Both the position numbers and the translations under genes were made by a program. The notes under the pieces were generated by a model. The model saw only the letters and a list, made by a program, of their open reading frames with translations. It was not told the origin of the DNA and searched no databases. Positions 1 through 64,000 of a DNA stretch of 64,000 nt are shown piece after piece. Every line of letters begins with the position of its first letter. Position 1 is the stretch's first letter. Source of the DNA: Cryptosporangium aurantiacum (GTDB lineage Bacteria; Actinomycetota; Actinomycetes; Mycobacteriales; Cryptosporangiaceae); the NCBI RefSeq assembly GCF_900143005.1, contig NZ_FRCS01000006.1:1-64000 (forward strand), written 5' to 3'.

Positions 1-185
1 ACGAGATGAGCCGCAGCATCAGCGAAGCCTCCACCGGCGCCACCAGCATCGCCCACAACATCGCCGGCGTCGCCGCAGCAGCCCAAACCACCACCGCGAC
101 CGTGCTGGACACCCAGCGTTCGGCCGAAGAACTCGCACGCATGTCCGGCGACCTGCAGGCGATCGTCACCCGCTTCCGGATCTAG
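1..185 (+). CDS. Methyl-accepting chemotaxis protein, C-terminal end (5' truncated by window)
   Basis: Frame 3 is open from the window edge to the TAG at 183-185. The roughly 60 residues visible are Ala/Ser/Thr-rich and helical (IAGVAAAAQTT, then SAEELARMSGDLQAIVTRFRI at the terminus). This is the usual end of an MCP cytoplasmic signalling helix, where the last helix carries SAEELxxxAxxLxxxVxxF. The sensor and membrane part lie outside the window. The gene converges on the permease with a 15-base gap. Family identity rests on the helix pattern alone, but that pattern is characteristic. It implies chemotaxis and hence motility in the organism. Confidence 0.75.
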   Translation, partial: EMSRSISEASTGATSIAHNIAGVAAAAQTTTATVLDTQRSAEELARMSGDLQAIVTRFRI

Positions 186-200
186 ACCAAGAGAAAAACC

Positions 201-1736
201 TCAGCTGACGAAGTCCGCGATCGCGTCCTCGTTCTCGCTGTTGCGGCGGACCGCGCCGATGATCAGGCCGATGATCAGCACCACGAACGGCGCGAGGACC
301 AGCGTCCAGCCGGTGGCGGACAGCGCGAACGCGGTCAGCGCGTCGTCGGGGTTGGAGCTGGTTCCGGCGAGCAGTCCGAAGCGGGCCATGATCAGGTAGG
401 CCGCCAGGGCCAGGCCGACGATCGCGACCGCCGGGGCGACGACGGTCTTCAGCACGCCTGCCTCGCCGGGCTCCCGCCTGAAGTGGACGATCACCGCGAC
501 CGACACCAGGATCTCGACGAGGACGATGGCCAGCACCGCCAGGCCGCTGAACCAGTTGAACAGGTTGAGGACCGGATCCTTGTCGGTGACCGCGAAGAAC
601 ACGATCACGAGCAGCGTGATCACCGACGTCGCGACCGAGCCGTAGACGGGGGCGCCGCGGCGGTTGACCCGGTCGAGCGCCCTCGGCAGCACACCGGCCC
701 GGCCCATCGAGAAGAAGTACCGGGCCGCGCTGTTCTGGAACGCGAGCAGACCGGCAAACAGGCTGCTGAGCACCAGCCAGCTCATCAGCGTCGCCAGCCA
801 GCCGCCGACGTACTCCTCGGCCACGAAGAACAGGACGGCGGACGGATCGGCCAGCGGAGTGCCCTCCACGGACGAGATCTCGGCGACCCGGTCGACCGCG
901 TTCGCGCTGCCCACCCCGCTGACGACGGCCCAGGACGCGAGCGCGAACAACACGGCGATGCCCGCGACCGCGGTGTAGGTCGCCCGGGGCACGGCCCGCT
1001 TGGGGTCCTTGGTCTCCTCGGCGTAGATCGCGGTCGCCTCGAAGCCGATGTACGACGCGAACGCGAACGCGAGTGCGATGCCCGCCGAGCCGCCGAACCC
1101 GCCGGTGAAGATGTTCGCGGGTGAGAACGACGCGGCGAACGAGAGCCCGTCGGGGCCGCCGCCCTGCAGGAGCACGACCGCGGCGACCAGGAGCAGCGAC
1201 AGCACCTCCAGTCCCATCAGGACGCCGAGCACCTTGGCGCCGATGTCGACGCGCAGCAGCGAGAGCGTGAGCACGACGGCCCAGGCGATCAGCGACCACG
1301 CCCACCAGGGGAGGTCGATCGAGAGCCGGGCGTCGAGCTGTCCGTGCGCCACCGCGCCGAAGAAGCCGTACACGGCCAGCTGGACCGCGACGTACGCGAG
1401 TAACGAGACGAACGCCGATCCGACGCCGGCCGTGATGCCGAGGCCTCGCCCGACGAACGCGAAGAAGGCGCCGGTGTTCGTGACCCGGTGGCTCATCGCC
1501 GCGTAACCGACGCTGAACACCAGCAGCACGAGGCCGGCCACCAGGTACGCGCCCGGGGCGGCGGCACCGTTGCCGAGCACGATCGCGACCGGCACGGCAC
1601 CGGTCATGCCGACGAGCGGCGCCGCGGCGGCGACGACGAAGAAGACGATCCCGGTGATGCCCAGGCGATTGGCAGCGAGGTGCTCGCTCGGAGCGGAATC
1701 GGTCGTCGAGGATGGGGTGGTTCGTTCTGCGGTCAT
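201..1736 (-). CDS. APC-superfamily amino acid/amine permease
   Basis: The 511-residue protein has about 12 hydrophobic membrane segments and a polar N-terminus. It shows APC landmarks: a Gly-rich first helix (GITGIVFFVVAAAAPLVGMTG) and the cytoplasmic loop ETKDPKRAVPRAT after the GFEA segment, which is typical of amino-acid/polyamine/organocation importers. The ATG at 1736 is the first good start. It is transcribed divergently from hpaE, and a copy of the regulon palindrome (1787-1803) lies about 50 bases upstream. By context it is the uptake system for the amine or amino acid degraded by the neighbouring enzymes, in the position PuuP holds in putrescine clusters. The substrate cannot be read from the sequence. 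Confidence 0.88.
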   Translation of the reverse strand: MTAERTTPSSTTDSAPSEHLAANRLGITGIVFFVVAAAAPLVGMTGAVPVAIVLGNGAAAPGAYLVAGLVLLVFSVGYAAMSHRVTNTGAFFAFVGRGLGITAGVGSAFVSLLAYVAVQLAVYGFFGAVAHGQLDARLSIDLPWWAWSLIAWAVVLTLSLLRVDIGAKVLGVLMGLEVLSLLLVAAVVLLQGGGPDGLSFAASFSPANIFTGGFGGSAGIALAFAFASYIGFEATAIYAEETKDPKRAVPRATYTAVAGIAVLFALASWAVVSGVGSANAVDRVAEISSVEGTPLADPSAVLFFVAEEYVGGWLATLMSWLVLSSLFAGLLAFQNSAARYFFSMGRAGVLPRALDRVNRRGAPVYGSVATSVITLLVIVFFAVTDKDPVLNLFNWFSGLAVLAIVLVEILVSVAVIVHFRREPGEAGVLKTVVAPAVAIVGLALAAYLIMARFGLLAGTSSNPDDALTAFALSATGWTLVLAPFVVLIIGLIIGAVRRNSENEDAIADFVS

Positions 1737-1786
1737 GAGGCGTTCTCTCTTCAGCTACCGCGAATGTGACCTGGGCGACAAGAAGA

Positions 1787-1803
1787 TATTCGGACCCGAA
1801 CGA
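1787..1803. promoter_or_regulatory. Regulon palindrome, degenerate copy (permease promoter)
   Basis: TATTCGGACCCGAACGA matches the right half and centre of the consensus TCGTTYGGAYCCRAACGA; the left end is degenerate. It lies about 50 bases upstream of the permease ATG and about 100 bases from the hpaE-side copy. Confidence 0.6.
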
Positions 1804-1900
1804 GTTGTCGATAGGCTGCTCGTAAATCGTTCGTGTCCGCCCAGAGCATTCCGACGCAGCACTGGACACACTCGCTTGACCGTCCCCACCCGCCCGATTA

Positions 1901-1916
1901 CGTTTGGAACCAAACG
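1901..1916. promoter_or_regulatory. Regulon palindrome upstream of hpaE
   Basis: CGTTTGGAACCAAACG is a perfect palindrome apart from its central AA. It ends 29 bases before the hpaE ATG, where a promoter would lie. A TTG inside the site (1904) is in frame with hpaE but has no ribosome binding site, so the start was placed at 1946 behind AGGAGG (1928-1933). Confidence 0.75.
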
Positions 1917-1945
1917 ATCTGCCGCTCAGGAGGTTCGGGACAGCG

Positions 1946-3421
1946 ATGGACGACCACCACGCATCGATCGACGGCGTCCGCGTCGACCTGCGCCATTGGA
2001 TCGGCGGCGAGCGGATCGCGTCCGCCCGCACGTTCGCCGACGTCTCGCCCATCGACGAGCAGGAGATCGCGCGGGTCGCCGCCGGCGGGGCCACCGAGGT
2101 CGACGCCGCGGTCGCCGCGGCCCGCGCCGCGTTCCCGGCCTGGAGAGCGCTGCCGGTCGCCGAGCGCTCCGCGATCCTGCACCGCGTCGCCGACGGGATC
2201 GAGGCCCGCCTCGAGGACCTGGCAACCGTCGAGACACGCGACAACGGCTCGCTCCTCCGCAGCCACCGGCGAGGCGTCATGCCCCGGGTCGCGCTGAACT
2301 TCCGGGCATTCGCCGACTACGCCGAGAAACAGCTGGGCCACCCGGACCTGTCGGTGCGGGGCCACCGCGAGCGCATCACCTACGACCCGGCGGGCGTCGT
2401 CGCGATCATCACGCCGTGGAACGCGCCGCTGATGCTGGCCACCTGGCGGATCGGACCGGCGCTGGCCGCGGGCAACACCGTCGTCGTCAAACCGCCGGAA
2501 TGGGCGCCGCTGACCGCGAGCCTGCTCGCCGACATCATGCACGCCGCAGGCGTGCCCGCCGGTGTCTTCAACGTGGTCCAGGGAACCGGCGCCGAGGCCG
2601 GCACTCCCCTCACCGCGCACCCCGGGATCAACCGGCTCGCGTTCACCGGCTCGGTACCGACCGCCGGGGTCATCGCCCGCGCCGCCGCGCCGAACATCGT
2701 GCCGCTCTCGTTCGAGCTCGGCGGCAAGTCACCGCTGCTCGTGTTCGCCGACGCCGACCTCGAGCTCGCCGTCGGCATCGCGGTCGAGCAGTTCGACAAC
2801 GCCGGGCAGGTGTGCCTGAAGGCCGCCCGGATGCTGGTGCACTCCTCGATCGCGGACGAGTTCACGAACCGGCTGGTGGAGCGCACCGCGCAGCTGACGC
2901 AGGGCGACCCCCGGGACGAGGCCACCGATCAGTCCGCTCTCATCGCGCGGAGACACTTCGAGCAGGTGAGCGGGTTCGTCGACCGCGCCCTCGCTGACCG
3001 TGCCCGCGCGCTGATCGGTGGCGGGCCCAATACGGAACTCGGCGGCCTCTACTACCGCCCCACCGTCCTGGTCGACGTGAAGCCCGGAGCGGAGATCCTG
3101 ACCGAGGAGGTCTTCGGCCCGGTCGTCACGGTCGAGACGTTCGACGACGAGGACGACGCCGTCGCGCGCGCCAACGACACGCGCTTCGGGCTGGCGGCCA
3201 CGGTGGTCACCACGGACAGAACACGAGCGGAGCGGGTCTCGCACGCGCTGAACGCCGGCACCGTGTGGGTGAACTGCTTCTTCGTCCGCGATCTCGAGGC
3301 GCCGTTCGGCGGTAACGGCAAGTCCGGCATCGGCCGCGAGGGCGGCGCCTGGTCGTTCGACTTCTACTGCGACGTCAAGAACAGCGTCTTCAGCCCGAAC
3401 GGATGGCAGCAGCATGGGTGA
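1946..3421 (+). CDS. hpaE: 5-carboxymethyl-2-hydroxymuconate semialdehyde dehydrogenase (HpaE-type ALDH)
   Basis: This NAD-dependent aldehyde dehydrogenase should oxidise the ring-cleavage product of homoprotocatechuate to 5-carboxymethyl-2-hydroxymuconate. The 491-residue protein has the ALDH active-site Glu at about 257 (ELGGKSP) and the catalytic Cys at about 290 (NAGQVC). The end of the protein (VRDLEAPFGG, then GREGGAWSFDFYCDVKN) closely follows the corresponding stretch of Escherichia coli HpaE from memory. This distinguishes it from the second ALDH at 5239. The ATG at 1946 has an AGGAGG 12 bases upstream. It overlaps the following hpaD by 8 bases and is the first gene of a five-gene operon controlled from the palindrome at 1901-1916. 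Confidence 0.85.
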   Translation: MDDHHASIDGVRVDLRHWIGGERIASARTFADVSPIDEQEIARVAAGGATEVDAAVAAARAAFPAWRALPVAERSAILHRVADGIEARLEDLATVETRDNGSLLRSHRRGVMPRVALNFRAFADYAEKQLGHPDLSVRGHRERITYDPAGVVAIITPWNAPLMLATWRIGPALAAGNTVVVKPPEWAPLTASLLADIMHAAGVPAGVFNVVQGTGAEAGTPLTAHPGINRLAFTGSVPTAGVIARAAAPNIVPLSFELGGKSPLLVFADADLELAVGIAVEQFDNAGQVCLKAARMLVHSSIADEFTNRLVERTAQLTQGDPRDEATDQSALIARRHFEQVSGFVDRALADRARALIGGGPNTELGGLYYRPTVLVDVKPGAEILTEEVFGPVVTVETFDDEDDAVARANDTRFGLAATVVTTDRTRAERVSHALNAGTVWVNCFFVRDLEAPFGGNGKSGIGREGGAWSFDFYCDVKNSVFSPNGWQQHG

Positions 3422-4367
3422 AATAGTCGGCGCCGGGCTGTTGGCGCACGTCCCGACGATCGTCCTGCCGGAGGAGACGCGGCGCGAGCTGAACAACGGT
3501 GAGGACTCCACGCTCGTCGCGGGTCTCCAGCAGCTGCGGCGCGAGGTCTTCGAGACGCTCGACTACGACACGGTCGTCGTGCTCGACTCGCACTGGGCCA
3601 CCACCGTCGAGTTCGTGGTGACCGCGCAGGACCGCCGCAGCGGGCTGTTCACGTCCGAGGAACTACCCCGGGGCATGCAGCGCCGCCCGTACGACTTCCC
3701 CGGTGACCCCGAACTCGCCCACCTGATCGCGAGCAAGGCCGCCGACCATTCCACCTGGATCACCGCGATCGACGACCACTCGCTGCCGATCTTCTACGCC
3801 ACCACGAACCTCTGGGAGTTCCTCGGCCAGGGGCTGCCCGAGAAGCGGTGGATCTCGATCGGCGTCTGCCAGACCGCCGACGGCGAGGACGCCTACCGGC
3901 TGGGCCGGGCGCTGGGCGACGCGATCGCCGCCTCCGACCGGAAGGTCGTGCTGATCGCCTCCGGCGCCATGTCGCACACGTTCTGGCCGCTGCGCCAGCT
4001 CCGGGACCACGAGGCCGCCGGACACGAACACATCTTCTCGCCGGGAGCGCTGGCTGCGGACCTGGAGCGGATCGAGTGGTTCAAGGCCGGGGACCACCAA
4101 CGGGTCCTCGACACCATGCCCGAGTTCTTGCGCTTCCGCCCGGAGGCGAAGTTCATGCACTACCAGATGATGCTCGGCGCGCTCGGCGAGGAACGCTGCA
4201 CCGCGACCGGCCGCCAGTACGGGGAGTACGAGAACTCGGTCGGCACCGGCCAGGCCCACCTCTGGTTCGACCGGCCCGCGGACGGCTTCCCCTCCCCCAA
4301 GACGACGCCGCTCGACCCCGACTACGTCCGCCAGACCGGCGGCCCCGACCTGCCCGCCGCCGGCTGA
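3414..4367 (+). CDS. hpaD: 3,4-dihydroxyphenylacetate 2,3-dioxygenase (class III extradiol, LigB fold)
   Basis: A non-haem Fe(II) ring-cleaving dioxygenase opening homoprotocatechuate next to the hydroxyls. The 317-residue protein follows the E. coli W HpaD order of motifs: an N-terminal HVPTIVLPEE (HVPSM-type), VVVLDSHWATTVEF, LFTSEELPRGM, YDFPGDPELAHLIA, IASGAMSHTFW, MLGALGEE and a terminal GTGQAHLWF. These include the His-containing segments expected to bind iron. It lies between HpaE- and fumarylacetoacetase-type genes, as in known homoprotocatechuate operons. The ATG overlaps the hpaE stop codon by 8 bases, indicating translational coupling. Substrate specificity (homoprotocatechuate or another substituted catechol) is inferred from this match and the neighbours. 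Confidence 0.85.
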   Translation: MGEIVGAGLLAHVPTIVLPEETRRELNNGEDSTLVAGLQQLRREVFETLDYDTVVVLDSHWATTVEFVVTAQDRRSGLFTSEELPRGMQRRPYDFPGDPELAHLIASKAADHSTWITAIDDHSLPIFYATTNLWEFLGQGLPEKRWISIGVCQTADGEDAYRLGRALGDAIAASDRKVVLIASGAMSHTFWPLRQLRDHEAAGHEHIFSPGALAADLERIEWFKAGDHQRVLDTMPEFLRFRPEAKFMHYQMMLGALGEERCTATGRQYGEYENSVGTGQAHLWFDRPADGFPSPKTTPLDPDYVRQTGGPDLPAAG

Positions 4368-4378
4368 GGAGCGTGTTC

Positions 4379-5239
4379 GTGAGTACCCGAGAGACCCGCC
4401 GCATCCTGCTCGACGGCACCGTCGTCGACGTCGTCCGCGACGGCGAGAACCTAGTGGCCGGCGACGGTCGTGTCGTGGCGATCGCCGATGCGCGGCACCT
4501 TCCGCCGGTCACCCCGACCAAGATCATCTGCGTCCACCTGAACTACCTCAGCCGGGTGCAGGAGCTGCAGACGAAGCTCCCGGCAGCGCCCACGTACTTC
4601 CACAAGCCGATCTCGGCGCTGAACTCCCACGACGCCGCCGTGGTGCGCCCGGAGGGGTGCAAGTGGCTCAACTACGAGGGCGAGATCGCGATCGTCATCG
4701 GCCGGACCTGCCGCAACATCGCGCCGGAGCAGGCCGGTGACTACATCCGCGGGTACACGGTCGCCAACGACTACGGCCTCCACGACTTCCGCGACACCGA
4801 CTCCGGGTCGATGCTGCGGGTCAAGGGCGCCGACACGCTGTGCCCGATCGGGCCCGGCGTCGTCGAGGGCTGGGACTTCGGCGGCAAGCGAATCCGGACC
4901 CTCGTCAACGGTGAGGTCCGCCAGGACGGCACTACCGACGAGATGCAGTGGGACATGCACTACCTGGTCGCCGACATCGCCCGCACGATCACGCTGCAGC
5001 CCGGCGACCTGCTGCTGTCCGGGACGCCGGCGATCTCGCGCACGGTGTACCCGGGTGACGACGTCGAGGTCGAGGTCGAGGGCCTCGGGACGCTGCGCAA
5101 CCACATCGTCAGCGGACCCACGCCGATCCGCACCGACGTCGGCGCCCAGCCCACCGAGTCCGAGGAAGTGCTCTCCACGGCCCAGGGCGGCGACTGGGAG
5201 TTCCGGGGTATCCGCAAGCCGCTCCCCGCGGCGCACTGA
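4379..5239 (+). CDS. hpaG: Fumarylacetoacetate hydrolase-fold protein (HpaG/HpcE-like isomerase-decarboxylase)
   Basis: The 286-residue single-domain FAH-fold enzyme has the metal-binding landmarks NYEGEIAIVIG, YTVANDYGLHDFR, KGADTLCPIGP and LLSGTPAISRTVYPGDDVEVE. In homoprotocatechuate pathways this fold removes CO2 from 5-oxopent-3-ene-1,2,5-tricarboxylate and isomerises the product. E. coli HpaG fuses two such domains; here there is one. The GTG at 4379 has GAGGAG about 7 bases upstream; a GTG at 4373 is too close to it. The last codon shares bases with the next start (TGATG at 5237-5241). The isomerase, hydratase and aldolase completing the route are not in the window. Confidence 0.8.
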   Translation: MSTRETRRILLDGTVVDVVRDGENLVAGDGRVVAIADARHLPPVTPTKIICVHLNYLSRVQELQTKLPAAPTYFHKPISALNSHDAAVVRPEGCKWLNYEGEIAIVIGRTCRNIAPEQAGDYIRGYTVANDYGLHDFRDTDSGSMLRVKGADTLCPIGPGVVEGWDFGGKRIRTLVNGEVRQDGTTDEMQWDMHYLVADIARTITLQPGDLLLSGTPAISRTVYPGDDVEVEVEGLGTLRNHIVSGPTPIRTDVGAQPTESEEVLSTAQGGDWEFRGIRKPLPAAH

Positions 5240-6708
5240 TGGTCGATTGGGTAGCCCGGGCGGCCGCGCTGACGCTCCCGCCCGGCGTCTTCATCAACGG
5301 GGAGTACCGCGAGACCGGCGCGGTCCGCGACGTCCTCACCCCGCGGGACGGCAGCACCCTCGGTTCGGTCGCCTGGGCGGGGGTCACCGACACCGACGCG
5401 GCGGTCGCCGCGGCCCGCAGGGCCTTCGACCGCGGCCCCTGGCCGCGGCTGCACCCGCGCGAGCGTGGCGAGGTCCTGCAACGGTTCGCCGATCTGGTGG
5501 ACGCTCATCGCGAGGAGTTGGCCCTCCTGGTCAGCCTGGAGATGGGCAAGCCGGTCCGGGTGGCGTACGAGATCGAGCTGCGCGCGCTGATCCGGACGCT
5601 GCGGTACTACGGGGAACTCGCCGACAAGGAGCACGGCGAGATCACGCCGACCGTCGAGGGTGAGTTGTCGCTGGTCACCCGCGAGCCGGCGGGTGTGGTC
5701 GCGGCCGTGGTGCCGTGGAACTTCCCGCTGACGCTGGCCGGGTGGAAGATCGCCCCGGCGCTGGCCGCGGGGTGCACGGTCGTCGTGAAGACCGCCGAGC
5801 AGTCGCCGCTGTCGATGCAGCGGGTGGCGTCGCTCGGGGTGGAAGCGGGGTTGCCGCCGGGTGTGCTCAACGTGCTCAGCGGCGACGGCCCGGTCGTCGG
5901 CCGCGCGCTCGGCGAACACCCGGACGTCGACATCCTGACGTTCACCGGCTCGACGAACGTCGGACGGCACTTCCTGCGCTACTCGGCGGACAGCAACCTC
6001 AAACGGGTCTACCTGGAACTCGGCGGCAAATCGCCGAACATCATCCTCCGGGACGCCCCGGACCTCGACGCCGCCGCGGACACCGCCGCCTGGGCGATCT
6101 TCTTCAACAGCGGCGAGATGTGCACGGCCGGGTCGCGCCTGATCGTGCACCGGGACGTCGCCGCGCGGGTGATCGACCGGGTGGTGGCGACCGCGGCGTC
6201 CTGGGCTCCCGGCGACCCGCTCGACCCGGCGACCAGGATGGGGCCGATCGTCGACGAGCGCTCGCTGCAGCGGATCCTGGGGCAGCTGGGCTCGGGGCTG
6301 GCGGCGGGCGGCACGCTGCGGACCGGCGGATCCCGGGTCGCGCGGCCCGGGCCGTACCTGGAGCCCACCGTCGTGACCGGGCTGGCCGCCGACCATCCGC
6401 TCGTGCGCGAGGAACTGTTCGCGCCGGTGCTCTCGGTGCTCGTCGTGGACTCCGAGGACGAGGCCGTACACGTCGCCGGCGACACGCCGTACGGACTGGC
6501 CGCGGCCGTCTGGACGTCCGATCTCGGCACCGCGCATCGCGTCTCCCGCCGGCTTCGCGCGGGGACCGTGTGGGTGAACTGCTACGAGGAGGGTGACCTG
6601 TCGGTGCCGTTCGGCGGGGTGAAGCTCTCCGGGTTCGGGCGGGACAAGTCGCGCCACGCGCTGGCGGAGTACAGCGACCTGAAGACGACGTGGATCTCGT
6701 ATGCGTAG
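5239..6708 (+). CDS. Aldehyde dehydrogenase, PuuC/betaine-aldehyde type
   Basis: The 489-residue NAD(P)-dependent aldehyde dehydrogenase has VPWNFPLTLAGWKIAPALAAG, the active-site Glu at about 260 (ELGGKSPNI) and the nucleophilic Cys at about 295 (NSGEMCTAGSRL). The NSGEMCTAGSR box is usual in gamma-aminobutyraldehyde and gamma-glutamyl-aminobutyraldehyde dehydrogenases. It is coupled to the upstream hpaG-like gene (TGATG) and overlaps the amidohydrolase downstream by 8 bases. ALDH followed by a PuuD-like hydrolase is the order of putrescine Puu clusters, so its natural substrate may be a gamma-glutamylated aldehyde. Exact substrate unknown. Confidence 0.85.
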   Translation: MVDWVARAAALTLPPGVFINGEYRETGAVRDVLTPRDGSTLGSVAWAGVTDTDAAVAAARRAFDRGPWPRLHPRERGEVLQRFADLVDAHREELALLVSLEMGKPVRVAYEIELRALIRTLRYYGELADKEHGEITPTVEGELSLVTREPAGVVAAVVPWNFPLTLAGWKIAPALAAGCTVVVKTAEQSPLSMQRVASLGVEAGLPPGVLNVLSGDGPVVGRALGEHPDVDILTFTGSTNVGRHFLRYSADSNLKRVYLELGGKSPNIILRDAPDLDAAADTAAWAIFFNSGEMCTAGSRLIVHRDVAARVIDRVVATAASWAPGDPLDPATRMGPIVDERSLQRILGQLGSGLAAGGTLRTGGSRVARPGPYLEPTVVTGLAADHPLVREELFAPVLSVLVVDSEDEAVHVAGDTPYGLAAAVWTSDLGTAHRVSRRLRAGTVWVNCYEEGDLSVPFGGVKLSGFGRDKSRHALAEYSDLKTTWISYA

Positions 6709-7366
6709 GCCGCTGATCGCGATTCCGGCCCGCTTCTCCGCGTCCGCCTCGGCGCTGCGGTATGCCGCCGAGGTCACCGCCCGCGCGCTCGGCGAGGCGG
6801 TGTTCGACGCGGGCGGTGAGCCGCTGTCGATGCACCCCGCGGCGCCGGAGGACGTGCCTGAGCGGTTGGCGTTCGCTCAGGGCGTGTTATTACCAGGCGG
6901 CGGTGACCTGGCGGCGCACTGGACCGGCCAGGAGGCGCACGACACGCTCTACGACGTCGACGAGGAGCAGGATGCGTTCGACCTCGCGGTGGCCCGGCAC
7001 TGCCTGGACCGGGGGGTGCCGCTGCTCGCGATCTGCCGCGGCCTCCAGGTGGTCAACGCGGTGCGCGGCGGCCGCCTGATCCAGGACATGCCGTCCCATC
7101 ACCGGCATCGCCGTCACCTCGTCTCGATCGAGCCGGGGTCGGAGCTCTACGAGCTGGCGGGCGGAAAGGTCGAGGTGTCCTGCTACCACCACCAGTGCAT
7201 CGGGGCCCTGGGCCGCGGGATGCGGGCGGTGGCGACCGCGGAGGACGGCGCGATCGAGGCGGTGGAGATCGACGCCCTCCCCGGCTGGTTCCTCGGCCTC
7301 CAGTGGCACCCCGAGGACACCCCCCACCCCACCCTCTTCCGGGCCCTAGTGACAGCCGCCCGCTGA
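6701..7366 (+). CDS. Gamma-glutamyl amide hydrolase, PuuD-like class I glutamine amidotransferase (peptidase C26)
   Basis: PuuD-type enzymes hydrolyse the gamma-glutamyl amide bond of gamma-glutamyl-GABA or related conjugates, releasing glutamate. The 221-residue protein has the PGGGD oxyanion strand, nucleophile Cys112 (LAICRGLQ) and the His203/Glu205 pair (LQWHPED). These are the complete catalytic triad of the family. The ATG overlaps the aldehyde dehydrogenase stop codon by 8 bases. It is the last gene of the hpaE operon and is followed by a long hairpin. With the glutamine-synthetase-like ligase at 8326 it forms the two ends of a gamma-glutamylation cycle. Confidence 0.85.
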   Translation: MRRPLIAIPARFSASASALRYAAEVTARALGEAVFDAGGEPLSMHPAAPEDVPERLAFAQGVLLPGGGDLAAHWTGQEAHDTLYDVDEEQDAFDLAVARHCLDRGVPLLAICRGLQVVNAVRGGRLIQDMPSHHRHRRHLVSIEPGSELYELAGGKVEVSCYHHQCIGALGRGMRAVATAEDGAIEAVEIDALPGWFLGLQWHPEDTPHPTLFRALVTAAR

Positions 7367-7371
7367 CCCGG

Positions 7372-7425
7372 GGAAGCGCTGCACAGTTTGTGCCCCTCGA
7401 GGGGCACAAACTGTGCAGCGCTTCC
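7372..7425. terminator. 54-bp near-perfect palindrome, bidirectional terminator
   Basis: Between the stops of the convergent PuuD-like and acetoacetate-decarboxylase-like genes the DNA is fully self-complementary for 54 bases, centred on GGGG/TCGA around 7399. The arm reads GAAGCGCTGCACAGTTTG then TGCCCC. There is no U-run, so it may act through stem strength in both directions. Confidence 0.8.
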
Positions 7426-7430
7426 GGCGG

Positions 7431-8222
7431 TCAGAGGCGAGCCAGGGTGGTGCCGCCATTCCACTCGACGCCCACCTGCCGGTAGTAGCCGCCGATGACC
7501 TCCTCGACCTCCAACCGCGCCACCTCCTCGGTCGGCGCCTCGAACAGCCGCAGCTCGGCGTCGCCCTTCCAGGCCTGGCCGCCCTCGAACGCGCTCGCGC
7601 CCGAGGAGATCAGCTCGGCGTACGCGTCACCGCTCCCGGAGATATCGGGGTAGATGCGATGATGTGCCATCGGATGACCGTTGACGAAGCCGTTGGTCTC
7701 CGATTCCTCCCGGAGCGTCACGACCGCCTCGGCGAGGCGCCGGTCGTACGACGCGAGCGTGGCACCGAAGACGCCACCCGGACCGATCTGCGGGGCACCG
7801 TGCGCGAACGGATGGGGCCGGGTCTGCCACATCGACCCGAGCTTCTTCGGATAGCCCTGGTGCAGGCCGCGCGCGATCGCGAAGTCCTTGTCCACCCAGA
7901 TGAAGACGCAGCGCGAGTAGGTGACGCCCCGGAAGGAGCACCGCACGACCACGAAGGCCTCTTTGTACTGGGAGCGCGCGGGATCCAGCAGCTCCTCGCG
8001 GCCGGCCGAGCACGACTGCCAGTCCGCCCAGATGAACGCGACCGCACCGGGGTCCTCGGGCGCCGGCTCCAGGGGCTCGGGCAGGAGCGCCGCGACGTTC
8101 GCCGGATCGGTGCGGTACTCGACCGTCAAGAGGTCGCCGGAGTAGTACCACGGCGGCGACGGGATCAGCGACGCCGCGCCGGACGCCGTCCGCGGATACA
8201 GAAAACCGTTCATCGGTGGCAT
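7431..8222 (-). CDS. Acetoacetate decarboxylase family protein
   Basis: This 263-residue protein belongs to the ADC fold: Schiff-base-forming decarboxylases and related aldolase/hydrolase-like enzymes acting on beta-keto acids. The segment GYPKKLGSMW carries the adjacent Lys pair that includes the Schiff-base lysine of true acetoacetate decarboxylase. An N-terminal PPWYYSGDLLTVEYRTD segment is also family-like. The ATG at 8222 is preceded by GGAG at a normal distance; a GTG at 8228 is possible. It is divergent from the glutamine-synthetase-like gene, with its own palindrome copy (8236-8253) 14 bases upstream. The substrate is probably an intermediate of this catabolic block, not acetoacetate itself; that is an inference. 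Confidence 0.82.
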   Translation of the reverse strand: MPPMNGFLYPRTASGAASLIPSPPWYYSGDLLTVEYRTDPANVAALLPEPLEPAPEDPGAVAFIWADWQSCSAGREELLDPARSQYKEAFVVVRCSFRGVTYSRCVFIWVDKDFAIARGLHQGYPKKLGSMWQTRPHPFAHGAPQIGPGGVFGATLASYDRRLAEAVVTLREESETNGFVNGHPMAHHRIYPDISGSGDAYAELISSGASAFEGGQAWKGDAELRLFEAPTEEVARLEVEEVIGGYYRQVGVEWNGGTTLARL

Positions 8223-8235
8223 GGACACTCCAAGG

Positions 8236-8253
8236 TCGTTTGGATCCGTACGA
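8236..8253. promoter_or_regulatory. Regulon palindrome upstream of the ADC-like gene
   Basis: TCGTTTGGATCCGTACGA matches the consensus and lies 14 bases upstream of the minus-strand ATG at 8222. Confidence 0.75.
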
Positions 8254-8306
8254 TATGCCGAACGGCGCTCCGCGGAAAGTCTTGCCAGCCAGGAAGCGGC
8301 TCGATA

Positions 8307-8324
8307 TTGTTCGGACCCAAACGA
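8307..8324. promoter_or_regulatory. Regulon palindrome upstream of the glutamine-synthetase-like gene
   Basis: TTGTTCGGACCCAAACGA ends one base before the ATG at 8326. Either the transcript is leaderless or the true start is the GTG at 8347, which has AAGGG upstream. Confidence 0.75.
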
Positions 8325-8325
8325 T

Positions 8326-9699
8326 ATGACTGAAGGGCAGGGCCTCGTGGCTCACTTCGACACATCGGGGCTCCAGCCCGCCCAGGAGCGGCTCGTCGCC
8401 GAGGGCATCGACGTCGTCCGGCTCGGATACGCCGACCTGATCGGGGTGGACCGCGGACGAGACGTCCTGGTCAACCACTTCCCGCGCACGGTCGGCGGCG
8501 GCGTGGCGTTTTGCCGCTCGGTGTTCGGCACGACGCCGCGCGGGGGCGTCGTCGACATCGAGGGCGGCCTGTCCGCGGGGCTGCCGGACGTCGTCGCGTT
8601 CCCCGACCTGAGCACGTTGCGTCCGCTGCCGTGGGAGCCCGGCGTCGCACACTGCATCGCCGACGTTTTCAACCCCGACGGCACACCGGCGCTGGAGAGC
8701 CCGCGCCAGGTGCTGCGCCAGCTGTGCGAGCTGTTCGCCGCCGAGTCGATTGCCCCGGTCGTCGGGCCCGAGCTCGAGTTCTACCTGCTGGCCGAGAACC
8801 CGGGGTCCCCCACCGGCTGGCAGCGCTACGGCGAGGGCACCGGCAACGTCTACACGTCCGGACGCAAGGGCGACCCGGAGAACGTGCTGCTGGAATCCCT
8901 GCGGCAGCTCGGCGACTACGGCATCGACGTGGTGGCGGCCAACCACGAGTTCTCCTCCGGACAGTTCGAGATCAACCTCTGGCACGGCGACGCCCTGGAC
9001 GCCGCCGACCGCGCCCACCGGTTCAAGGACGCGGTCAAGGAACTCGCCCGTCGGCGGGGCCACCTGGCCACGTTCATGCCGAAGCCGTTCAACGACGAGG
9101 GCGGCTCCGGCTACCACCTGCACCTCTCGCTCCAGGACGCCGACGGCGCCCCGCTGTTCGACGACCCGTCGGCCCCGGACGGGCTGTCCCCGGTGGCTCA
9201 CCACGCGATCGGCGGGATCCTGGCTCACGCACCGGCGATCGCCGCGGTCGCCAACCCCACGATCAACTCCTACAAGCGGTTCGGCCCGGACACGCTGGCC
9301 CCCTGGCTGATCGACTGGGGACTGGACAACCGCAGCGCGATGGTGCGGATCCCGCCCGAGCGGGGCCACGCCGCCCGGCTCGAGCTGCGCCTGGGCGACG
9401 CCAGCGCGAACTCCTACCTCGCGATCGCCGGGATGCTGGCCGGAGCCCTGCTGGGCATCCGCAACAAGATCGAACCGCCGGAGGCACTGGTCGGCTACGG
9501 CTACGACACCACGCGCGCGGCCAAGCTGCCGCAGAGCCTGCCCGAAGCCCTCGACGCCCTCGAAGCCGACGACCAGATCGCCGACCTGCTGGGGCGGCCG
9601 TTCGTCAACACGTTCCTCGCCTACAAACGCGACGAGGTCGAACGCTTCCGCACCTGGATCACCGACTGGGAGTTCCAGGAATACACGTACCACATCTGA
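8326..9699 (+). CDS. Glutamine synthetase-like gamma-glutamyl-amine ligase (PuuA/GlnA3-4/IpuC type)
   Basis: Members of this group use ATP to join glutamate to an amine (putrescine, isopropylamine, ethanolamine, aniline) rather than ammonia. The protein (457 residues; 450 if the GTG at 8347 is used) has GS active-site segments: GPELEFYLL (metal ligands), NHEFSSGQFEINL, FMPKPFNDEGGSGYHLHLSL, NPTINSYKRFGPDTLAPW, RIPPERGHAARLELRLGDASANSYL. The PTINSYKR-type segment is shared with true GS. The N-terminus is short and no adenylylation-site Tyr loop is evident. Its neighbours (permease, PuuD-like hydrolases, ALDH, P450, GabT) favour the catabolic role. It heads an operon with the P450, 32 bases downstream. 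Confidence 0.85.
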   Translation: MTEGQGLVAHFDTSGLQPAQERLVAEGIDVVRLGYADLIGVDRGRDVLVNHFPRTVGGGVAFCRSVFGTTPRGGVVDIEGGLSAGLPDVVAFPDLSTLRPLPWEPGVAHCIADVFNPDGTPALESPRQVLRQLCELFAAESIAPVVGPELEFYLLAENPGSPTGWQRYGEGTGNVYTSGRKGDPENVLLESLRQLGDYGIDVVAANHEFSSGQFEINLWHGDALDAADRAHRFKDAVKELARRRGHLATFMPKPFNDEGGSGYHLHLSLQDADGAPLFDDPSAPDGLSPVAHHAIGGILAHAPAIAAVANPTINSYKRFGPDTLAPWLIDWGLDNRSAMVRIPPERGHAARLELRLGDASANSYLAIAGMLAGALLGIRNKIEPPEALVGYGYDTTRAAKLPQSLPEALDALEADDQIADLLGRPFVNTFLAYKRDEVERFRTWITDWEFQEYTYHI

Positions 9700-9731
9700 C
9701 GTCGCGCCTTTCCCGCACGAGGAGCTCCCCC

Positions 9732-11012
9732 ATGCCCCGACACGCCCCCGTACCGCTCGCCGAGGTCGACCTCTCCGACATCGACGGTTTCGCCGACCTC
9801 CGCGGCTACTCGCAGTTCGACACGCTGCGCGCCGAGGATCCGGTGCACTGGAACGAGGAGAAGGACGGCGCCGGCTTCTGGGCGGTCACGCGGTACGCAG
9901 ACATCTGGGCCGTCGACCGGGACGTCGAGAGCTTCACGTCGGAGAAGTTCGTCAACCTCGAGGACGTCGACGACGACCTGCGCGACTTCCGGCGTTCGCT
10001 GCTGGAGACCGACGGCAGCAGGCACCACGCGCTGCGCCGGCTGATCCAGCGTGAGTTCACCCCGCGGAACCTCCTGAAGAACTACGAGGGCTTCCTGCGC
10101 CAGCTCACCAAGCAGACCGTCGACCGGGCCTTCGCGGAGGCCGCGGCGAACGACGGCCGGATCGACTTCGTCACGACGATCAGCGCCGACTTCCCGATCC
10201 AGGTGCTCGCCCGCCTGCTCGACGTCCCCCCGGAGGACACCCCGCAGCTGATCGCGTGGGGCAACGAGATGGTGGCCAACACCGACCCCGACTACGCGAA
10301 GGTCCGCGCCGACCTGGCGGAGTCGGATCAGTACCGGCACCTCCCGTTCCGCTCGCCGACCGTCCAGGAGGTGTGGGATTACGGCAACCGGCTCAAGGAC
10401 GAGCGTGTCGGTGGTCAGGGCTCCGACCTCATCACGATCCTGGCGAACAAGCTCCCCGACGACGGGGTGCCGCTCAGCCAGCAGGACTTCAACAACTACT
10501 TCTCGCTGCTGGTGATCGCCGGCAACGAGACCACCCGGCACGCGATCAGCAACTCGATGCTGGGCCTGATGGAACAGCCGTCGCAGCTGCGGTTGCTGCA
10601 GGAGCGGCCCGAGCTGCTCACCACCGCGGTCGAGGAACTGCTGCGCTGGGCGTCGCCGGTCTACCACTTCCGGCGGACGGCCACCCGCGACGTGGAGCTC
10701 GGCGGGAAGCAGATCAAGAAGGACGACAAGGTCGTCATGTGGTTCGCCTCGGGCAACCGCGACGACGAGGTCTTCGCCGATCCCTACACGATCGACGTCA
10801 CGCGCACGAACGTCGACCACATGACGTTCGGCAAGGGCAGCCCCCACCTGTGCATGGGCGCCAACCTCGCGCGCATGGAGATCCGGCTGATGTTCGAGGA
10901 GCTGCTCCCCCGCCTCGGTTCGATCGAGCTGGTGGGCGACGTGCGCCGGATCCGCAGCAACTTCGTCAACGGGATCAAGTCGTTCCCGGTGCGGATCAGC
11001 CCGGCCGCTTGA
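9732..11012 (+). CDS. Cytochrome P450 monooxygenase
   Basis: The 426-residue soluble bacterial P450 has the I-helix oxygen-activation motif AGNETTR, the ExxR of helix K (EELLR) and the haem-binding FGKGSPHLCMG, whose Cys is at about 374. GAGGAG lies about 6 bases before the ATG. It is co-transcribed with the gamma-glutamyl ligase and is in the regulon of the palindrome. P450 next to a GS-like gene recalls published actinobacterial secondary-amine (morpholine, piperidine, pyrrolidine) clusters. Here it may hydroxylate the amine or take the place of the missing PuuB-type oxidase. The electron donor is probably the reductase at 12306. The 3' end overlaps the convergent marR-type gene by 17 bases. 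Confidence 0.88.
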   Translation: MPRHAPVPLAEVDLSDIDGFADLRGYSQFDTLRAEDPVHWNEEKDGAGFWAVTRYADIWAVDRDVESFTSEKFVNLEDVDDDLRDFRRSLLETDGSRHHALRRLIQREFTPRNLLKNYEGFLRQLTKQTVDRAFAEAAANDGRIDFVTTISADFPIQVLARLLDVPPEDTPQLIAWGNEMVANTDPDYAKVRADLAESDQYRHLPFRSPTVQEVWDYGNRLKDERVGGQGSDLITILANKLPDDGVPLSQQDFNNYFSLLVIAGNETTRHAISNSMLGLMEQPSQLRLLQERPELLTTAVEELLRWASPVYHFRRTATRDVELGGKQIKKDDKVVMWFASGNRDDEVFADPYTIDVTRTNVDHMTFGKGSPHLCMGANLARMEIRLMFEELLPRLGSIELVGDVRRIRSNFVNGIKSFPVRISPAA

Positions 11013-11526
11013 CCGCTTCGCCGCGGGGCGGCGCCTGCTCCAGCTCCTCGACGATCGTCCGGAGCGAGTTGGCGAGGTCTTTGCGCTGCGCCTCGGACAG
11101 GCCGCGGACCACGACGGCCTCTTCCCGGTTGAACTGCGGGAAGAGGCCTTCCATCAACTTGCGGCCGGACGGCGTCATCGAGAGCACCACCCGGCGCTTG
11201 TCGGTCTCGTGACGCTCGCGCTTGATGTGCCGGTAGGACTCCAGCGTCTTCACGACGCCGGTCAGCGTGCCCTTCGAGATGCCGGCCTCGGCCGCGGCCT
11301 GCGCGGTCTCGATCTCGCCCCAGATCCACACGACCCAGAGGACGACGAAGCCCGTCCAGGTCAGCCCGGTGTCACGCAGCACCGTCTGCTCGAGATGGTT
11401 GCGGATCGCGGTGGTGGCTCGATAGATGTTCGAGACCGCCCACATCGCGCTGGTGTCCAGTGACATCCCGGCCAACCGCTCTTCCACGGCCTGCTCGGTT
11501 GCCCGCAGCGTGTGCGATCCCGTCAT
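10996..11526 (-). CDS. MarR family transcriptional regulator (candidate regulator of the palindrome regulon)
   Basis: The 176-residue winged-helix protein has helices around AAAEAGISKGTLTGVVKTLES and a wing ERHETDKRRVVLSMTPSGR, both characteristic of MarR. MarR proteins bind 16-20-bp palindromes as dimers and usually release DNA on binding an aromatic or phenolic ligand. It is the third gene of the minus-strand operon reductase - amidotransferase - marR, whose promoter carries a palindrome copy (13275-13292). It would therefore be in the regulon it is proposed to control. It is the only transcription factor between 0.2 and 26 kb. No DNA-binding specificity can be read directly. Confidence 0.88.
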   Translation of the reverse strand: MTGSHTLRATEQAVEERLAGMSLDTSAMWAVSNIYRATTAIRNHLEQTVLRDTGLTWTGFVVLWVVWIWGEIETAQAAAEAGISKGTLTGVVKTLESYRHIKRERHETDKRRVVLSMTPSGRKLMEGLFPQFNREEAVVVRGLSEAQRKDLANSLRTIVEELEQAPPRGEAVKRPG

Positions 11527-11569
11527 CGACTCGCGTTCCTTCCGCCGGGCGGGGGTCTACCCAGCGAGT

Positions 11570-12292
11570 CTAGATGTGACGTGGTGACGGACCGGACGCG
11601 ACGTGCGCGAGGAAGCCGTCGACGAGCGCGCGGGTGCGCCGCGTCGCGTCGGCCGAGAGCTCCCGCGTCCGCGCCACGAGAGCGTCGATGTCGACGCCGT
11701 GGCTGCGTGCGCCGGCGGCACCGCCGTTGCCCAGCCAGCCGGCCAGCATCGTGCTGGTGAGTTCGGGGTGGAACTGCACCGCCAGGTTGCGGCGCAGCCG
11801 GAACGCCTGCGAGGCGGCCGGGTTCCGCGCCAGCTCCACCGCGCCCGGCGGAAGCGACCACCGGTCGAAGTGCCACTGGAACCACGGCCCGGCCGGAACG
11901 ACCGCGGCGTCGTCGGTGTGGATCTCGGCCCAGCCGATCTCCGGGTGCGGGGACGCGGCGACGCTCCCCCCGTGTGCGGCCGCGAGCAGCTGGCCGCCGA
12001 AGCAGATGCCCAGCACCGGTACACCGGCCGCGTCGGCGCGGCGCAGCTGCTCGATCTCCGGAACCACCCAGCCGCCGATCAGCGCGTGGTCGTACGTCGA
12101 CCACGGGGCCCCCATCGCGAGCACCGCGTCGAAGGCCGTGAAGTCCGGGAACCGCGTGCTGACGCGGGGCGCGCGGAACCGGTCGGCGGGCACGACCAGG
12201 TGGTACTCGATGTCGTAGCCGTGCTCACCGAACCGCCCGGCGACGGGGCCCAGCGGAGACATGTGGTCGTGCTGGATGACCAGCAGCTTCAC
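11570..12292 (-). CDS. Class I glutamine amidotransferase-like protein
   Basis: The 240-residue GATase1 domain stands alone. It has the nucleophile elbow GICFGGQ and the catalytic His/Glu (QFHPE), with AMGAPWSTYD near the N-terminus. It lacks a synthase partner domain, like the GATase-like proteins paired with GS-like ligases in aniline degradation (TdnT/AtdA2 type), which cleave gamma-glutamyl conjugates. The GTG start at 12292 lies 13 bases after the reductase stop and is preceded by a G-rich stretch. It is a second candidate gamma-glutamyl hydrolase besides the PuuD-like enzyme at 6701. Alternatively it acts as a GMP-synthase-like stand-alone glutaminase. Confidence 0.78.
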   Translation of the reverse strand: MKLLVIQHDHMSPLGPVAGRFGEHGYDIEYHLVVPADRFRAPRVSTRFPDFTAFDAVLAMGAPWSTYDHALIGGWVVPEIEQLRRADAAGVPVLGICFGGQLLAAAHGGSVAASPHPEIGWAEIHTDDAAVVPAGPWFQWHFDRWSLPPGAVELARNPAASQAFRLRRNLAVQFHPELTSTMLAGWLGNGGAAGARSHGVDIDALVARTRELSADATRRTRALVDGFLAHVASGPSPRHI

Positions 12293-12305
12293 CGGGCGCC
12301 CCCGT

Positions 12306-13250
12306 TCACAGAGCGAGCGTCAGGCGCGGGCCCGTGCACCGGGACACACAGATCATCATCACCTCGTTGGTCTCGCGCTCGTCGTCGCTCAGCACGGAGT
12401 CGCGGTGATCGACGTCCCCGTCGATGACCTCGGTCTCGCACGTGCCGCAGATGCCCTCCAGGCAGGAGCCGAGAACGCTGACTCCGGCCTCGCGGACGAC
12501 CTCGAAGACGGACTTGTCCGGCGGAACCTCGAGCGTGGTGCCGGACTGCTCCAGGACCACCTCGAAGGAGCGCTCCGCACCGGCCGGCTCGGTCGCGCGG
12601 GGTGCGAACCGCTCCAGGTGCAGGCTCCCGGCCGGCCAGGACGCGCAGCGCTCCTCCACCGCCTGGAGGAGGCGCTCCGGCCCGCACGCGTAGACGAGCG
12701 TGTCCGCTCGCGGCACGCCGAGGAGCGCGTCGAGATCCAGGAGCCCCTGCTCGTCCTCCGGCACCAGCCGGACGCGATCGCCGAAGCGGGCCAGCTCGGC
12801 GGTGAACGCCATGGATTCCCGCTGCCGCCCGCCGTAGTACAGCTCCCATTCGGCTCCGGCCGCGTCGACCTCGTTGATCATCGCGAGCAGCGGGGTGATG
12901 CCGATGCCGCCCGCGAGGAACAGGTAGCGGCGGGACGCCACGACCGGGAAGTGGTTCCGCGGTCCCCGGGCGCGGACGACGCTGCCCTTTTCCAGCGCGT
13001 GGATCCGCACCGAACCGCCGCGGCTGTCCGGTGCGCGGAGGACCGCGACGCGCCACGAGTCGGTGTCGCCGGTGCGGCCGCACAGGGAGTACTGGCGGAC
13101 GAGACCCTCCCCGAGGACGAGGTCGATGTGCGCTCCGGGGGTCCAGTCCGGCAGGTCGCTGCCGTCGTGGCGGCCCAGCGTCAGCGCCAGCACCCCGTCG
13201 GCCTCGTGCACCGCGCTCCGGACGACCAGGTCGGCCTCGAACTCGCGCAC
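12306..13250 (-). CDS. Phthalate dioxygenase reductase/VanB-type FMN-2Fe-2S oxidoreductase
   Basis: This protein passes electrons from NAD(P)H through flavin and a plant-type [2Fe-2S] cluster to an oxygenase. The 314-residue protein has RQYSLCGRTGD (flavin-binding RxYS), LAGGIGITPLLAM (nucleotide-binding), and a C-terminal cluster with Cys in GSCLEGICGTCETEV plus a later MMICVSRC. The start is GTG 13250 with AAGGAG 6 bases upstream. The nearby palindrome (13275-13292) places it in the regulon. No Rieske oxygenase is present, so the likely partner is the P450 at 9732. This pairing is an inference. Confidence 0.87.
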   Translation of the reverse strand: MREFEADLVVRSAVHEADGVLALTLGRHDGSDLPDWTPGAHIDLVLGEGLVRQYSLCGRTGDTDSWRVAVLRAPDSRGGSVRIHALEKGSVVRARGPRNHFPVVASRRYLFLAGGIGITPLLAMINEVDAAGAEWELYYGGRQRESMAFTAELARFGDRVRLVPEDEQGLLDLDALLGVPRADTLVYACGPERLLQAVEERCASWPAGSLHLERFAPRATEPAGAERSFEVVLEQSGTTLEVPPDKSVFEVVREAGVSVLGSCLEGICGTCETEVIDGDVDHRDSVLSDDERETNEVMMICVSRCTGPRLTLAL

Positions 13251-13274
13251 ATCCGGCTCCTTCTCGAGACGATC

Positions 13275-13292
13275 TCGTTCGGATACAAACGA
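13275..13292. promoter_or_regulatory. Regulon palindrome, reductase-GATase-marR promoter
   Basis: TCGTTCGGATACAAACGA lies 24 bases upstream of the reductase GTG at 13250. It is one of a pair of sites in a 152-bp divergent promoter. Confidence 0.75.
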
Positions 13293-13372
13293 TACGGCTG
13301 CGTAACGAGCGCCGCAAGAAATTCCGGGTCTTGCGCGGCTGTGATTGTCAGCCCTAGGGTTCCCGCTCAATA

Positions 13373-13390
13373 ACGTTCGGTACCGAACGA
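13373..13390. promoter_or_regulatory. Regulon palindrome, amidohydrolase-ABC promoter
   Basis: The core CGTTCGGTACCGAACG (13374-13389) is a perfect 16-bp palindrome. It ends 12-13 bases before the ATG at 13403, adjacent to the ribosome binding site. Confidence 0.78.
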
Positions 13391-13402
13391 GAGGGTACTG
13401 GA

Positions 13403-15031
13403 ATGGCTGACGCCGAACTCCTCGTCACCAACGCCGTCGTCCACACGATGGACCCCACCCGTCCGCACGCGGAGGCCCTCGCCCTCCGGGGCGGGCGCGT
13501 GACCGCGCTCGGCACCGCCGCGGAGCTGGCCGGTTCGGCCGACCGCGTCGTGGACCTCGGCGGCGCGACCGTGCTGCCGGGCCTGATCGACGTCCACAAC
13601 CACCACGCGCTGGCCGGCGAGGCGGACCTGCACCAGCTCAAGGTGCCTGCTACCGCGAGCTTCGAGGAGGTGCTGGCCGCCGTCCGCCGACGCACCACCG
13701 CACTGGGGCCCGGCGAGTGGATCGTCGGGGAATCCTGGGGCTCCGGCCTGGTCGAGCGCCTCTCCACCCCCGAGGCGCTGGCGGCGCTCGACGACGCGTC
13801 CGCCGGTCATCCGGTGCTGCTGACCGACGACACGCACCACAACAAATGGGCGAACACCGCGGCGCTCCGCGCGGGCGGAGTGCTCGACCGCGACGACGAC
13901 CCGGCCGGAGGCCGGATCGTCCGGGACCCCGGCGGCGCGCCCACCGGCGTGCTGTACGAGGCCGCGGGTGCGCTGGTGCAGGCCGCCTACGACGCCACCA
14001 CCGAACGGGACGTGGAGTACTACGCGCGCAACTCCGAGCGCGGCATCGAGATGCTGCACTCCTACGGCATCACCGCGTTCCAGGACGCCGCCACGTCGAT
14101 CCACCTCCTGGCCGGGCTGCACAAGCTCGACACCGAGGGCCGCCTCCGAGCCTGGGTGGTCACCTCGATGCTGGTCAACGACTTCATCTTCGGCACGTCC
14201 CGGGTCGGCGAAGACCTGATCACCGAGGGCGAGCAGTTCCGCACCGTGCACCACCGGCCGGAGTTCGCGAAGATCTTCCTCGACGGCGTGCCGCCCTCCC
14301 GCACCGGCGCGTTCCTCGAGCCCTACCTCCCCGACGACGCGCACGGCGCCTGCCATCTCGGCCACCCGACGATGCCCGCCGACGAGTTGGAGGGGTGGCT
14401 GCGGCGGGCCGCCGAGCTCGGCATCGGGGTCAAGGTCCACTGCACCGGTGACGCGTCGGTGCGGATGGTCCTCGACGCAGCCGCCGCGCTCCATCCGTCG
14501 GCTCCGCGGCTGCAGGTCGCCCACGGCCAATACATCCATCCGGACGACGTCGAGCGCTTCGCCGCGCTCGGGGTGCACGCCGACATCTCGCCGCCGCTGT
14601 GGTTCCCGGGTGTCATCGTCGAAGCGCTCCGCTCCGTGCGCCCGGAACCGGGTGCCAGCCGCATCCAGCCGAACCGCGCGCTGCTCGACAGCGGCGCGGT
14701 GCTCGCCGCCGGGTCGGACTGGCCGGTGTCGGAGTCGCCCGACCCCTGGTTCGGGATCGCCGGGCTGGTCACCCGCCAGGACCCGACCGGCCAGTTCCCC
14801 GGCGTGCTCTGGCCCGAACAGGCGATCACGGTCGGCGAGGCCGTAGCTGCGTACACGACCGGACCGGCGCAGGCGATGGGTCTGGACGACGTCACCGGGC
14901 GGCTCGCCCCGGGGTTGTCCGCGGACTTCGTCGTCCTCGACCGCGATCCGTTCGCCGTACCGGCCGCGGAGCTCTCCGCCGTGACCACTAGCCAGACCTG
15001 GTTCGCCGGTGAACCGGTCTACCAGCGCTGA
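13403..15031 (+). CDS. YtcJ-type metal-dependent amidohydrolase
   Basis: The 542-residue protein belongs to the amidohydrolase-3 group. N-terminal beta-sandwich residues (TVLPGLIDVHNHHAL) include the HxH metal site. Further metal or catalytic positions are in KVHCTGDASVRM, QVAHGQYIHPDD and AAGSDWPVSESPDPW, and a closing ADFVVLDRDPF strand is typical. These enzymes hydrolyse amide, lactam or carbamate bonds, often in amine-derived xenobiotics. The ATG follows GAGAGGG and a palindrome copy. The ABC importer begins 26 bases downstream, suggesting one operon from 13.4 to 18.6 kb. The natural substrate is not evident. Confidence 0.85.
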   Translation: MADAELLVTNAVVHTMDPTRPHAEALALRGGRVTALGTAAELAGSADRVVDLGGATVLPGLIDVHNHHALAGEADLHQLKVPATASFEEVLAAVRRRTTALGPGEWIVGESWGSGLVERLSTPEALAALDDASAGHPVLLTDDTHHNKWANTAALRAGGVLDRDDDPAGGRIVRDPGGAPTGVLYEAAGALVQAAYDATTERDVEYYARNSERGIEMLHSYGITAFQDAATSIHLLAGLHKLDTEGRLRAWVVTSMLVNDFIFGTSRVGEDLITEGEQFRTVHHRPEFAKIFLDGVPPSRTGAFLEPYLPDDAHGACHLGHPTMPADELEGWLRRAAELGIGVKVHCTGDASVRMVLDAAAALHPSAPRLQVAHGQYIHPDDVERFAALGVHADISPPLWFPGVIVEALRSVRPEPGASRIQPNRALLDSGAVLAAGSDWPVSESPDPWFGIAGLVTRQDPTGQFPGVLWPEQAITVGEAVAAYTTGPAQAMGLDDVTGRLAPGLSADFVVLDRDPFAVPAAELSAVTTSQTWFAGEPVYQR

Positions 15032-15056
15032 CCGTCTGAACCCCCGAAGGAAGCCC

Positions 15057-16034
15057 ATGCTGCGTTCCGTCGTCGCTCTGACCTCCGTCCTCGCCCTCGT
15101 CCTGACCGGCTGCAGCACCACCGCCGAGACCGGCACCGCGGACTCGTCCGGTCCCCGCGAGGTCGACAAGATCCTCGTCGACTACCCGTTCACCGCGCTG
15201 CCGGTCTACGCCGCGCTGCAGACCGCCACCAAGGCCTACGCCGACCAGCAGGGCGTCGAGGTCGTGTTCACCAACGACAACATGGACCTGTCCACGCAGG
15301 TCACGAACCTGACGACCCACCTGCGCCAGGACGAGGACGCGGTCGTGTGCTTCCCCGCCGACCCGGCCAGCATCGAGTCGATCGCCAAGCAGTACAGGGA
15401 CGCGGGTAAGTACTGGGTCACCTACGGCGGCGACCTGAAGAACCAGGACTCGACGCTCCAGTTCAGCTTCGAGAAGTCCGGCCAGATGCTCGGAGAGAAC
15501 GCCGGCCAGTGGGCGGTCGAACACCTCGGCGGCCAGGGCACCGTGCTGATCCTCGAAGACATGACGATCCAGCTGGGCCAGGAACGGACCAAGGGCATCG
15601 TCGACGGTCTGAAGAAGGCGGCACCGAACCTGAAGATCGTCGCCCAGCAGCAGGCGATCACGCCGGAGCAGGGCCTGTCGGTCACCAACGCGGTGCTCTC
15701 GAAGAACCCCGACATCGACATCGTTCTCGCGGCCGCCGGTGACGCGGCGCAGGGCGCCTACCAGGCGCTGCTCTCCAAGGGCCGGGCCGCCACCGACGCC
15801 AAGACCTACGTCGGAGGCCTGGACGGGAACCTCTTCCTCTTCCAGCAGATGAAGGCCGGCCACTTCGTGCGCGCGCTCGTGACCGTGAAGACCGAGGACA
15901 TCGCGAAGGCGATCGTGGACATCCCGCGGGCGCTCGGCGAGGGCAAGACCGACATCCAGACCGACGTTCCCGTGTACCTGGTGACCCCGGACAGCGCCGA
16001 CCTGGACGAGTACATCGCGACGTTCGGCGGCTGA
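15057..16034 (+). CDS. Sugar-type ABC transporter substrate-binding lipoprotein
   Basis: The 325-residue lipoprotein has a signal peptide ending in LVLTGCSTT, a classic lipobox Cys. The body is a periplasmic-binding fold of the ribose/RbsB type: repeated Rossmann halves with FPADPASIESIAKQYRDAG, YVTYGG-like strands and a second-domain VLSKNPDIDIVLAAAGDAAQGAYQAL. An AAGGAAG precedes the ATG. It is followed 2 bases later by the ATPase and then the permease. Although the family is called sugar-binding, several members bind autoinducers, nucleosides or xenobiotics. In this regulon the ligand is more likely to be the catabolic substrate of the adjacent amidohydrolase. Confidence 0.85.
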   Translation: MLRSVVALTSVLALVLTGCSTTAETGTADSSGPREVDKILVDYPFTALPVYAALQTATKAYADQQGVEVVFTNDNMDLSTQVTNLTTHLRQDEDAVVCFPADPASIESIAKQYRDAGKYWVTYGGDLKNQDSTLQFSFEKSGQMLGENAGQWAVEHLGGQGTVLILEDMTIQLGQERTKGIVDGLKKAAPNLKIVAQQQAITPEQGLSVTNAVLSKNPDIDIVLAAAGDAAQGAYQALLSKGRAATDAKTYVGGLDGNLFLFQQMKAGHFVRALVTVKTEDIAKAIVDIPRALGEGKTDIQTDVPVYLVTPDSADLDEYIATFGG

Positions 16035-16036
16035 GC

Positions 16037-17527
16037 GTGGCCGTTTCGATCCGCGGTCTGACGAAGCGTTACGGGGCCACGCTCGCACTCGAGGGTGTCG
16101 ACCTCGACGTGGCCGCGGGAGAAGTCCACGCGCTGCTCGGCCACAACGGCGCGGGCAAGTCGACGGTGATCAAGTGCCTGGGCGGCGGAACCGCGCCCGA
16201 CGCCGGCACGATCGAGATCAACGGCGTCACCCACACCGCGCTCAACCCCCGGACGTCGATCGCCGAGGGCGTCGCGATCATCTACCAGCACCTGAGCCTG
16301 ATCAGCTCGCTCACGGTCACCGAGAACCTGTTCCTCGGGCAGGAGGTGACGCGCGGCGGGGTCGTGCTCCGCCGCGCGCACCAGCGCGACGCCGCGGCGG
16401 AGGCACTCGCGCGCGTCGGATCGACCGTCTCGCCCGACGCCGTGGTCGGCGAGCTGTCGATCGGTCAGCGGCAACTCGTCGAGATCGCCAAGGCGCTGCG
16501 ACGCGACGCCACGCTGCTGGTCCTGGACGAACCGAGCGCGGCCCTCTCCCCGGTCGAAGCGGACCGGCTGGCCGCGCTCGTGCTCCGGCTGAAGTCCGAG
16601 GGCATCGCGATCCTGTACGTCACCCACCTGCTTAACGAGGTGGTGCGGCTCGCCGACCACGCCACCGTTCTCCAGAACGGCGGCGTGGTCTGGAGTTCCC
16701 CGATGAAAGGGGTGTCCAAGGCGGACCTGGTGTCCGCGATCAGCGGTCAGAGTTCTCTCGGCCGGGCGGTGCCGGTGGCCGACGCCCCGCCGACGCTGGA
16801 GGTGAACGGTCTCGCCGCCCCCGGGCTGCACGACGTCTCGCTGAGCGTGCGCCCCGGCGAGATCGTCGGCCTTTACGGTCTGGTCGGATCCGGCCGCACC
16901 CGGTTGCTGGAGACGCTGTTCGGGCGCCGCCCGATGCGCGCCGGGACCGTCGCGGTCGACGGCCAGGTCCTCCGGATCCGCGACCCCGATTCCGCGCTCG
17001 AGGCCGGCGTCGCGCTGGTACCCGGCGACCGGCTCGCGCAGGGACTGTTCGGCAGCCTCTCCGCGGCCGAGAACACCGTGTTGCGGGTGATGTCGACGGT
17101 CGCGCGGCTCGGTTTCCGCAACCACGCCGACGAGCGGGACGTGTTCCGCGCGGCGGCTTCGACGCTCTCCCTGCGGCCACCGCAACCGGACATCGCCGCG
17201 TCCCGCCTCTCCGGGGGCAACCAGCAGAAGGTGCTGATCGGACGCTGGGTCAACCGGCGCAGCACGGCCCGGGTGCTGCTGCTCGACGACCCCACCCAGG
17301 GCGTGGACGTCGGAGCCCGCGCCGAGATCTACGCGGTGATCCGCGACGTCGCCCGCGAGCGCGGCCTCGCGATCCTGTTCGCCAGCAACGACCCGGACGA
17401 GGTGGTGGCGCTCGCCCACCGCTGCCTCGTGATGCGCGGGGGCCGCGTCGTCGAGGACATCAACGTCCGGGACACCGACGAGGAAGCCCTGCTGTCCCTG
17501 ATCCACCGCGAGACGGAGCACGCCTGA
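16037..17527 (+). CDS. Sugar-type ABC transporter ATP-binding protein (RbsA/MglA-like, duplicated)
   Basis: The 496-residue protein has two ABC cassettes in tandem. The first has a complete Walker A (GHNGAGKST), signature LSIGQRQL and Walker B LLVLDEPSAAL. The second has a degenerate P-loop GLVGSGRTRL and signature LSGGNQQK with LLLDDPTQGVD. This is the RbsA architecture in which one site is catalytic. The GTG start comes 2 bases after the binding-protein stop. The stop overlaps the permease ATG (TGATG at 17525-17529). It energises import by the membrane protein at 17527. Confidence 0.9.
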   Translation: MAVSIRGLTKRYGATLALEGVDLDVAAGEVHALLGHNGAGKSTVIKCLGGGTAPDAGTIEINGVTHTALNPRTSIAEGVAIIYQHLSLISSLTVTENLFLGQEVTRGGVVLRRAHQRDAAAEALARVGSTVSPDAVVGELSIGQRQLVEIAKALRRDATLLVLDEPSAALSPVEADRLAALVLRLKSEGIAILYVTHLLNEVVRLADHATVLQNGGVVWSSPMKGVSKADLVSAISGQSSLGRAVPVADAPPTLEVNGLAAPGLHDVSLSVRPGEIVGLYGLVGSGRTRLLETLFGRRPMRAGTVAVDGQVLRIRDPDSALEAGVALVPGDRLAQGLFGSLSAAENTVLRVMSTVARLGFRNHADERDVFRAAASTLSLRPPQPDIAASRLSGGNQQKVLIGRWVNRRSTARVLLLDDPTQGVDVGARAEIYAVIRDVARERGLAILFASNDPDEVVALAHRCLVMRGGRVVEDINVRDTDEEALLSLIHRETEHA

Positions 17528-18555
17528 TGTCCTCTGCCGTTCCCACCCTGCCGCGCGCGGTGGCTGTCTCCCGGACACGAGCCACCGATTTCCTGGTCAA
17601 GAACCCGCTGCTGGTCCTGCTGGTCCTGCTGGTGACCTTCGTGCAGGCGAGCACCGGCGCCCAGCTGAACTGGGGCAACCTCCGAGGCGTCCTGCTCGAC
17701 GGCTCGGTCATCGCGATCGTCGCCGTTCCGGTGGCGATGCTCGTCATCGCCGGGTACGTCGACCTCTCGGTGGGCTCCACCCTGGCGCTCGGCGGTGTCG
17801 TGGCGGGCACCGTCATGCACCACGGCGCGGCGCCCGCGCTGGCGGTGTGCGCCGCCGTCGCCGCCGGTGCCGCCATCGGCCTGGTGAACGCCGTGCTCAC
17901 GACCGTGGCGGGCCTCTCGTCGTTCATCGTGACGCTGGGCATGCTGACGGCGGTGCGGGGGGCCACCCAGTTGCTCAGCCCGCTGCCGCTGAGCAGTTTC
18001 GGGGACGCGTTCGCGTTCCTCGGCATCGGGAACATCGCCGGCATCCCCCTCGCGGTGATCATCGCCGCCGCCGTGCTGGGGCTGGCCGGTGCGTTCCTCA
18101 CGCTGACGCCCGCCGGACGGCACGTGTACGCGATCGGCGTCAACCGGGAGGCGGCGTACCTGTCCGGGGTGAAGATCCGCACGATCCCGTTCGTGCTGTA
18201 CCTGTTCTCCGGCGCGGCCGCGGGGCTGGCCGGGACGATCACGGTCGCGCGCTTGAACAGCGCCCCGGCCGGGCAGTTGGGGCTCGGGTTCGAGCTCTCG
18301 GTGCTGACCGCGGTGCTGCTCGGGGGGATCGCGCTGACCGGCGGCGAGGGCTCGATGTTCGGGGTCCTCGTCGGGGTGCTGTTCCTCGGGTTGCTCGCGA
18401 ACGGCCTGACGCTGCTCGGGGTGACGAACTTCTGGCAGAACGTGGCGAGCGGTCTCGCGCTGGTGGCGGCGATCGCGATCGCGGCCGGCACGCACGTGCT
18501 GCGGGGGCGGTTGCTGGCGCGGGAGGCCAGTCGCCTGGCCACCCCACCCTCGTAG
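17527..18555 (+). CDS. Sugar-type ABC transporter permease (RbsC-like)
   Basis: The 342-residue protein has 8-10 membrane helices and the RbsC motif region GYVDLSVGSTLALGGVVAG, a conserved cytoplasmic-loop sequence of this permease family, plus GGIALTGGEGS near the C-terminus. One gene probably makes a homodimer. It completes a single-operon importer (binding protein, double ATPase, permease). It converges on the GabT-type gene, separated by a long hairpin. Confidence 0.9.
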   Translation: MSSAVPTLPRAVAVSRTRATDFLVKNPLLVLLVLLVTFVQASTGAQLNWGNLRGVLLDGSVIAIVAVPVAMLVIAGYVDLSVGSTLALGGVVAGTVMHHGAAPALAVCAAVAAGAAIGLVNAVLTTVAGLSSFIVTLGMLTAVRGATQLLSPLPLSSFGDAFAFLGIGNIAGIPLAVIIAAAVLGLAGAFLTLTPAGRHVYAIGVNREAAYLSGVKIRTIPFVLYLFSGAAAGLAGTITVARLNSAPAGQLGLGFELSVLTAVLLGGIALTGGEGSMFGVLVGVLFLGLLANGLTLLGVTNFWQNVASGLALVAAIAIAAGTHVLRGRLLAREASRLATPPS

Positions 18556-18557
18556 GG

Positions 18558-18617
18558 GGCACGCCGCATATTGCTGTTTCGGGGCACCTGAAACAGCAAT
18601 GTGCGGTGGCGCGTGCC
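18558..18617. terminator. Long imperfect hairpin at convergent gene junction
   Basis: Arms around CGCATATTGCTGTTTC and GAAACAGCAATGTGCG pair over about 17 bases with a 9-base loop, followed by a 6-bp outer stem (GGCACG/CGTGCC). It separates the ABC permease from the convergent aminotransferase and has no U-run. Confidence 0.7.
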
Positions 18618-19939
18618 TAGTTGGCGAACGCCTCGGTCAGGATGTCGAGGGCTTCGGTGAGCAACTCGTCGGAGATCGTCAGCGGGGGCAGGAAGCGCAG
18701 GACGTTGCCGTCGGTTCCGCACGTCAGCACGATCACCCCGGCGCGGTGCGCGGCGGCCGCCACCCCACGAGCGAGCGCGGCATCGGGCTCGGTGGTTCCC
18801 GGCTTCACGAGCTCGACGGCGATCATCGCGCCGCGCCCGCGGACGTCGCCCACCCGGGCGTCGTCCAACTGAAGGCGGTGCAGGCGCTCCTTCATCAGCC
18901 GTTCGATCTGCCGTGCGCGGTCGAGCAGGCCGTCCTCCTCGATCGTCGCGATCGCGGCGATCGCGGCCGCGCAGGCGATCGGGTTGCCCCCGTACGTGCC
19001 GCCGAGGCCGCCGGCGTGCGGGGCGTCCATGATCTCGGCGCGGCCGGTGACAGCGGACAACGGCAGCCCACCGGCGATGCCCTTCGCGGTGACGATCAGG
19101 TCGGGGACGACGCCCTCGTGGTCGCACGCGAACAGGTCACCGGTCCGGGCGAAACCGGTCTGGACCTCGTCCGCGACGAACACGACGCCGTTCGCGCGGC
19201 ACCACTCGGCGAGCGCGGGCAGAAAGCCCGGCGCGGGCTCGACGAAGCCGCCCTCGCCCTGGATCGGCTCGATAACCAGGGCGGCCAGGTTCTCCGCGCC
19301 GACCTGCTTCTCGACGAGCGTGAGCGCGCGGCGGGCCGCGGTCGCCCCGTCGACCTCCTTGCCGTCCCGGAACGGGTACGACGTCGGCACCCGGTACACC
19401 TCGGGCGCGAACGGTCCGAAGCCGTGCTTGTACGGCATGTTCTTCGCGGTCAGCGCCATCGTGAGGTTCGTCCGGCCGTGGTAACCGTGGTCGAACGCGA
19501 CCACGGCCTGGCGACCGGTGTAGCTGCGGGCGATCTTGACCGCGTTCTCCACCGCCTCGGCGCCGGAGTTGAACAGCGCGGTGCGCTTCTCGTGGTCACC
19601 CGGGGTCAGGCGGTTCAGCGCTTCGGCCACCGCGACGTACGACTCGTACGGCGTCACCATGAAGCAGGTGTGCGTGAACGCACCGGCCTGCGCCGCCACC
19701 GCGTCGACCACGCGCGGCGCGCTGTTGCCGACGGTGGTCACCGCGATGCCCGAGCCGAGGTCGATCAGCCGGTTACCGTCGACGTCCTCCACGATCCCGC
19801 CACCGGCGCGCACCGCGAACACCGGCATCGTCGTGCCGACACCGGCGGCGACCGCACCGGACTTGCGGGCCATCAGCTCCCGCGAGCGGGGCCCGGGGAG
19901 GGGGCCGACGAGGTGCCGGCTCTGCGGCAGAGAGTTCAT
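18617..19939 (-). CDS. gabT: 4-aminobutyrate aminotransferase-type class III aminotransferase
   Basis: This PLP-dependent omega-aminotransferase would move the amino group of GABA, or of a related omega-amino acid, to 2-oxoglutarate. From the ATG at 19939 it is 440 residues, a normal GabT length. It has NSGAEAVENAVKIAR, FDHGYHGRTN, the PLP-binding VADEVQTGFARTG and the Schiff-base Lys in IVTAKGIAGGLPLSAV. The late C-terminal RFLPPLTIS is typical. In Puu pathways the equivalent step is PuuE. It is divergent from a luciferase-like monooxygenase, with a palindrome copy (20027-20044) in between. Substrate assignment is by family only. Confidence 0.85.
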   Translation of the reverse strand: MNSLPQSRHLVGPLPGPRSRELMARKSGAVAAGVGTTMPVFAVRAGGGIVEDVDGNRLIDLGSGIAVTTVGNSAPRVVDAVAAQAGAFTHTCFMVTPYESYVAVAEALNRLTPGDHEKRTALFNSGAEAVENAVKIARSYTGRQAVVAFDHGYHGRTNLTMALTAKNMPYKHGFGPFAPEVYRVPTSYPFRDGKEVDGATAARRALTLVEKQVGAENLAALVIEPIQGEGGFVEPAPGFLPALAEWCRANGVVFVADEVQTGFARTGDLFACDHEGVVPDLIVTAKGIAGGLPLSAVTGRAEIMDAPHAGGLGGTYGGNPIACAAAIAAIATIEEDGLLDRARQIERLMKERLHRLQLDDARVGDVRGRGAMIAVELVKPGTTEPDAALARGVAAAAHRAGVIVLTCGTDGNVLRFLPPLTISDELLTEALDILTEAFAN

Positions 19940-20026
19940 GGGCCGAGCGTCGTTGACCGATCCAGCCGTTGTCCAATACTTCGAGGTCATCGCCGCGATG
20001 CCTCCGGGGCATACGGTGGCTTAAAG

Positions 20027-20044
20027 TCGTTTGGACCCGTACGA
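20027..20044. promoter_or_regulatory. Regulon palindrome between gabT-type and LLM genes
   Basis: TCGTTTGGACCCGTACGA ends 7 bases before the GTG at 20052. It is about 90 bases from the gabT-type start on the other strand. Confidence 0.75.
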
Positions 20045-20051
20045 TCTCGCC

Positions 20052-20987
20052 GTGGTCACGCCTCGAATGCTGATGATCCTGACCGAGAACGACACGACCT
20101 CCGGCGGGAGCGACCTTCCGACGCTGGTGCGCTGGGCGCGGGAGGCCGAAGACGCCGGTTTCGACGCGGTCATGGCCAGCGAACACGTCGTGCTGGGCCC
20201 GGACGCCGCCGCCGACGGGGTCCGGGGCAACCCGCGGGCCTACGCGCTGCCCGGCAACCAGGACCCGTTCACCCCGTGGCCGAACTCGATCGTGCTGCTG
20301 TCCGCGATCGCCTCGGTCACGACGACGCTGCGCCTGGTCGCCGGTGCGATCCTCGCGCCGCTGCGCCACCCGCTGCTGCTCGCCCGCGAGCTGGGCACGC
20401 TCGACCTGGTCAGCGAGGGGCGGCTGGTGGTGCAGCCGACCGTGAGCTGGAGCCGGGACGAGTACACCGCGCTCGGCGTCCCGTTCGACCGGCGCGGACG
20501 GATCCTCGACGAGCAGCTGGAGGTCTTCCGGCTGGCCTGGGGTCCGTCGCCGCTCAGCTTCCACGGTGTGTTCTTCGATTTCGACGACGTCTACTTCGAG
20601 CCCAAGGCGTACCGGCCGGACGGGCCGCGGATGTGGTTCGGCGGGCAGCGTCTGCACGCGCCGCTGCTGCGTCGGCTGGTCGAGCACGGCCACGGGTTCC
20701 ACCCGCTGGGGACGCCGACCGCCGACGAGGTGGCGCAGCTGCGGTCGGAGATGCTGGCGGCCGGGCGGGACCCCGGCGCGCTGGAGCTGATCGGCGGCGT
20801 CCGGGCGATCTTCCCCGACGACACCCACTGCGCCGACCTGGGGCGCGCCATGGCGGCGATCCCGCCGCAGCTCGAGGCGGGCTACACGACGTTCTGCCTC
20901 AAGCCGTCCCAGTTCATCGACGACGGCGCGCAGATCGGCGCGTTCTGCGCGGACGTCATGCGGCGGGCCGAAGCGATGACCGCCTGA
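20052..20987 (+). CDS. Luciferase-like (LLM) flavin-dependent oxidoreductase
   Basis: The 311-residue TIM-barrel protein shows LLM landmarks: an N-terminal WAREAEDAGFDAVMASEHV (EH motif), ASVTTTLRLVAGAILAPLRHPLLLARELGTLDLVSEGRL, and RMWFGGQRLHAPLLRRL. These resemble FMN- or F420-dependent monooxygenases/dehydrogenases. No ribosome binding site precedes the GTG at 20052. An ATG at 20067 is also possible, and the palindrome just upstream again suggests a leaderless transcript. It lies in the palindrome regulon and precedes a TIM-barrel amidohydrolase by 51 bases. The cofactor and substrate are not determinable. Confidence 0.82.
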   Translation: MVTPRMLMILTENDTTSGGSDLPTLVRWAREAEDAGFDAVMASEHVVLGPDAAADGVRGNPRAYALPGNQDPFTPWPNSIVLLSAIASVTTTLRLVAGAILAPLRHPLLLARELGTLDLVSEGRLVVQPTVSWSRDEYTALGVPFDRRGRILDEQLEVFRLAWGPSPLSFHGVFFDFDDVYFEPKAYRPDGPRMWFGGQRLHAPLLRRLVEHGHGFHPLGTPTADEVAQLRSEMLAAGRDPGALELIGGVRAIFPDDTHCADLGRAMAAIPPQLEAGYTTFCLKPSQFIDDGAQIGAFCADVMRRAEAMTA

Positions 20988-21038
20988 ACCCGGAGCGGCA
21001 GGATGAGGTGCATGCCCGAACATCCCAGGGGGTCCTGA

Positions 21039-21893
21039 ATGCTGGACGGTCACCGGCTCATCGACGCCCACGTCCACGTGCCGCTGCTCAGCTCGTTGAA
21101 GCCCGCCTGGGCCGAGTGGGCCCGGAATTTCGGACGGCCGGGTCTTCTCGAGGAGATCTGGGACGCCGACGGCCGACCGATTCCGGCGGCGCTCGACCGG
21201 CTCTTCGCCGACGAAGGCGTCGACACCGCGCTGCTGTTCTGCGAATACAGTCCGAAGGCGACCGGCTACCAGCACTTCGACGACCTGCTGCCGATCGTCG
21301 AGCACAACCCCCGCCGGTTCCGCCCGGTCGCCAACGTCAACCCGCACCTGCACTATCCGATCGCGCGCGAGCTCCGGCGCCAGCTCGACCTCGGCGGCGC
21401 CGCGCTGAAGCTCCACCCCGTCCACGGCGGCTTCCGGATCGACGACGCGGCGCTCTACCCCGCCTACGCGGTGCTGGTCGAGCGGGGCGTGCCGCTGATC
21501 GTGCACTGCGGCACCAGCAGCTTCCCCGGCTCGACCAACGCCAACGCCGACCCGGTCTACGCCGACACCGTCCTCCGCGACTTCCCCGACCTCACGGTCG
21601 TGCTCGCGCACGGCGGCCGCGGCTGGTGGTACGACGCCGCCGCGTTCCTCGCGCTCTCCCGCGACAACGTCTGGATCGAGCTGTCCGGGCTGCCGCCGAA
21701 GCGTCTTCCCGAGTACTACGCCCGGTTCGACGTCGGCCGCCTCTCCCGGAAGTGGATCTTCGGCACCGACTGGCCCGGCGTCCCCGGCCAGGCGATCAAC
21801 GCCCGCGCGATCGCCGCGCTGGTTCCGGACGACGTCGTCCCGCTGGTGCTGGGCGGCAACGCGGAGCGGGTGTACGCGGGGCTCGGGCGCTGA
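21039..21893 (+). CDS. Amidohydrolase-2 (ACMSD-like) metal-dependent hydrolase/decarboxylase
   Basis: The 284-residue TIM-barrel protein has the N-terminal metal site RLIDAHVHV, Lys in GAALKLHPVHGG, LIVHCGTSS, VVLAHGGRGWWYDAA and the late Asp in WIFGTDWPGVPG. These are the metal ligands and catalytic positions of the amidohydrolase-2 family, which contains hydrolases and non-oxidative decarboxylases of aromatic acids. A GGGGG stretch lies about 8 bases before the ATG. It follows the LLM gene, probably in the same transcript. It abuts the convergent livF with no gap, so no terminator separates them. Confidence 0.82.
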   Translation: MLDGHRLIDAHVHVPLLSSLKPAWAEWARNFGRPGLLEEIWDADGRPIPAALDRLFADEGVDTALLFCEYSPKATGYQHFDDLLPIVEHNPRRFRPVANVNPHLHYPIARELRRQLDLGGAALKLHPVHGGFRIDDAALYPAYAVLVERGVPLIVHCGTSSFPGSTNANADPVYADTVLRDFPDLTVVLAHGGRGWWYDAAAFLALSRDNVWIELSGLPPKRLPEYYARFDVGRLSRKWIFGTDWPGVPGQAINARAIAALVPDDVVPLVLGGNAERVYAGLGR

Positions 21894-22598
21894 TCAGCCC
21901 GCGACGCCGAGCAGGCGGCGCGCGGTGTCGGGTTCGGACCGGAACTGCCGGGTCGGGACCTGGTGGACGATGCGGCCCTTCTCCATCACCGCGATGCGCT
22001 CGCCGACCGTGAACGCCAGCCGCAGGTTCTGCTCGACCAGCAGCACGGTCACGCCCTCCTGGCGGACGGTGCGGAGCACGGCGCCGACCTGCTCCACGAT
22101 CGCGGGCGCCAGGCCGTCGGACGGTTCGTCGAGCAGCAGCAGGCTGGGGTTGGTCAGCAGCGCGCGGCCGATCACCAGCATCTGCTGTTCGCCGCCGGAC
22201 AGGTGCGCGGCCGGATGGGACAGCCGTTCGCCCAGCTGGGGAAGCAGGTCGAGGACGGCGTCGACGGTCCAGGAGCCGCGGCGGCGCGATCCGGCCAGGT
22301 GCAGGTGCTCGCGCACGGTCAGCGGTGGCCAGACCCGGCGGCCCTGCGGCACCAGCGCGACGCCCGCGCGGGCGATGACGTCGGTCCGGCTGCCTGCCAG
22401 CTCCCGTTCGCCGAGCCGGATCGACCCCGACGTGACCGGCACCAGCCCCATCAGCGTGCTGATCAGCGTGGACTTGCCGACGCCGTTGCGGCCCAGCAAC
22501 GCGAGCGCGCCGCCCTCGTCGACGTCCAGATCGACGCCGTTGAGCACCGCGCTGCGGGCGTAGCCGGAGACCAGGCCGCGCACGTGGAGAGCGGTCAC
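21894..22598 (-). CDS. livF: Branched-chain amino acid-type ABC transporter ATP-binding protein LivF
   Basis: The 234-residue single ABC cassette has Walker A LLGRNGVGKST, signature LSGGEQQML and Walker B LLLLDEPSDGL, with the short C-terminal MEKGRIVHQ typical of LivF. It is the last gene of a five-gene minus-strand Liv operon. The start GTG overlaps livG's stop codon by 4 bases. These transporters import branched-chain amino acids, amides or aromatic acids. The substrate here is unknown. Confidence 0.9.
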   Translation of the reverse strand: MTALHVRGLVSGYARSAVLNGVDLDVDEGGALALLGRNGVGKSTLISTLMGLVPVTSGSIRLGERELAGSRTDVIARAGVALVPQGRRVWPPLTVREHLHLAGSRRRGSWTVDAVLDLLPQLGERLSHPAAHLSGGEQQMLVIGRALLTNPSLLLLDEPSDGLAPAIVEQVGAVLRTVRQEGVTVLLVEQNLRLAFTVGERIAVMEKGRIVHQVPTRQFRSEPDTARRLLGVAG

Positions 22599-23329
22599 GG
22601 CGTGAACAACTCCTCTCGGTGCTCGGTGCCGAGGTAGGCCTCGGCCACGGCGTCGCTGTTCCGGGCGTCGTCCGGGCTGCCGGACAGCAGCACCCGGCCC
22701 AGGTGCAGGACCGTCACCTGGTCGGCCAGGCCGAAGACCAGGTCGAGGTCGTGCTCGACGAACAGCACGGTGACCGACCCCGGCAGCGCGCGCAGCAACT
22801 CCAGCAGGCGTTCGCTCTCGGCCGGGGACATCCCGGCGGCGGGCTCGTCCAGCAGGAGGACCGACGGTTCGCACGCCAGCGCGAGTGCGACGTCCAGTTG
22901 CTTGCGCTCGCCGTGAGACAGCGCCGGGACGAGCACCGCGCCGCGTCCGGCCAGCCCGACCTGTTCGACGAGTGCGGCGGCGCGCGTCCGGACCGCCGTC
23001 CGGGACCGCTCGTGCCGCCGGACCGCCAACGCCACGGTGTCCTGCACGGTGAACGACGCGAACAGGCTGACGTGCTGGGTGGTCTGCCCCAGCCCGAGAC
23101 GGCAGCGCCGGACCTCCGACAGCCGGGTCACGTCGCGTCCGCCCAGCGACACCGTGCCGCCGTCGGCGCGCAACCCCCCGGTCAGCAGCTTGAACAGCGT
23201 CGATTTGCCTGCGCCGTTCGGGCCGATGAGCGCGTGGCGGCTCCCGGCCGCGACCGTGAGGTCGACGCCGTCGACGGCGCGCAGCGCGCCGAACGCGATC
23301 CGCAGGTCGCGCGCCTCGAGTGCGATCAT
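22595..23329 (-). CDS. livG: Branched-chain amino acid-type ABC transporter ATP-binding protein LivG
   Basis: The 244-residue cassette has IGPNGAGKSTLF (Walker A), LSHGERKQLDVALAL (signature) and LLLDEPAAGMSPAES (Walker B), followed by the H-loop VLFVEHDLDLVFGLADQ. The MSPAE after Walker B is the usual LivG hallmark. The ATG overlaps livM's stop by 4 bases. Confidence 0.9.
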   Translation of the reverse strand: MIALEARDLRIAFGALRAVDGVDLTVAAGSRHALIGPNGAGKSTLFKLLTGGLRADGGTVSLGGRDVTRLSEVRRCRLGLGQTTQHVSLFASFTVQDTVALAVRRHERSRTAVRTRAAALVEQVGLAGRGAVLVPALSHGERKQLDVALALACEPSVLLLDEPAAGMSPAESERLLELLRALPGSVTVLFVEHDLDLVFGLADQVTVLHLGRVLLSGSPDDARNSDAVAEAYLGTEHREELFTP

Positions 23330-24315
23330 GGGCGCCTCCGGAGGCGTACGGTGGCGAGGCCTGCGGCGCCGCGCGGCAGAAGATAAACCACCACGATGAA
23401 GACGACGCCGAGCAGCAGCTCGCCGTGGCCGTCCAGCGCGGGGCCGAGCGCGTCCCGGACGAGGATCACCAGCGCCGCGCCCACCGCCGCACCCCAGAGC
23501 GAGCCCGCTCCCCCGATGACCACGGCGAGCAGCACGGTGGCGGCGGTGGTGAAGCCGAGTTCGGTCGGCGTGACCAGGCGCTGCTGCGCGGCCAGCAGCG
23601 CGCCGGCGACGCCGGCCACCGCACCGGCCACGACGAACGCCGCGTACTTGTAGAGGCGGGTCGGGTAGGCCAGCGACCGCATCCGCGGCTCGTTGTCGCG
23701 GATGCCCCGCAGCGCGGTACCGAACGACGAGCGGTAGATCGCCCACAGCACCGCGGCGCCGACCAGCGCGACCCCGAGCACGTACCAGTAGAGGTACGCG
23801 ACGTTGAGCAGGGCCGTGCCGCCGAGCCGGGTGGCGGGGATCGCGCTCAGCCCGTTCGCGCCGCCGGTCACCGACTCCCAGACGTGCGCGAGCTGCGCGA
23901 GGAGCTCGCCGATGGCCAGCGTCAGCATCAGGAAGTACACACCGCCGACGCGGACGACGACCCAGCCGGTCGCGGCCGCGAACAACGCGCCCACCGCGGC
24001 GCCCGCCAGCACCGGGACCGGCGCGGCGGCGGTCCAGTGGATCGAGACCCAGCCCGCGGCGTACGCGCCCGCACCGAAGTACGCCGCGTGGCCCAGCGAC
24101 GGGAGCCCGGTGCGTCCGACGAGCAGGTCGAGGCTCATCGCGAGCAGCGCGAACACCACGATCCGGGTCAGCGTCGTGGTGGCGAACGGCGCTAGGAACA
24201 GCGGCGCCACCGCCAGACCGGCGACCACCACGGCGGCGAGGATCCACCAGGGCGACGACCGGGCCGGAGCCGCCACCGCGGGCGGCGGCGTCTTCTCCAC
24301 GGCCAGCTCCGTCAT
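23326..24315 (-). CDS. livM: Branched-chain amino acid-type ABC transporter permease LivM
   Basis: The 329-residue membrane protein has 8-10 helices and the LivM motif LAMSLDLLVGRTGLPSLGHAAYFGAGAY. A later loop, RGIRDNEPRMRSLAYPTRLYKYAAF, matches the conserved EAA-like cytoplasmic region. It overlaps both neighbours by 4 bases, so expression is coupled. It forms the heterodimeric pore with LivH. Confidence 0.9.
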   Translation of the reverse strand: MTELAVEKTPPPAVAAPARSSPWWILAAVVVAGLAVAPLFLAPFATTTLTRIVVFALLAMSLDLLVGRTGLPSLGHAAYFGAGAYAAGWVSIHWTAAAPVPVLAGAAVGALFAAATGWVVVRVGGVYFLMLTLAIGELLAQLAHVWESVTGGANGLSAIPATRLGGTALLNVAYLYWYVLGVALVGAAVLWAIYRSSFGTALRGIRDNEPRMRSLAYPTRLYKYAAFVVAGAVAGVAGALLAAQQRLVTPTELGFTTAATVLLAVVIGGAGSLWGAAVGAALVILVRDALGPALDGHGELLLGVVFIVVVYLLPRGAAGLATVRLRRRP

Positions 24316-25202
24316 GCGGCGACCCCGGCCCGGGCGCCGAAGATCCCGTGCGGACGCACGACGAGCAGCAGCGCCAGCGCCCCGAACAGGATGAACGAGG
24401 CCAGATCCGGCACCAGAGCCCGTCCGGTCGACTCCACCTGGCCGATCACCAGGGCCCCGATCAACGCGCCCCGGACCGAGCCCAGGCCGCCGATGACCAC
24501 GACGACCAGCGCGAGGATCAGCACGGTCGAGTCCAGCCCGACGCTCGCGCCGTAGACCGGGCCGGCCAGCACACCGGCGACGGTCGCCAGCAGCGATCCG
24601 GCGGCGAACATCGCCAGCTTCACCCGCCGGTTGTCGACGCCCAGCGCGGCGACCATCTCCCGGTCGGCGACCGTCGCCCGGACCAGCGCCCCCAACCGCG
24701 TCCGCTCGATGACCAGGTAGACGGTCGCGGCGAGCACGGCACCGACCCCGATCAGCGTCAGGCGGTAGGTCGGGTACGTCGCGCCGAGGATGCCCACCGA
24801 CCCGTCGAGACCGGGCGGCGCCGGGACCGAGAGCGGATCGTCACCGAAGACCACCTGCAGCAGCTCGGCGACGACGAGCGCGACACCCAGCGTCAGCAGG
24901 GCCTGGTCGAGATGCGACCGGCGGCGCAGCGGCTCGGTCATCACCGAGAGCAACCCGCCACCGGCGGCACCGATCACCGCGGCGACCGCCAGCGCGGCGA
25001 GGAACGCACCCCAGGAGGCCTGCCCGTCGGTGAACGAGGCCACCAGATAGGCACCCACCAGGAACAGCGCGCCGTGCGCCAGGTTGAGGACGTCCATCAT
25101 GCCGAAGATCAGCGAGAGCCCGACCGCGAGCACGAACAGCAGCGCGCTGATCGCCAGCCCGTTGAGGACGCTCACCAGTAGCACGTCCGCATCGGTCGTC
25201 AT
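24312..25202 (-). CDS. livH: Branched-chain amino acid-type ABC transporter permease LivH
   Basis: The 296-residue membrane protein contains the LivH signature GLSLIFGMMDVLNLAHGALFLVGAY and the loop RTRLGALVRATVADREMVAALGVD. The ATG at 25202 is the start that gives the usual length. It begins 7 bases after the binding-protein stop and overlaps livM by 4 bases. Confidence 0.9.
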   Translation of the reverse strand: MTTDADVLLVSVLNGLAISALLFVLAVGLSLIFGMMDVLNLAHGALFLVGAYLVASFTDGQASWGAFLAALAVAAVIGAAGGGLLSVMTEPLRRRSHLDQALLTLGVALVVAELLQVVFGDDPLSVPAPPGLDGSVGILGATYPTYRLTLIGVGAVLAATVYLVIERTRLGALVRATVADREMVAALGVDNRRVKLAMFAAGSLLATVAGVLAGPVYGASVGLDSTVLILALVVVVIGGLGSVRGALIGALVIGQVESTGRALVPDLASFILFGALALLLVVRPHGIFGARAGVAA

Positions 25203-25209
25203 CGGGCGG

Positions 25210-26412
25210 TCACACCTGGCTCTGTTGTCCGAGGCTCGCCGACACGACGTTGCGCAGCTGGCCGTCCACCGGCTGCACCGTGCGCAGGTAGAACTCCTGC
25301 CTCGGGCTCTGCCCGTCGAACGACCAGGCGCCGCGCGGGCTGTCGCTGATCGTGCCGACGTCACCCAGCGCCTCGGACACCCGGTCGCCGTCCAGCCCGT
25401 CGGCCTTCCCGAGCGCCCGGTCCAGGACGGCCGCGGCGTCCCACGCGGACACCGAGTAGCAGGTGGGAGCGGCCTTGTAGGCCTTCTGGTAGGCGTCAAC
25501 GAACTTCGTGTTCGCCGGGTTGTCCAGCTGGTCGGTGTAGAACAACGACGTCCGGACGCCGACCGCGGCGTCGCCCTGACCCTTGAGCACACCGCCCTCG
25601 GTGAGGAACCCGGAACCGTAGAGCGGTGTGGTGGCCTTGAGTCCGAACTGGGCGTACTGCTGGACGAACCGCACCGCCTCCGCGCCGGCGAAGAACGCGT
25701 AGACGGCCCCGGCCTTCGCCCGCTGGATCTGGGCGAGGAACGGTTGATAGTCCTGGGTGGTCCCGAACGGCGGTTTCGCCTCGCCGACGATCTTTCCGCC
25801 CGCCGCCTCGTAGGCCGTGCGGAAACCGGACCGGGCTTCGGTGCCCGCCGCGTAGTCCGACGCGATCAGGAAGACGCCGCCGGGAATCGCCTGCTTGCCG
25901 AGGTAGGTGCCTGCGGGGGCGGCGACCTGGGCGTTCTGGAACGACGTGCGCCACACGTACGGCGACCGCGCCTTGCCGGTGATGTCCGCGGCACCGGCGT
26001 TGATCACGACCAGCGTCTTCTTCGCCTCGGCCATCAGCGGGGCCGCGCCGAGTGCGGTCGCCGAGTTCACCAGCCCCACGACGATGTCGACCTGTTCGGA
26101 CTGCAGAACCCGCTGCACGGCCGGGACACCCGTCTGCGGCGTCTCACCCTCGTCGCTCGTCACGGTCTTCACCGAGTACGAGCCGAGCTTGCCGCCGTTC
26201 TCCTTCAGCCACAGGTCCCAGCCCTGTCTGAGGTCGGTCCCCAGCGCGGCGTACACGCCGGACTGCGGGACGACCAGGCCGATCTTGACCTCACCGCTCT
26301 GTTCGCCGGAATCCTCGTCGAGGCTGTTCCCGCACGCGGCCAGGGCGGGCAGCGTGGCGGTCGCGCCGAGGAGGCCGAGCACTCGCCTCCGGGACATCAT
26401 CGAACGAGTCAT
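25210..26412 (-). CDS. Liv-type ABC transporter substrate-binding protein, Tat-type lipoprotein
   Basis: The 400-residue protein begins with SRRRVLGLLGATATLPALAACG. This is a twin-arginine-like stretch followed by a hydrophobic core and a lipobox Cys, so it is probably a Tat-exported lipoprotein. The body is the Leu/Ile/Val-binding fold (KIGLVVPQSGVYAALGTDLRQGWDLWLKEN). It heads the Liv operon. Members of this family bind amino acids, amides or aromatic compounds. Its co-location with amine catabolism suggests a related ligand, but no palindrome copy was found upstream, so it may be regulated separately. Confidence 0.87.
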   Translation of the reverse strand: MTRSMMSRRRVLGLLGATATLPALAACGNSLDEDSGEQSGEVKIGLVVPQSGVYAALGTDLRQGWDLWLKENGGKLGSYSVKTVTSDEGETPQTGVPAVQRVLQSEQVDIVVGLVNSATALGAAPLMAEAKKTLVVINAGAADITGKARSPYVWRTSFQNAQVAAPAGTYLGKQAIPGGVFLIASDYAAGTEARSGFRTAYEAAGGKIVGEAKPPFGTTQDYQPFLAQIQRAKAGAVYAFFAGAEAVRFVQQYAQFGLKATTPLYGSGFLTEGGVLKGQGDAAVGVRTSLFYTDQLDNPANTKFVDAYQKAYKAAPTCYSVSAWDAAAVLDRALGKADGLDGDRVSEALGDVGTISDSPRGAWSFDGQSPRQEFYLRTVQPVDGQLRNVVSASLGQQSQV

Positions 26413-26610
26413 GGACGCTCCTCATCGAACGCGGACAGCGTGGACGGGGTTACCGGTCGCAGGGCCGGTGACGGAGCCGGCGGACAGACCTGTGGCAACG
26501 AGCGGAATGGCCGCCGGGCAGCAATCCCGTGGCCCCGTAGCGAGGCGTCAATAGTCGACGCGATCTCTGCTGTACGTCAAGCGTTTGTAGAATGTTGCCG
26601 CCGTACGCGG

Positions 26611-27228
26611 CTACTCGACGACGTCTCCGGCGTCGAGGTCTTCCAGGCGCACCGCGTCCCGGCCGTGGAAGACCACGAGCACGCCGTCGGGATCCGCGCC
26701 ACCCTCGGCGAACCGCAGCACCCACTCGGCGCCCGGATAGAACGTGATCTCCGGCTGGGTCAGTTCGTCGGTGCGGCCGAGTGTGTCCCGCGCCAGCTTC
26801 GCCGCCGCGGCGACGAACTCGTCGGTGTCGAACAGCACGTCCGCGAGCAGGAGCAGATCGATCTGAGCGAGGTCCTGCCCGCGCTCGAGCAGAATGCCGA
26901 ACCAGCCCTCGGTGACCAGGCGCCAGAGCACGATGCCCTGCGGGCCGTCCTCGGGTTCGACCAGGAACCGCAGCGCCTGCACCCCGGACGCGTCGATGCC
27001 TTCCCGTGCCGCGGCCCGGCGCGGGTCGGCATCGAAAGCATCGATCGACTCGCGGGACGGGAAGCTGAGAAGGTGGGCCTCCGTGCTGCCGTCCGCCGAC
27101 AGCATCCGCCGTTCGACCAGCGCACCGTGGTCGGGCAGCAGCCCCAGCACGAGATCCTCGTACCGCTTCAGGTTCGGGGCCTGCTCGCGCGGAACTCGGA
27201 TAAACGCCACCATCGTCAGGCCGGTCAT
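26611..27228 (-). CDS. Conserved hypothetical protein with N-terminal ferredoxin-like (DUF1330/EthD-like) domain
   Basis: The 205-residue protein starts MVAFIRVPREQAPNLKRYEDLVLGLLPDHGALVERR and then has HLLSFPSRESIDAFDADPRR. This alternation resembles dimeric alpha/beta-barrel (DUF1330 or antibiotic-monooxygenase-like) domains. The second half (LLLLADVLFDTDEFVAAAAKLAR, then TFYPGAEWVLRFAEGG) is unassigned. No catalytic motif is visible. The ATG at 27228 was chosen as the first start. It is transcribed toward the Liv operon but is separated from it by 198 bases. Function unknown. Confidence 0.65.
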   Translation of the reverse strand: MTGLTMVAFIRVPREQAPNLKRYEDLVLGLLPDHGALVERRMLSADGSTEAHLLSFPSRESIDAFDADPRRAAAREGIDASGVQALRFLVEPEDGPQGIVLWRLVTEGWFGILLERGQDLAQIDLLLLADVLFDTDEFVAAAAKLARDTLGRTDELTQPEITFYPGAEWVLRFAEGGADPDGVLVVFHGRDAVRLEDLDAGDVVE

Positions 27229-27341
27229 GCCACGACCCTAACCGCTACGAACGGGCCGCTCTCCGACGGCGGACGGCCCGCCGGGCCGCGGCCCGGTACT
27301 GGGCGAGCACGAATCCACCATGACCCACCGGCCCCGAAGTA

Positions 27342-27357
27342 ACCAACAGTCGTTGGT
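27342..27357. promoter_or_regulatory. Dyad ACCAAC-4-GTTGGT upstream of the lipase gene
   Basis: A 6-bp inverted repeat with a 4-base spacer in the 240-bp gap before the lipase. Possible operator; no matching regulator nearby. Confidence 0.35.
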
Positions 27358-27384
27358 GAAATCCCGGGACACCAGGGCCTTCCT

Positions 27385-27406
27385 CTGGTTACTGTCCGGT
27401 AACCAG
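27385..27406. promoter_or_regulatory. Dyad CTGGTTAC-6-GTAACCAG upstream of the lipase gene
   Basis: A perfect 8-bp inverted repeat with a 6-base spacer, 63 bases before the lipase ATG. It could be an operator or a leader hairpin. Confidence 0.4.
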
Positions 27407-27468
27407 CCCGCAACGGCGCACCGCGTCGTTGGCGGGCTGTGTTCACCGCACAACGGAGGCCGCCACAC

Positions 27469-28776
27469 ATGTCCCTACGCGCCCGGCTCCTCGCCGCCGC
27501 GCTCGCCACCACGGTGGCGAGCGCGGGTTTCCTCCCCTCACCGACCGACGCCGCACAGGCCGCCGACCACACCTCGCGCGGCGTCACGATCCCGGCGTTC
27601 TACACCCCGCCGGCCACGCTGCCCGCCACCAACGGCGCGCTGATCCGCACCGAGCCGCTACCGCTGGCGCTGTCCCTGCCCGGCATCACCGGCCCGCTGC
27701 CCGGACGCGCGACCCGGATCATGTACCGGTCCACGGACTCCGACGGGCAGCCGGTCGCGGTCACCGGGGCGTATCTCGCACCGACCGCGGCGTGGAAGGG
27801 CCCGGGCTCGCGTCCGCTGGTGGTGCTGGCCCCCGGCACGATGGGCCAGGGCGACCAGTGCAGCACCTCGCTCGCGCTGCAGCGGGGCCTGATCCTCGGC
27901 ATCGGCGGCGGCCGGAGCACGGTTTCGGTCGGCTACGAGGTGCTCGCGATCTACCGCCTGCTGTCGAAGGGGATCGCGGTCGTCCAGACCGACTACATCG
28001 GGCTCGGTACGCCGGACCGGCTGCACACCTACGTCGACCGGGTCGACGAGGGCCACGCCGTGCTGGACGCCGCGAGGGCCGCGCGGAACCTCACCGGGAC
28101 CACCGCTGACGTCGGGTTCTACGGCTACAGCCAGGGCGGTGGCGCGGTGGCGTCGGCGGCCGAGCTCCAGTCGTCCTACGCCCCCGACGTCCCGCTCAAG
28201 GCGACCTACGCCGGCGCGCCGCCCGCCGACCTCGCGGCGGTCACCGCGGCGATCGACGGCACCGAGCTCGCGGGCGCGATCGGCTGGGCGGTCAACGGGT
28301 TCGTCCAGTCCGAGCCCGCCCTGCAGACGCTGCTCAATCGGTACCTCTCCGACGCCGGCCGGACCGCGCTGAAGGACCTGTCGACGATGTGCGTCGGCGA
28401 CGCGATCTTCGCCTACGCGAACAAGAAGACCTCCGGCTGGACGACGACCGGGCAGTCGATCGCGGCGATCCTCCAGTCCGAGCCCACCGCCCGGGCGTTC
28501 ATCGAGAGCCAGCGCATCGGAACCACGAAGCCGACCGGTGTCGTCCGCGTGGCCACCGGCGTCAGCGACAACCTCGTGCCGCACCCCCAGGCCCGCACGA
28601 TGGCGGCCGACTGGTGCGGGCGCGGCGGTAACGTCGTCTACGCGCCGATCAGCAACACGAAGTCGCCGAGCCCGCTGCTCAACCACTTCGGCCCCCTGCT
28701 GAGCGACCAGGGTCCCGCGGTGAACTGGCTCACCGACCGCCTCGCCGGCCGTCCGGCCGCCACCACCTGCCCCTGA
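27469..28776 (+). CDS. Secreted lipase/esterase (LIP-family alpha/beta hydrolase)
   Basis: The 435-residue protein has a signal peptide (RARLLAAALATTVASAG, cleavage near PTDAAQA) and the secretory-lipase alpha/beta fold: LVVLAPGTMGQGDQC, the nucleophile elbow GYSQGG (Ser221), and the late RVATGVSDNLVPHPQARTMAADWC, which carries the Asp of the triad. LLNHFGPLL probably holds the His. The ATG at 27469 has GGAGG 10 bases upstream. It is an exported triacylglycerol or ester hydrolase. It stands alone, ending at a hairpin. Confidence 0.85.
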   Translation: MSLRARLLAAALATTVASAGFLPSPTDAAQAADHTSRGVTIPAFYTPPATLPATNGALIRTEPLPLALSLPGITGPLPGRATRIMYRSTDSDGQPVAVTGAYLAPTAAWKGPGSRPLVVLAPGTMGQGDQCSTSLALQRGLILGIGGGRSTVSVGYEVLAIYRLLSKGIAVVQTDYIGLGTPDRLHTYVDRVDEGHAVLDAARAARNLTGTTADVGFYGYSQGGGAVASAAELQSSYAPDVPLKATYAGAPPADLAAVTAAIDGTELAGAIGWAVNGFVQSEPALQTLLNRYLSDAGRTALKDLSTMCVGDAIFAYANKKTSGWTTTGQSIAAILQSEPTARAFIESQRIGTTKPTGVVRVATGVSDNLVPHPQARTMAADWCGRGGNVVYAPISNTKSPSPLLNHFGPLLSDQGPAVNWLTDRLAGRPAATTCP

Positions 28777-28785
28777 CCACCCGTC

Positions 28786-28822
28786 GTGGTGCACACTTCG
28801 GAACCCACGAAGTGTGCACCAC
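28786..28822. terminator. Hairpin at convergent junction after the lipase gene
   Basis: GTGGTGCACACTTCG and CGAAGTGTGCACCAC form a perfect 15-bp stem with a 7-base loop, ending one base before the stop codon of the truncated response regulator. Confidence 0.75.
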
Positions 28823-28823
28823 T

Positions 28824-29360
28824 TCATTCGAGCAGGCCGGCCTGGTGCGCGAGGATCGCGGCCTGCACCCGGTTGTTCAGGCTCAGCTTCGCCAGGATCC
28901 GGCTGACGTGGGTCTTCGCGGTCGCCTCGCTCATGTAGAGGGTGGCGGCGATCTCGGTGTTCGACAGCCCGCCCCCGACGGCGACCAGGACCTCGCGCTC
29001 CTTGCCGGTCAGGACGGTGAGCCGCCGGGCGGCGTCGCTGTGCCGATCCGGTGCCGGCTCGGCGAACTTCCGGAGCAACCGGCGGGTGACGCGCGGCGAG
29101 ATCATCGCGTCGCCCCGCGCCGCGCTGCGCACCGCGGCGAGCATGTCGCCTGCCGACGCGTCCTTCAGCAGGAACCCGACGGCGCCGGAACGCAGCGCTG
29201 CCTGCACGTACTCGTCCAGGTCGAACGTCGTGAGCACGATGACGTGCGGCCTCGGGTCGAGCCGCGCCAGCTGTTCGGTCGCGGTCAGCCCGTCGCCCCG
29301 GGGCATCCGGATGTCCATCAGGACGACGTCGGGCCGGAGCGTCCGGGCGAGGTCGATGGC
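28824..29360 (-). pseudogene. NarL/LuxR response regulator, N-terminally truncated
   Basis: The reading frame contains the end of a NarL receiver domain (GTAIDLARTLRPDVVLMDIRMP with the phosphoacceptor Asp) and a complete LuxR-type helix-turn-helix (LTGKEREVLVAVGGGLSNTEIAATLYMSEATAKTHVSRILAKL). The first roughly 45 residues of the receiver, including the acidic pocket, are missing. Upstream the frame runs directly into kinase-derived sequence in a different frame, at about 29360. An ATG at 29318 could give a 164-residue product, but it would lack a functional receiver. The simplest explanation is a deletion that joined this gene to the upstream kinase remnant. Confidence 0.8.
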
Positions 29361-29833
29361 CGTCCCCGACCGTTGCGGACCGACAGGCGCAGCAGGTGTG
29401 ACGCCTGCTCGACGCGGACCCGGGTCGGTGCTCCCGGTGCGTGTTTGTGCACGTTGGTCAGCGCCTCCCGGACGAATCGGTACGCGGTGTGCTCGACGAG
29501 CAGCGACGGGTGCTGCTCTGCCGGTTCCGTCTGTTCGAGCGTGACGGCGACGCCGCTCCGCCGGAACTCCGCGATGAGCGTGTCCAGGTCGGCGAGCCCC
29601 GGCTGCGGGGCGAGCGGGGCGTCGTCGTCGTAGCGCAGGATCTCCACCAGCGAGCGGAGTTCGGCGAGCGCCGCGCGGCCGGTCGCTCCGATCTGCTGTC
29701 CGATCGTGACCGCGTCCCGCCCCTCGGACACTTCGAGGGCGGTGGCCTGCAGCACCATCAGCGAGACCCGGTGGGTCACCACGTCGTGCATGTCGCGGGC
29801 GATCTGCAGCCCGGCGAACGCGGCGTCACGACG
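29361..29833 (-). pseudogene. NarL-type histidine kinase remnant
   Basis: The remnant starts just after a TGA at 29834-29836 with sequence resembling AAFAGLQIARDMHDVVTHRVSLM, a HisKA_3 dimerisation/H-box, and continues to FVREALTNVHKHA (N-box of the ATPase domain) and LLRLSVRNG. It then breaks into response-regulator sequence in another frame. The N-terminal sensor and membrane part and the C-terminal D/G-boxes are missing. Neither kinase nor regulator is likely to be functional. Confidence 0.8.
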
Positions 29834-29894
29834 TCATCTACCCGTGCGTGTCGCGGGTGCGCGGTTCCCGCATCGTGCTCGATGTCTAGCGAAT

Positions 29895-29955
29895 CGTTTG
29901 CCGGACTAACGATCACTCGCTATCGTTCGGAGCGCGAACGTTAGATGGCCTAACG
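29895..29955. promoter_or_regulatory. Three tandem 17-bp dyads upstream of the epoxide hydrolase
   Basis: Dyads of the form CGTTnG-5-CnAACG lie at 29895-29911 (CGTTTG/CTAACG), 29924-29940 (CGTTCG/CGAACG) and 29939-29955 (CGTTAG/CTAACG, overlapping the second by 2 bases). The last ends 20 bases before the ATG. The half-sites resemble the 16-bp regulon palindrome, but the spacer is 5 rather than 4. Confidence 0.65.
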
Positions 29956-29975
29956 TTTGGACAGGAGCTCTGACG

Positions 29976-31067
29976 ATGATCACGCCGTTCCGCATCGCGA
30001 TTCCGCAAGCCGACCTCGACGACCTCACCGACCGGCTCGCCCGCACCCGCTGGCCCAACGAGGTCGCCGACGCCGGGTGGGACTACGGGTTCCCGCTGGC
30101 CCGGCTCCAGGAGCTGGCCGAGTACTGGCGCACCGGTTACGACTGGCGCAAACACGAGGCCGAGCTCAACGACCTCCCCCACTTCACGACCGAGATCGAC
30201 GGCCAGACCATCCACTTCGTCCACGTCCGCTCGCCGAAACCGGACGCGCTCGCGCTGATCCTCACCCACGGCTGGCCCGGTTCGTTCCTAGAGTTCCTGG
30301 ACCTGATCGAGCCGCTGTCGCAGGACCACCACCTGGTGATCCCGTCGATCCCGGGTTACGGCTTCTCCGGGCCGACCCACGAACGCGGCTGGGACATCAC
30401 CCGGATCGCACGGGCCTGGGCCGAGCTGATGCACCGTCTCGGCTACCAGCGCTACGGGGCGCAGGGCGGCGACTTCGGCGCCGGTATCTCGCTGGCGCTC
30501 GGCGCGGTGGCGCCCGACCACGTCGTCGGCGTGCACGTCAACTACATGCCGACCCGGCCGGACCCGAACGCTGACCTCGAACTGTCGGCGACCGACGAGG
30601 CGCGGCTGGACAAGATCCGGTACCTGATGGCGAACCGCCCGCCGTACCAGGCCCTGCTGGCCGCCACCCCGCAGACGATCGGCTACGCGCTGACCGACTC
30701 GCCGGTCGGCCAGCTGGCCTGGATCGCCGAGCGCTTCGCGCAGTGGACGGACCCCCGCTCGCCGGTCAGCGACGAGCGGATGCTCACCGACATCTCGCTG
30801 TACTGGCTGACCGCGACCGCGGCGTCCTCCTCGCGGCTGCACCACGACGCTCCGCGCGGGGCGGCCGTGGCGTGCGAGGTGCCGGTGGGTGTGGCGGTGC
30901 TAACCCACGACATCACCCAGTCGGTGCGACCGCTGGCCGAGCGGCTGTACGACATCCGGCACTGGTCGGAGTTCGAGCGCGGCGGCCACTTCGCCGCGAT
31001 GGAGGTGCCGGAGCTGCTCGCCGCGGACGTCCATGCGTTCTTCCAGCACCTGGCTCACATCCGGTAG
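29976..31067 (+). CDS. Epoxide hydrolase (EHN-type alpha/beta hydrolase)
   Basis: The 363-residue protein begins with an EHN-type N-terminal domain (FRIAIPQADLDDLTDRLARTRWPNE, ending near the HFVHVRSP strand) followed by the alpha/beta-hydrolase core. It has LILTHGWPGSFLEFLD (oxyanion HGWPGS), the nucleophile Asp166 in GAQGGDFGAGIS, and the late His in RGGHFAAMEVPELLAADV. This is the microsomal-like epoxide hydrolase architecture, which opens epoxides to vicinal diols through an ester intermediate. The ATG has AGGAG 8 bases upstream. Convergent to it is a limonene-monooxygenase-type LLM enzyme that might supply epoxides, an inference. Confidence 0.88.
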   Translation: MITPFRIAIPQADLDDLTDRLARTRWPNEVADAGWDYGFPLARLQELAEYWRTGYDWRKHEAELNDLPHFTTEIDGQTIHFVHVRSPKPDALALILTHGWPGSFLEFLDLIEPLSQDHHLVIPSIPGYGFSGPTHERGWDITRIARAWAELMHRLGYQRYGAQGGDFGAGISLALGAVAPDHVVGVHVNYMPTRPDPNADLELSATDEARLDKIRYLMANRPPYQALLAATPQTIGYALTDSPVGQLAWIAERFAQWTDPRSPVSDERMLTDISLYWLTATAASSSRLHHDAPRGAAVACEVPVGVAVLTHDITQSVRPLAERLYDIRHWSEFERGGHFAAMEVPELLAADVHAFFQHLAHIR

Positions 31068-31096
31068 GTGCGGATCCTCGTGTAGAGCGCGGTTGA

Positions 31097-31135
31097 CCCT
31101 CCCTCCGCATCGCTCATCGCGCGCCGGAGGGAGGG
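31097..31135. terminator. Hairpin at convergent junction of epoxide hydrolase and LLM genes
   Basis: CCCTCCCTCCG and CGGAGGGAGGG form a perfect 11-bp stem with a 17-base loop. It lies 29 bases after the epoxide hydrolase stop and 9 bases before the LLM stop. Confidence 0.7.
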
Positions 31136-31143
31136 CCGGTGGG

Positions 31144-32316
31144 TCAGGCGTTCGTCGTCTTCTCCTGTTCGTACTTCTTGATCATGTGCTCCACCGCGGC
31201 GAGCTGGGTCCGCGCCAGTGCCTCGCGGCTGCCGGTCGCGCGGTCCTTCGCCGCGAGCGTGCTCTGCGCCTGCCCCTGGAACTCGGGGAACACCCGCTGG
31301 GCGATCAGTTCGAACGACCGCTTGGTGGCCTGCGGGTTGGCCCACTCGTGTCCGAGCAGCAGGAACGCGCCGAAGCCGCCGGACTGGTCGACGAGCTTCT
31401 GCACCTGCGCCTTGGCGTCCTCCACGGTGCCGATCGCGCCGATCCCCGCCTCGTTGATGAAGTCGATCATCCCCCTCACGTCGGCGCTGCCCCCGACGTC
31501 CATCTGCGGGAACGCGGCCACCTTCTGGAAGTAAGTGAACCAGTGCTCGATGCCGTACTCGACCTCGTGGTACGCCTGTTCCCTGGTCTCCGCGATGTGC
31601 ATGAGCCCGACGAGCCGCCACCCGGCGCGGTCCGGTGTCGGCTGTCCGAAGTGGGCGGCCCGTTCCTCGACCACGTTCCAGTGATGTGCCAGCGCGTCGA
31701 ACCCGTCCGGCGTCAGCGTCGCACCGATCGACAGCAGCCCGATGCCGTGCTGACCGGCCATCCGCGGGCCGGTCGGCGAGGCCACCGCGGCGACGGCGAC
31801 GTCGAAGCACGGATCGGTGTAGGGGCGCAGCTGCAGTTGAGCGTCCACCAGGTTGTGGGTCTTGGTCCGGCGGGTCACCGACTCACCGCGCAGCAACCGC
31901 ATGATGATGTCGAGGTTCTCCCCGAGCAGCTCCCGGGTCTCGGTCGGGTCGAGCCCGATCATCGAGGAGTCCGTCGGCAGCGACCCCGGCCCGCAGCCGA
32001 GCATCGCCCGGCCGCGGGTGAGGTGGTCGAGCATCACCATCCGGTCGGCCACCCAGAGCGGGTTGTGGTAGGCGATCGAGGTGACGCCGGTGCCCAGCTT
32101 GATCCGCCTGGTGCGCTCGGCAGCCGCCGCGATGAAGATCTCCGGCGACGCGATGATCTCCGACCCCGCCGAGTGGTGCTCACCGATCCACACCTCGTCG
32201 TAGTCGAGCGCGTCGAGGTGTTCGATCAGCTCCAGGTCGCGCCGGAGAGCCAGCGTCGGGTTCTGACCGGGCTTGTGGAAGGGTGCCAGGAAGACACCGA
32301 AACGTAGACGGCTCAC
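31144..32316 (-). CDS. Limonene 1,2-monooxygenase-type LLM flavin monooxygenase
   Basis: The 390-residue LLM protein opens with LRFGVFLAPFHKPGQNPTLALRRDLELIEHLD and has DEVWIGEHHSAGSEIIASPEIFIAAAAERT, TGVTSIAYHNPLWVADRM and LDHLTRGRAMLGCGPG. This pattern matches actinobacterial limonene-monooxygenase/alkanal-monooxygenase-like proteins (LimB group). It would use reduced flavin to oxygenate a hydrophobic substrate. It may be linked with the convergent epoxide hydrolase. The next gene upstream on the same strand is the AhpD-like gene; the intervening gap is 84 bases. Confidence 0.8.
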   Translation of the reverse strand: MSRLRFGVFLAPFHKPGQNPTLALRRDLELIEHLDALDYDEVWIGEHHSAGSEIIASPEIFIAAAAERTRRIKLGTGVTSIAYHNPLWVADRMVMLDHLTRGRAMLGCGPGSLPTDSSMIGLDPTETRELLGENLDIIMRLLRGESVTRRTKTHNLVDAQLQLRPYTDPCFDVAVAAVASPTGPRMAGQHGIGLLSIGATLTPDGFDALAHHWNVVEERAAHFGQPTPDRAGWRLVGLMHIAETREQAYHEVEYGIEHWFTYFQKVAAFPQMDVGGSADVRGMIDFINEAGIGAIGTVEDAKAQVQKLVDQSGGFGAFLLLGHEWANPQATKRSFELIAQRVFPEFQGQAQSTLAAKDRATGSREALARTQLAAVEHMIKKYEQEKTTNA

Positions 32317-32400
32317 GGAACCTCCCGCGGTCTCAGATGTGCGGCCGAACCACCAGCATGACCGGGATCACACCGCGCCGGCTGTGCGAAACCTGAACGG

Positions 32401-32856
32401 TCAGTCCCAGCTGGTTCCCGCCGGCACCCGGAACGTGGTGTTGATGCGGTTGAAGAAGTTGGTGATCGCGATCATCAACACCAGCGCACCGATCTGCCGC
32501 TCGTCGTAGTGTTTCGTGGCCTCCGCCCAGATCTCGTCGGTGACCGCGCCCGGCCGGTCGGCCAGCCGGGTCGCGGCCTCCGCGAGCGCCAGCGCGGCCC
32601 GCTCGGCGTCGTCGAAGAGCGGGTTCTCGTACCAGGCGGCCAGCGCGAGCAGCTTCTCGGTGCTGACCCCGGCCTTGGCCGCGCTGGTGGCGCCGGCGTC
32701 GACACACGCGCTGCAGCCGTTGATCTGGCTCGCGCGCAGGTGCACCAGCTCCAGCGTCTGGTGCGGCGCGCCGCCGGCGTACACCTGCTTGAACAGCTGC
32801 CGGACACCCGCGGTGATGTCGGGCTGGGTCGCGGCGTCCTGGATCCGTGCGGTCAT
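32401..32856 (-). CDS. Carboxymuconolactone decarboxylase/AhpD-like protein
   Basis: The 151-residue all-helical protein has QTLELVHLRASQINGCSACVDAGATSAAKAGVS, the AhpD-fold CxxC peroxidase motif. The His of the classical ExxCxxCxxxH is not in the usual place. Members of this fold reduce peroxides with thiols or decarboxylate small lactones. The ATG at 32856 has GGAGGAG upstream. It is divergent from an ECF41-type sigma factor; that pairing is known from studies of the ECF41 family, so it is probably the sigma factor's target. Confidence 0.85.
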   Translation of the reverse strand: MTARIQDAATQPDITAGVRQLFKQVYAGGAPHQTLELVHLRASQINGCSACVDAGATSAAKAGVSTEKLLALAAWYENPLFDDAERAALALAEAATRLADRPGAVTDEIWAEATKHYDERQIGALVLMIAITNFFNRINTTFRVPAGTSWD

Positions 32857-32882
32857 TTCTCCTCCAAGAAACTCGGTGAACG

Positions 32883-32950
32883 GCACTACGACGTCCGGAG
32901 CCGGCGAGAGGTAACGCGTTACCTTCTCGGCGCGCCGCGCGTCGTAGTGC
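32883..32950. promoter_or_regulatory. Nested dyad in the AhpD/ECF41 divergent promoter
   Basis: A perfect 16-bp palindrome AGGTAACGCGTTACCT (32909-32924) sits at the centre of an 11-bp inverted repeat, GCACTACGACG (32883-32893) and CGTCGTAGTGC (32940-32950). Both symmetries share the same centre, 32916.5. No exact ECF41 promoter (TGTCACA/CGTC) was found. Confidence 0.65.
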
Positions 32951-32977
32951 TGACACCGCCCCACGCCGAGGAGCACC

Positions 32978-33838
32978 GTGATCGAAGTGGATGAACTCGC
33001 CGCGCAGTTCGAGGCTCAGCGCGCCTACCTGCACGCGATCGCGTACCGCATGCTCGGTGTGCACGCCGACGCGGACGACGCCGTCCAGGAGGCGTGGCTG
33101 CGGCTGGCGCGGACCGGCAGCGGGGGCATCGAGGATCTGCGCGGCTGGCTCACGACGGTGACCAGCAGAATCTGCCTGGACGCGTTGCGCAGGCGCGGGG
33201 TGCGCGGCGAGCAGCCGCTCGAACTCGAGGTCGGCGCGCTGCCGCACGGCGAGGTCGCGAGCCCCGAGGAGGACGCGCTGCTCGCCGAGTCCGTCGGCCT
33301 CGCGCTGTACGTCGTCATGGAAGCCCTCACCCCGGCCGAACGTGTGTCGTTCGTGCTCCACGACGTCTTCGACGTGCCGTTCGACGCGATCGCGGCGATC
33401 CTCGGCCGCTCCTCCGCGGCCGCCAAGATGCTCGCCAGCCGGGCCCGCGGGCGGCTGCGGCTGGGGGTGCCCGCGGCCGACACTCACGCCGCGGCCCGGA
33501 ACGTCGTCGACGCGTTCCTCGCCGCCGCCGGCCGGGGCGACGTTGCCGGGCTGCTCACCGTGCTCGCGCCCGACGCGGTTCTGCACGCGCAGGGTCCGGC
33601 CGGGACGCTCGTCACCCGTGGCGCCCGCGAGATCGCCGCGCGCGCGACGACGTTCGCGAACCCGGATGCCCGGGTGCACGCGGCGCTCGTGGACGGCGTC
33701 CCGGGCATTCTCGTCACCGTCGGCGGGCGGCCGATCTCGGTGATGGCGTTCGCGGTCACGGACGGGGTCGTCACCGCGATCCACGCGGTGACCGACCCAG
33801 CCCGCCTGGGCCGGGTCGTCCCGTCATGGGTCGCATGA
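32978..33838 (+). CDS. sigJ: ECF41-family RNA polymerase sigma factor (SigJ-like) with SnoaL-like C-terminus
   Basis: The 286-residue protein has sigma region 2 (QRAYLHAIAYRMLGVHADADDAVQEAWLR), region 4 (LTPAERVSFVLHDVFDVPFDAIAAILGRSSAAAKMLASRARGRLR) and a roughly 110-residue C-terminal NTF2/SnoaL-like extension (AARNVVDAFLAAAGRGDVAGLLTVLAPDAV). That extension replaces an anti-sigma factor in ECF41 proteins. The GTG start has GAGGAG upstream. It is divergent from an AhpD-like gene, as in most ECF41 loci. It probably responds through its own extension to a stress or metabolite; the signal is unknown. Confidence 0.88.
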   Translation: MIEVDELAAQFEAQRAYLHAIAYRMLGVHADADDAVQEAWLRLARTGSGGIEDLRGWLTTVTSRICLDALRRRGVRGEQPLELEVGALPHGEVASPEEDALLAESVGLALYVVMEALTPAERVSFVLHDVFDVPFDAIAAILGRSSAAAKMLASRARGRLRLGVPAADTHAAARNVVDAFLAAAGRGDVAGLLTVLAPDAVLHAQGPAGTLVTRGAREIAARATTFANPDARVHAALVDGVPGILVTVGGRPISVMAFAVTDGVVTAIHAVTDPARLGRVVPSWVA

Positions 33839-33962
33839 CCGGCTCAGCCTCACCGCTCCCGCACCCGCCGACGGATCGAGGTAACGGCGCCACCGGCGTC
33901 TCCCACGACTGCCCGCTCCGACGCCCCACCGTATGCAGGATCAGCAACCCCATGCCCATCAT
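33771..33962 (-). pseudogene. Possible remnant of a Ddn-type F420-dependent nitroreductase
   Basis: On the minus strand MMGMGLLILHTVGRRSGQSWETPV resembles the Ddn family core (LLLTTxGRRSGxxRxTPL). The rest of the frame has no similarity and overlaps the sigma-factor gene. Possibly a decayed fragment. Weak evidence. Confidence 0.25.
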
Positions 33963-34378
33963 CGAGCCGCGACCACTGCGGATCTTGCGGTTCGGCCGTG
34001 CGTTCGCCCGGTGCTGAATCCACCGGTCTACCGATCCCGGCGCGGCACGCGCGGCCTCCTGAAATTGCCGCCGCGCGTGTTTCAGAATTGATCAGATCGA
34101 CGTTAATAGTAATCGTGCGGACCCCACCCTCCGTTCGGAGGAGCGGCTGATCAGCGGATCGAGTCGCCTGCCCCACGGTCGGCCGAGCACGCCATGGCGA
34201 GAAGGACATGCACGCCATGACCGTCCGGGGGCAAAATTGCGCGGTCCCCGAGAATGCCCCCCGAAGAGTTGCCAAAGCGCCGGTTCTCCATTCGAATATG
34301 TCCGCCTAATGTGGCCGGTGATGCGGTGCGGGCGCGCGGAATTGATCGCGCCGATATCGCGGGGGGAAGGTATTTCTG
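33839..34378. other. 540-bp intergenic region upstream of the protease/kinase operon
   Basis: No supported gene lies here besides the possible Ddn remnant. A perfect 10-bp stem, CACGCGCGGC (34046-34055) with GCCGCGCGTG (34070-34079), may terminate the sigma-factor transcript. A small hairpin CCTCCG-TT-CGGAGG is at 34128-34141 and a palindrome GCTGATCAGC at 34145-34154. The stretch 34080-34330 is AT-richer than its surroundings and probably contains the promoter of the eight-gene operon. No clear -35/-10 pair could be assigned. Confidence 0.5.
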
Positions 34379-35629
34379 TTGAGTGGTGCAGTGGGTGGTG
34401 TGATTTTTCTGCCCGCCGCCGCGGTCCTCGTCGGAGGGTTCGCGGTCGGGAGTGCGGCGGTGGCGGGCATTCGCCTGGCCGCCGACGCGTACGTCGAGCG
34501 GCAGCTGGCCCGGGAGGCCGCGGCCGCGCAGGTGAACGCCGCGGCGCAGCGCTATCGGGCGCTGGCCGAGCGGGTGGCGGCGGCGCGCGGCCGGTACGGC
34601 GACTCGATCACGGCCTTGCCGGAGGTGCCGCCGGTCAAGGCTCGAATGGATCCGCAGGAAGCGGCGGTGCTGGAAGCGCGCCTCCGGGCAGCGCTGGACG
34701 ACGGGCTCTGTCGTTTCCAGTCCGAGTTCGCGGCGGCGACGACCGCCGAGCTGACGTCGGCGCTGGCCGCCACCGCCGCGCACGTCGCCGGCCTGCCGCG
34801 TGCACCGCGCGGTCCGGCGCCGGAGCTCGTGCAGAGCGTGGAGCGGATACTCGGGCGGATCGACCCGAGCGTCGGCGCGGTCTTGATCGAACGGATCCGG
34901 GGGTACGCCACTGACGCGCTGGCTGCGTCGAAGTCCGCCGCGGGCAGGCTGGTGGAGGACCTCCGGTACCTGGTGGACACCGCGAACCGGGGTGTGGCCG
35001 AGCGGCGTCGTCGGCTTCGCGAGCTGGCCGAGCGGCTGGTCGGCTGCCCGGGTGAAGCGGCCGACGCAGTGCGCCGCGCGCTGGTCGGCGCGGAGGACGA
35101 TCCGGATCCGGACTGGCCGGCCCTGGAGGCGGCCGTGGACCGGGTGGTCGAAGCCGCGATCGCCGCGGCGTTGCAGGACTACGCGACGCGCGCGTTGCGG
35201 GAGTCGCTGGAGGCCGCGGGCTGCTTCGTCGAGGAGGACTTCGACCTCCTGCTCGCCCAGGAGCGCATGGCCCACATTCGCCGTCCGGGCTGGGACGACG
35301 TCGCGGTGCGGGTGCGGCTGCGTCCGGACGCGGACGACCAGCGCACCGTGCACTTCAACCTGGTCGGGCCGAAGGACGGGAACACCGAGGCGTCCGCGGT
35401 GGAGCACGAGTGGTGCTCCACGTTCGACACCGTCGTCGAGGAACTCGCCCGGCGGCAGGTCGGGCTGAGCATCACGGCCAGGGCCGAGGAGGGGGCGACC
35501 GAGCTGCAACGCGTCGACGCCTCCCGGTTCCCGTTCGAACGCGCCGAGCCGTCGGCCGAGGCCCGCCCGTCGCGGTCCCGGCGCGCGGACGCCCCGCAGA
35601 TCGAGCAGCGACGGACGGAGCGCCCATGA
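34379..35629 (+). CDS. Membrane-anchored coiled-coil protein of unknown family (first gene of protease/kinase operon)
   Basis: The 416-residue protein starts at a TTG with GGGGGGAAGG 8 bases upstream. No earlier or later start fits better. Residues about 4-30 (VGGVIFLPAAAVLVGGFAVGSAA) form one membrane helix or Gly/Ala-rich signal-anchor. This is followed by a long charged helical region rich in Arg, Glu and Ala (YVERQLAREAAAAQVNAAAQ and on) suggesting a coiled coil. A mixed alpha/beta segment near the C-terminus contains RPGWDDVAVRVRLR and DQRTVHFNLVG. No known domain recognised. It overlaps the AAA+ gene by 4 bases (ATGA). By position it may be a scaffold or the membrane receptor of the system. 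Confidence 0.72.
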   Translation: MSGAVGGVIFLPAAAVLVGGFAVGSAAVAGIRLAADAYVERQLAREAAAAQVNAAAQRYRALAERVAAARGRYGDSITALPEVPPVKARMDPQEAAVLEARLRAALDDGLCRFQSEFAAATTAELTSALAATAAHVAGLPRAPRGPAPELVQSVERILGRIDPSVGAVLIERIRGYATDALAASKSAAGRLVEDLRYLVDTANRGVAERRRRLRELAERLVGCPGEAADAVRRALVGAEDDPDPDWPALEAAVDRVVEAAIAAALQDYATRALRESLEAAGCFVEEDFDLLLAQERMAHIRRPGWDDVAVRVRLRPDADDQRTVHFNLVGPKDGNTEASAVEHEWCSTFDTVVEELARRQVGLSITARAEEGATELQRVDASRFPFERAEPSAEARPSRSRRADAPQIEQRRTERP

Positions 35630-37539
35630 CCATGCCCACGGTGACCGGAAACGCCGTGACCGGCCCGGCACCGGCCGGCCCCGCGCTGGCCGGGTCCACC
35701 GGGCCGGAGACGCGCTCGCCCGTCGGCGGGCGGAGCATGCCCGCCTGGCTGCGCGAGGTCAGCACGTCGCTCTCGATCAACGCGCAACTCGTCCTCTACG
35801 GCAACATCCACGACCGGTTCCTGCTGCCGGGCCAGGCGTCCGGCTGGGAGCTGTGCACGCTGCCGGAGGCGCTCCGCCGGGCACTGCGCCCGGCCGGGTT
35901 CGAGTTCCTCATCGTCGCCGACGCGGTGAGCGGCCTGTCGGTGTATCCGGAGACCCCGGAGAACACGCGGCTGGCCAACGAAGCGCTCCACGGCACCAAG
36001 GCGGCGTTCGGACGCCGCCCCGAGCTCGGCGAGCTGGCCGGCGTCCTCGAGCGCGCGACGGCGGCGTCGATCCGCTGCGCCGTGCTGGTCAACTACGCCT
36101 CGCACCTGGTGCCCGACGTCGCCCGCCTGGAGACCGCCGAGTACGACTTCTTCGCGCGGTGCGACCGGCTCTCGCACGAGACCCACCCGCGCATCCTTGC
36201 CGGGCATTCCGCGCCGCTGTTCAACCCGATCATCTGGGCGATCAGCCACGAACGCGACCTGCCGACGTGGCTGACGGCCGGGAACGAGGACATCCGCACG
36301 GTCGCGGTCCCGCTGCCCGACCTGGCCGCACGGCAGTCCGCGGCCGAGTGGCTCAGCCGCCAGCTCGTCGACGCCGAGGCGGGCGACGACCGCCGCAGGC
36401 AGGCCGCCGCACAGCTGGCGGACCAGACCCAGGGCATGACGATGCGCAGCATGGTGGCGATCACCCGGCTGGCGCGCCGCCTCGGTACCGGCCCGAACGA
36501 GATCGACGAGGCGGTGCGCTGCTACCGGGTCGGCGTCCACGACAACCCGTGGCGCCAGGAGGTGCTCCGCAACCGGCTCAACGGGGCCCCGGAGATCATC
36601 GCCGAGCGGGTCCGCGGCCAGGACGAGGCGATCCGGCACTCGGTCGACATCCTCGTGCGCGCCGTGCTCGGGCTCTCCGGCGCGCACACCGGCGGCGGCG
36701 CGCGCCCGCGTGGCGTCCTGTTCTTCGCCGGGCCCACCGGGGTGGGCAAGACCGAGCTGGCCAAGGAGATCACCCGGCTGGTCTTCGGCGACGAGACCGC
36801 CTACACCCGCTTCGACATGAGCGAGTTCTCCGCCGAGCACGCCGCCGACCGTCTCATCGGCGCGCCGCCCGGTTACGTCGGCCACGACGCGGGCGGCGAG
36901 CTGACCAACGCGGTCCGGCAGCGTCCGTTCAGCCTGTTGCTGTTCGACGAGGTGGAGAAGGCGCACCCGCGGATCCTGGACAAGTTCCTGCAGATCCTCG
37001 ACGACGGCCGCCTGACCGAGGCGACCGGTTCGACCGTCTACTTCTCGGAGACGATCCTGGTCTTCACCTCGAACCTCGGCATCAGCGCCGAGGAGTACGC
37101 CGCCCAGGCCAGCGGCACCGCGTTACCCCGCACCGAGCTGGAGCGGCGGGTGCGCGGCGAGGTCGAACACCACTTCTCCAACGTGCTCGGCCGGCCGGAA
37201 CTGCTGAACCGGCTCGGCGACAACATCGTCGTCTTCAACTTCATCGACGACCGGGTGGCGGCCGAGATCCTCGACCTGCTGCTCCAGCACGTCAAGGACC
37301 GGCTCCGGCACGAGCACCATCTGGAGCTGCGGCTGCACCCCGCAGTGCGGGAGCGGCTGCTGGACGAGGCGCGCAAACAGCTGGGTTTCGGTGGCCGCGG
37401 CATCGGCTCGCTGATCGAGAGCGCGCTGGTCAACCCGGTCTCACGCATCCTGTTCGAGCAGCCGCCCGCGGCCGGCACCGTGCTCGCGATCGCCGACCTG
37501 GAGCTGAGCCGCGGCACCTGGCGGGTGGTGCTGGGATGA
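35626..37539 (+). CDS. AAA+ ATPase with degenerate N-terminal module and ClpB-type D2 domain
   Basis: The 637-residue protein has an N-terminal region (about residues 35-250) resembling a AAA core without a Walker A; NAQLVLYGNIHDRFLLPG occupies the expected place. The C-terminal half is a complete ClpB/ClpA D2-like ring ATPase: Walker A GPTGVGKT (369-376), RFDMSEF, a pore loop GAPPGYVGHDAGG, Walker B LLLFDEVEKAH (about 437-447), sensor-1 FTSNLG, Arg finger RPELLNRLGD, and sensor-2 GFGGRGI. A pore loop suggests that it threads or remodels proteins. It lies between the coiled-coil and radical SAM genes with 4-base overlaps. No ClpP-like peptidase is present; the operon's CHAT and caspase-like proteases are possible clients. 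Role inferred. Confidence 0.85.
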   Translation: MTMPTVTGNAVTGPAPAGPALAGSTGPETRSPVGGRSMPAWLREVSTSLSINAQLVLYGNIHDRFLLPGQASGWELCTLPEALRRALRPAGFEFLIVADAVSGLSVYPETPENTRLANEALHGTKAAFGRRPELGELAGVLERATAASIRCAVLVNYASHLVPDVARLETAEYDFFARCDRLSHETHPRILAGHSAPLFNPIIWAISHERDLPTWLTAGNEDIRTVAVPLPDLAARQSAAEWLSRQLVDAEAGDDRRRQAAAQLADQTQGMTMRSMVAITRLARRLGTGPNEIDEAVRCYRVGVHDNPWRQEVLRNRLNGAPEIIAERVRGQDEAIRHSVDILVRAVLGLSGAHTGGGARPRGVLFFAGPTGVGKTELAKEITRLVFGDETAYTRFDMSEFSAEHAADRLIGAPPGYVGHDAGGELTNAVRQRPFSLLLFDEVEKAHPRILDKFLQILDDGRLTEATGSTVYFSETILVFTSNLGISAEEYAAQASGTALPRTELERRVRGEVEHHFSNVLGRPELLNRLGDNIVVFNFIDDRVAAEILDLLLQHVKDRLRHEHHLELRLHPAVRERLLDEARKQLGFGGRGIGSLIESALVNPVSRILFEQPPAAGTVLAIADLELSRGTWRVVLG

Positions 37540-38186
37540 CAGTGCGCCTGAGCCGTGCCCACTACCCGATCACCGTGCTGGGTCCCGGACGTCGACTCGG
37601 ACTGTGGTTCCAGGGCTGCTCGATCGGCTGCCACGGCTGCATCGCGCAGGACACCTGGGCTCCCGACGCCGGTGTGGATGTCGAGCTCAGCGACGTCGAG
37701 CGCTGGCTGCGGGACCTGCCGGCCGGTGCGGTGGACGGCGTCACGATCAGCGGCGGTGAACCGTTCGACCAGCCCGAGGCGCTGGCGGCGCTGCTCGAGA
37801 GGCTGGACGCATGGCGGTCCGAGCGACCCGAACAGATCGACCTGCTCTGCTACACCGGCCGCAGCACCGCCGTGGTCCGGCGTCGCTGGCCGGAGGTGCT
37901 CGCCCGGCTCGACGCGGTCATCACCGGCCCGTTCGTGGCCGCGGCGGCTCCCGGGCGCCGCTGGCGCGGTTCGGCGAACCAGGAACTGCTCCCGCTGAGC
38001 CCGCTCGGCCGCGCCCGCTACGAGGCCGATATCGACGCCGAGCCCGGCCGCACCCGGATGCAGCTGATCAACGACGGCAGCACCGTCTACTACGTCGGCA
38101 TTCCGGCGCCGGGGCAGCTCGAACGCTTCGAAGCCGCGCTCGCTGAGCGCGGGCTGGCCCACCGGGAGGCGTCGTGGCGGAGCTGA
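37536..38186 (+). CDS. NrdG-like radical SAM/4Fe-4S protein
   Basis: The 216-residue protein resembles anaerobic ribonucleotide-reductase activating enzymes. It has LWFQGCSIGCHGC with cluster Cys at 28, 32 and 35 (CxxxCxxC) and the SAM-binding VTISGGEPFDQPEAL. No glycyl-radical enzyme gene (nrdD or pfl) lies in the window and none of the eight operon proteins has a glycyl-radical motif. A role in class III ribonucleotide reduction is therefore unlikely. A sensor of redox state or oxygen, or a modifying enzyme for an operon protein, is possible. It overlaps its neighbours (4 bases upstream, 13 downstream). Confidence 0.85.
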   Translation: MTVRLSRAHYPITVLGPGRRLGLWFQGCSIGCHGCIAQDTWAPDAGVDVELSDVERWLRDLPAGAVDGVTISGGEPFDQPEALAALLERLDAWRSERPEQIDLLCYTGRSTAVVRRRWPEVLARLDAVITGPFVAAAAPGRRWRGSANQELLPLSPLGRARYEADIDAEPGRTRMQLINDGSTVYYVGIPAPGQLERFEAALAERGLAHREASWRS

Positions 38187-38698
38187 TGTGTCCCCAGTGC
38201 CAACGGTCGATGCAGCCCGGTGAGGTCTGCGAGACCTGCTTCATCAGCCCCGTGCCCCGGCCGGAGCCGGTGGCCGGAAACGCCCCCGCTCCGGCGAGCG
38301 CCGGTCCCTGTGCGGACCCGGACTGCGTCAACGGCGGGTCGGTGCCTGCCTCCGGGTGCGGCGCGTGCGGGGCCTCGGCGCGGGCCGCGGGCGGCGCCAA
38401 GCTGCTCTTCCCGTGGGGTGTCGAGGAGCTCTCCGCGGGCGGCGGCGCGCTGCGGATCGGCCGGGAGGACTCACCGCTCGCGATCCGGCTGGCCGACTAC
38501 GGCAACGTCTCCCGGCGCCACGCCGAGCTGATGATCTCCGCGGGCATGCCGGTCGTCGTCGATCTGGGCTCGGCGAACGGGACGTTCGTCAACGGGGAGC
38601 GGATCGTCCCGCGCGAGCCCCGGGTGCTGCGGCACGGCGACAACCTCCAGTTCGCCCGCGACCTGCAGGCGACCATCGACCTGGGATCGACGCGATGA
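38174..38698 (+). CDS. Double zinc-ribbon FHA-domain phosphopeptide-binding protein
   Basis: The 174-residue protein has two Cys4 zinc ribbons: C6, C9, C19, C22 (CPQC...CETC) and C46, C51, C62, C65. They are followed by an FHA domain (about 77-174) with the conserved GR-x-E (RIGRED), SRRH and NGTFVNG. The residues of the pThr-binding pocket (R, S, R/H and N) are present. FHA domains bind phosphothreonine and often prefer pThr-x-x-Asp. The GTG at 38174 has GGGAGG; an ATG at 38186 is also possible. Its stop overlaps the PP2C start (ATGA). The proposed ligand is the TT[RL]D repeat region of the kinase three genes on. Confidence 0.87.
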   Translation: MAELMCPQCQRSMQPGEVCETCFISPVPRPEPVAGNAPAPASAGPCADPDCVNGGSVPASGCGACGASARAAGGAKLLFPWGVEELSAGGGALRIGREDSPLAIRLADYGNVSRRHAELMISAGMPVVVDLGSANGTFVNGERIVPREPRVLRHGDNLQFARDLQATIDLGSTR

Positions 38699-39465
38699 CC
38701 ACTGTGGATGTCGTTGCCGTGACGCACCGCGGCCGGGTCCGGACGAACAACGAGGACACCATCCTCGTGGGCCCATATCTGTCCAATGCGCTGGAGGGCG
38801 AACCGGTCCGGGTCGTGCTCAGCTCGCCGCGGCCGCAGCCCTGCGTGGTCGCCGACGGGTTGGGCGGACACGCCGAGGGGGGCCGGGCCAGTCTGCTGGC
38901 CGCCCGGCTGCTCGGCGACGCCTGGGTGGCCGGCGTCGACGAAGCGGCGGTGCAACGCGCGGTGCAGGCCGCCGACGCCGCGATCCACGAGGAGGCCGGC
39001 TGGGCCCGGGCGTGGAAGGAGATGGGCACCACGATCGCCGGGCTGGTGTTCCACGACGGCCGGGTGCTCTGCGTCAACGTCGGGGACAGCCGGTGCTACC
39101 AGTACGACGACGGCGTCCTCGTGCAGCTCTCGCAGGACGACTCGCCACCGCCACCGGCGGGCGCGTCGCCGGACTGGAGTCCGACCGTCGTCACCCAGAC
39201 CCTCGGCGGCGGAGCGGCACCCGGATCGGTCCGGGCTCACGTGCACAACCAGCGGGTAGAGCCCGGCGATCGGTTCCTGATCTGCAGCGACGGGCTGACC
39301 GACTGCCTCACGGCCGACGCCATCGAAAAGGTGCTCGGCGCGACCACGGACCCCACCGGCGCGGTCCGTGCACTGCTGGCCGAAGTGCTCCGCGCCGGTG
39401 CTCCCGACAACGTTTCGATCGTGCTGGCCACGGTCGCCCAGGAGGAGGGCCACCATGGCCGCTGA
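38695..39465 (+). CDS. PP2C-type Ser/Thr protein phosphatase
   Basis: The 256-residue protein has the metal-binding PP2C motifs: RTNNEDT, VVADGLGGHAEGG, GTTIAGLV, VNVGDSRCYQYD, LICSDGLTD and APDNVSIVL. All Asp ligands needed for the Mn/Mg pair are present, so it should be active. No transmembrane or extracellular domain is attached. It overlaps the kinase gene by 11 bases and the FHA gene by 4. By context it removes the phosphates put on by the kinase, including those on the kinase's own N-terminal repeats. Confidence 0.9.
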   Translation: MTTVDVVAVTHRGRVRTNNEDTILVGPYLSNALEGEPVRVVLSSPRPQPCVVADGLGGHAEGGRASLLAARLLGDAWVAGVDEAAVQRAVQAADAAIHEEAGWARAWKEMGTTIAGLVFHDGRVLCVNVGDSRCYQYDDGVLVQLSQDDSPPPPAGASPDWSPTVVTQTLGGGAAPGSVRAHVHNQRVEPGDRFLICSDGLTDCLTADAIEKVLGATTDPTGAVRALLAEVLRAGAPDNVSIVLATVAQEEGHHGR

Positions 39466-41647
39466 CGACGACCGGCCGACGGCGAACAACGGAGCGCCCC
39501 GGACCACCCGCGACGCGGGCCCGGCGGCGCCACGCACCACCCTCGACGCCGGTTCGGCCACACCGCGCACGACGCGGGACGCCGGGCCGAGCGCGCCCAG
39601 GACCACCCGCGACGCCGCGCCCCACGCACCGCGCACAACCCGCGACGCCGTACCCGAGACACCGCGCACGACCCGCGACGCCGCGCCTGAGACCCCGCGC
39701 ACGACCCTCGACGACGCGCCCGACACACCACGCTCCACCCGGGATCTGGGGCTGGCGGCGCCGTCCACCCGAACAGGAAACGGCTCGGCCACCGGCGGTT
39801 CCGGCACCGGCGCGTTCCGCCGCGTCAACCTGCCGCCCGACCTCGACGAACTCGTCGTCGCCGAACGGGATCTCGACGCGGGCGGCGAAGCCGACATCGT
39901 GCTGGCCCGGCGCCGCGACAACGGCGAGCACGTGGTGATCCGGCTCTACCGACGCTTGGACACCCCGGTCGACGCGGCCAAGCTCGACCGGCTCCGCGCC
40001 GCCGACCCGCGGCACCTCATCCGCCTCCTGGAGTGGCGATCCGGTGAGCACGGCATCTGGGAGATGCTCGAGTACGCCGAGCACGGGTCACTCGCCGACC
40101 TCATGCAGCGCACACCGGGACGCTGGTCACCCGCCCAGGTGCGGGTGGTGCTGGAACAGACCGCGGCGGCCCTCGAGTACGCCCACTCCCTGCAGTTCGT
40201 CCACCGCGACATCAAGCCGCAGAACCTGCTGGTCCGCAGCCTCGACCCGCTCGACCTGGTGATCGCCGACTTCGGCCTGGCCACCGTCGTCGCGCAGACC
40301 AGGGAGATGCGCCAGACCACCTCGCGCACGTCGGCCTACGCCGCGCCGGAGGCGGCGACCGGCGAGGCGTCCCGCGCGCTGGACTGGTGGTCGCTGGGCA
40401 TGGTGCTGGTGGAGCTGCTCACCGGCCAGCACCCGTTCCAGCGGCGGGACCGCACCTGGATGAGCGACGTGATGATCGTCCGCGAGCTGACCGTCCACGA
40501 CATCGACGTCAGCGACATCCACGACGACTCCTGGGAGCTGTTGTGCCGCGGGCTGCTCACGCGGTCGCCGGAGCACCGCTGGGGAGCCGAGCAGGTCCGG
40601 CAGTGGCTCGGCGGCGCCCGGCCGCGGGTCGTCTCCGGCCGGCAGGGTCCCCAGTTCGCGTTCGCCAACGCGCTCTACTCCGACCCGGTCGAGTTGGGAC
40701 GGGCCTTCCGCGAGCACTGGCCTGCCGCGCGTCGGCTGCTCAAGGGCCAGGCCAATCGGGCACCCGCGTTCCTGAACTTCCGCGAGTGGGCCGAGAAGCT
40801 GGGGCTCGACGCGCTCACCCGCACCCTCGACCGGCCGAACCGGGAGAACCGGCTGGTCGCGCAGGTCATCCGGGTGCTCGATCCGGAGGGACCGGCCGTG
40901 TTCGCCGGGTACGAGGTCACCTCGGACCGGCTGGCCGGGATGGTTCAGCGGGCCGGCCAGGAAGACATCAACGCGTTCTTCCGCATGCTGTTCGACGACG
41001 GCGCGCTGGCCGTGTACGACGGGCTGCCCGGTTGTGACGGTTACGCGCTGGTGGACGAGCGCTGGCACCAGTCGGTCGATCACTTCGACCAGCAGCTCGC
41101 CGTCGCCCCCGGTTACGCCTCGGATTCGCCGCCGGCCCGGCTGGCCAGGGCGCAGTTGCTGCTGACCTCGTTCCCCGGTCAGGAGGGGGCGCTGCGGCAG
41201 CAGGCCACGGCGGCCGGCGCCGACCCGGAGGCGAGACACCAGCCCTGGTTCCGCGGACTCTGCCAGGCACAGGTCCCGCCGCACCTGCGGGCGGCACAGG
41301 ATCTGGTGATCACGCTGCTGCGTCCGTATGCCGCTGACCTGACCGCGCGGCAGCGGGCGGAAGCGCATCGGCAGGCCCAGATCGCCGAACAGCGCCGGCT
41401 GGCCGAGCGTCGCAATTCGTTGGACCGGGCCAGCGGCCCGATCGGCCTCGCGTTGGCCCTGGGCGGTTGTTTCGTGCCTTTCGTCGGGATATTCGCCGGC
41501 CCGGCGGCGGTCTACTTCGGAGTTCGTGGCCGACGGGTGATGGCGACGGGTTCGACGGCGGCCATCGTGATCGGTGTCATTTCCACGATCGTCTGGGTGA
41601 TCTACCTGATGACGGTGGTGGCCGGTACGGCCGCGAGCAACTCGTGA
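39455..41647 (+). CDS. Membrane-anchored Ser/Thr protein kinase with N-terminal TT[RL]D repeats
   Basis: The 730-residue protein has four parts. Residues 14-97 are eight 10-residue repeats of PRTT[RL]DA type; the last reads PRSTRD. A kinase domain follows (about 125-400) with HRDIKPQN (250-257), DFG at 272-274 and APEA activation loop end. The beta-3 Lys normally in VAIK is Arg163 (VVIRLY), and the glycine loop is weak, so activity may be altered. A middle region (about 410-620) has no recognised domain. The C-terminus has two or three membrane helices (GLALALGGCFVPFVGIFAGP and AAIVIGVISTIVWVIYLM). GGAGGAGG lies before the ATG. The stop overlaps the CHAT gene start (GTGA). Confidence 0.88.
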   Translation: MAADDDRPTANNGAPRTTRDAGPAAPRTTLDAGSATPRTTRDAGPSAPRTTRDAAPHAPRTTRDAVPETPRTTRDAAPETPRTTLDDAPDTPRSTRDLGLAAPSTRTGNGSATGGSGTGAFRRVNLPPDLDELVVAERDLDAGGEADIVLARRRDNGEHVVIRLYRRLDTPVDAAKLDRLRAADPRHLIRLLEWRSGEHGIWEMLEYAEHGSLADLMQRTPGRWSPAQVRVVLEQTAAALEYAHSLQFVHRDIKPQNLLVRSLDPLDLVIADFGLATVVAQTREMRQTTSRTSAYAAPEAATGEASRALDWWSLGMVLVELLTGQHPFQRRDRTWMSDVMIVRELTVHDIDVSDIHDDSWELLCRGLLTRSPEHRWGAEQVRQWLGGARPRVVSGRQGPQFAFANALYSDPVELGRAFREHWPAARRLLKGQANRAPAFLNFREWAEKLGLDALTRTLDRPNRENRLVAQVIRVLDPEGPAVFAGYEVTSDRLAGMVQRAGQEDINAFFRMLFDDGALAVYDGLPGCDGYALVDERWHQSVDHFDQQLAVAPGYASDSPPARLARAQLLLTSFPGQEGALRQQATAAGADPEARHQPWFRGLCQAQVPPHLRAAQDLVITLLRPYAADLTARQRAEAHRQAQIAEQRRLAERRNSLDRASGPIGLALALGGCFVPFVGIFAGPAAVYFGVRGRRVMATGSTAAIVIGVISTIVWVIYLMTVVAGTAASNS
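39494..39745 (+). repeat. Eight 30-bp tandem repeats encoding PRTT[RL]D motifs in the kinase
   Basis: The DNA repeats with a 30-base period (eight units). Each codes for a 10-residue unit centred on PRTT[RL]D; unit 8 is PRSTRD. The codons vary between units while the motif is kept, pointing to selection on the protein rather than recent duplication. TTRD and TTLD have the Thr-x-x-Asp spacing of FHA ligands. Confidence 0.8.
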
Positions 41648-44445
41648 CGAACTCCGAGACGATCGCGCTGATCGAACGGCTCTCGGCGATGTCCGACGAA
41701 CGCCGCGCCGGACTCCTCGAGGGCCTGTCCCTACCGGACCGGACCCTGGGTGCGCAGGAGCTGCTCACCCGCTCGATCTGCCACTCGCTGGACTACTCGC
41801 GAACCCGCGAACCCCACGCGCTGGTCCGGGCCCTGGCCGATCTCCACGAGGTGAGCAGGCACGGCACCGTCGACTACGCGGCCACGCTGTGGACGCTCAA
41901 CCGCCAGGTCGAAGGCGCGATGAGCGGCGCCCCGATGGACGTCGCGCAGGCCGAGGCGATCCTCGACGCGTCCGGCCCCGACCCCACCGGCGCCGGTTCG
42001 GAGGCCGGGCTGCGGGCCCTGCTGCTGGCCGCCGCGGCGCTGACCGAGGACTCGCAGCGCCCGCCCGATGAGGCACTGCGCGCGCTCGACCGGATGCAGC
42101 AGAAGCTCCCGCCGGGTAACCAGTTCGCGGGGATCCTCGAGAACGTGCGGATCGCCCTGGTCGTCAAGGTCGCCGAGCAGCGCGGCGAGTACGGACCCGC
42201 CGAGGAGGTGGCGGGGCGGTTCGCCGGGCCGCAGCCCCCGCCACCGGACTTCGTCAGCGGCCAGGACGACGACCTGCACCGGCTCGGGACGCGGATCAAC
42301 GCGCTGATGGGCCAGATGATGGCCGCCTCGCAGCGGGGCGACTTCGTCACCGCGGCCCGGCTACTCGACCAGATCAAGCCGCTCATGGCCCAGGTGCCGG
42401 ACGACACGCCGGCCATCGCGCACTCCCGGGCGCTGATGGGCATGGCCGACCGGATGCTGGACTTCTACCGGACCGGCGGGCACAGCGGGGACACCGGGTT
42501 GGGCACTCCCCCGACGCTCAAGATCCCGGCGGACGCCCCGGACCCGTTCGAGGCGGTCAGCCAGCTGAGCGGGCTCCGCGACTCCGAGCGTCGGCTGGCG
42601 CTGCACGCCCAGGGCATGAACCTCGCCCACCAGGCGCTGCGGGCCGGTGACCTGGCGGGCCTCCGCCGCGGTATCGAGCGGATGCGTGAGTCGATCACCG
42701 GTGCGCCCGCGGACAACCCCCACCTGGTCGACTACCGGGCGCACCTCGGTGCCGTGCTGCTCGCGCTGTACACCCGCACACACGACCGCGCGGCGCTGAC
42801 CGAAGCGACGGGCGAACTCGAGTGGGCCGCCCGGACGGCCGCCCGGCCCACCCACCCGAGCTGGGCGTCGATCTGCCTGGGCTTGTTCAAGGCCTACCGC
42901 GCGGCCGGGCAGGAGGCCGCGGCCCGGAGCTGGGGACGGCGCGGGTTGCAGGGCCACGCCTGGAGCGTGCTCCTGCAGGCCGGAACGTCCGACGCGACGA
43001 CCGCCGCCGAGCGCGGCGCGATCGACGACGCCGTCGAGGTCACCAGGGCCTTCCTGGACGCCGACGACACGGACACCGCCGCGCTGACGCTGGACGCCGG
43101 CCGCGGGCTCCTCCTGCACTCCGCCGCCACGAACACCGGTGTGCCGCAGCGACTCCGCAGGCTCGGTGCCGACGACCTCGCGCTGGAATGGGAGAAGACC
43201 GGCGGTGTGCAGAGCGACTTCGGCTCGGGCCTGCGCTACCGGGTGCTGGCGCGGCTGGCGGGCGTCGACTCGCTGGACGACGTCGAGGCGCCCGGCGGGC
43301 TGCTGACACCGCCGGAGCTGGCCGAGACCAGGGCCGCGCTGGCCACGCTCGGCGCGGACGCGCTGGTCTACCTGCTGCCCGCCGACCGGTACGGGTCCGG
43401 TGTGGCCCTGGTGGTGCCCCGCGGCGAGGCCACCTACCAGGTCGCGCTGCCCGGTTTGACGACGCCGCCGGGTGGCTGGCTGGACACCACCGCCACCCGC
43501 GCGCCGGAGCAGCTCACCCGGGACGCCGTTCCGGTGGGGGAACCGGCTGCCGACGGTCTCACCGAGCTCTGCCGCTGGGCCTGGTCGGCCGCGATGGAAC
43601 CGCTGCTGGACACGCTGCGGACCAGCGGCCCGGCCCGGCTGGTGCTGGCACCGGTCGGCGCGCTGGCCACCGTGCCCTGGCACGCGGCGCGCAGCCCGGA
43701 GGGCGGCTACGCGGTCGAGCGCGCGGTGATCTCCTATGCGGCTTCGGCCCGGCTGCTCTGTCACGCCGCCTGGCGTCCGGTGCCCGAACCGGACCGGGGC
43801 GGACTGGTCGTCGCCGACCCGACCGGCGATCTCGCGCAGGCCCGCGCCGAGGCCGTCGCGGTGCGGGACGTGTTCTATCCGGACGCCCGGACGCTCGGCG
43901 GAATCGACAGCCAGGACGTCGCCACGCCGGAGGCGCTGCGGAACTGGCTCAAACGCCCCTCTCCGGGCCGGTCCAGCCTCCACCTCGCCTGTCACGGTGT
44001 GGTCGGCGCGGGCGGCGGGCAGGGCTCCTACCTCGTCCTCGCCGCCGGTCGCCGGCTCTCGGCCCAGGACATCCTGGAGCTGCGCGAGCCGGCGCCGGTC
44101 GACGTCGTGACGCTGGCCGCGTGCACCACCGCGGTCGCGTCCGGTGACTACGACGAGGCCTTCAGCCTCGCGACCGCGTTTCTCGCGAGCGCGGCCTCCA
44201 CGGTCTTCGGCTCGCTGTGGAAGGTGCCCGACCACGCGACGAAGCTGCTGATCTTCATGACCCATCACTACCTGCGCCACGAGCGGCTGCGACCGGCCGA
44301 GGCGCTGCGCGCCGCGCAGCTCTGGATGCTGGATCCCGATCGGAAGGTCCCCGACACGATGCCCGACGAATTGGCGGACGCCACCTCGCTGACCGGCGCC
44401 GCGAAGGTCGAGAGCTGGGCCGGCTTCACCCACTACGGCCGATGA
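41644..44445 (+). CDS. CHAT-domain caspase-like protease with helical N-terminal repeats
   Basis: The 933-residue protein has a long helical N-terminal region (about 1-560) that looks like degenerate TPR-type repeats, then a CHAT domain (about 560-933). The active-site His784 is in HLACHG and Cys827 in TLAACTTA, the usual CHAT dyad spacing. Other CHAT features are VPWHAAR, GLVVADPTGDL, SLWKVPDHAT and the terminal WAGFTHYG. TPR-CHAT proteins include effector proteases such as that of type III-E CRISPR, and are associated with conflict systems. The start GTG at 41644 overlaps the kinase stop and no other start gives a better ribosome binding site. It is followed directly by a second caspase-like gene (ATGA overlap). 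Confidence 0.88.
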   Translation: MTNSETIALIERLSAMSDERRAGLLEGLSLPDRTLGAQELLTRSICHSLDYSRTREPHALVRALADLHEVSRHGTVDYAATLWTLNRQVEGAMSGAPMDVAQAEAILDASGPDPTGAGSEAGLRALLLAAAALTEDSQRPPDEALRALDRMQQKLPPGNQFAGILENVRIALVVKVAEQRGEYGPAEEVAGRFAGPQPPPPDFVSGQDDDLHRLGTRINALMGQMMAASQRGDFVTAARLLDQIKPLMAQVPDDTPAIAHSRALMGMADRMLDFYRTGGHSGDTGLGTPPTLKIPADAPDPFEAVSQLSGLRDSERRLALHAQGMNLAHQALRAGDLAGLRRGIERMRESITGAPADNPHLVDYRAHLGAVLLALYTRTHDRAALTEATGELEWAARTAARPTHPSWASICLGLFKAYRAAGQEAAARSWGRRGLQGHAWSVLLQAGTSDATTAAERGAIDDAVEVTRAFLDADDTDTAALTLDAGRGLLLHSAATNTGVPQRLRRLGADDLALEWEKTGGVQSDFGSGLRYRVLARLAGVDSLDDVEAPGGLLTPPELAETRAALATLGADALVYLLPADRYGSGVALVVPRGEATYQVALPGLTTPPGGWLDTTATRAPEQLTRDAVPVGEPAADGLTELCRWAWSAAMEPLLDTLRTSGPARLVLAPVGALATVPWHAARSPEGGYAVERAVISYAASARLLCHAAWRPVPEPDRGGLVVADPTGDLAQARAEAVAVRDVFYPDARTLGGIDSQDVATPEALRNWLKRPSPGRSSLHLACHGVVGAGGGQGSYLVLAAGRRLSAQDILELREPAPVDVVTLAACTTAVASGDYDEAFSLATAFLASAASTVFGSLWKVPDHATKLLIFMTHHYLRHERLRPAEALRAAQLWMLDPDRKVPDTMPDELADATSLTGAAKVESWAGFTHYGR

Positions 44446-46352
44446 GCGCGACCGTCTACGCGCTCCTGGTCGGGATCGACGCCTACCAGGGGCCGCGCGT
44501 GCGTCCGCTCCACGGCTGCAAGAACGACATCGCGTCCGCGCAGGAGTTCCTGGCGCGGTCGACGTCCTCGCTGCGGGTGGAGACGCTCCGCGACGGAGAG
44601 GCGACCCGCGACGCGGTCGTCGACGGGATCCGGACCCACCTGGGCGCCGCGGGTGCCGGGGACACCGCCGTGTTCTGGTTCAGCGGGCACGGTTCGCTGG
44701 CCCCCGTCCCGGCCGCGCTGCGCCACCTGGAGCCCAGCGGAACGAGCCAGACGCTGGTCTGCGCGGACAGCCGGCTGCCCGGCGTGCCCGACCTGCAGGA
44801 CTACGAGCTGGCGACGCTTCTCGACCGCATCGCGGGAAACGGCGTCCACGTCGTCGTGATCCTCGACAGCTGTCACTCCGGTGGGGCCACCCGCGGTGAG
44901 GCGGTGTCCGAGCGGTTCGCGCCGCCCGCCACCGAGCCACCCGCCCCGGAGACGCTGCTGGACGAGGTGCTGGCCGGGACGTCCCGCGACGGAAGCGCCG
45001 AGGTCGCAGAGCGTCGGCGGGGTAACCACGTGGCACTGACCGCGTGCCAGATCCACCAGACCGCAGCGGAGTACCGACGCGACGGCGAGTTCCGCGGGGC
45101 GTTCACGACCGCGCTGCTGAACGCGGCCAACGCGCAGGGAGCCGACGCCACCTACCGCGAGCTGATGGTTGCCGCGCGCTGTGCGATCGAGGACCTGGTT
45201 CCGAACCAGCACCCGCTGCTGTACCCGCACGAGCATCCGATCGCCGACCGGATGTTCCTGGGCGGCGCCGGGCGGAGCCCTCGCTCGGCGATCGTGATGC
45301 GTTACCTCCGCGGCCGGTGGGAGATCGACGCGGGGTCCTGCCATGGCCTGACCCCACCGGAGGCGGACGACCCGCTGCTGGTCGGGGTGGTCGGCGTCCC
45401 CGCTCACGAGGCCAGGGTGACCCGCGTCGGCGTGGTGTCGAGCGACGTCGAGCCGGTCGGCTGGCAGCCGGACCGCGGCAGGCAGTACCCGATGGCGCTG
45501 ACCCGGATGCCCACACCCCCGGCGGAGGTGACGGTGGACGGCGCGCGGGAGTTCACCGACCGGCTCGCCGCCGCGATCCGCACCGGCGGTCCGGGCGGTG
45601 GGGCCTCGCCGTACGTCCGGATCGCGCCGGGTGGGACGCTCCACGTGCGGGACGATCCGCCGCGGATCCTGGGTCAGGACGGTGAGCTGCTCGCCCCGCC
45701 GGTGGTCACCGGGGACCCGGTTCCGACGGTGCTCCGCGAGCTGGAACACATCGCGCGCTGGCGTCAGATCAAGAAGCTCGTCAACGTGGGCTCTCCGCTC
45801 GCGGGCACGGTCGACGTGGAGCTGATCGCCGCCGCGCCGGGCGTCGCGACGGCTCCGCTGGAGGGCCCGGCGCTCCGCCCCGACGCGGACGGGGTGATCC
45901 GGCTGCGGTACGCCCCGGACCCGCCGGTGGTCTTCATCCGGTTGCGGAATCGCAGCGACCGGCGTCTGTACTGTGCGCTGCTCGACCTCACCGACCGGTA
46001 CCAGATCCACCCCGACCTGTTCCCCGGTGACTACCTCGGACCGGGCCAGGTGGGCACGGCGGTCGACGGCAGGCGGGTCCAGTTCTCGCTCCCGCCGGGC
46101 CGAGCGGCCACGCGCACGGCGCAGGGCCGGGACTGGCTCCTCCTCCTCGTCTCGGACCAGGAGTTCTCGTCCGCCGCGTTCCGGTTGGGGCGGCTCGGGG
46201 AGCCCGCGCCGGACCGCAGCCGCGGACTGCCCGGGCTGTCCGGTGTGCTGGAGCGGCTCGCGTTGACCGCGCTGCACCGTGATGCGCGCCGCGAGTCGCC
46301 GGTGGCGCACGACTGGACGACATCGATCGTCGAGGTAGTGACCCAAGCCTGA
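44442..46352 (+). CDS. Caspase-like (C14) protease with long C-terminal extension
   Basis: The 636-residue protein starts with a p20-like domain: MSATVYALLVGIDAY, His83 in FWFSGHGS, and Cys144 in VVILDSCHSGG. This is the caspase/metacaspase His-Cys dyad with the acidic DSC/H context. After residue about 280 comes an extension of about 350 residues. It includes SPRSAIVMRYLRGRWEIDAGSCHGLTP and a beta-rich section (RLYCALLDLTDRYQIHPDLFPGDYL) that resembles the DUF4384-type domain found in other bacterial caspases. It overlaps the CHAT gene by 4 bases and is the last gene of the operon. The convergent padR-type gene ends 10 bases away. Presumed effector or processing protease. Confidence 0.87.
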   Translation: MSATVYALLVGIDAYQGPRVRPLHGCKNDIASAQEFLARSTSSLRVETLRDGEATRDAVVDGIRTHLGAAGAGDTAVFWFSGHGSLAPVPAALRHLEPSGTSQTLVCADSRLPGVPDLQDYELATLLDRIAGNGVHVVVILDSCHSGGATRGEAVSERFAPPATEPPAPETLLDEVLAGTSRDGSAEVAERRRGNHVALTACQIHQTAAEYRRDGEFRGAFTTALLNAANAQGADATYRELMVAARCAIEDLVPNQHPLLYPHEHPIADRMFLGGAGRSPRSAIVMRYLRGRWEIDAGSCHGLTPPEADDPLLVGVVGVPAHEARVTRVGVVSSDVEPVGWQPDRGRQYPMALTRMPTPPAEVTVDGAREFTDRLAAAIRTGGPGGGASPYVRIAPGGTLHVRDDPPRILGQDGELLAPPVVTGDPVPTVLRELEHIARWRQIKKLVNVGSPLAGTVDVELIAAAPGVATAPLEGPALRPDADGVIRLRYAPDPPVVFIRLRNRSDRRLYCALLDLTDRYQIHPDLFPGDYLGPGQVGTAVDGRRVQFSLPPGRAATRTAQGRDWLLLLVSDQEFSSAAFRLGRLGEPAPDRSRGLPGLSGVLERLALTALHRDARRESPVAHDWTTSIVEVVTQA

Positions 46353-46362
46353 CCGCGCGGCG

Positions 46363-46905
46363 CTAGTTCGTCGCGGAGGCCCGCTTCTCCAGGTCGATCG
46401 CGGTGTCGCCGGCCCAGTCCCGCAGCAAGCGTGCGCTGCGGATCCCGAGGTCCAGCGCGTAGGCCCCGAAGGCCGGGTTCTCCGAGCCCTGGGATGCCGC
46501 GATGGCCTCCTTGAGCGCGGTCAGGTCACGGAGCAGCGCGGCGTGCTGGGCGGCTTCGGCCCGCATGATCGACGCCGCTTCCCGGGGGTCGAGGACCGGG
46601 ATCAGGAACGCGCGGAGTGCCGTCTCGTTGCGGACGCTCCGCGGGCTCGCGTCGGCGCTCAGCCATCGCACGACCTCGTCCCGCCCGGCCTGCGTGACCG
46701 TGTAGATCTTGCGTCCCCGCCCGTCTCCGGCGTCCTCGACGACCGCCGCTCCGGTCTCGACCAGCTTGGCCAACTCGGGATAGATCTGGCTGTGCTTGGC
46801 CTGCCACACGCGATTGATCGAGCTGTCGAACAGTTTGGTGAGTTCGTAACCCGAGGCGGGGCCGTTGGCCGCCAGCATCCCGATGAGGGCCATCCGCAAC
46901 GACAT
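46363..46905 (-). CDS. PadR family transcriptional regulator
   Basis: The 180-residue protein has the PadR winged helix (MALIGMLAANGPASGYELTKLFDSSINRVWQAKHSQIYPELAKLVETGAAV) with the wing RKIYTVTQAGRDEVVRWL, and the C-terminal helices typical of the PadR-s1/Vir group. The ATG is at 46905. It is divergent from the carotenoid oxygenase gene and is the probable repressor of that promoter and its own. It converges with the caspase-like gene and is probably unrelated to it. Confidence 0.88.
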   Translation of the reverse strand: MSLRMALIGMLAANGPASGYELTKLFDSSINRVWQAKHSQIYPELAKLVETGAAVVEDAGDGRGRKIYTVTQAGRDEVVRWLSADASPRSVRNETALRAFLIPVLDPREAASIMRAEAAQHAALLRDLTALKEAIAASQGSENPAFGAYALDLGIRSARLLRDWAGDTAIDLEKRASATN

Positions 46906-46966
46906 GCTCAGAGCATAGGGCTCGAACGATGTGTCAACTCTTACCTGTCGCGTCGTACATATGGGA

Positions 46967-46981
46967 GGGTGCAGTGCACCC
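46967..46981. promoter_or_regulatory. 15-bp dyad GGGTGCA-G-TGCACCC, PadR/carotenoid oxygenase divergent region
   Basis: A perfect 7-bp inverted repeat with a 1-base spacer, about 37 bases before the carotenoid oxygenase ATG. Candidate operator or leader hairpin. Confidence 0.4.
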
Positions 46982-47017
46982 GCTCCACGCCTGACTCCGT
47001 CGAGCGAAGGAAGCATC

Positions 47018-48466
47018 ATGGCCAACCCCTATCTGCAGGGCGCGCACGCTCCGGTCGCCCGGGAAATCACGCTCACCGACCTGCGGGTCACCGGTGCTCT
47101 GCCGGAGAGCCTCGACGGGCGGTACCTCCGCAACGGGCCGAACCCGATCGGAGAGGTGGATCCGGCCACCTACCACTGGTTCACCGGCACCGGCATGATC
47201 CACGGGATCCGGCTGCGCGAGGGCCGGGCCGAGTGGTACCGCAACCGCTGGGTCCGGGGCCCCGCCGCGGCCGCCCAGCTCGGCGAGCCGGAGCGCCCGT
47301 CGTCCGGTGACGCCGGGATGGACCTGACCGGACCCAACACCAACGTCCTCGGGCACGCGGGCAAGACGCTCGCGCTCACCGAGGGCGGCATCGCCAACAT
47401 GGAGCTCGACTACGAGCTCGGCACCGTCGGACCCTGTGACTTCGGCGGGACGATCAGCGGCGGCTACACCGCGCACCCCAAGCGTGACCCCGCCACCGGC
47501 GAACTCCACGCGGTCTCGTACTCGTTCGCGCGCGGCAACCAGGTGCAGTACTCGGTGATCGGAGTGGATGGTCGCGCGCGCCGCACCGTCGACGTCACGG
47601 TCGGCGGCAGCACGATGATGCACGACTTCTCGCTCACCGAGAACTATGTCGTCTTCTACGATCTACCGGTCACGTTCGACCTGGAGAAGGTCCTCGGCCC
47701 GCCGGTGGTCACGACTCCCCTCCCGCTGTCCGACCAGGCGACGCTGGTGGCCGGCGCCGCGATCGGCGGGGTGACGGTCCCGGACCCGATCACCGCCGCG
47801 GCGGCCCCGACGCCGACCGACTCCGGCATCCCCTACAGCTGGAAACCCGGCTACCGGACCCGCGTGGGGGTGATGCCCCGGGACGGCGGCGACGCCGACG
47901 TGCGGTGGTTCGACATCGATCCCTGTTTTGTGTTCCATCCGCTCAATGCCTACGAGGTCGACGACACGATCGTGCTGGATCTCGCCCGGCACCCCAAGGC
48001 CTTCGACGCCGACGACGAGCGCGACGGCGCGATCAGCACGCTCGAGCGCTGGACGGTGAAACTCGGCGGCGGCGACGTCACCCAGACCCTCCTCGACGAC
48101 CTGCACCAGGAGTTCCCGCGCATCGACGAGCGCTTCACCGGCCGCAGGCACCGGTACGGCTACACGGTCGGGCTCACCCCCGGCGCCGCGTCGGTCAACC
48201 ACACGCTCGTCAAACACGACCTGGTCGCGGCCACCTCGCAGATCCGCGACTTCGGCCCGGCGACTGCGATCGGCGAGTTCGTCTTCGAGCCCGCCGCCCC
48301 GGACTCTCCCGAGGGCCACGGCTACCTCATGGGCCTGGTCTCCCACCTGGCCGACGACACGACCGACCTGACGATCCTCGACGCTGCGACCTTGGAGACG
48401 CTCGCCACGGTCCACCTGCCGGTCCGGGTGCCCACCGGCTTCCACGGCAACTGGATCCCGGACTGA
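47018..48466 (+). CDS. Carotenoid/stilbene cleavage oxygenase
   Basis: The 482-residue protein has the seven-bladed propeller pattern of carotenoid oxygenases: GRYLRNGPNPI at the N-terminus, GEVDPATYHWFTGTGMIHGIRL, MMHDFSLTENYVVFYD, FVFHPLNAYEVDDTIVLDLARHP and the C-terminal GFHGNWIPD. The His residues in these blades are the four iron ligands expected. It cleaves conjugated double bonds in carotenoids, retinoids or stilbenes (lignostilbene dioxygenase-like). The ATG has GAAGGAAG upstream. No carotenoid biosynthesis genes are in the window, so a catabolic or retinal-producing role is open. It is regulated by the divergent PadR protein (inference). Confidence 0.88.
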   Translation: MANPYLQGAHAPVAREITLTDLRVTGALPESLDGRYLRNGPNPIGEVDPATYHWFTGTGMIHGIRLREGRAEWYRNRWVRGPAAAAQLGEPERPSSGDAGMDLTGPNTNVLGHAGKTLALTEGGIANMELDYELGTVGPCDFGGTISGGYTAHPKRDPATGELHAVSYSFARGNQVQYSVIGVDGRARRTVDVTVGGSTMMHDFSLTENYVVFYDLPVTFDLEKVLGPPVVTTPLPLSDQATLVAGAAIGGVTVPDPITAAAAPTPTDSGIPYSWKPGYRTRVGVMPRDGGDADVRWFDIDPCFVFHPLNAYEVDDTIVLDLARHPKAFDADDERDGAISTLERWTVKLGGGDVTQTLLDDLHQEFPRIDERFTGRRHRYGYTVGLTPGAASVNHTLVKHDLVAATSQIRDFGPATAIGEFVFEPAAPDSPEGHGYLMGLVSHLADDTTDLTILDAATLETLATVHLPVRVPTGFHGNWIPD

Positions 48467-48473
48467 TCCCGGC

Positions 48474-49133
48474 TCAGCGGGCGTTGGGCGGGCCCGCGCC
48501 GTTGAGGTAGGCGAGCACGGCGAGCACCCGGCGGTGACCGCTGTCGGTCACCGCGAGGCCGAGCTTGGCGAAGATGTTGCCGATGTGCTTGTGCACCGCG
48601 TTGTCGGTGATCACGAGCTGGCCGGCGATCGTCTGGTTGTCGTGCCCCTGCGCCATCAACGCGAGCACCTCACGTTCACGCGGGGTCAGCGCGGCGATCG
48701 GGTCGCCTGCGCGTTGGACGAGCTGCGCGATGACCTCGGGGTCCATCGCGGTGCCACCCGCGGCGACGCGGCGCAACGCGTCGACGAACTCGTCCACCCG
48801 GCTGACGCGGTCCTTCAGGAGGTAGCCGACGCCGCCGCCGGCGGTGGAGAGCAGTTCGGCGGCGTACTGCTGCTCGACGTACTGCGACAGCACCAGCACC
48901 GGCAGGCCGGGGTGCTCGCGCCGGGCCTGCAGCGCGGCCCGGATGCCCTCGTCGCGAAAGGACGGCGGCAGCCGGACGTCGACGATCGTGACGTCGGGCC
49001 GGTGGTCCCGCACGGCGGTGAGGAAGCCCTCCGCGTCACCGGCGAGGGCGGCGACCTCGAATCCCACGTGCTTGAGCAACATCTCCAGGCCGGTGGACAA
49101 CAACACGTTGTCCTCGACGATCACCACCCGCAC
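48474..49133 (-). CDS. NarL-type response regulator
   Basis: The 219-residue protein has a receiver domain with the acidic pair ED (7-8), phosphoacceptor Asp52 (TIVDVRLP), and Lys of LLKDRV. The C-terminal LuxR-type helix-turn-helix reads LTPREREVLALMAQGHDNQTIAGQLVITDNAVHKHIGNIF. The GTG start overlaps the kinase gene by 13 bases, so both are translated from one mRNA. It probably controls the divergently oriented ABC exporter at 50415. It is intact, unlike the pair at 28.8 kb. Confidence 0.9.
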   Translation of the reverse strand: MRVVIVEDNVLLSTGLEMLLKHVGFEVAALAGDAEGFLTAVRDHRPDVTIVDVRLPPSFRDEGIRAALQARREHPGLPVLVLSQYVEQQYAAELLSTAGGGVGYLLKDRVSRVDEFVDALRRVAAGGTAMDPEVIAQLVQRAGDPIAALTPREREVLALMAQGHDNQTIAGQLVITDNAVHKHIGNIFAKLGLAVTDSGHRRVLAVLAYLNGAGPPNAR

Positions 49134-50302
49134 GGCAGCTCCATCCGAAGTGTCGTCGGCCCGCCTGCCGGGCTGTCGACGCCGAGGGTGCCGTCCAGCG
49201 CGAGTACCCGGCGGCGGATCCCGGCGAGGCCGGTGCCCTGCCGGGGGTCCGCGCCGCCGCTGCCGTTGTCGGTGATCACGGCCGACAGCCGCTCACCGGT
49301 GCGGCTGACCCGGACGTCGGCCTCGGTCGCCCCGCTGTGTTTGACGACGTTCGTCAGCGCCTCGGCGACCGCGAAGTAGACGACGGCCTCGACCGCCGCC
49401 GGTACCCGTTCCAGGTCATCGACGTGCAGCCGCGTCGGCACACCGCACCGGGCGGTCACTGCGGTCAGGGCGCCGGTGAGGCCCCGGTCCGCGAGGATCG
49501 GCGGATAGACGGTTCGGATCACGTCGCGTAACTCGGTCATCGCCTCTTCGGCTCCTTCGTGGGCGTCCCGGAGAAGTTCTTCCAGGAACTCCTCGTTCCG
49601 GGGAGTGCCGGACAACGCCTGCCGGGCGACGGCCAGCCGCATCGCGATGGCCACCAGCCGGGCCTGGGTGCCGTCGTGCAGGTCACGTTCGATCCGGCGG
49701 AGCTCCGCGCCGTGGGCGTCGAGGACGTCCGCGCGGGTGCGGGTCAACACTTCGACGCGGTCGGCGAGTTGCTCCGCGGTCGAGTACGACAGCACCGCCA
49801 GGCAGATCCGGGCGTGCGCGCGAGCGATCGGTGGGAAGGCCACGTACGCCAGCGCGGCGAGCAGCAGGATCTGCAGCGGACCGAGCGTCAGCGCGGTCCC
49901 CCAGCCGGTCACCGGGACGTCGATGAACAGCCGTGGCCGATCCTCGTAGTCGAACGCCCACCACAGCGGCGTTGCGACCGTGGCGAGGAAGACGTTGCCC
50001 ACGCAGAGCAGCGCGGGCAGTCCGAACGCTATCCCGGTCAGCGCGTGCACCGGCAGCCACAGCAGGTCGCGGGGGGTGGCCGGATCGGCAGACGCCCGGC
50101 GTCCCGGCGCGCCCAGGGCAGGACGTGGCGCCAGCGGCGTCTCGAGCAGGCGGCCCGCGCGGTCGCGGTGCCGGTTCGCCCACCGCCGGGCGAGCCACGG
50201 AACGCACAGCAGCGGCAGCGCGAACACGGTGGCGATCCCCGAGGCGAGCGACCCCAGGAGGTAGATCCCGCTGCGCCCCACCCGCACCCACCGTCGCGCC
50301 AC
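49121..50302 (-). CDS. NarL-family sensor histidine kinase (four-helix membrane sensor)
   Basis: The 393-residue protein has about four membrane helices in the first 180 residues (GIYLLGSLASGIATVFALPLL and others), a HisKA_3 domain with the His in RIERDLHDGTQARLVAIAM, and an ATPase domain with the N-box FAVAEALTNVVKHSGA, ITDNGSGGA and a terminal GGPTTLRMELP. There is no extracellular sensor domain to speak of. It is an intramembrane-sensing type common in two-component systems beside ABC exporters of antimicrobial peptides or membrane-active drugs. It is coupled to the response regulator downstream. Confidence 0.9.
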   Translation of the reverse strand: MARRWVRVGRSGIYLLGSLASGIATVFALPLLCVPWLARRWANRHRDRAGRLLETPLAPRPALGAPGRRASADPATPRDLLWLPVHALTGIAFGLPALLCVGNVFLATVATPLWWAFDYEDRPRLFIDVPVTGWGTALTLGPLQILLLAALAYVAFPPIARAHARICLAVLSYSTAEQLADRVEVLTRTRADVLDAHGAELRRIERDLHDGTQARLVAIAMRLAVARQALSGTPRNEEFLEELLRDAHEGAEEAMTELRDVIRTVYPPILADRGLTGALTAVTARCGVPTRLHVDDLERVPAAVEAVVYFAVAEALTNVVKHSGATEADVRVSRTGERLSAVITDNGSGGADPRQGTGLAGIRRRVLALDGTLGVDSPAGGPTTLRMELPCGW

Positions 50303-50338
50303 GGGCCCCAGTCTGCCCGGTGACCGCCGGCCGCGGCA

Positions 50339-50354
50339 CTACAGCAGGCTGTAG
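50339..50354. promoter_or_regulatory. Dyad CTACAG-4-CTGTAG upstream of ABC exporter
   Basis: A perfect 6-bp inverted repeat with a 4-base spacer, 60 bases before the ABC ATPase ATG and 37 bases from the kinase start. Candidate response-regulator binding site. Confidence 0.4.
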
Positions 50355-50414
50355 CTCATTTCCGGTGGTGCGAGGTAGCGGTTCGCGCCGGCGAAACTCC
50401 TAGCGTCGGACGCC

Positions 50415-51146
50415 ATGAGATACGCGGTGCACCTGGATTCGGTGTCGAAGGAGTACGGGTCGGGGAGGAACGCGGTCCGGGCTCTCGACGCGGTGACGGC
50501 CGGATTTCCGCGCGGTACGTTCACCGCCGTCATGGGCCCGTCCGGCTCGGGCAAGAGCACGTTCCTGAACTGCGCAGCCGGGCTGGACCGGCCGACGTCG
50601 GGCCGGGTCGTGCTGGGCGACACCGAGCTGTCCGGCCGGTCGGAGACCGAGTTGACCACGCTCCGGCGGGACCGGATCGGGTTCGTCTTCCAGGCGTACA
50701 ACCTGCTGGGGGCGCTGACCGTGGCCGAGAACGTCACGCTGCCGCTCCGGCTGGCCGAGAAGCCGGTCGACCGCGAGCGGCTGGCGAGCGTGCTCGCCGC
50801 GGTCGGGCTCGCCGACCATGCCGATCGACGCCCGAGCCAGCTCTCCGGGGGCCAGCAGCAGCGGGTGGCGATCGCCAGGGCGCTGATCAACCAGCCCGAC
50901 CTGGTGTGCGCCGACGAACCGACGGGCGCACTGGACAGCCGCAGCGGCCGGCAGGTCCTGGCGCTGCTCAGGTCCATCGTCGACGACCTGGGACAGACCG
51001 TGCTGATGGTCACGCACGATCCGGTCGCGGCCGCGCAGGCCGACACCGTGATGTTCCTCGCGGACGGCCGGCTGGCCGGCGCGATGACCCGGCCGTCCGC
51101 CGAGCAGATCGCCGAGCGCATGACGCACCTCGGGGACGCTGCGTGA
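50415..51146 (+). CDS. MacB/LolD-type ABC transporter ATP-binding protein
   Basis: The 243-residue ABC cassette has Walker A GPSGSGKST, Q-loop VFQAYNLLGALTVAENV, signature LSGGQQQRV, Walker B LVCADEPTGALD and H-loop VTHD. The FQAYNLL and ADEPTGALD pattern is that of LolD/MacB/SalX exporters. The permease starts in the stop codon region (GTGA at 51143-51146). It is next to a NarL-type two-component pair, suggesting regulated export of a membrane-acting compound or a mechanotransmission role. Confidence 0.92.
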   Translation: MRYAVHLDSVSKEYGSGRNAVRALDAVTAGFPRGTFTAVMGPSGSGKSTFLNCAAGLDRPTSGRVVLGDTELSGRSETELTTLRRDRIGFVFQAYNLLGALTVAENVTLPLRLAEKPVDRERLASVLAAVGLADHADRRPSQLSGGQQQRVAIARALINQPDLVCADEPTGALDSRSGRQVLALLRSIVDDLGQTVLMVTHDPVAAAQADTVMFLADGRLAGAMTRPSAEQIAERMTHLGDAA

Positions 51147-53671
51147 ACCGCCGCATGCTGGCGCTGGCCTGGACCACGATCAAGGGACGGAAGGGTGGGT
51201 TCGTCGCCGCGTTCGTCGCGGTGCTGTTCGGCTCGGCGGTGATCACGGCCTGCGGGATCCTGCTGGAGAGCAGCGCGCGCTCGGGCGTACCGGCCGAGCG
51301 TTACCGCGCCGCCGACGTCGTGGTCGGCGCTCCGCAGGCGCTACCGGTGGCCGACGACGTGGATCCCCGGTTCGCCGAACGGACCACGATGCCCGCCGGG
51401 CGGGTGGGCGAGATCGCACGAGTGCCCGGCGTCCGGGCGGCGATCGCCGACGTCAGCGTCCCGGTGAGCGTCACGCCGGGCGGCGCCCCGGCTCTCGGGC
51501 ACGGCTGGCAGTCGACCGCGCTCGGCCCGTTCACCCTGCACGCGGGCCGGGCGCCGACCGGACCGAACGACGTGGTGCTGGACTCCGCGCTGGCCGACCG
51601 GATCGGCACCACCGTCGGGGCGTCGTTCCGGCTCGCGGTCGGTTCGCACCCGTCGACCTACCGGGTGACCGGCATCGCGAGCCTGCCGGGCGACCGGCTC
51701 GCCCGGCAGCCCGCGCTGTTCTTCACCGACGACCGGGCCCGAAGGCTGACCGGCCAACCGGACCGGGTCGACACGATCGGCGTGCTGGCCGCGCCCGGCG
51801 TCCAGGCCGACGAACTGGCGCGCGCCATCGACGCGGCGGTCTCCGATGTGGTCGTTTACACCGGCAGCGCCCGCAGCGAAGCCGAGTTCCTCGACATCGG
51901 CGCCACACGTTCGTTCCTCAACGAGGTGTCGCTGGCGTTCGGCGGCAGCATGGTCCTGATCATCATGGTCGTCGTGGCGAGCACGCTCGCCCTGTCCGTC
52001 CGCCAGCGGCTGCGGGAGCTGGCGCTGCTGAGGGCGATCGGCGCGACGCCGAAACAGGTGCTCGGCATGATCCGGGCCGAGAGCACGGTGGTGGGCGCGC
52101 TCGGCGCGGTGCTCGGGGTGATCCCGGGCATCGGGCTGAGCGTCCTCTTCCGCGAGACGTTCGCGCTGGTCGGTGCGGTACCGCCGGACTTCGCGCTGTC
52201 GATCGGCCCGCTGCCGATGCTCGCGGCGCTCGTGCTGTGCCTGGTCGGCGCGCGGCTGGGCGGCCGGATCGCCGCCCGGCGCGCGGCCGGGCTCCGGCCG
52301 GTGGATGCGCTCGGCGAGGCCGCGGTGGAACCCGGCCGCCTCGGGTGGTTCCGGGTGACCGTCGGCGTGCTGCTGGTTCCGGCCGCGCTCGCGATGGCGA
52401 TCTGGCTGCCGCTGACGCTGCCCGGCGAAGGAGCGGCCGAGAGCGCGGCCTTCTCCGCGTTCCTCCTCGTCTTCGCCGTCGCGCTGCTGGGGCCGCGGCT
52501 GCTCGGCGGTTCGGTGACCGTGCTGGGCCCGTGGCTGAACCGCAAGTCGGGCGTCAGCGGGTTCCTCGCGACCGCGAACGCCCGCGCCAACGCGCGGCGG
52601 CTGGCCGCCGCGACCACCCCGCTGATCATGGGCATCACGCTGGCCGCCGGGCAGCTGTTCAGCGGGACGATCACGAGCGGGGCCGCTCAGGATCAAGCCG
52701 AGGCCGGGCTGCGCGCGGACTACGTCGCCACCTCCCCGTCCGGCGGCGTGTCACCGGAGGTCGCGGACGCGCTCCGGGACGTGCCCGGCGTCTCGGCGGT
52801 GACCCCGATCGTGCGCACGCGGACGCTGGCGACCTTCGGCACGCAGTACCGCAACTACGCGACCCAGGGCGTCCTCGGCGACCGGCTCGCCGAAACGATG
52901 GATCTCGACGTTCTGCACGGCGACGTCGCGGAGCTGCGGGGCAACACGGTGGCGTTGAGCCGGATCGCGGCGGGCACGCTCGGCGTCGGCCTCGGCGACA
53001 CCGTCGACCTCCGGCTCGGCGACGGCACGCCGAGCACACCCCGGGTGGTGGCGCTCTACGAGCGGGGTCTCGGCCTCGGCGACGTCACGCTGCCGCACGA
53101 CGTCGTCCTGGAGCACACGACCGACCGCCTCGACTACGCGGTGCTGATCGGGGCCGCCGCGGGAACCGACGTCGAGGCACTCGGCGACGCGTTACGATCC
53201 GCCGTCCGGCACCTCCCGACCGTCCAGGTCGACCACCGCGAAGCGTTCGTCGCCACCCAGCGCGACGCCTCGGCGGGCGACTCGGCGGTCGGCCTCATCC
53301 TCAACGCGGTTCTGCTCGGGTACCTCGCGATCGCCGTGGTGAACACGTTCGTGATGGCCACCACCGCGCGCTTCCGCGAGTTCGCGCTGCTCCAGCTCGT
53401 CGGCGCGACCCGTCGGCAGGTGCGCGCGATGATGCGGAGCGAGGCGCGGATCATCGTCGTCGCCGCGGTTCTGCTCGGCACGCTGGCCGCGATCCCGTCG
53501 TTGATCGGCACCAGCCTCGGGCTGACCAGGACGCTGGTGCCGTCCATCCCACCGCTCGTCTACCTGGGCATCGTCGGGGTGGCCACGCTGCTCGGCTGGG
53601 GCGCGATCATGACGTCGACCCGGATCGCGATGCGCCCACCGCCGGTCGACGCGATCGGCGCGCGCGAGTGA
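51143..53671 (+). CDS. FtsX/MacB-type ABC transporter permease (two FtsX domains)
   Basis: The 842-residue protein has the architecture of an exporter with two FtsX modules: an N-terminal membrane helix (GGFVAAFVAVLFGSAVITACGILL), a periplasmic domain of about 200 residues, three helices including the conserved RQRLRELALLRAIGATPKQVLGMIRAES, then a second set ending with FREFALLQLVGATRRQVRAMMRSE. Both copies of the ELALLRAIGAT-like cytoplasmic motif are intact. It pairs with the upstream ATPase. It converges on a CoA-transferase with a 14-base gap and no evident terminator. Confidence 0.9.
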   Translation: MNRRMLALAWTTIKGRKGGFVAAFVAVLFGSAVITACGILLESSARSGVPAERYRAADVVVGAPQALPVADDVDPRFAERTTMPAGRVGEIARVPGVRAAIADVSVPVSVTPGGAPALGHGWQSTALGPFTLHAGRAPTGPNDVVLDSALADRIGTTVGASFRLAVGSHPSTYRVTGIASLPGDRLARQPALFFTDDRARRLTGQPDRVDTIGVLAAPGVQADELARAIDAAVSDVVVYTGSARSEAEFLDIGATRSFLNEVSLAFGGSMVLIIMVVVASTLALSVRQRLRELALLRAIGATPKQVLGMIRAESTVVGALGAVLGVIPGIGLSVLFRETFALVGAVPPDFALSIGPLPMLAALVLCLVGARLGGRIAARRAAGLRPVDALGEAAVEPGRLGWFRVTVGVLLVPAALAMAIWLPLTLPGEGAAESAAFSAFLLVFAVALLGPRLLGGSVTVLGPWLNRKSGVSGFLATANARANARRLAAATTPLIMGITLAAGQLFSGTITSGAAQDQAEAGLRADYVATSPSGGVSPEVADALRDVPGVSAVTPIVRTRTLATFGTQYRNYATQGVLGDRLAETMDLDVLHGDVAELRGNTVALSRIAAGTLGVGLGDTVDLRLGDGTPSTPRVVALYERGLGLGDVTLPHDVVLEHTTDRLDYAVLIGAAAGTDVEALGDALRSAVRHLPTVQVDHREAFVATQRDASAGDSAVGLILNAVLLGYLAIAVVNTFVMATTARFREFALLQLVGATRRQVRAMMRSEARIIVVAAVLLGTLAAIPSLIGTSLGLTRTLVPSIPPLVYLGIVGVATLLGWGAIMTSTRIAMRPPPVDAIGARE

Positions 53672-53685
53672 CGCCCGGACCGCGC

Positions 53686-54930
53686 CTACGCCGGGCCGAG
53701 CGGGCCCGGTCCGTCCGAGCCGTCCGCCGCCGACCGCGGGGGCCGGCCCTGAGCAGCGACGCCGCGGGCCAGCACGTCGTCGGCCTCGGCCGCGGTCAGC
53801 CCCGCCTCGAGCAGCAACGCCCGGGTGTGCTGCCCGAGCGCCGGGACATCGCCCATCCTGGCCTCGACGTCCGCGAACGTCGCCGGCGGCAGCAGCGCGG
53901 GAACGCGTGCGTGCTCGGTGCCGATCGTCCGCCAGCGGTCCCGCTCGCGCAGTTGTGGATGCGCCAGGACCTCGCCCATCTCCCGCACCTCCGCGGCCGG
54001 GACACCGGCCGCCGCCAGCCGGGCGTCCAATTCGACGGTGGACCAGCGCGCGGTCTGTTCCGCCACCAGCGCGTCGCACTCCGCGCGGTTCCGCACCCGG
54101 TCCAGGTTCGTGACAAAACGCGGGTCGTCGGCCAGGTCCGGAACTCCCAGCACGCCGGTGACCAGCGCCCGCCAGCCGGAGTCGTTCTGAACCCCGATCA
54201 GGATCTGACCGTCCCGCGTCGGATACGCGTCGTAGGGTGCGATCGCGCCGTGGCTCAGGCCCATCCGTGCGGGCTGCTCCCCGGTGTGCATCGACGTGTA
54301 CAGCGGATAGCCCATCCACTCGACGGTCGCCTCCAGCATCGACACGTCGACCGTGGCGCCCTCGCCGGTCCTGGCGCGACGCAGCAACGCGGCGAGGACC
54401 GACTGCGCGCAGTACATCCCCGCCGCGATGTCCGCGGTCGGGATGCCGGTCTTCACCGGCGTCGCGGGCGTGCCGGTGATCGACACCAGGCCGGCCTCGG
54501 CCTGGACCAGCATGTCGTAGGCCTTGCGGTGCTCGTACGGACCGCCGGCCCCGTACCCGGAGAGGTTGACCACGACCAGCTCCGGACGCTCCGCGCGGAG
54601 TTCGGCGGCGTCCAGACCGAGCCGCGCGGCCGCACCCGGCGCCAGGTTCTGCACGAACACGTCCGCACGGTCCACCAGACGCCGGACGATCCGCCGGCCC
54701 TCGTCCGTTTTCAGGTCGACGGCGAGCGACTCCTTGCCGCGGTTGAGCCAGACGAAGTGCGCCCCGGTGCCGTGGACGACGTGGTCGTAGTCCCGGGCGA
54801 AGTCCCCCCGTCCCACCCGCTCCACCTTGATCACCCTGGCGCCGAGGTCGGCGAGGTTCCGGGTGGCCAGCGGCGCGGCCACGGCCTGCTCCAGTGCGAC
54901 GACGGTCACGCCGTCCAGTGGTCGGTTCAT
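53686..54930 (-). CDS. Class III (CaiB/BaiF-type) acyl-CoA transferase
   Basis: The 414-residue protein begins LDGVTVVALEQAVAAPLATRNLADLGARVIKVER, the standard family III opening. It has NRGKESLAVDLKTDEGR, FVQNLAPGAAARLGLD, YGAGGPYEHRKAYDMLVQAEAG with the catalytic Asp in YDML, and ending sections typical of the second domain. The family moves CoA from one acyl acid to another through an aspartyl-CoA intermediate. By context it activates an acid for the carboxylase/hydratase operon at 56.8-63.3 kb. It follows the NAD-epimerase gene with a 49-base gap. Acid substrate unknown. Confidence 0.85.
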   Translation of the reverse strand: MNRPLDGVTVVALEQAVAAPLATRNLADLGARVIKVERVGRGDFARDYDHVVHGTGAHFVWLNRGKESLAVDLKTDEGRRIVRRLVDRADVFVQNLAPGAAARLGLDAAELRAERPELVVVNLSGYGAGGPYEHRKAYDMLVQAEAGLVSITGTPATPVKTGIPTADIAAGMYCAQSVLAALLRRARTGEGATVDVSMLEATVEWMGYPLYTSMHTGEQPARMGLSHGAIAPYDAYPTRDGQILIGVQNDSGWRALVTGVLGVPDLADDPRFVTNLDRVRNRAECDALVAEQTARWSTVELDARLAAAGVPAAEVREMGEVLAHPQLRERDRWRTIGTEHARVPALLPPATFADVEARMGDVPALGQHTRALLLEAGLTAAEADDVLARGVAAQGRPPRSAADGSDGPGPLGPA

Positions 54931-54979
54931 GGCTCCGATGATCTCCGCACGGGAACGGCGTCCACGACGCCGGGCGACG

Positions 54980-56089
54980 CTACGCCGATCCTTTGGCGGT
55001 CTGCGGCACCGACATGCGCCGGATCGTGGCCCGGAACGGCGCCGTGTACTCGTCCAGGTCGCGCACCAGCCCCTGGTACGCCGCCATCAAGGCGTCCTCG
55101 GCGTCGTAGTCGAACGGATCGGTCGTCCCGGCCCGGCGCAGCTGTGCCTCGTTGTCGATCATCCACTCGACGGTGTCCCGCAGCCCGTCCCGCAGCGAGA
55201 CGACGTCGCGGTACCCCAGGTCGGTACGGAGCCGGGACGTGTCGAGAACACAGCTCGCGGTCTCCCGGCCACCGAACGCCGACATCGCCCACCCGGGGCC
55301 GGCGAGTTCGCTCGGCAGCGAACGGATCTCCAGGTCGGCTCCGGCCGCGCGGGCGACCAGCTCGGCCCACTGCCGGACGGTGACCAGCTCGTCGTCGGCG
55401 ACGTGGTACGCACGCCCGGCGGCCACCTCGGGCCGGTCCACGGCCAGCAGGACGGCTTCGGCGGCGTTGCGGGCGGCGGCGCGGGAGTGCACACCGTGGC
55501 CGCCGTCGGCGAGGATCATCCACGGCCGTCCGTCCAGAACCCGCCGCACGACGTTCCACTCCCAGGCGTACGGGTTCCGCGGCCCGTAGATGATCGGGTA
55601 TCGCACGTACGTCGCGCCGAACGCGCCCGCGGCGTCGAGTGCGAAGACGACGTCCTCGGCGGCCCGGATCGGCCCGACGTCGTACCCGGCGAACCGTGGC
55701 GCGTCGACCCGGACGCGCGGGTGGTCCTCACCGACCGGCAGCCGCACACCGGCCGGGGACAGCTCCGCCGGATTGACGTAACCCCGGTAGACGGGAGTGC
55801 CGCCGATCGCGACGAAGTGCTCGCAGCGGTGCGCGAAATGACGGGCCAGCAGCCGGACCCGCCCGTAGGTCGCGACGACGGTGTCGAACGTGCGCGCGCC
55901 GACGGCCTCGGCGATCCCCGTCTCGTCGAACGGGTTGCCGTGGAGGTGGGGTACGTCCGGAGCGCCGGCGATCTCGTGGCGTCCGGTGTGGAACACGGTC
56001 ACCGCGTGACCGCGGGCGATGAGCCCCTCGACGAGCGGCAGACCGGTCGGGCCGGTCCCCCCGACGACCAGGACGTTCCGCACCGCCAT
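54980..56089 (-). CDS. NAD-dependent epimerase/dehydratase-like protein (extended SDR)
   Basis: The 369-residue protein has the dinucleotide-binding start NVLVVGGTGPTGLPLVEGLIARGH, which is the GxxGxxG motif. It also has GYDVGPIRAAEDVVF and TYVRYPIIYGPRNPYAWEW, where the usual YxxxK is not clear. This resembles atypical extended SDRs (isoflavone-reductase or RNA-binding-like) that may lack dehydratase activity. ATG 56089 is preceded by GGAGGGAG. It lies between TetR and CoA-transferase genes on the same strand, so may be a member of the TetR-controlled group. Reaction uncertain. Confidence 0.72.
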   Translation of the reverse strand: MAVRNVLVVGGTGPTGLPLVEGLIARGHAVTVFHTGRHEIAGAPDVPHLHGNPFDETGIAEAVGARTFDTVVATYGRVRLLARHFAHRCEHFVAIGGTPVYRGYVNPAELSPAGVRLPVGEDHPRVRVDAPRFAGYDVGPIRAAEDVVFALDAAGAFGATYVRYPIIYGPRNPYAWEWNVVRRVLDGRPWMILADGGHGVHSRAAARNAAEAVLLAVDRPEVAAGRAYHVADDELVTVRQWAELVARAAGADLEIRSLPSELAGPGWAMSAFGGRETASCVLDTSRLRTDLGYRDVVSLRDGLRDTVEWMIDNEAQLRRAGTTDPFDYDAEDALMAAYQGLVRDLDEYTAPFRATIRRMSVPQTAKGSA

Positions 56090-56132
56090 CACTCCCTCCG
56101 CCGTCGCGGGCCCGGGGCGGAGGGACGAACTC

Positions 56133-56759
56133 CTAGTCCGCCACGAGGCCGCGGAGAATCAGGTCGGCGAACTGTTCGCCGATGTGCCGGGGGGTGAACT
56201 CCCCGCCGGGCCGGAACCAGCGGTAGACCCAGTTCACCGAGCCGAGAATGGCCAGGCTGGCCAGCTTGGGGTCGATGTCGTCGCGCACCAAGCCGTCGGC
56301 CTTGGCCTTGCTGACCAGGTCGAGGAAGACCGAGCGGTAGGCGTGCTCGCCGCCGAGGATCTCGGCCTGCCGTTCCGGCGGCAACGACTCCATCTCGTGC
56401 AGGAACACGGTGGTGCCGGTCAGGTGGCGGCACATGTGCTCGATGTGCCCGACGATGACGTTGCGGAGCTTCTGCAGCGGATCGCCGGGCTGGCTCGCCA
56501 GCGCGACGATGTTCTCCAGGCCCTGCCGGTGCACCTCGTTGATGACCTCGAAGAGAAGATCTTCCTTCGAGTGGATGTAGTAGTACAGGCTGCCCTTCAG
56601 CATCCCGAGCCGGTCGGCGATGTCCTGAAGCGACGCTCCCTCGTACCCCTTCTCGTGGAAGATGTCGGTGGCGACCGCGAACAGCTCCGCCCACCGCTCC
56701 TCGCGAGGTTTGCGCGAGCCGCCTCCCCGACGCTGTGCTCGGCCTGCCGGCTGCGGCAC
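56133..56759 (-). CDS. TetR family transcriptional regulator
   Basis: The 208-residue protein has an N-terminal helix-turn-helix (AELFAVATDIFHEKGYEGASLQDIADRLGMLKGSLYYYIHSKEDLLFEV) typical of TetR/AcrR. A C-terminal all-helical ligand domain follows (MCRHLTGTTVFLHEMESLPPERQAEIL). The YYYIHSKEDLL resembles KstR/FadR-like repressors, which sense acyl-CoA esters. The GTG start is preceded by GAGG. A 22-bp palindrome lies 40 bases upstream of the start (56799-56820), and a closely related one is at the divergent acyl-CoA carboxylase promoter (63299-63320), so it most likely represses both and is released by a CoA-ester. Confidence 0.88.
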   Translation of the reverse strand: MPQPAGRAQRRGGGSRKPREERWAELFAVATDIFHEKGYEGASLQDIADRLGMLKGSLYYYIHSKEDLLFEVINEVHRQGLENIVALASQPGDPLQKLRNVIVGHIEHMCRHLTGTTVFLHEMESLPPERQAEILGGEHAYRSVFLDLVSKAKADGLVRDDIDPKLASLAILGSVNWVYRWFRPGGEFTPRHIGEQFADLILRGLVAD

Positions 56760-56798
56760 CGCACCTCACCCCTTTTCTCGGTACTCTCGGCCACCAAA

Positions 56799-56820
56799 CT
56801 ACCAAACGGCCGATTTGTAG
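56799..56820. promoter_or_regulatory. TetR operator candidate (tetR promoter)
   Basis: A 22-bp imperfect palindrome, left half CTACCAAACGG and right half CCGATTTGTAG. It lies between the oxidoreductase stop at 56826 and the tetR start at 56759. It shares the CTACCA.ACG pattern with the site at 63299-63320. Confidence 0.75.
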
Positions 56821-56825
56821 CGTGT

Positions 56826-58736
56826 TCATACCGTGAGCCCGGCGTCGGCACCCGCGTTCACCGCGCGCACGAAGTCCGCAGGGATCTCGGCGTCACCCAG
56901 CACCCGGACGTCGACGCCCAGCAGCGCCAGCTCGGTGGTGATCGCCGTTCCGGAGGCGCGCCACCCGATCGCCAGCGCGACCAGATCAGTGTCGAGGGTC
57001 TCCTCCTCGCCGCCTGCGCCTGCCGGGCGCCACCGCACCAGCCCGGGCTCGAAGCCGACCACGACCGCGCCGGTCAGGATGCGGACGCCGTCGCGGCGGA
57101 GTTGTTTGACCAGCTGCCTGCGGGTGATCGCCTCCACGCCCCGGCCGATGCTCCCGGCCATCTCGACGATCGTGACCTCGGCGCCCCGGGCGCACATCAG
57201 CTCGGCGGTCTCGCAGCCGGTGGCGCTTCCCCCGACCACCACCAGCCGGGTGCCCGGCTCGACCGTGACCTCGCCGAGGAGCAGACGCTGGGCGTCGTGC
57301 ACGGCCGGCCCGTCGATGCCGGGGATCGGCGGCACTAGCGGTTCCGCGCCGGTGGCGACGACCACGACGTCCGGGTGGTGCCGTTCGACCGTGCGCGCCG
57401 AGACCGGCGCGGAGGTGTGGACCTCGACGCCCAGCTCCACGAGCAGACGCGCCTGGAAGTCGCGGAAGCGGAGGACCTCCTGTTTGCTCGGGGCCGCTCC
57501 GGCCACCGTGAGTTTCCCGCCGAGCGTGCGGTCCCGCTCCCAGATCGACACCCGGTGCCCGCGCAGCCGGGCGATCCGGGCCGCCTCCAGTCCGGACGGC
57601 CCGGAGCCGACGACCATCACCCGGCGCGGCGTCGCGGCCGGTTTGACCGCCCAGGTCAGCTCCCGGCCCACCTCGGGGTTGACCGCGCACCGCGCGCGCT
57701 CGCCGCGTCCGACCAGGTCCACGCAGGCGTTGCACGCGATGCACGGCCGGACGTCGCCCAGCCGGCCCGCGCGGACGAGGTTCGGCCAGTCCGGCTCGGC
57801 GATCAGCCCGCGGCCGAGCAGGATCAGGTCGGCGTCCCCGGAGGCGACGACGTCCGCGGCCAGGTTCGGGGAGTCCAGGCGCCCGACCGCCATCACCGGC
57901 ACCGACACGGCCTGCCGGACCGCGCGCGCCAGCGGACGCATGTGTCCGCGCGGTACCGCCATCGGCGCCAGCGTCTGGTGCAGCGTTAGCCAGGTCCCGG
58001 AGGACACCGAGATCGACGCGACGCCGGCGTCCTCCAGCATCCGCGCGACGGCCACCGCCGACTCCACGTCGAACCCGCCGGGCTCGGCGTCGGTGCCGTT
58101 GAGCCGCCAGACGAGCGGCAGATCGCACGCCGCGCCGATGGCCTGCGCCACCTCGATCGAGAACCGGGCCCGGTTCGCGAGCGTCCCGCCGTAGGCGTCG
58201 GTACGGACGTTGTGCCGGGCCGACAGGAAGTTCGACGGCAGGTAACCGTGCGCGCCGTGCACCTCGACGAAGTCGAAGCCGGCGTCCGCCGCGAACCGCG
58301 CCGCCTGCGCGTAGTCGGCGACGATCCGCTTGATCTCCGGGACGGTCAACGCGTGCGGGGTCGGCGCGACCGAGTTCAGCGGAACCGGTGACGGCGCGAC
58401 CGACGGACCGTCGGTCACCTGCCGGCCCGGGTGCATGAGTTGGACGCCGACCTTCGTGCCGTGCGGCCGCACCGCCTCGACGATCCGGCGGAGGCCCGGC
58501 ACGTACTGCGGTCCGCACAGACGTGGCTCCGGTCCGCGGCTGTCCGGCGAGACCAGACAGCCCTCGACCGTGATCGCGCCGACGCCGCCCTCGGCGCGCC
58601 GCCGGTAGTAGGCGACCGTGTCCTCGGTGACGAACCCGTCCCGGTCCAGGCAGGTTCCCATCGGCGCCATGACCAGCCGGTTGGGAAGCGTGAGCCGGCC
58701 CAGGCGGAGCGGCGTGAACAGCACCCCGGTGTTCAC
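56826..58736 (-). CDS. Old Yellow Enzyme/2,4-dienoyl-CoA reductase-like NADH:flavin oxidoreductase
   Basis: The 636-residue protein has an N-terminal FMN TIM barrel (LFTPLRLGRLTLPNRLVMAPMGT, GVQLMHPGRQ, FVEVHGAHGYLPSNFLS), a 4Fe-4S cluster segment CIACNACVDLVGRGERARCAVNP, and a C-terminal FAD/NAD(P) domain (VMVVGSGPSGLEAARIA and LVVVGGSATGCETAELM). This is the FadH or trimethylamine-dehydrogenase-like architecture, reducing conjugated double bonds. It starts with a GTG overlapping the ferredoxin stop (GTGA). It is the last gene of the operon that starts at 63266. It probably reduces an enone or dienoyl intermediate, but the substrate is inferred only from context. Confidence 0.88.
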   Translation of the reverse strand: MNTGVLFTPLRLGRLTLPNRLVMAPMGTCLDRDGFVTEDTVAYYRRRAEGGVGAITVEGCLVSPDSRGPEPRLCGPQYVPGLRRIVEAVRPHGTKVGVQLMHPGRQVTDGPSVAPSPVPLNSVAPTPHALTVPEIKRIVADYAQAARFAADAGFDFVEVHGAHGYLPSNFLSARHNVRTDAYGGTLANRARFSIEVAQAIGAACDLPLVWRLNGTDAEPGGFDVESAVAVARMLEDAGVASISVSSGTWLTLHQTLAPMAVPRGHMRPLARAVRQAVSVPVMAVGRLDSPNLAADVVASGDADLILLGRGLIAEPDWPNLVRAGRLGDVRPCIACNACVDLVGRGERARCAVNPEVGRELTWAVKPAATPRRVMVVGSGPSGLEAARIARLRGHRVSIWERDRTLGGKLTVAGAAPSKQEVLRFRDFQARLLVELGVEVHTSAPVSARTVERHHPDVVVVATGAEPLVPPIPGIDGPAVHDAQRLLLGEVTVEPGTRLVVVGGSATGCETAELMCARGAEVTIVEMAGSIGRGVEAITRRQLVKQLRRDGVRILTGAVVVGFEPGLVRWRPAGAGGEEETLDTDLVALAIGWRASGTAITTELALLGVDVRVLGDAEIPADFVRAVNAGADAGLTV

Positions 58737-58927
58737 GGCAGCACCTGGAGGGCCCGGACCGGGCAGGCGCTGACGCCGAGTTCGGCGGTGGCCTCCTCCC
58801 CCGGCGGCACCGGCCGGTCCGGGCCCACGCCCGAGTAGCCGTCGTCGTCGAGCGGGAAGAGGTCGGGGTCGACGACGTAACACTGGGCGTGCCCCTCGCA
58901 CACGCCGGGCACCAGACCGACCCTCAC
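58733..58927 (-). CDS. Small P450-type ferredoxin (3Fe-4S/4Fe-4S)
   Basis: This 64-residue protein has Cys in GVCEGHAQCYVV and a later ACPVRAL. This is the C-x5-C...C-P pattern of short actinobacterial ferredoxins that feed P450s; the usual third cluster Cys of [4Fe-4S] is replaced, suggesting [3Fe-4S]. The start is a GTG overlapping the P450 stop by 4 bases (GTGA), and its stop overlaps the next gene's start. It is surely the electron donor for the P450 at 58924; no dedicated ferredoxin reductase lies in this operon. Confidence 0.88.
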   Translation of the reverse strand: MRVGLVPGVCEGHAQCYVVDPDLFPLDDDGYSGVGPDRPVPPGEEATAELGVSACPVRALQVLP

Positions 58928-60135
58928 GGCGAGCACCTCACCGGCAGCGCCTCCAGCGACCGGGACGCCAGGCTCGCCTTCCACTGCGGCTCCCCGGCCA
59001 GGGCGAGTCCCGGCATCCGCGCGACGACGCGCGCCAGCGCGATCCGGGTCTCCATCCGCGCGAGCTGCGCGCCGATGCAGGCGTGGATGCCTTTTCCGAA
59101 GGCCACGTGCGGGTTGGGGCTGCGGCCCAGGTCCAGGACGTCCGGGTCGGTGAACTTCTCCGGATCGCGGTTGGCCGCGGCGAGGACAAGATGGACCCGC
59201 TGCCCCGGAGCGATCGTCCGGCCCTGAATCTGGGTTTCGCTCACCACCCAGCGGTTCAGCACCTTGATCGGGCCGTCGAAGCGCAGGAGTTCCTCGACCG
59301 CGGGGCCGATCAGCTCCGGTTCCTGCCGCAGCCGGTCGAGGTGGTCGGGGTGGCGGAGCAGCGCCAGCACGGAGTTCGCGATCGAGTTCGTCGTCGTCTC
59401 GTGCCCCGCGAACAGCAGCAGGGCGCACATCGCGACGAGTTCGTCGTCGGACAGGCCGTCGGAGCCGTCGCGCGCCATCAGCGCCGACAGCATGTCGTCG
59501 CCCGGGTCGCGGCGCCGCTGCTCGACCAGCGCACCGAAGTAGGTCTGCATCTCGATCAGGCCGCGCAGCGCCCGCTCGTGCCGTTCGGCCCTGGCCGCGC
59601 CGCCGGTGCCGAACGCGACGAGCGCCAGCTCGTCGGACCAGTCGCGGAAGCGGTCCCGGTCTTCCGGCGGGGCGCCGAGCATCGTCGCGATCACGATCGC
59701 GGGCAGCGGATACGCGACCCGCTCGATCAGGTCCTGCGGACCGGGCTCGGTCAGGAACGCATCGATGTGCTCGTCGACGATCCGCGTGATCATCTCGGTC
59801 ATGCCGGCGATCCGCTGGCCCTTGAACGCTCCGGCGGCGAGCTTGCGCAGCCGGGTGTGGGCGGGCGGATCCGAAACGACCATCCAGTCCGACATCAGCG
59901 AGAGCACGGTGGTCGTCGCCGGTCGGCCGGCGCGCGCGGCCAGCAGCGGCCGGACCCGGTCGCTGGACAGCGCCTTGTTCTGGAACGCCGCCGAGACGTC
60001 GTCGTAGCGGGTGATCAGCCACGCGCGGTGCGGCTCGCTCCAGTGCACGGGGTCGGAGTCGCGGAGGTCGCGCAGCAGCGGGTACGGGTCGGTGTTCGCC
60101 GGGAGCGCGAGCAGATCATCGGTGACGGCAGGCAT
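58924..60135 (-). CDS. Cytochrome P450 monooxygenase (second)
   Basis: The 403-residue P450 has an I-helix LLFAGHETTTNSI, helix K EELLR, and the haem-binding FGKGIHACIG with Cys353. The sequence is of the CYP105/107-like soluble type. The ATG at 60135 lies 10 bases from the NTF2-like gene's stop. It is followed by its own ferredoxin (overlap GTGA). The operon's other enzymes (carboxylase, hydratase, OYE reductase) suggest oxidation of a terpenoid, fatty or cyclic acid. This is an inference from the neighbours. Confidence 0.9.
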   Translation of the reverse strand: MPAVTDDLLALPANTDPYPLLRDLRDSDPVHWSEPHRAWLITRYDDVSAAFQNKALSSDRVRPLLAARAGRPATTTVLSLMSDWMVVSDPPAHTRLRKLAAGAFKGQRIAGMTEMITRIVDEHIDAFLTEPGPQDLIERVAYPLPAIVIATMLGAPPEDRDRFRDWSDELALVAFGTGGAARAERHERALRGLIEMQTYFGALVEQRRRDPGDDMLSALMARDGSDGLSDDELVAMCALLLFAGHETTTNSIANSVLALLRHPDHLDRLRQEPELIGPAVEELLRFDGPIKVLNRWVVSETQIQGRTIAPGQRVHLVLAAANRDPEKFTDPDVLDLGRSPNPHVAFGKGIHACIGAQLARMETRIALARVVARMPGLALAGEPQWKASLASRSLEALPVRCSP

Positions 60136-60145
60136 GCGCGTCCTC

Positions 60146-60943
60146 TCAGCTGCTGGAGACCGTGGGCTGCCGGGTGCGGCTGCGGGCGAGTCCGAGGCGG
60201 TCCCGCACGATCCAGCCGCCGCTGACCCGGCCCGCTCCGACGGTGACCAGACCGACGAGGTGCAGGGTCGCCGGAGTGTCGAGGTCGCCGGCGTACGCGC
60301 CGGAGGCGGTGACCCGGAAGGCGACGTACGCGCCCGCCGAGAACAGCTCGTCGACGTCCGACGTCGCGTCGGTGAGCAGGGCGGGACCGGCCTCGCCGTC
60401 GTCGAAGCGGACCGGGCCCGGTGGCTCAGTGGGCTGCACGGCCGCGCCGGAGGCGATCCAGTCGCGCACGACGGCCTCGGCCGCGGGATCGGCCGGTTCG
60501 GCGGGCGTGTCCCACGGTGCGAGCGCGGGCGGCTCGACCGCGGCCGGGATCCCGGACTCCAGCTGACGACGACGCGACAGGTAGTCCTGCTCCACGGCGT
60601 TGGCCACCAGGCGACGGCCGTTCCAGCGGTACAGCCCGAGCCCTGTCCACACCGCGATCCGGCCGTTCCGGGCGGATCGCCCGTGCTCGGAGAACCGCAT
60701 CGCCAGCCGTTCACCGTTGCCCACGATCGTGTGCACGGTCAGGCACAGCCCGGGAAACTGCGTGAACTGCCGCTGGGCCGCGGGGATGTACTGCTCGTCC
60801 CGGCCGGCGACCTCGTGCGGCCCCATCCGCAGGACGTACTCCGGCTCCATGATCTCCGCGCACACCGAGACGTCGTGGCGGTTGGTGTAGTCGTTGACGT
60901 ACCGCCGCATCAGCGCCACGAACGGGTCTGCCGCCGGGCCCAT
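60146..60943 (-). CDS. SnoaL/NTF2-like protein with C-terminal NTF2-like or helical extension
   Basis: The 265-residue protein begins FVALMRRYVNDYTNRHDVSVCAEIMEPEYVLRMGPHEVAGRDEQYIPAAQRQFTQFPGL, the NTF2-like cone fold used by SnoaL-type cyclases and limonene epoxide hydrolase-like enzymes. The second half (DPAAEAVVRDWIASGAAVQPTE on) is different and unassigned, with LDTPATLHLVGLVTVGAGRVSGGWIVRDR. It could be a second NTF2-like domain. It overlaps the hydratase stop (TGATG) and is next to a P450. An isomerase or hydrolase role is possible. No catalytic residues can be assigned. Confidence 0.65.
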   Translation of the reverse strand: MGPAADPFVALMRRYVNDYTNRHDVSVCAEIMEPEYVLRMGPHEVAGRDEQYIPAAQRQFTQFPGLCLTVHTIVGNGERLAMRFSEHGRSARNGRIAVWTGLGLYRWNGRRLVANAVEQDYLSRRRQLESGIPAAVEPPALAPWDTPAEPADPAAEAVVRDWIASGAAVQPTEPPGPVRFDDGEAGPALLTDATSDVDELFSAGAYVAFRVTASGAYAGDLDTPATLHLVGLVTVGAGRVSGGWIVRDRLGLARSRTRQPTVSSS

Positions 60944-61707
60944 CAGCGGCCCCCGAAGCGCGGCGGCCGCTTGGCGAGGAACGCGGCGATGCCCTCCGCC
61001 GCGTCCGCGGTGGCGTGCAGGCTGGTGAGCGCGCCGGTCGAGTGGTCGAACTCCCCGCGATCGACGCCACGGTTGACCAGGCTCTTGCCGGTGGCCACGG
61101 CCAGCGGCGCCCTCGTGGCGATGCGGGCGGCGAGTTCGCGGGCGGCGTCCAACAGGTGTTCGGCGGGAACCACTTTCTGCGCGAGCCCGATCCGCAACGC
61201 GGTGGCCGCGTCGACCCGCTCGCCGGTGAACATCATCAGCTTGGTCCAGTGCCTGCCGATCACGGCGGGCGCGCGCAGCGCGCCGAACCCGGGGACCAGC
61301 CCGACCGCGGTCTCCGGCATCGCGAACGTCGCGGTGTCGGCGGCGACGACGACGTCGCAGGCCAGTGCGAGCTCACACCCGCCGCCCATCGCGTAGCCGT
61401 TCACCGCGGCGATGATCGGCAGCGGCGACTCCTCGACCGCGGCGAACGTGCGCATGCAGTCCTGCTGGAACTCGCGTTTGGAGGCAACGTCGGTCAGCGC
61501 GGCGAAGCTGCCGATGTCACCGCCGGCCGAGAAGGCCTTGTCTCCGGCGCCGGTGAGGATCACCGCCCGGGTGGAGCCGTCGGCCGCGAGCCGGGCCAGG
61601 GCATCCCGGAGCTCGGCCCAGAACGTGCGGCCCATCGTGTTGAGCGTGGCCGGATCGCCGATCGTGAGCAGCGCGACCGCGTTCCCGGCTTCGACCTGGA
61701 GGCTCAC
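60943..61707 (-). CDS. Enoyl-CoA hydratase/isomerase family protein
   Basis: The 254-residue crotonase-fold protein has the oxyanion-hole segments FSAGGDIGSFAAL and AAVNGYAMGGGCELALACDVVVAADTATFAMPETAVGLVPGFG. The Glu in MPETAVGLVP is the position of the acidic catalytic residue. The C-terminal FLAKRPPRFGG is typical. The GTG start overlaps the carboxyltransferase stop by 4 bases (GTGA). It probably hydrates or isomerises a CoA-bound intermediate formed by the carboxylase. Confidence 0.88.
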   Translation of the reverse strand: MSLQVEAGNAVALLTIGDPATLNTMGRTFWAELRDALARLAADGSTRAVILTGAGDKAFSAGGDIGSFAALTDVASKREFQQDCMRTFAAVEESPLPIIAAVNGYAMGGGCELALACDVVVAADTATFAMPETAVGLVPGFGALRAPAVIGRHWTKLMMFTGERVDAATALRIGLAQKVVPAEHLLDAARELAARIATRAPLAVATGKSLVNRGVDRGEFDHSTGALTSLHATADAAEGIAAFLAKRPPRFGGR

Positions 61708-63266
61708 GCGAGGCCTCCGAGGGCGATGGTGATGCTCGCCGCCACGACGTCTCTGGTTCGGCCGGGTTCGATGACGTCGTCCAGCGACAGGTGCGCGGCG
61801 GCCTCCCACGGCTCGGACTCGCTGACCCACTCGGCGGTCAGTTCGGCGACCAGCGCGTCGTGCGCCGCCTGTCCCTGCTCGTCCAGCACGCGTTGCAGGC
61901 GCCGCCGGTGGATCGTGCGGATGCCGGTCTCGGGCGCCATGAAGCCCAGTTCGGCGCTGGGCCAGGCGTAGAGGAAGTCCGGTTCGGTCGGCCGCCCACC
62001 CATCGCGAAGTGGCCGCCGCCGTACGCCTTGCGGAGGACCACGCCGATCTTCGGCACGGTCGCTTCGGCGATCGCGGAGACCACCGCCTCGTAGCCGTGC
62101 AGGATGCCGCCGCGTTCGGCTTGGGTGCCGATCATCAGACCGGGGACGTCCTGCAGGAACACCAGCGGCAGTCCGAACGTGTCGCAGAGCTCCACGAACG
62201 CGCGTTCCTTCGCCAGCGCGGCCGGGTCGAGCGCACCGGCCCGCGCGATCGGCTGGTTGCCGATCAGCCCGACCGGCCGACCCTCGATCCGGGCGAGCGC
62301 GCACAGCAGGCTGGGGCCCCAGCCGTCGCCCCAGGGCAGGATGCTGGCCTCGTCCGCGAGGCACGCGAAGACGTCGCGCATGTCGTAACCGGACCGCGCG
62401 CCGAGCGGCACGATCGTCTCCAGCTCACCGGGGTCCCGCGCGGGCGGCAGCGGCGGCGCGAGCGGAGGGCGCTGGGTCGAATTCTGCGGTAGGTAGGACA
62501 GGAACGCGGCGATCGCGTCCAGCGCGTCGGCCTCGGTCTCGACGACGAGGTGCACGTTCCCGGCCTCGGTCGCCGCCGCGGGGCCGCCGAGTTCGGTGTC
62601 GGTGACCTTCTCGCCGATCGCCGGTTCGACCACGGACGGCCCGGACAGCGCGATCGATCCGCTGCGGACCATCACGACGAAGTGCGCGGTGGAGGCGTGC
62701 AGCGCGGAGTCCCCGTAGGACGGACCGAGCACCGCGGCGGCCCGCGGGATGCGCGGTGCGCCGGGCGGCGGCTTGAGGAACGTCGTGAAGTCCAGCGGCA
62801 GGCTGGAGAAGCGCCAGCCCGAGACGTCCGGCATCCGGCCACCGTCGGCGTCACAGAGCAGCACGAGGGGGAAACCGTGCCGCTGGGCGTGCTCGATCAG
62901 CCGTCCCTGCTTGCGCATGCTGATCGGTGCGGTGGTGCCGGCGACGACGCTGGAGTCGATGCCGATCACGCCGATCCGCCTGCCGTCGAGCAGCCCGAAC
63001 CCGGTGACGACGGCGTCACCGGGGATCGGCTTGTCGCGGCGCAGCTCAGGCAGTGCGAGGGCGCCGATCTCGAACCAGGTTCCGGGGTCGACGAGCAGGT
63101 CGATGCGCTCCCGGACGGGCAGGCGGCCGGATTCGCGGTGCCTTTTGAGTCCTTCCGGCCCGCCGCTGGCGAGCGCGGCTTCGCGCTTGTCGCGCAGCAC
63201 GGCGAGCCGGTCAGCCATCGTGACTTCGTCCGCGTTCCCGTTCGCGTTGATGGTCTTGGTCGTCAC
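61704..63266 (-). CDS. Acyl-CoA carboxylase carboxyltransferase (AccD/PccB-like)
   Basis: The 520-residue protein has the biotin-dependent carboxyltransferase fold, with RLPVRERIDLLVDPGTWFEIGAL, GVIGIDSSVVAGTTAPISMRK (oxyanion hole), VFLQDVPGLMIGTQAERGGILHGYEAVV, and AYGGGHFAMGG, which are landmarks of propionyl/acetyl-CoA carboxylase beta subunits. The GTG start has GGAGG 5 bases upstream and leads the operon. Its divergent partner at 63362 is the biotin carboxylase. Together with the hydratase and OYE gene this resembles geranyl-CoA/isohexenylglutaconyl or 3-methylcrotonyl-type carboxylase modules; the specific acyl-CoA is unknown. Confidence 0.88.
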   Translation of the reverse strand: MTTKTINANGNADEVTMADRLAVLRDKREAALASGGPEGLKRHRESGRLPVRERIDLLVDPGTWFEIGALALPELRRDKPIPGDAVVTGFGLLDGRRIGVIGIDSSVVAGTTAPISMRKQGRLIEHAQRHGFPLVLLCDADGGRMPDVSGWRFSSLPLDFTTFLKPPPGAPRIPRAAAVLGPSYGDSALHASTAHFVVMVRSGSIALSGPSVVEPAIGEKVTDTELGGPAAATEAGNVHLVVETEADALDAIAAFLSYLPQNSTQRPPLAPPLPPARDPGELETIVPLGARSGYDMRDVFACLADEASILPWGDGWGPSLLCALARIEGRPVGLIGNQPIARAGALDPAALAKERAFVELCDTFGLPLVFLQDVPGLMIGTQAERGGILHGYEAVVSAIAEATVPKIGVVLRKAYGGGHFAMGGRPTEPDFLYAWPSAELGFMAPETGIRTIHRRRLQRVLDEQGQAAHDALVAELTAEWVSESEPWEAAAHLSLDDVIEPGRTRDVVAASITIALGGLA

Positions 63267-63298
63267 CGGACCTCCGCTCTCCGTCCAGCGCCGCTAGA

Positions 63299-63320
63299 CT
63301 ACCAGACGTCCGGTTGGTAG
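63299..63320. promoter_or_regulatory. TetR operator candidate (carboxylase divergent promoter)
   Basis: A 22-bp imperfect palindrome with left half CTACCAGACGT and right half CCGGTTGGTAG, between the two carboxylase subunit genes. It matches the site at 56799-56820 at most conserved positions (CTACCA.ACG, then CCG.TT.GTAG). Confidence 0.75.
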
Positions 63321-63361
63321 ATAGTTTCTCGAACGCCTGCCCGCTGAGCCGAGGAGCCCCG

Positions 63362-64000
63362 ATGCCGGGAACGACCGTCCTGGTGGCGAACCGCGGCGAG
63401 ATCGCGGTGCGCGTCATCCGCGCCTGCCACGAGCTCGGCCTGCGTGCGGCCGCCGTCTACAGCGACGCCGACGCCGACGCTTTGCACGTGCGGCTGGCCG
63501 ACGAGTCTCACCGGATCGGCCCGGCTCCGGCCCGCGCGTCCTATCTCGACCGGGACGCCGTGCTGCGTGCCGCGTCGGCGTCCGGCGCTGACCTCGTCCA
63601 CCCGGGGTACGGGCTGCTCAGCGAGGACGCCGAGTTCGCGCGGGCGGTGACCGCGGCCGGGCTGGCGTTCGTCGGCCCTCCGGCGGAGGTCATCGCCGGG
63701 ATGGGCGACAAGGTCGCCGCCCGCGCGGTCGCGGAGAAGTGCGGCATCCCGGTGCCGCCGGGCACCGGTGCGCTGACTCCGGAGCAGGCGCTCGGCGAGG
63801 CCGCGCGGATCGGCTTCCCGCTCGTCGTCAAGGCCTCGTTCGGCGGTGGCGGGCGCGGCCTGCGGGTCGTGACGTCGGCCTCCGGCCTGGCCGGCGCGAT
63901 GGCCGCGGCCGGGCGCGAGGCCGGTGCCGCGTTCGGGCGGTCCGACGTCCACCTCGAGCGGTACCTCCAGCCGGCGCGGCACGTCGAGGTGCAGGTGTTC
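63362..64000 (+). CDS. Acyl-CoA carboxylase biotin carboxylase subunit, N-terminal part (window-truncated)
   Basis: The 213 codons present code for a biotin carboxylase: TVLVANRGEIAVRVIRACHELGLRAAAVYSDAD, DADALHVRLADESHRIGPAPARASYLDRDAVL, VHPGYGLLSEDAEFARAV, MGDKVAARA and the ATP-grasp glycine loop FPLVVKASFGGGGRGLRVV. The protein continues beyond the window, where a biotin carrier domain would be expected in a fused alpha subunit. The ATG has a GAGGAG at a normal spacing. It is divergent from the carboxyltransferase and shares the TetR operator. Confidence 0.9.
   Translation, partial: MPGTTVLVANRGEIAVRVIRACHELGLRAAAVYSDADADALHVRLADESHRIGPAPARASYLDRDAVLRAASASGADLVHPGYGLLSEDAEFARAVTAAGLAFVGPPAEVIAGMGDKVAARAVAEKCGIPVPPGTGALTPEQALGEAARIGFPLVVKASFGGGGRGLRVVTSASGLAGAMAAAGREAGAAFGRSDVHLERYLQPARHVEVQVF

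What the first reader, a model, noticed from the sequence alone, without database searches (positions are those of the whole stretch)
56799..63320. Matching 22-bp palindromes link TetR to a P450/OYE/carboxylase locus
Sites 56799-56820 and 63299-63320 share CTACCA-ACG and CCG-TT-GTAG halves. The first is at the tetR promoter, the second between the divergent carboxylase subunits. TetR regulators of this type often sense acyl-CoA, fitting a CoA-ester catabolic pathway.
Basis: partly seen in the sequence, partly recalled or inferred. Interest (0 to 1): 0.66.

Follow-up and report, generated by a model that had tools for sequence, protein, structure and literature searches.

The report
TetR operator regulon, P450/carboxylase catabolic cluster
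Two matching DNA palindromes are the likely switches of a small gene-control circuit: four such sites, recurring in related soil bacteria, would let one repressor protein control a set of genes that probably breaks down an unknown greasy compound; it is a new example of a familiar kind of circuit.

Summary
Both 22-bp palindromes are exactly where stated and not chance: 4 strand-wise matches in the window against 0.02 expected, and they are the only good matches in 9.58 Mb. A weight matrix built only from sites in other organisms ranks them first and second in the window (27.5 and 24.7 against 9.0). It also finds two more sites just beyond the window on the same contig, at 68936 and 71528. No position in 40 Mb of simulated DNA reached 21. 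The sites recur at orthologous promoters in Amycolatopsis acidicola (TetR 85% identical) and in front of carboxylase, CoA-transferase, acyl-CoA-ligase and P450 genes in a second genome of the order. Among 299 genomes of the order, only the window's genome and that one hold both the close TetR and the close carboxylase. The TetR is a TetR_C_24 protein related to KstR2; its operator resembles the published PfmR consensus. Best reading: a local, autoregulated TetR regulon of about 16 genes for a P450-initiated, CoA-thioester catabolic pathway, induced by a pathway acyl-CoA. Binding, repression, ligand and substrate are inferred, not shown. It is a new regulon of a known kind, well supported by comparative data but not surprising.

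The parts
56799..56820 (.). Site A: 22-bp operator CTACCAAACGGCCGATTTGTAG in the OYE-tetR gap, upstream of tetR
   Evidence: weaker counterpart (14 of 22 identical, left half 9 of 11) in the same gap of A. acidicola
63299..63320 (.). Site B: 22-bp operator CTACCAGACGTCCGGTTGGTAG between divergent carboxyltransferase and biotin carboxylase genes
   Evidence: same place in A. acidicola (18 of 22 identical) and in genome G086
56133..56759 (-). TetR-family regulator (TetR_N + TetR_C_24), predicted to bind sites A and B and the two outside sites
   Evidence: Pfam, solved relatives 3dcf, 3vpr, KstR2
54980..56092 (-). NAD-dependent epimerase/reductase-like protein, downstream of tetR
53686..54930 (-). 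Class III CoA-transferase (CaiB family), last gene downstream of tetR
56826..58736 (-). FMN/FAD OYE-type reductase (2,4-dienoyl-CoA reductase / BaiCD / mycofactocin OYE relatives, below the equivalog cut-offs)
58733..58921 (-). single-cluster ferredoxin, likely electron donor of the P450
   Evidence: the P450-ferredoxin-TetR neighbourhood recurs in A. acidicola and in G028
58924..60135 (-). cytochrome P450
60146..60943 (-). SnoaL-like protein
   Evidence: orthologue in A. acidicola (78%) and homologue in G028 (46%)
60943..61707 (-). enoyl-CoA hydratase/isomerase
61704..63266 (-). acyl-CoA carboxylase carboxyltransferase subunit (propionyl-CoA carboxylase/transcarboxylase-like)
63363..64000 (+). 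biotin carboxylase + biotin carrier subunit, 595 aa; continues past the window to contig position 65149

Best explanation
The two palindromes are operators of the TetR-family regulator encoded at 56133-56759. The dimer most likely binds four such sites on this contig. Site A controls tetR, the epimerase and the CoA-transferase. Site B controls the divergent carboxylase promoters, that is carboxyltransferase-hydratase-SnoaL-P450-ferredoxin-OYE on one side and biotin carboxylase on the other. Site C (68936-68957, outside the window) lies ahead of NTF2-like/acyl-CoA ligase/mycofactocin-type SDR/SDR. Site D (71528-71549, outside) lies ahead of an FAD oxidoreductase and an F420-type LLM enzyme. Bound TetR blocks these promoters. 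A CoA thioester formed by the pathway releases it, so a P450-initiated route that activates, reduces, hydrates and carboxylates an unknown hydrophobic substrate is switched on. Shown by computation: the sites, their rarity, their conservation and their co-occurrence with this TetR. Inferred: binding, repression, ligand, substrate.
For: Pattern rarity in window and genome. A matrix built from foreign sites only ranks A, B, C and D first to fourth in the contig stretch (27.5, 24.7, 22.4, 21.2; next 9.0), and no position in 40 Mb of simulated sequence reaches 21. A half-site pattern has 7 matches in 9.58 Mb, four of them these sites within 15 kb (the pattern was drawn from the four sites). In A. 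acidicola, orthologous genes (73-91% identical) carry sites at the counterparts of A, B and D. In G086 five sites sit in a 20-kb stretch with two TetR homologues and a divergent biotin carboxylase/carboxyltransferase pair, and a site precedes a P450 near a third homologue. Close TetR (E below 1e-60) and close carboxyltransferase (E below 1e-150) are each found in only 2 of 299 genomes of the order, the same two. Pfam TetR_C_24; sequence relative of KstR2. The published PfmR (TTHB023) consensus resembles the core.
Against: No binding or expression data. Site A is degenerate in A. acidicola (14 of 22 positions identical). Sites C and D are well short of the perfect palindrome. The genome has nine other TetR_C_24 domains over the family cut-off, any of which could in principle bind. 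In a pairwise alignment the KstR2 residue Arg162 is Gly here, so the CoA-contact pattern is not the same.
Confidence: 0.85

Rival explanations
1. The palindromes are operators, but of another regulator in the genome (a TetR_C_24 paralogue, or the MarR gene at contig 71542-72036), and the local TetR has other targets.
For: Ten TetR_C_24 domains score over the cut-off in the genome; a MarR-type gene lies next to site D. Genome G060 carries two sites of this type but no TetR hit at the strict cut-off.
Against: The sites cluster within 15 kb around this tetR and one lies directly upstream of it. Sites of this type recur beside homologues of this TetR in A. acidicola and G086, and these homologues share the recognition-helix stretch LKGS[LV]Y[YH]Y.
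Confidence: 0.08
2. The regulon is real, but the inducer is not an acyl-CoA: it is the free substrate or an early P450/SDR product.
For: Sites B, C and D would also control early oxidation and activation genes, so an upstream inducer is logical. KstR2 Arg162 aligns with Gly. The CoA-binding mode is not strictly conserved between TetR regulators (PMC11667970).
Against: KstR2, a sequence relative, binds HIP-CoA, and the regulated genes are dominated by CoA-thioester enzymes.
Confidence: 0.3
3. Chance or non-regulatory inverted repeats, for example a terminator hairpin at 63299.
For: The terminator scan lists 63299-63320 as a stem-loop with a weak T tail.
Against: It lies between divergent gene starts, so there is no gene end to terminate; it is conserved at the same place in two other genera; expected number by chance 0.02 per window.
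Confidence: 0.01

Closest known systems
PfmR (TTHB023) of Thermus thermophilus HB8
   Same: TetR repressor of acyl-CoA metabolism genes, autoregulated, with a pseudo-palindromic operator of similar core: TACCGACCGNTNGGTN (Agari et al., quoted in PMC7022988) against CTACCAACCGGACGTCTGGTAG here. PDB 3vpr, which I believe is PfmR (own knowledge), is the second-best solved relative.
   Different: Different gene set (no P450 and no carboxylase among the listed PfmR targets), different recognition-helix letters in 3vpr (LSKAALYHH against LKGSLYYY), and an actinobacterial host.
KstR2 of Mycobacterium tuberculosis (HIP-CoA-responsive TetR of cholesterol ring degradation)
   Same: Significant near full-length sequence match; catabolic CoA-thioester regulon. 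Trp166 of KstR2 is aligned with a Trp in phmmer but not in MAFFT.
   Different: Arg162 of KstR2 aligns with Gly; the operators differ as far as I recall (own knowledge); different enzymes.
Atu/Liu-type regulons of acyclic terpene and leucine catabolism (own knowledge)
   Same: Regulated acyl-CoA carboxylase next to an enoyl-CoA hydratase.
   Different: The carboxyltransferase is closer to propionyl-CoA carboxylase/transcarboxylase chains than to methylcrotonyl- or geranyl-CoA carboxylase; no AtuA-like or lyase gene was seen.

Membership tests
TetR family, TetR_C_24 subgroup | TetR_N helix-turn-helix plus TetR_C_24 domain above the Pfam cut-offs | tested here: met
   118.2 bits (cut-off 26.4) and 48 bits (cut-off 24)
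Autoregulated TetR regulon | operator upstream of the regulator gene and of target operons, rare elsewhere in the genome | tested here: met
Autoregulated TetR regulon | operator conserved at orthologous promoters in other genomes | tested here: met
Autoregulated TetR regulon | direct binding and de-repression | not testable with these tools
   needs gel shift and expression data
Acyl-CoA-responsive regulators (PfmR/KstR2 type) | binding of, and release by, a CoA thioester | not testable with these tools
   ligand unknown
KstR2 orthologue | conserved Arg162 and Trp166 (recalled as ligand-binding residues) | tested here: inconclusive
   Arg162 aligns with Gly; Trp166 aligns with Trp in the pairwise alignment but not in the multiple alignment
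Methylcrotonyl/geranyl-CoA carboxylase | carboxyltransferase closest to the MCC/GCC beta chains | tested here: not met
   best solved matches are transcarboxylase 12S and PCC beta (289.6 and 285.1 bits) against MCC 215.8 and GCC 194.6
Mycofactocin-coupled SDR (gene at contig 65981-66814, outside the window) | TIGR03971 above its cut-off, and the maturase gene in the genome | tested here: met
   411.2 bits against cut-off 300; TIGR03962 at 664 bits on contig C34

The most novel reading that the evidence does not exclude
An undescribed actinobacterial TetR subfamily with its own operator code (about CTACCA-N-ACG-NN-CG-N-TTGGTAG) travels with P450/ferredoxin and acyl-CoA carboxylase modules, and it marks an uncharacterised mycofactocin- and F420-linked catabolic pathway for a hydrophobic natural product.
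Probability: 0.5. Interest if true: 0.5.

Novelty: new member of a known kind. Interest (0 to 1): 0.36.

Why it matters
It defines a regulon, its operator and its likely members from sequence alone. The operator can be used to find the complete pathway and its relatives in other actinobacteria. The TetR/operator pair is a candidate biosensor for screening which compound induces the pathway, a direct way to the unknown substrate.

Tried and rejected
A first pattern with a 3-base spacer was mis-specified and found nothing. A looser whole-genome pattern gave about 150 hits per strand, fewer than its backward control, hence uninformative. The half-site pattern at 1 mismatch in other genomes is near its control numbers and was not used as evidence. 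A sigma-70 scan found no promoter at either site, so overlap with a promoter is not shown. The Agari et al. PfmR paper is not held; its consensus is quoted second-hand. Paper searches for this gene set found nothing specific. No structure prediction was run: TetR folds are alike and it would not settle the ligand.

Full report
Observation. The two sites are exactly as described: CTACCAAACGGCCGATTTGTAG at 56799-56820 and CTACCAGACGTCCGGTTGGTAG at 63299-63320. They share 18 of 22 positions and both are imperfect palindromes (9 and 8 of 11 arm positions complementary). The first is in the 66-bp gap between the OYE gene and tetR; the second separates the divergent carboxylase genes. In the window the shared pattern with up to 3 mismatches has 0.02 expected matches and occurs only at these two places. 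In the 9.58-Mb genome a symmetric version finds only these two and one weak 3-mismatch hit.

Extension. Sites found beside TetR homologues in other organisms (A. acidicola and genome G086) were used to build a weight matrix that contains neither window site. On contig positions 52000-90000 it ranks the two window sites first and second (27.5, 24.7), then two new sites outside the window at 68936-68957 (TTGACTAACGGCCGTTTGGTAG, 22.4) and 71528-71549 (TCGTCAAACGGTTGTTAGATAG, 21.2). The next score is 8.0 there and 9.0 in the window. In 40 Mb of simulated sequence with the same trinucleotide make-up no position reached 21 and one reached 20. A half-site pattern common to the four sites has 7 matches in the whole genome, and four of them are these sites; the pattern was drawn after seeing the four, so this is a consistency check. 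The foreign sites were themselves picked by similarity to a consensus of the window sites, so the matrix test is independent of the window letters but not of the motif idea; the two new sites and the positions of the foreign sites (gene starts of the same functions) are the independent part.

Genes under the sites. Site A precedes tetR, an epimerase-like gene and a class III CoA-transferase. Site B lies between biotin carboxylase/carrier (595 aa) and a run of carboxyltransferase, enoyl-CoA hydratase, SnoaL-like protein, P450, ferredoxin and OYE-type reductase. Site C precedes an NTF2-like gene, an acyl-CoA ligase, a mycofactocin-coupled SDR (TIGR03971, 411 bits against cut-off 300) and another SDR. 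Site D precedes an FAD oxidoreductase and an LLM enzyme of the F420 type. The genome has a mycofactocin maturase. That these runs are operons is inferred from spacing and strand.

Comparative evidence. In Amycolatopsis acidicola twelve of the sixteen proteins have orthologues at 73-91% identity in the same order, TetR at 85%; the epimerase, CoA-transferase, ligase and NTF2-like genes have no close hit in the stretch examined. The sites are kept at the counterparts of B (18 of 22), D (17 of 22) and, weakly, A (14 of 22); site C is missing together with the ligase and NTF2-like genes. In genome G086, of another family of the order, a matrix from the four window-genome sites gives five high scores (27.1 to 22.1; next 8.3) in one 20-kb stretch: between divergent biotin carboxylase and carboxyltransferase (71% identical), ahead of an AMP-binding ligase, ahead of a CoA-transferase, ahead of a TIM-barrel gene, and a fifth further along; two TetR homologues lie in this stretch. 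A third homologue of G086 lies near a P450 that has a site in front of it. Of 299 genomes of the order only the window's and G086 have the carboxyltransferase at E below 1e-150, and these two also hold the best TetR matches (58% identity in G086; the next genome is G028 at 48%). The three congeneric genomes searched have neither at these cut-offs, so the cluster looks accessory.

Regulator. The TetR has TetR_N and TetR_C_24 domains. Its closest solved relatives are 3dcf, 3vpr, 5k7f and KstR2. The published consensus of PfmR/TTHB023 (TACCGACCGNTNGGTN; and (a/c)Y(g/t)A(A/C)YGryCR(g/t)T(c/a)R(g/t)) resembles the core of these operators (PMC7022988). The TetR homologues in these clusters have LKGS[LV]Y[YH]Y in the recognition-helix region; 3vpr has LSKAALYHH and KstR2 LSGSLYHH. 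KstR2 binds HIP-CoA (PMC11667970). Arg162 of KstR2 is Gly here in the pairwise alignment; Trp166 is aligned to a Trp there but not in the multiple alignment, so the ligand cannot be read off.

Mechanism, with status. (1) TetR dimer binds A-D: strongly supported by conservation, not shown. (2) It represses: inferred from family and site position; a sigma-70 scan finds no promoter to overlap, which in this group is weak evidence either way. (3) A pathway CoA thioester induces: inferred from KstR2 and from the many CoA enzymes; about 65% likely. (4) Pathway: P450 with ferredoxin oxidises a hydrophobic substrate, SDRs oxidise the alcohol, the ligase makes the CoA ester, OYE and hydratase act on unsaturated esters, the carboxylase adds CO2; this order is a guess. 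The carboxyltransferase is nearer to PCC/transcarboxylase than to MCC/GCC, and the position that I recall as a substrate-specificity residue (Asp in PccB, Ile in AccB) appears to be Phe in the AYGGGHFAMGG stretch, so its substrate cannot be named.

Verdict. Observation confirmed, interpretation supported and extended from two to four sites. It is an ordinary kind of system, a new TetR regulon for an uncharacterised catabolic cluster.

Noticed in passing
contig C6 (window coordinates continued) 68936-68957 and 71528-71549; L007 16937-16958 and 19529-19550: Two further operator-like sites just beyond the window's right end, ahead of an acyl-CoA ligase/SDR run and of an FAD oxidoreductase/LLM run.
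   Followed up: yes
L025 positions 3790-3811 and 8573-8594 (genome G060): Two strong sites of the same type in a genome without a close TetR hit at the strict cut-off; the first lies between an SDR orthologue (61%) and another gene, the second near the start of a long ORF.
   Followed up: partly
L022 and L059 (genome G086): Five operator-type sites and two TetR_C_24 paralogues in 20 kb, with one more site at L059:3230; a possible cross-regulated pair of regulators.
   Followed up: partly
window 58733-58921: Small ferredoxin gene overlapping the start of the OYE gene by a few bases, suggesting translational coupling in the P450-ferredoxin-OYE run.
   Followed up: no
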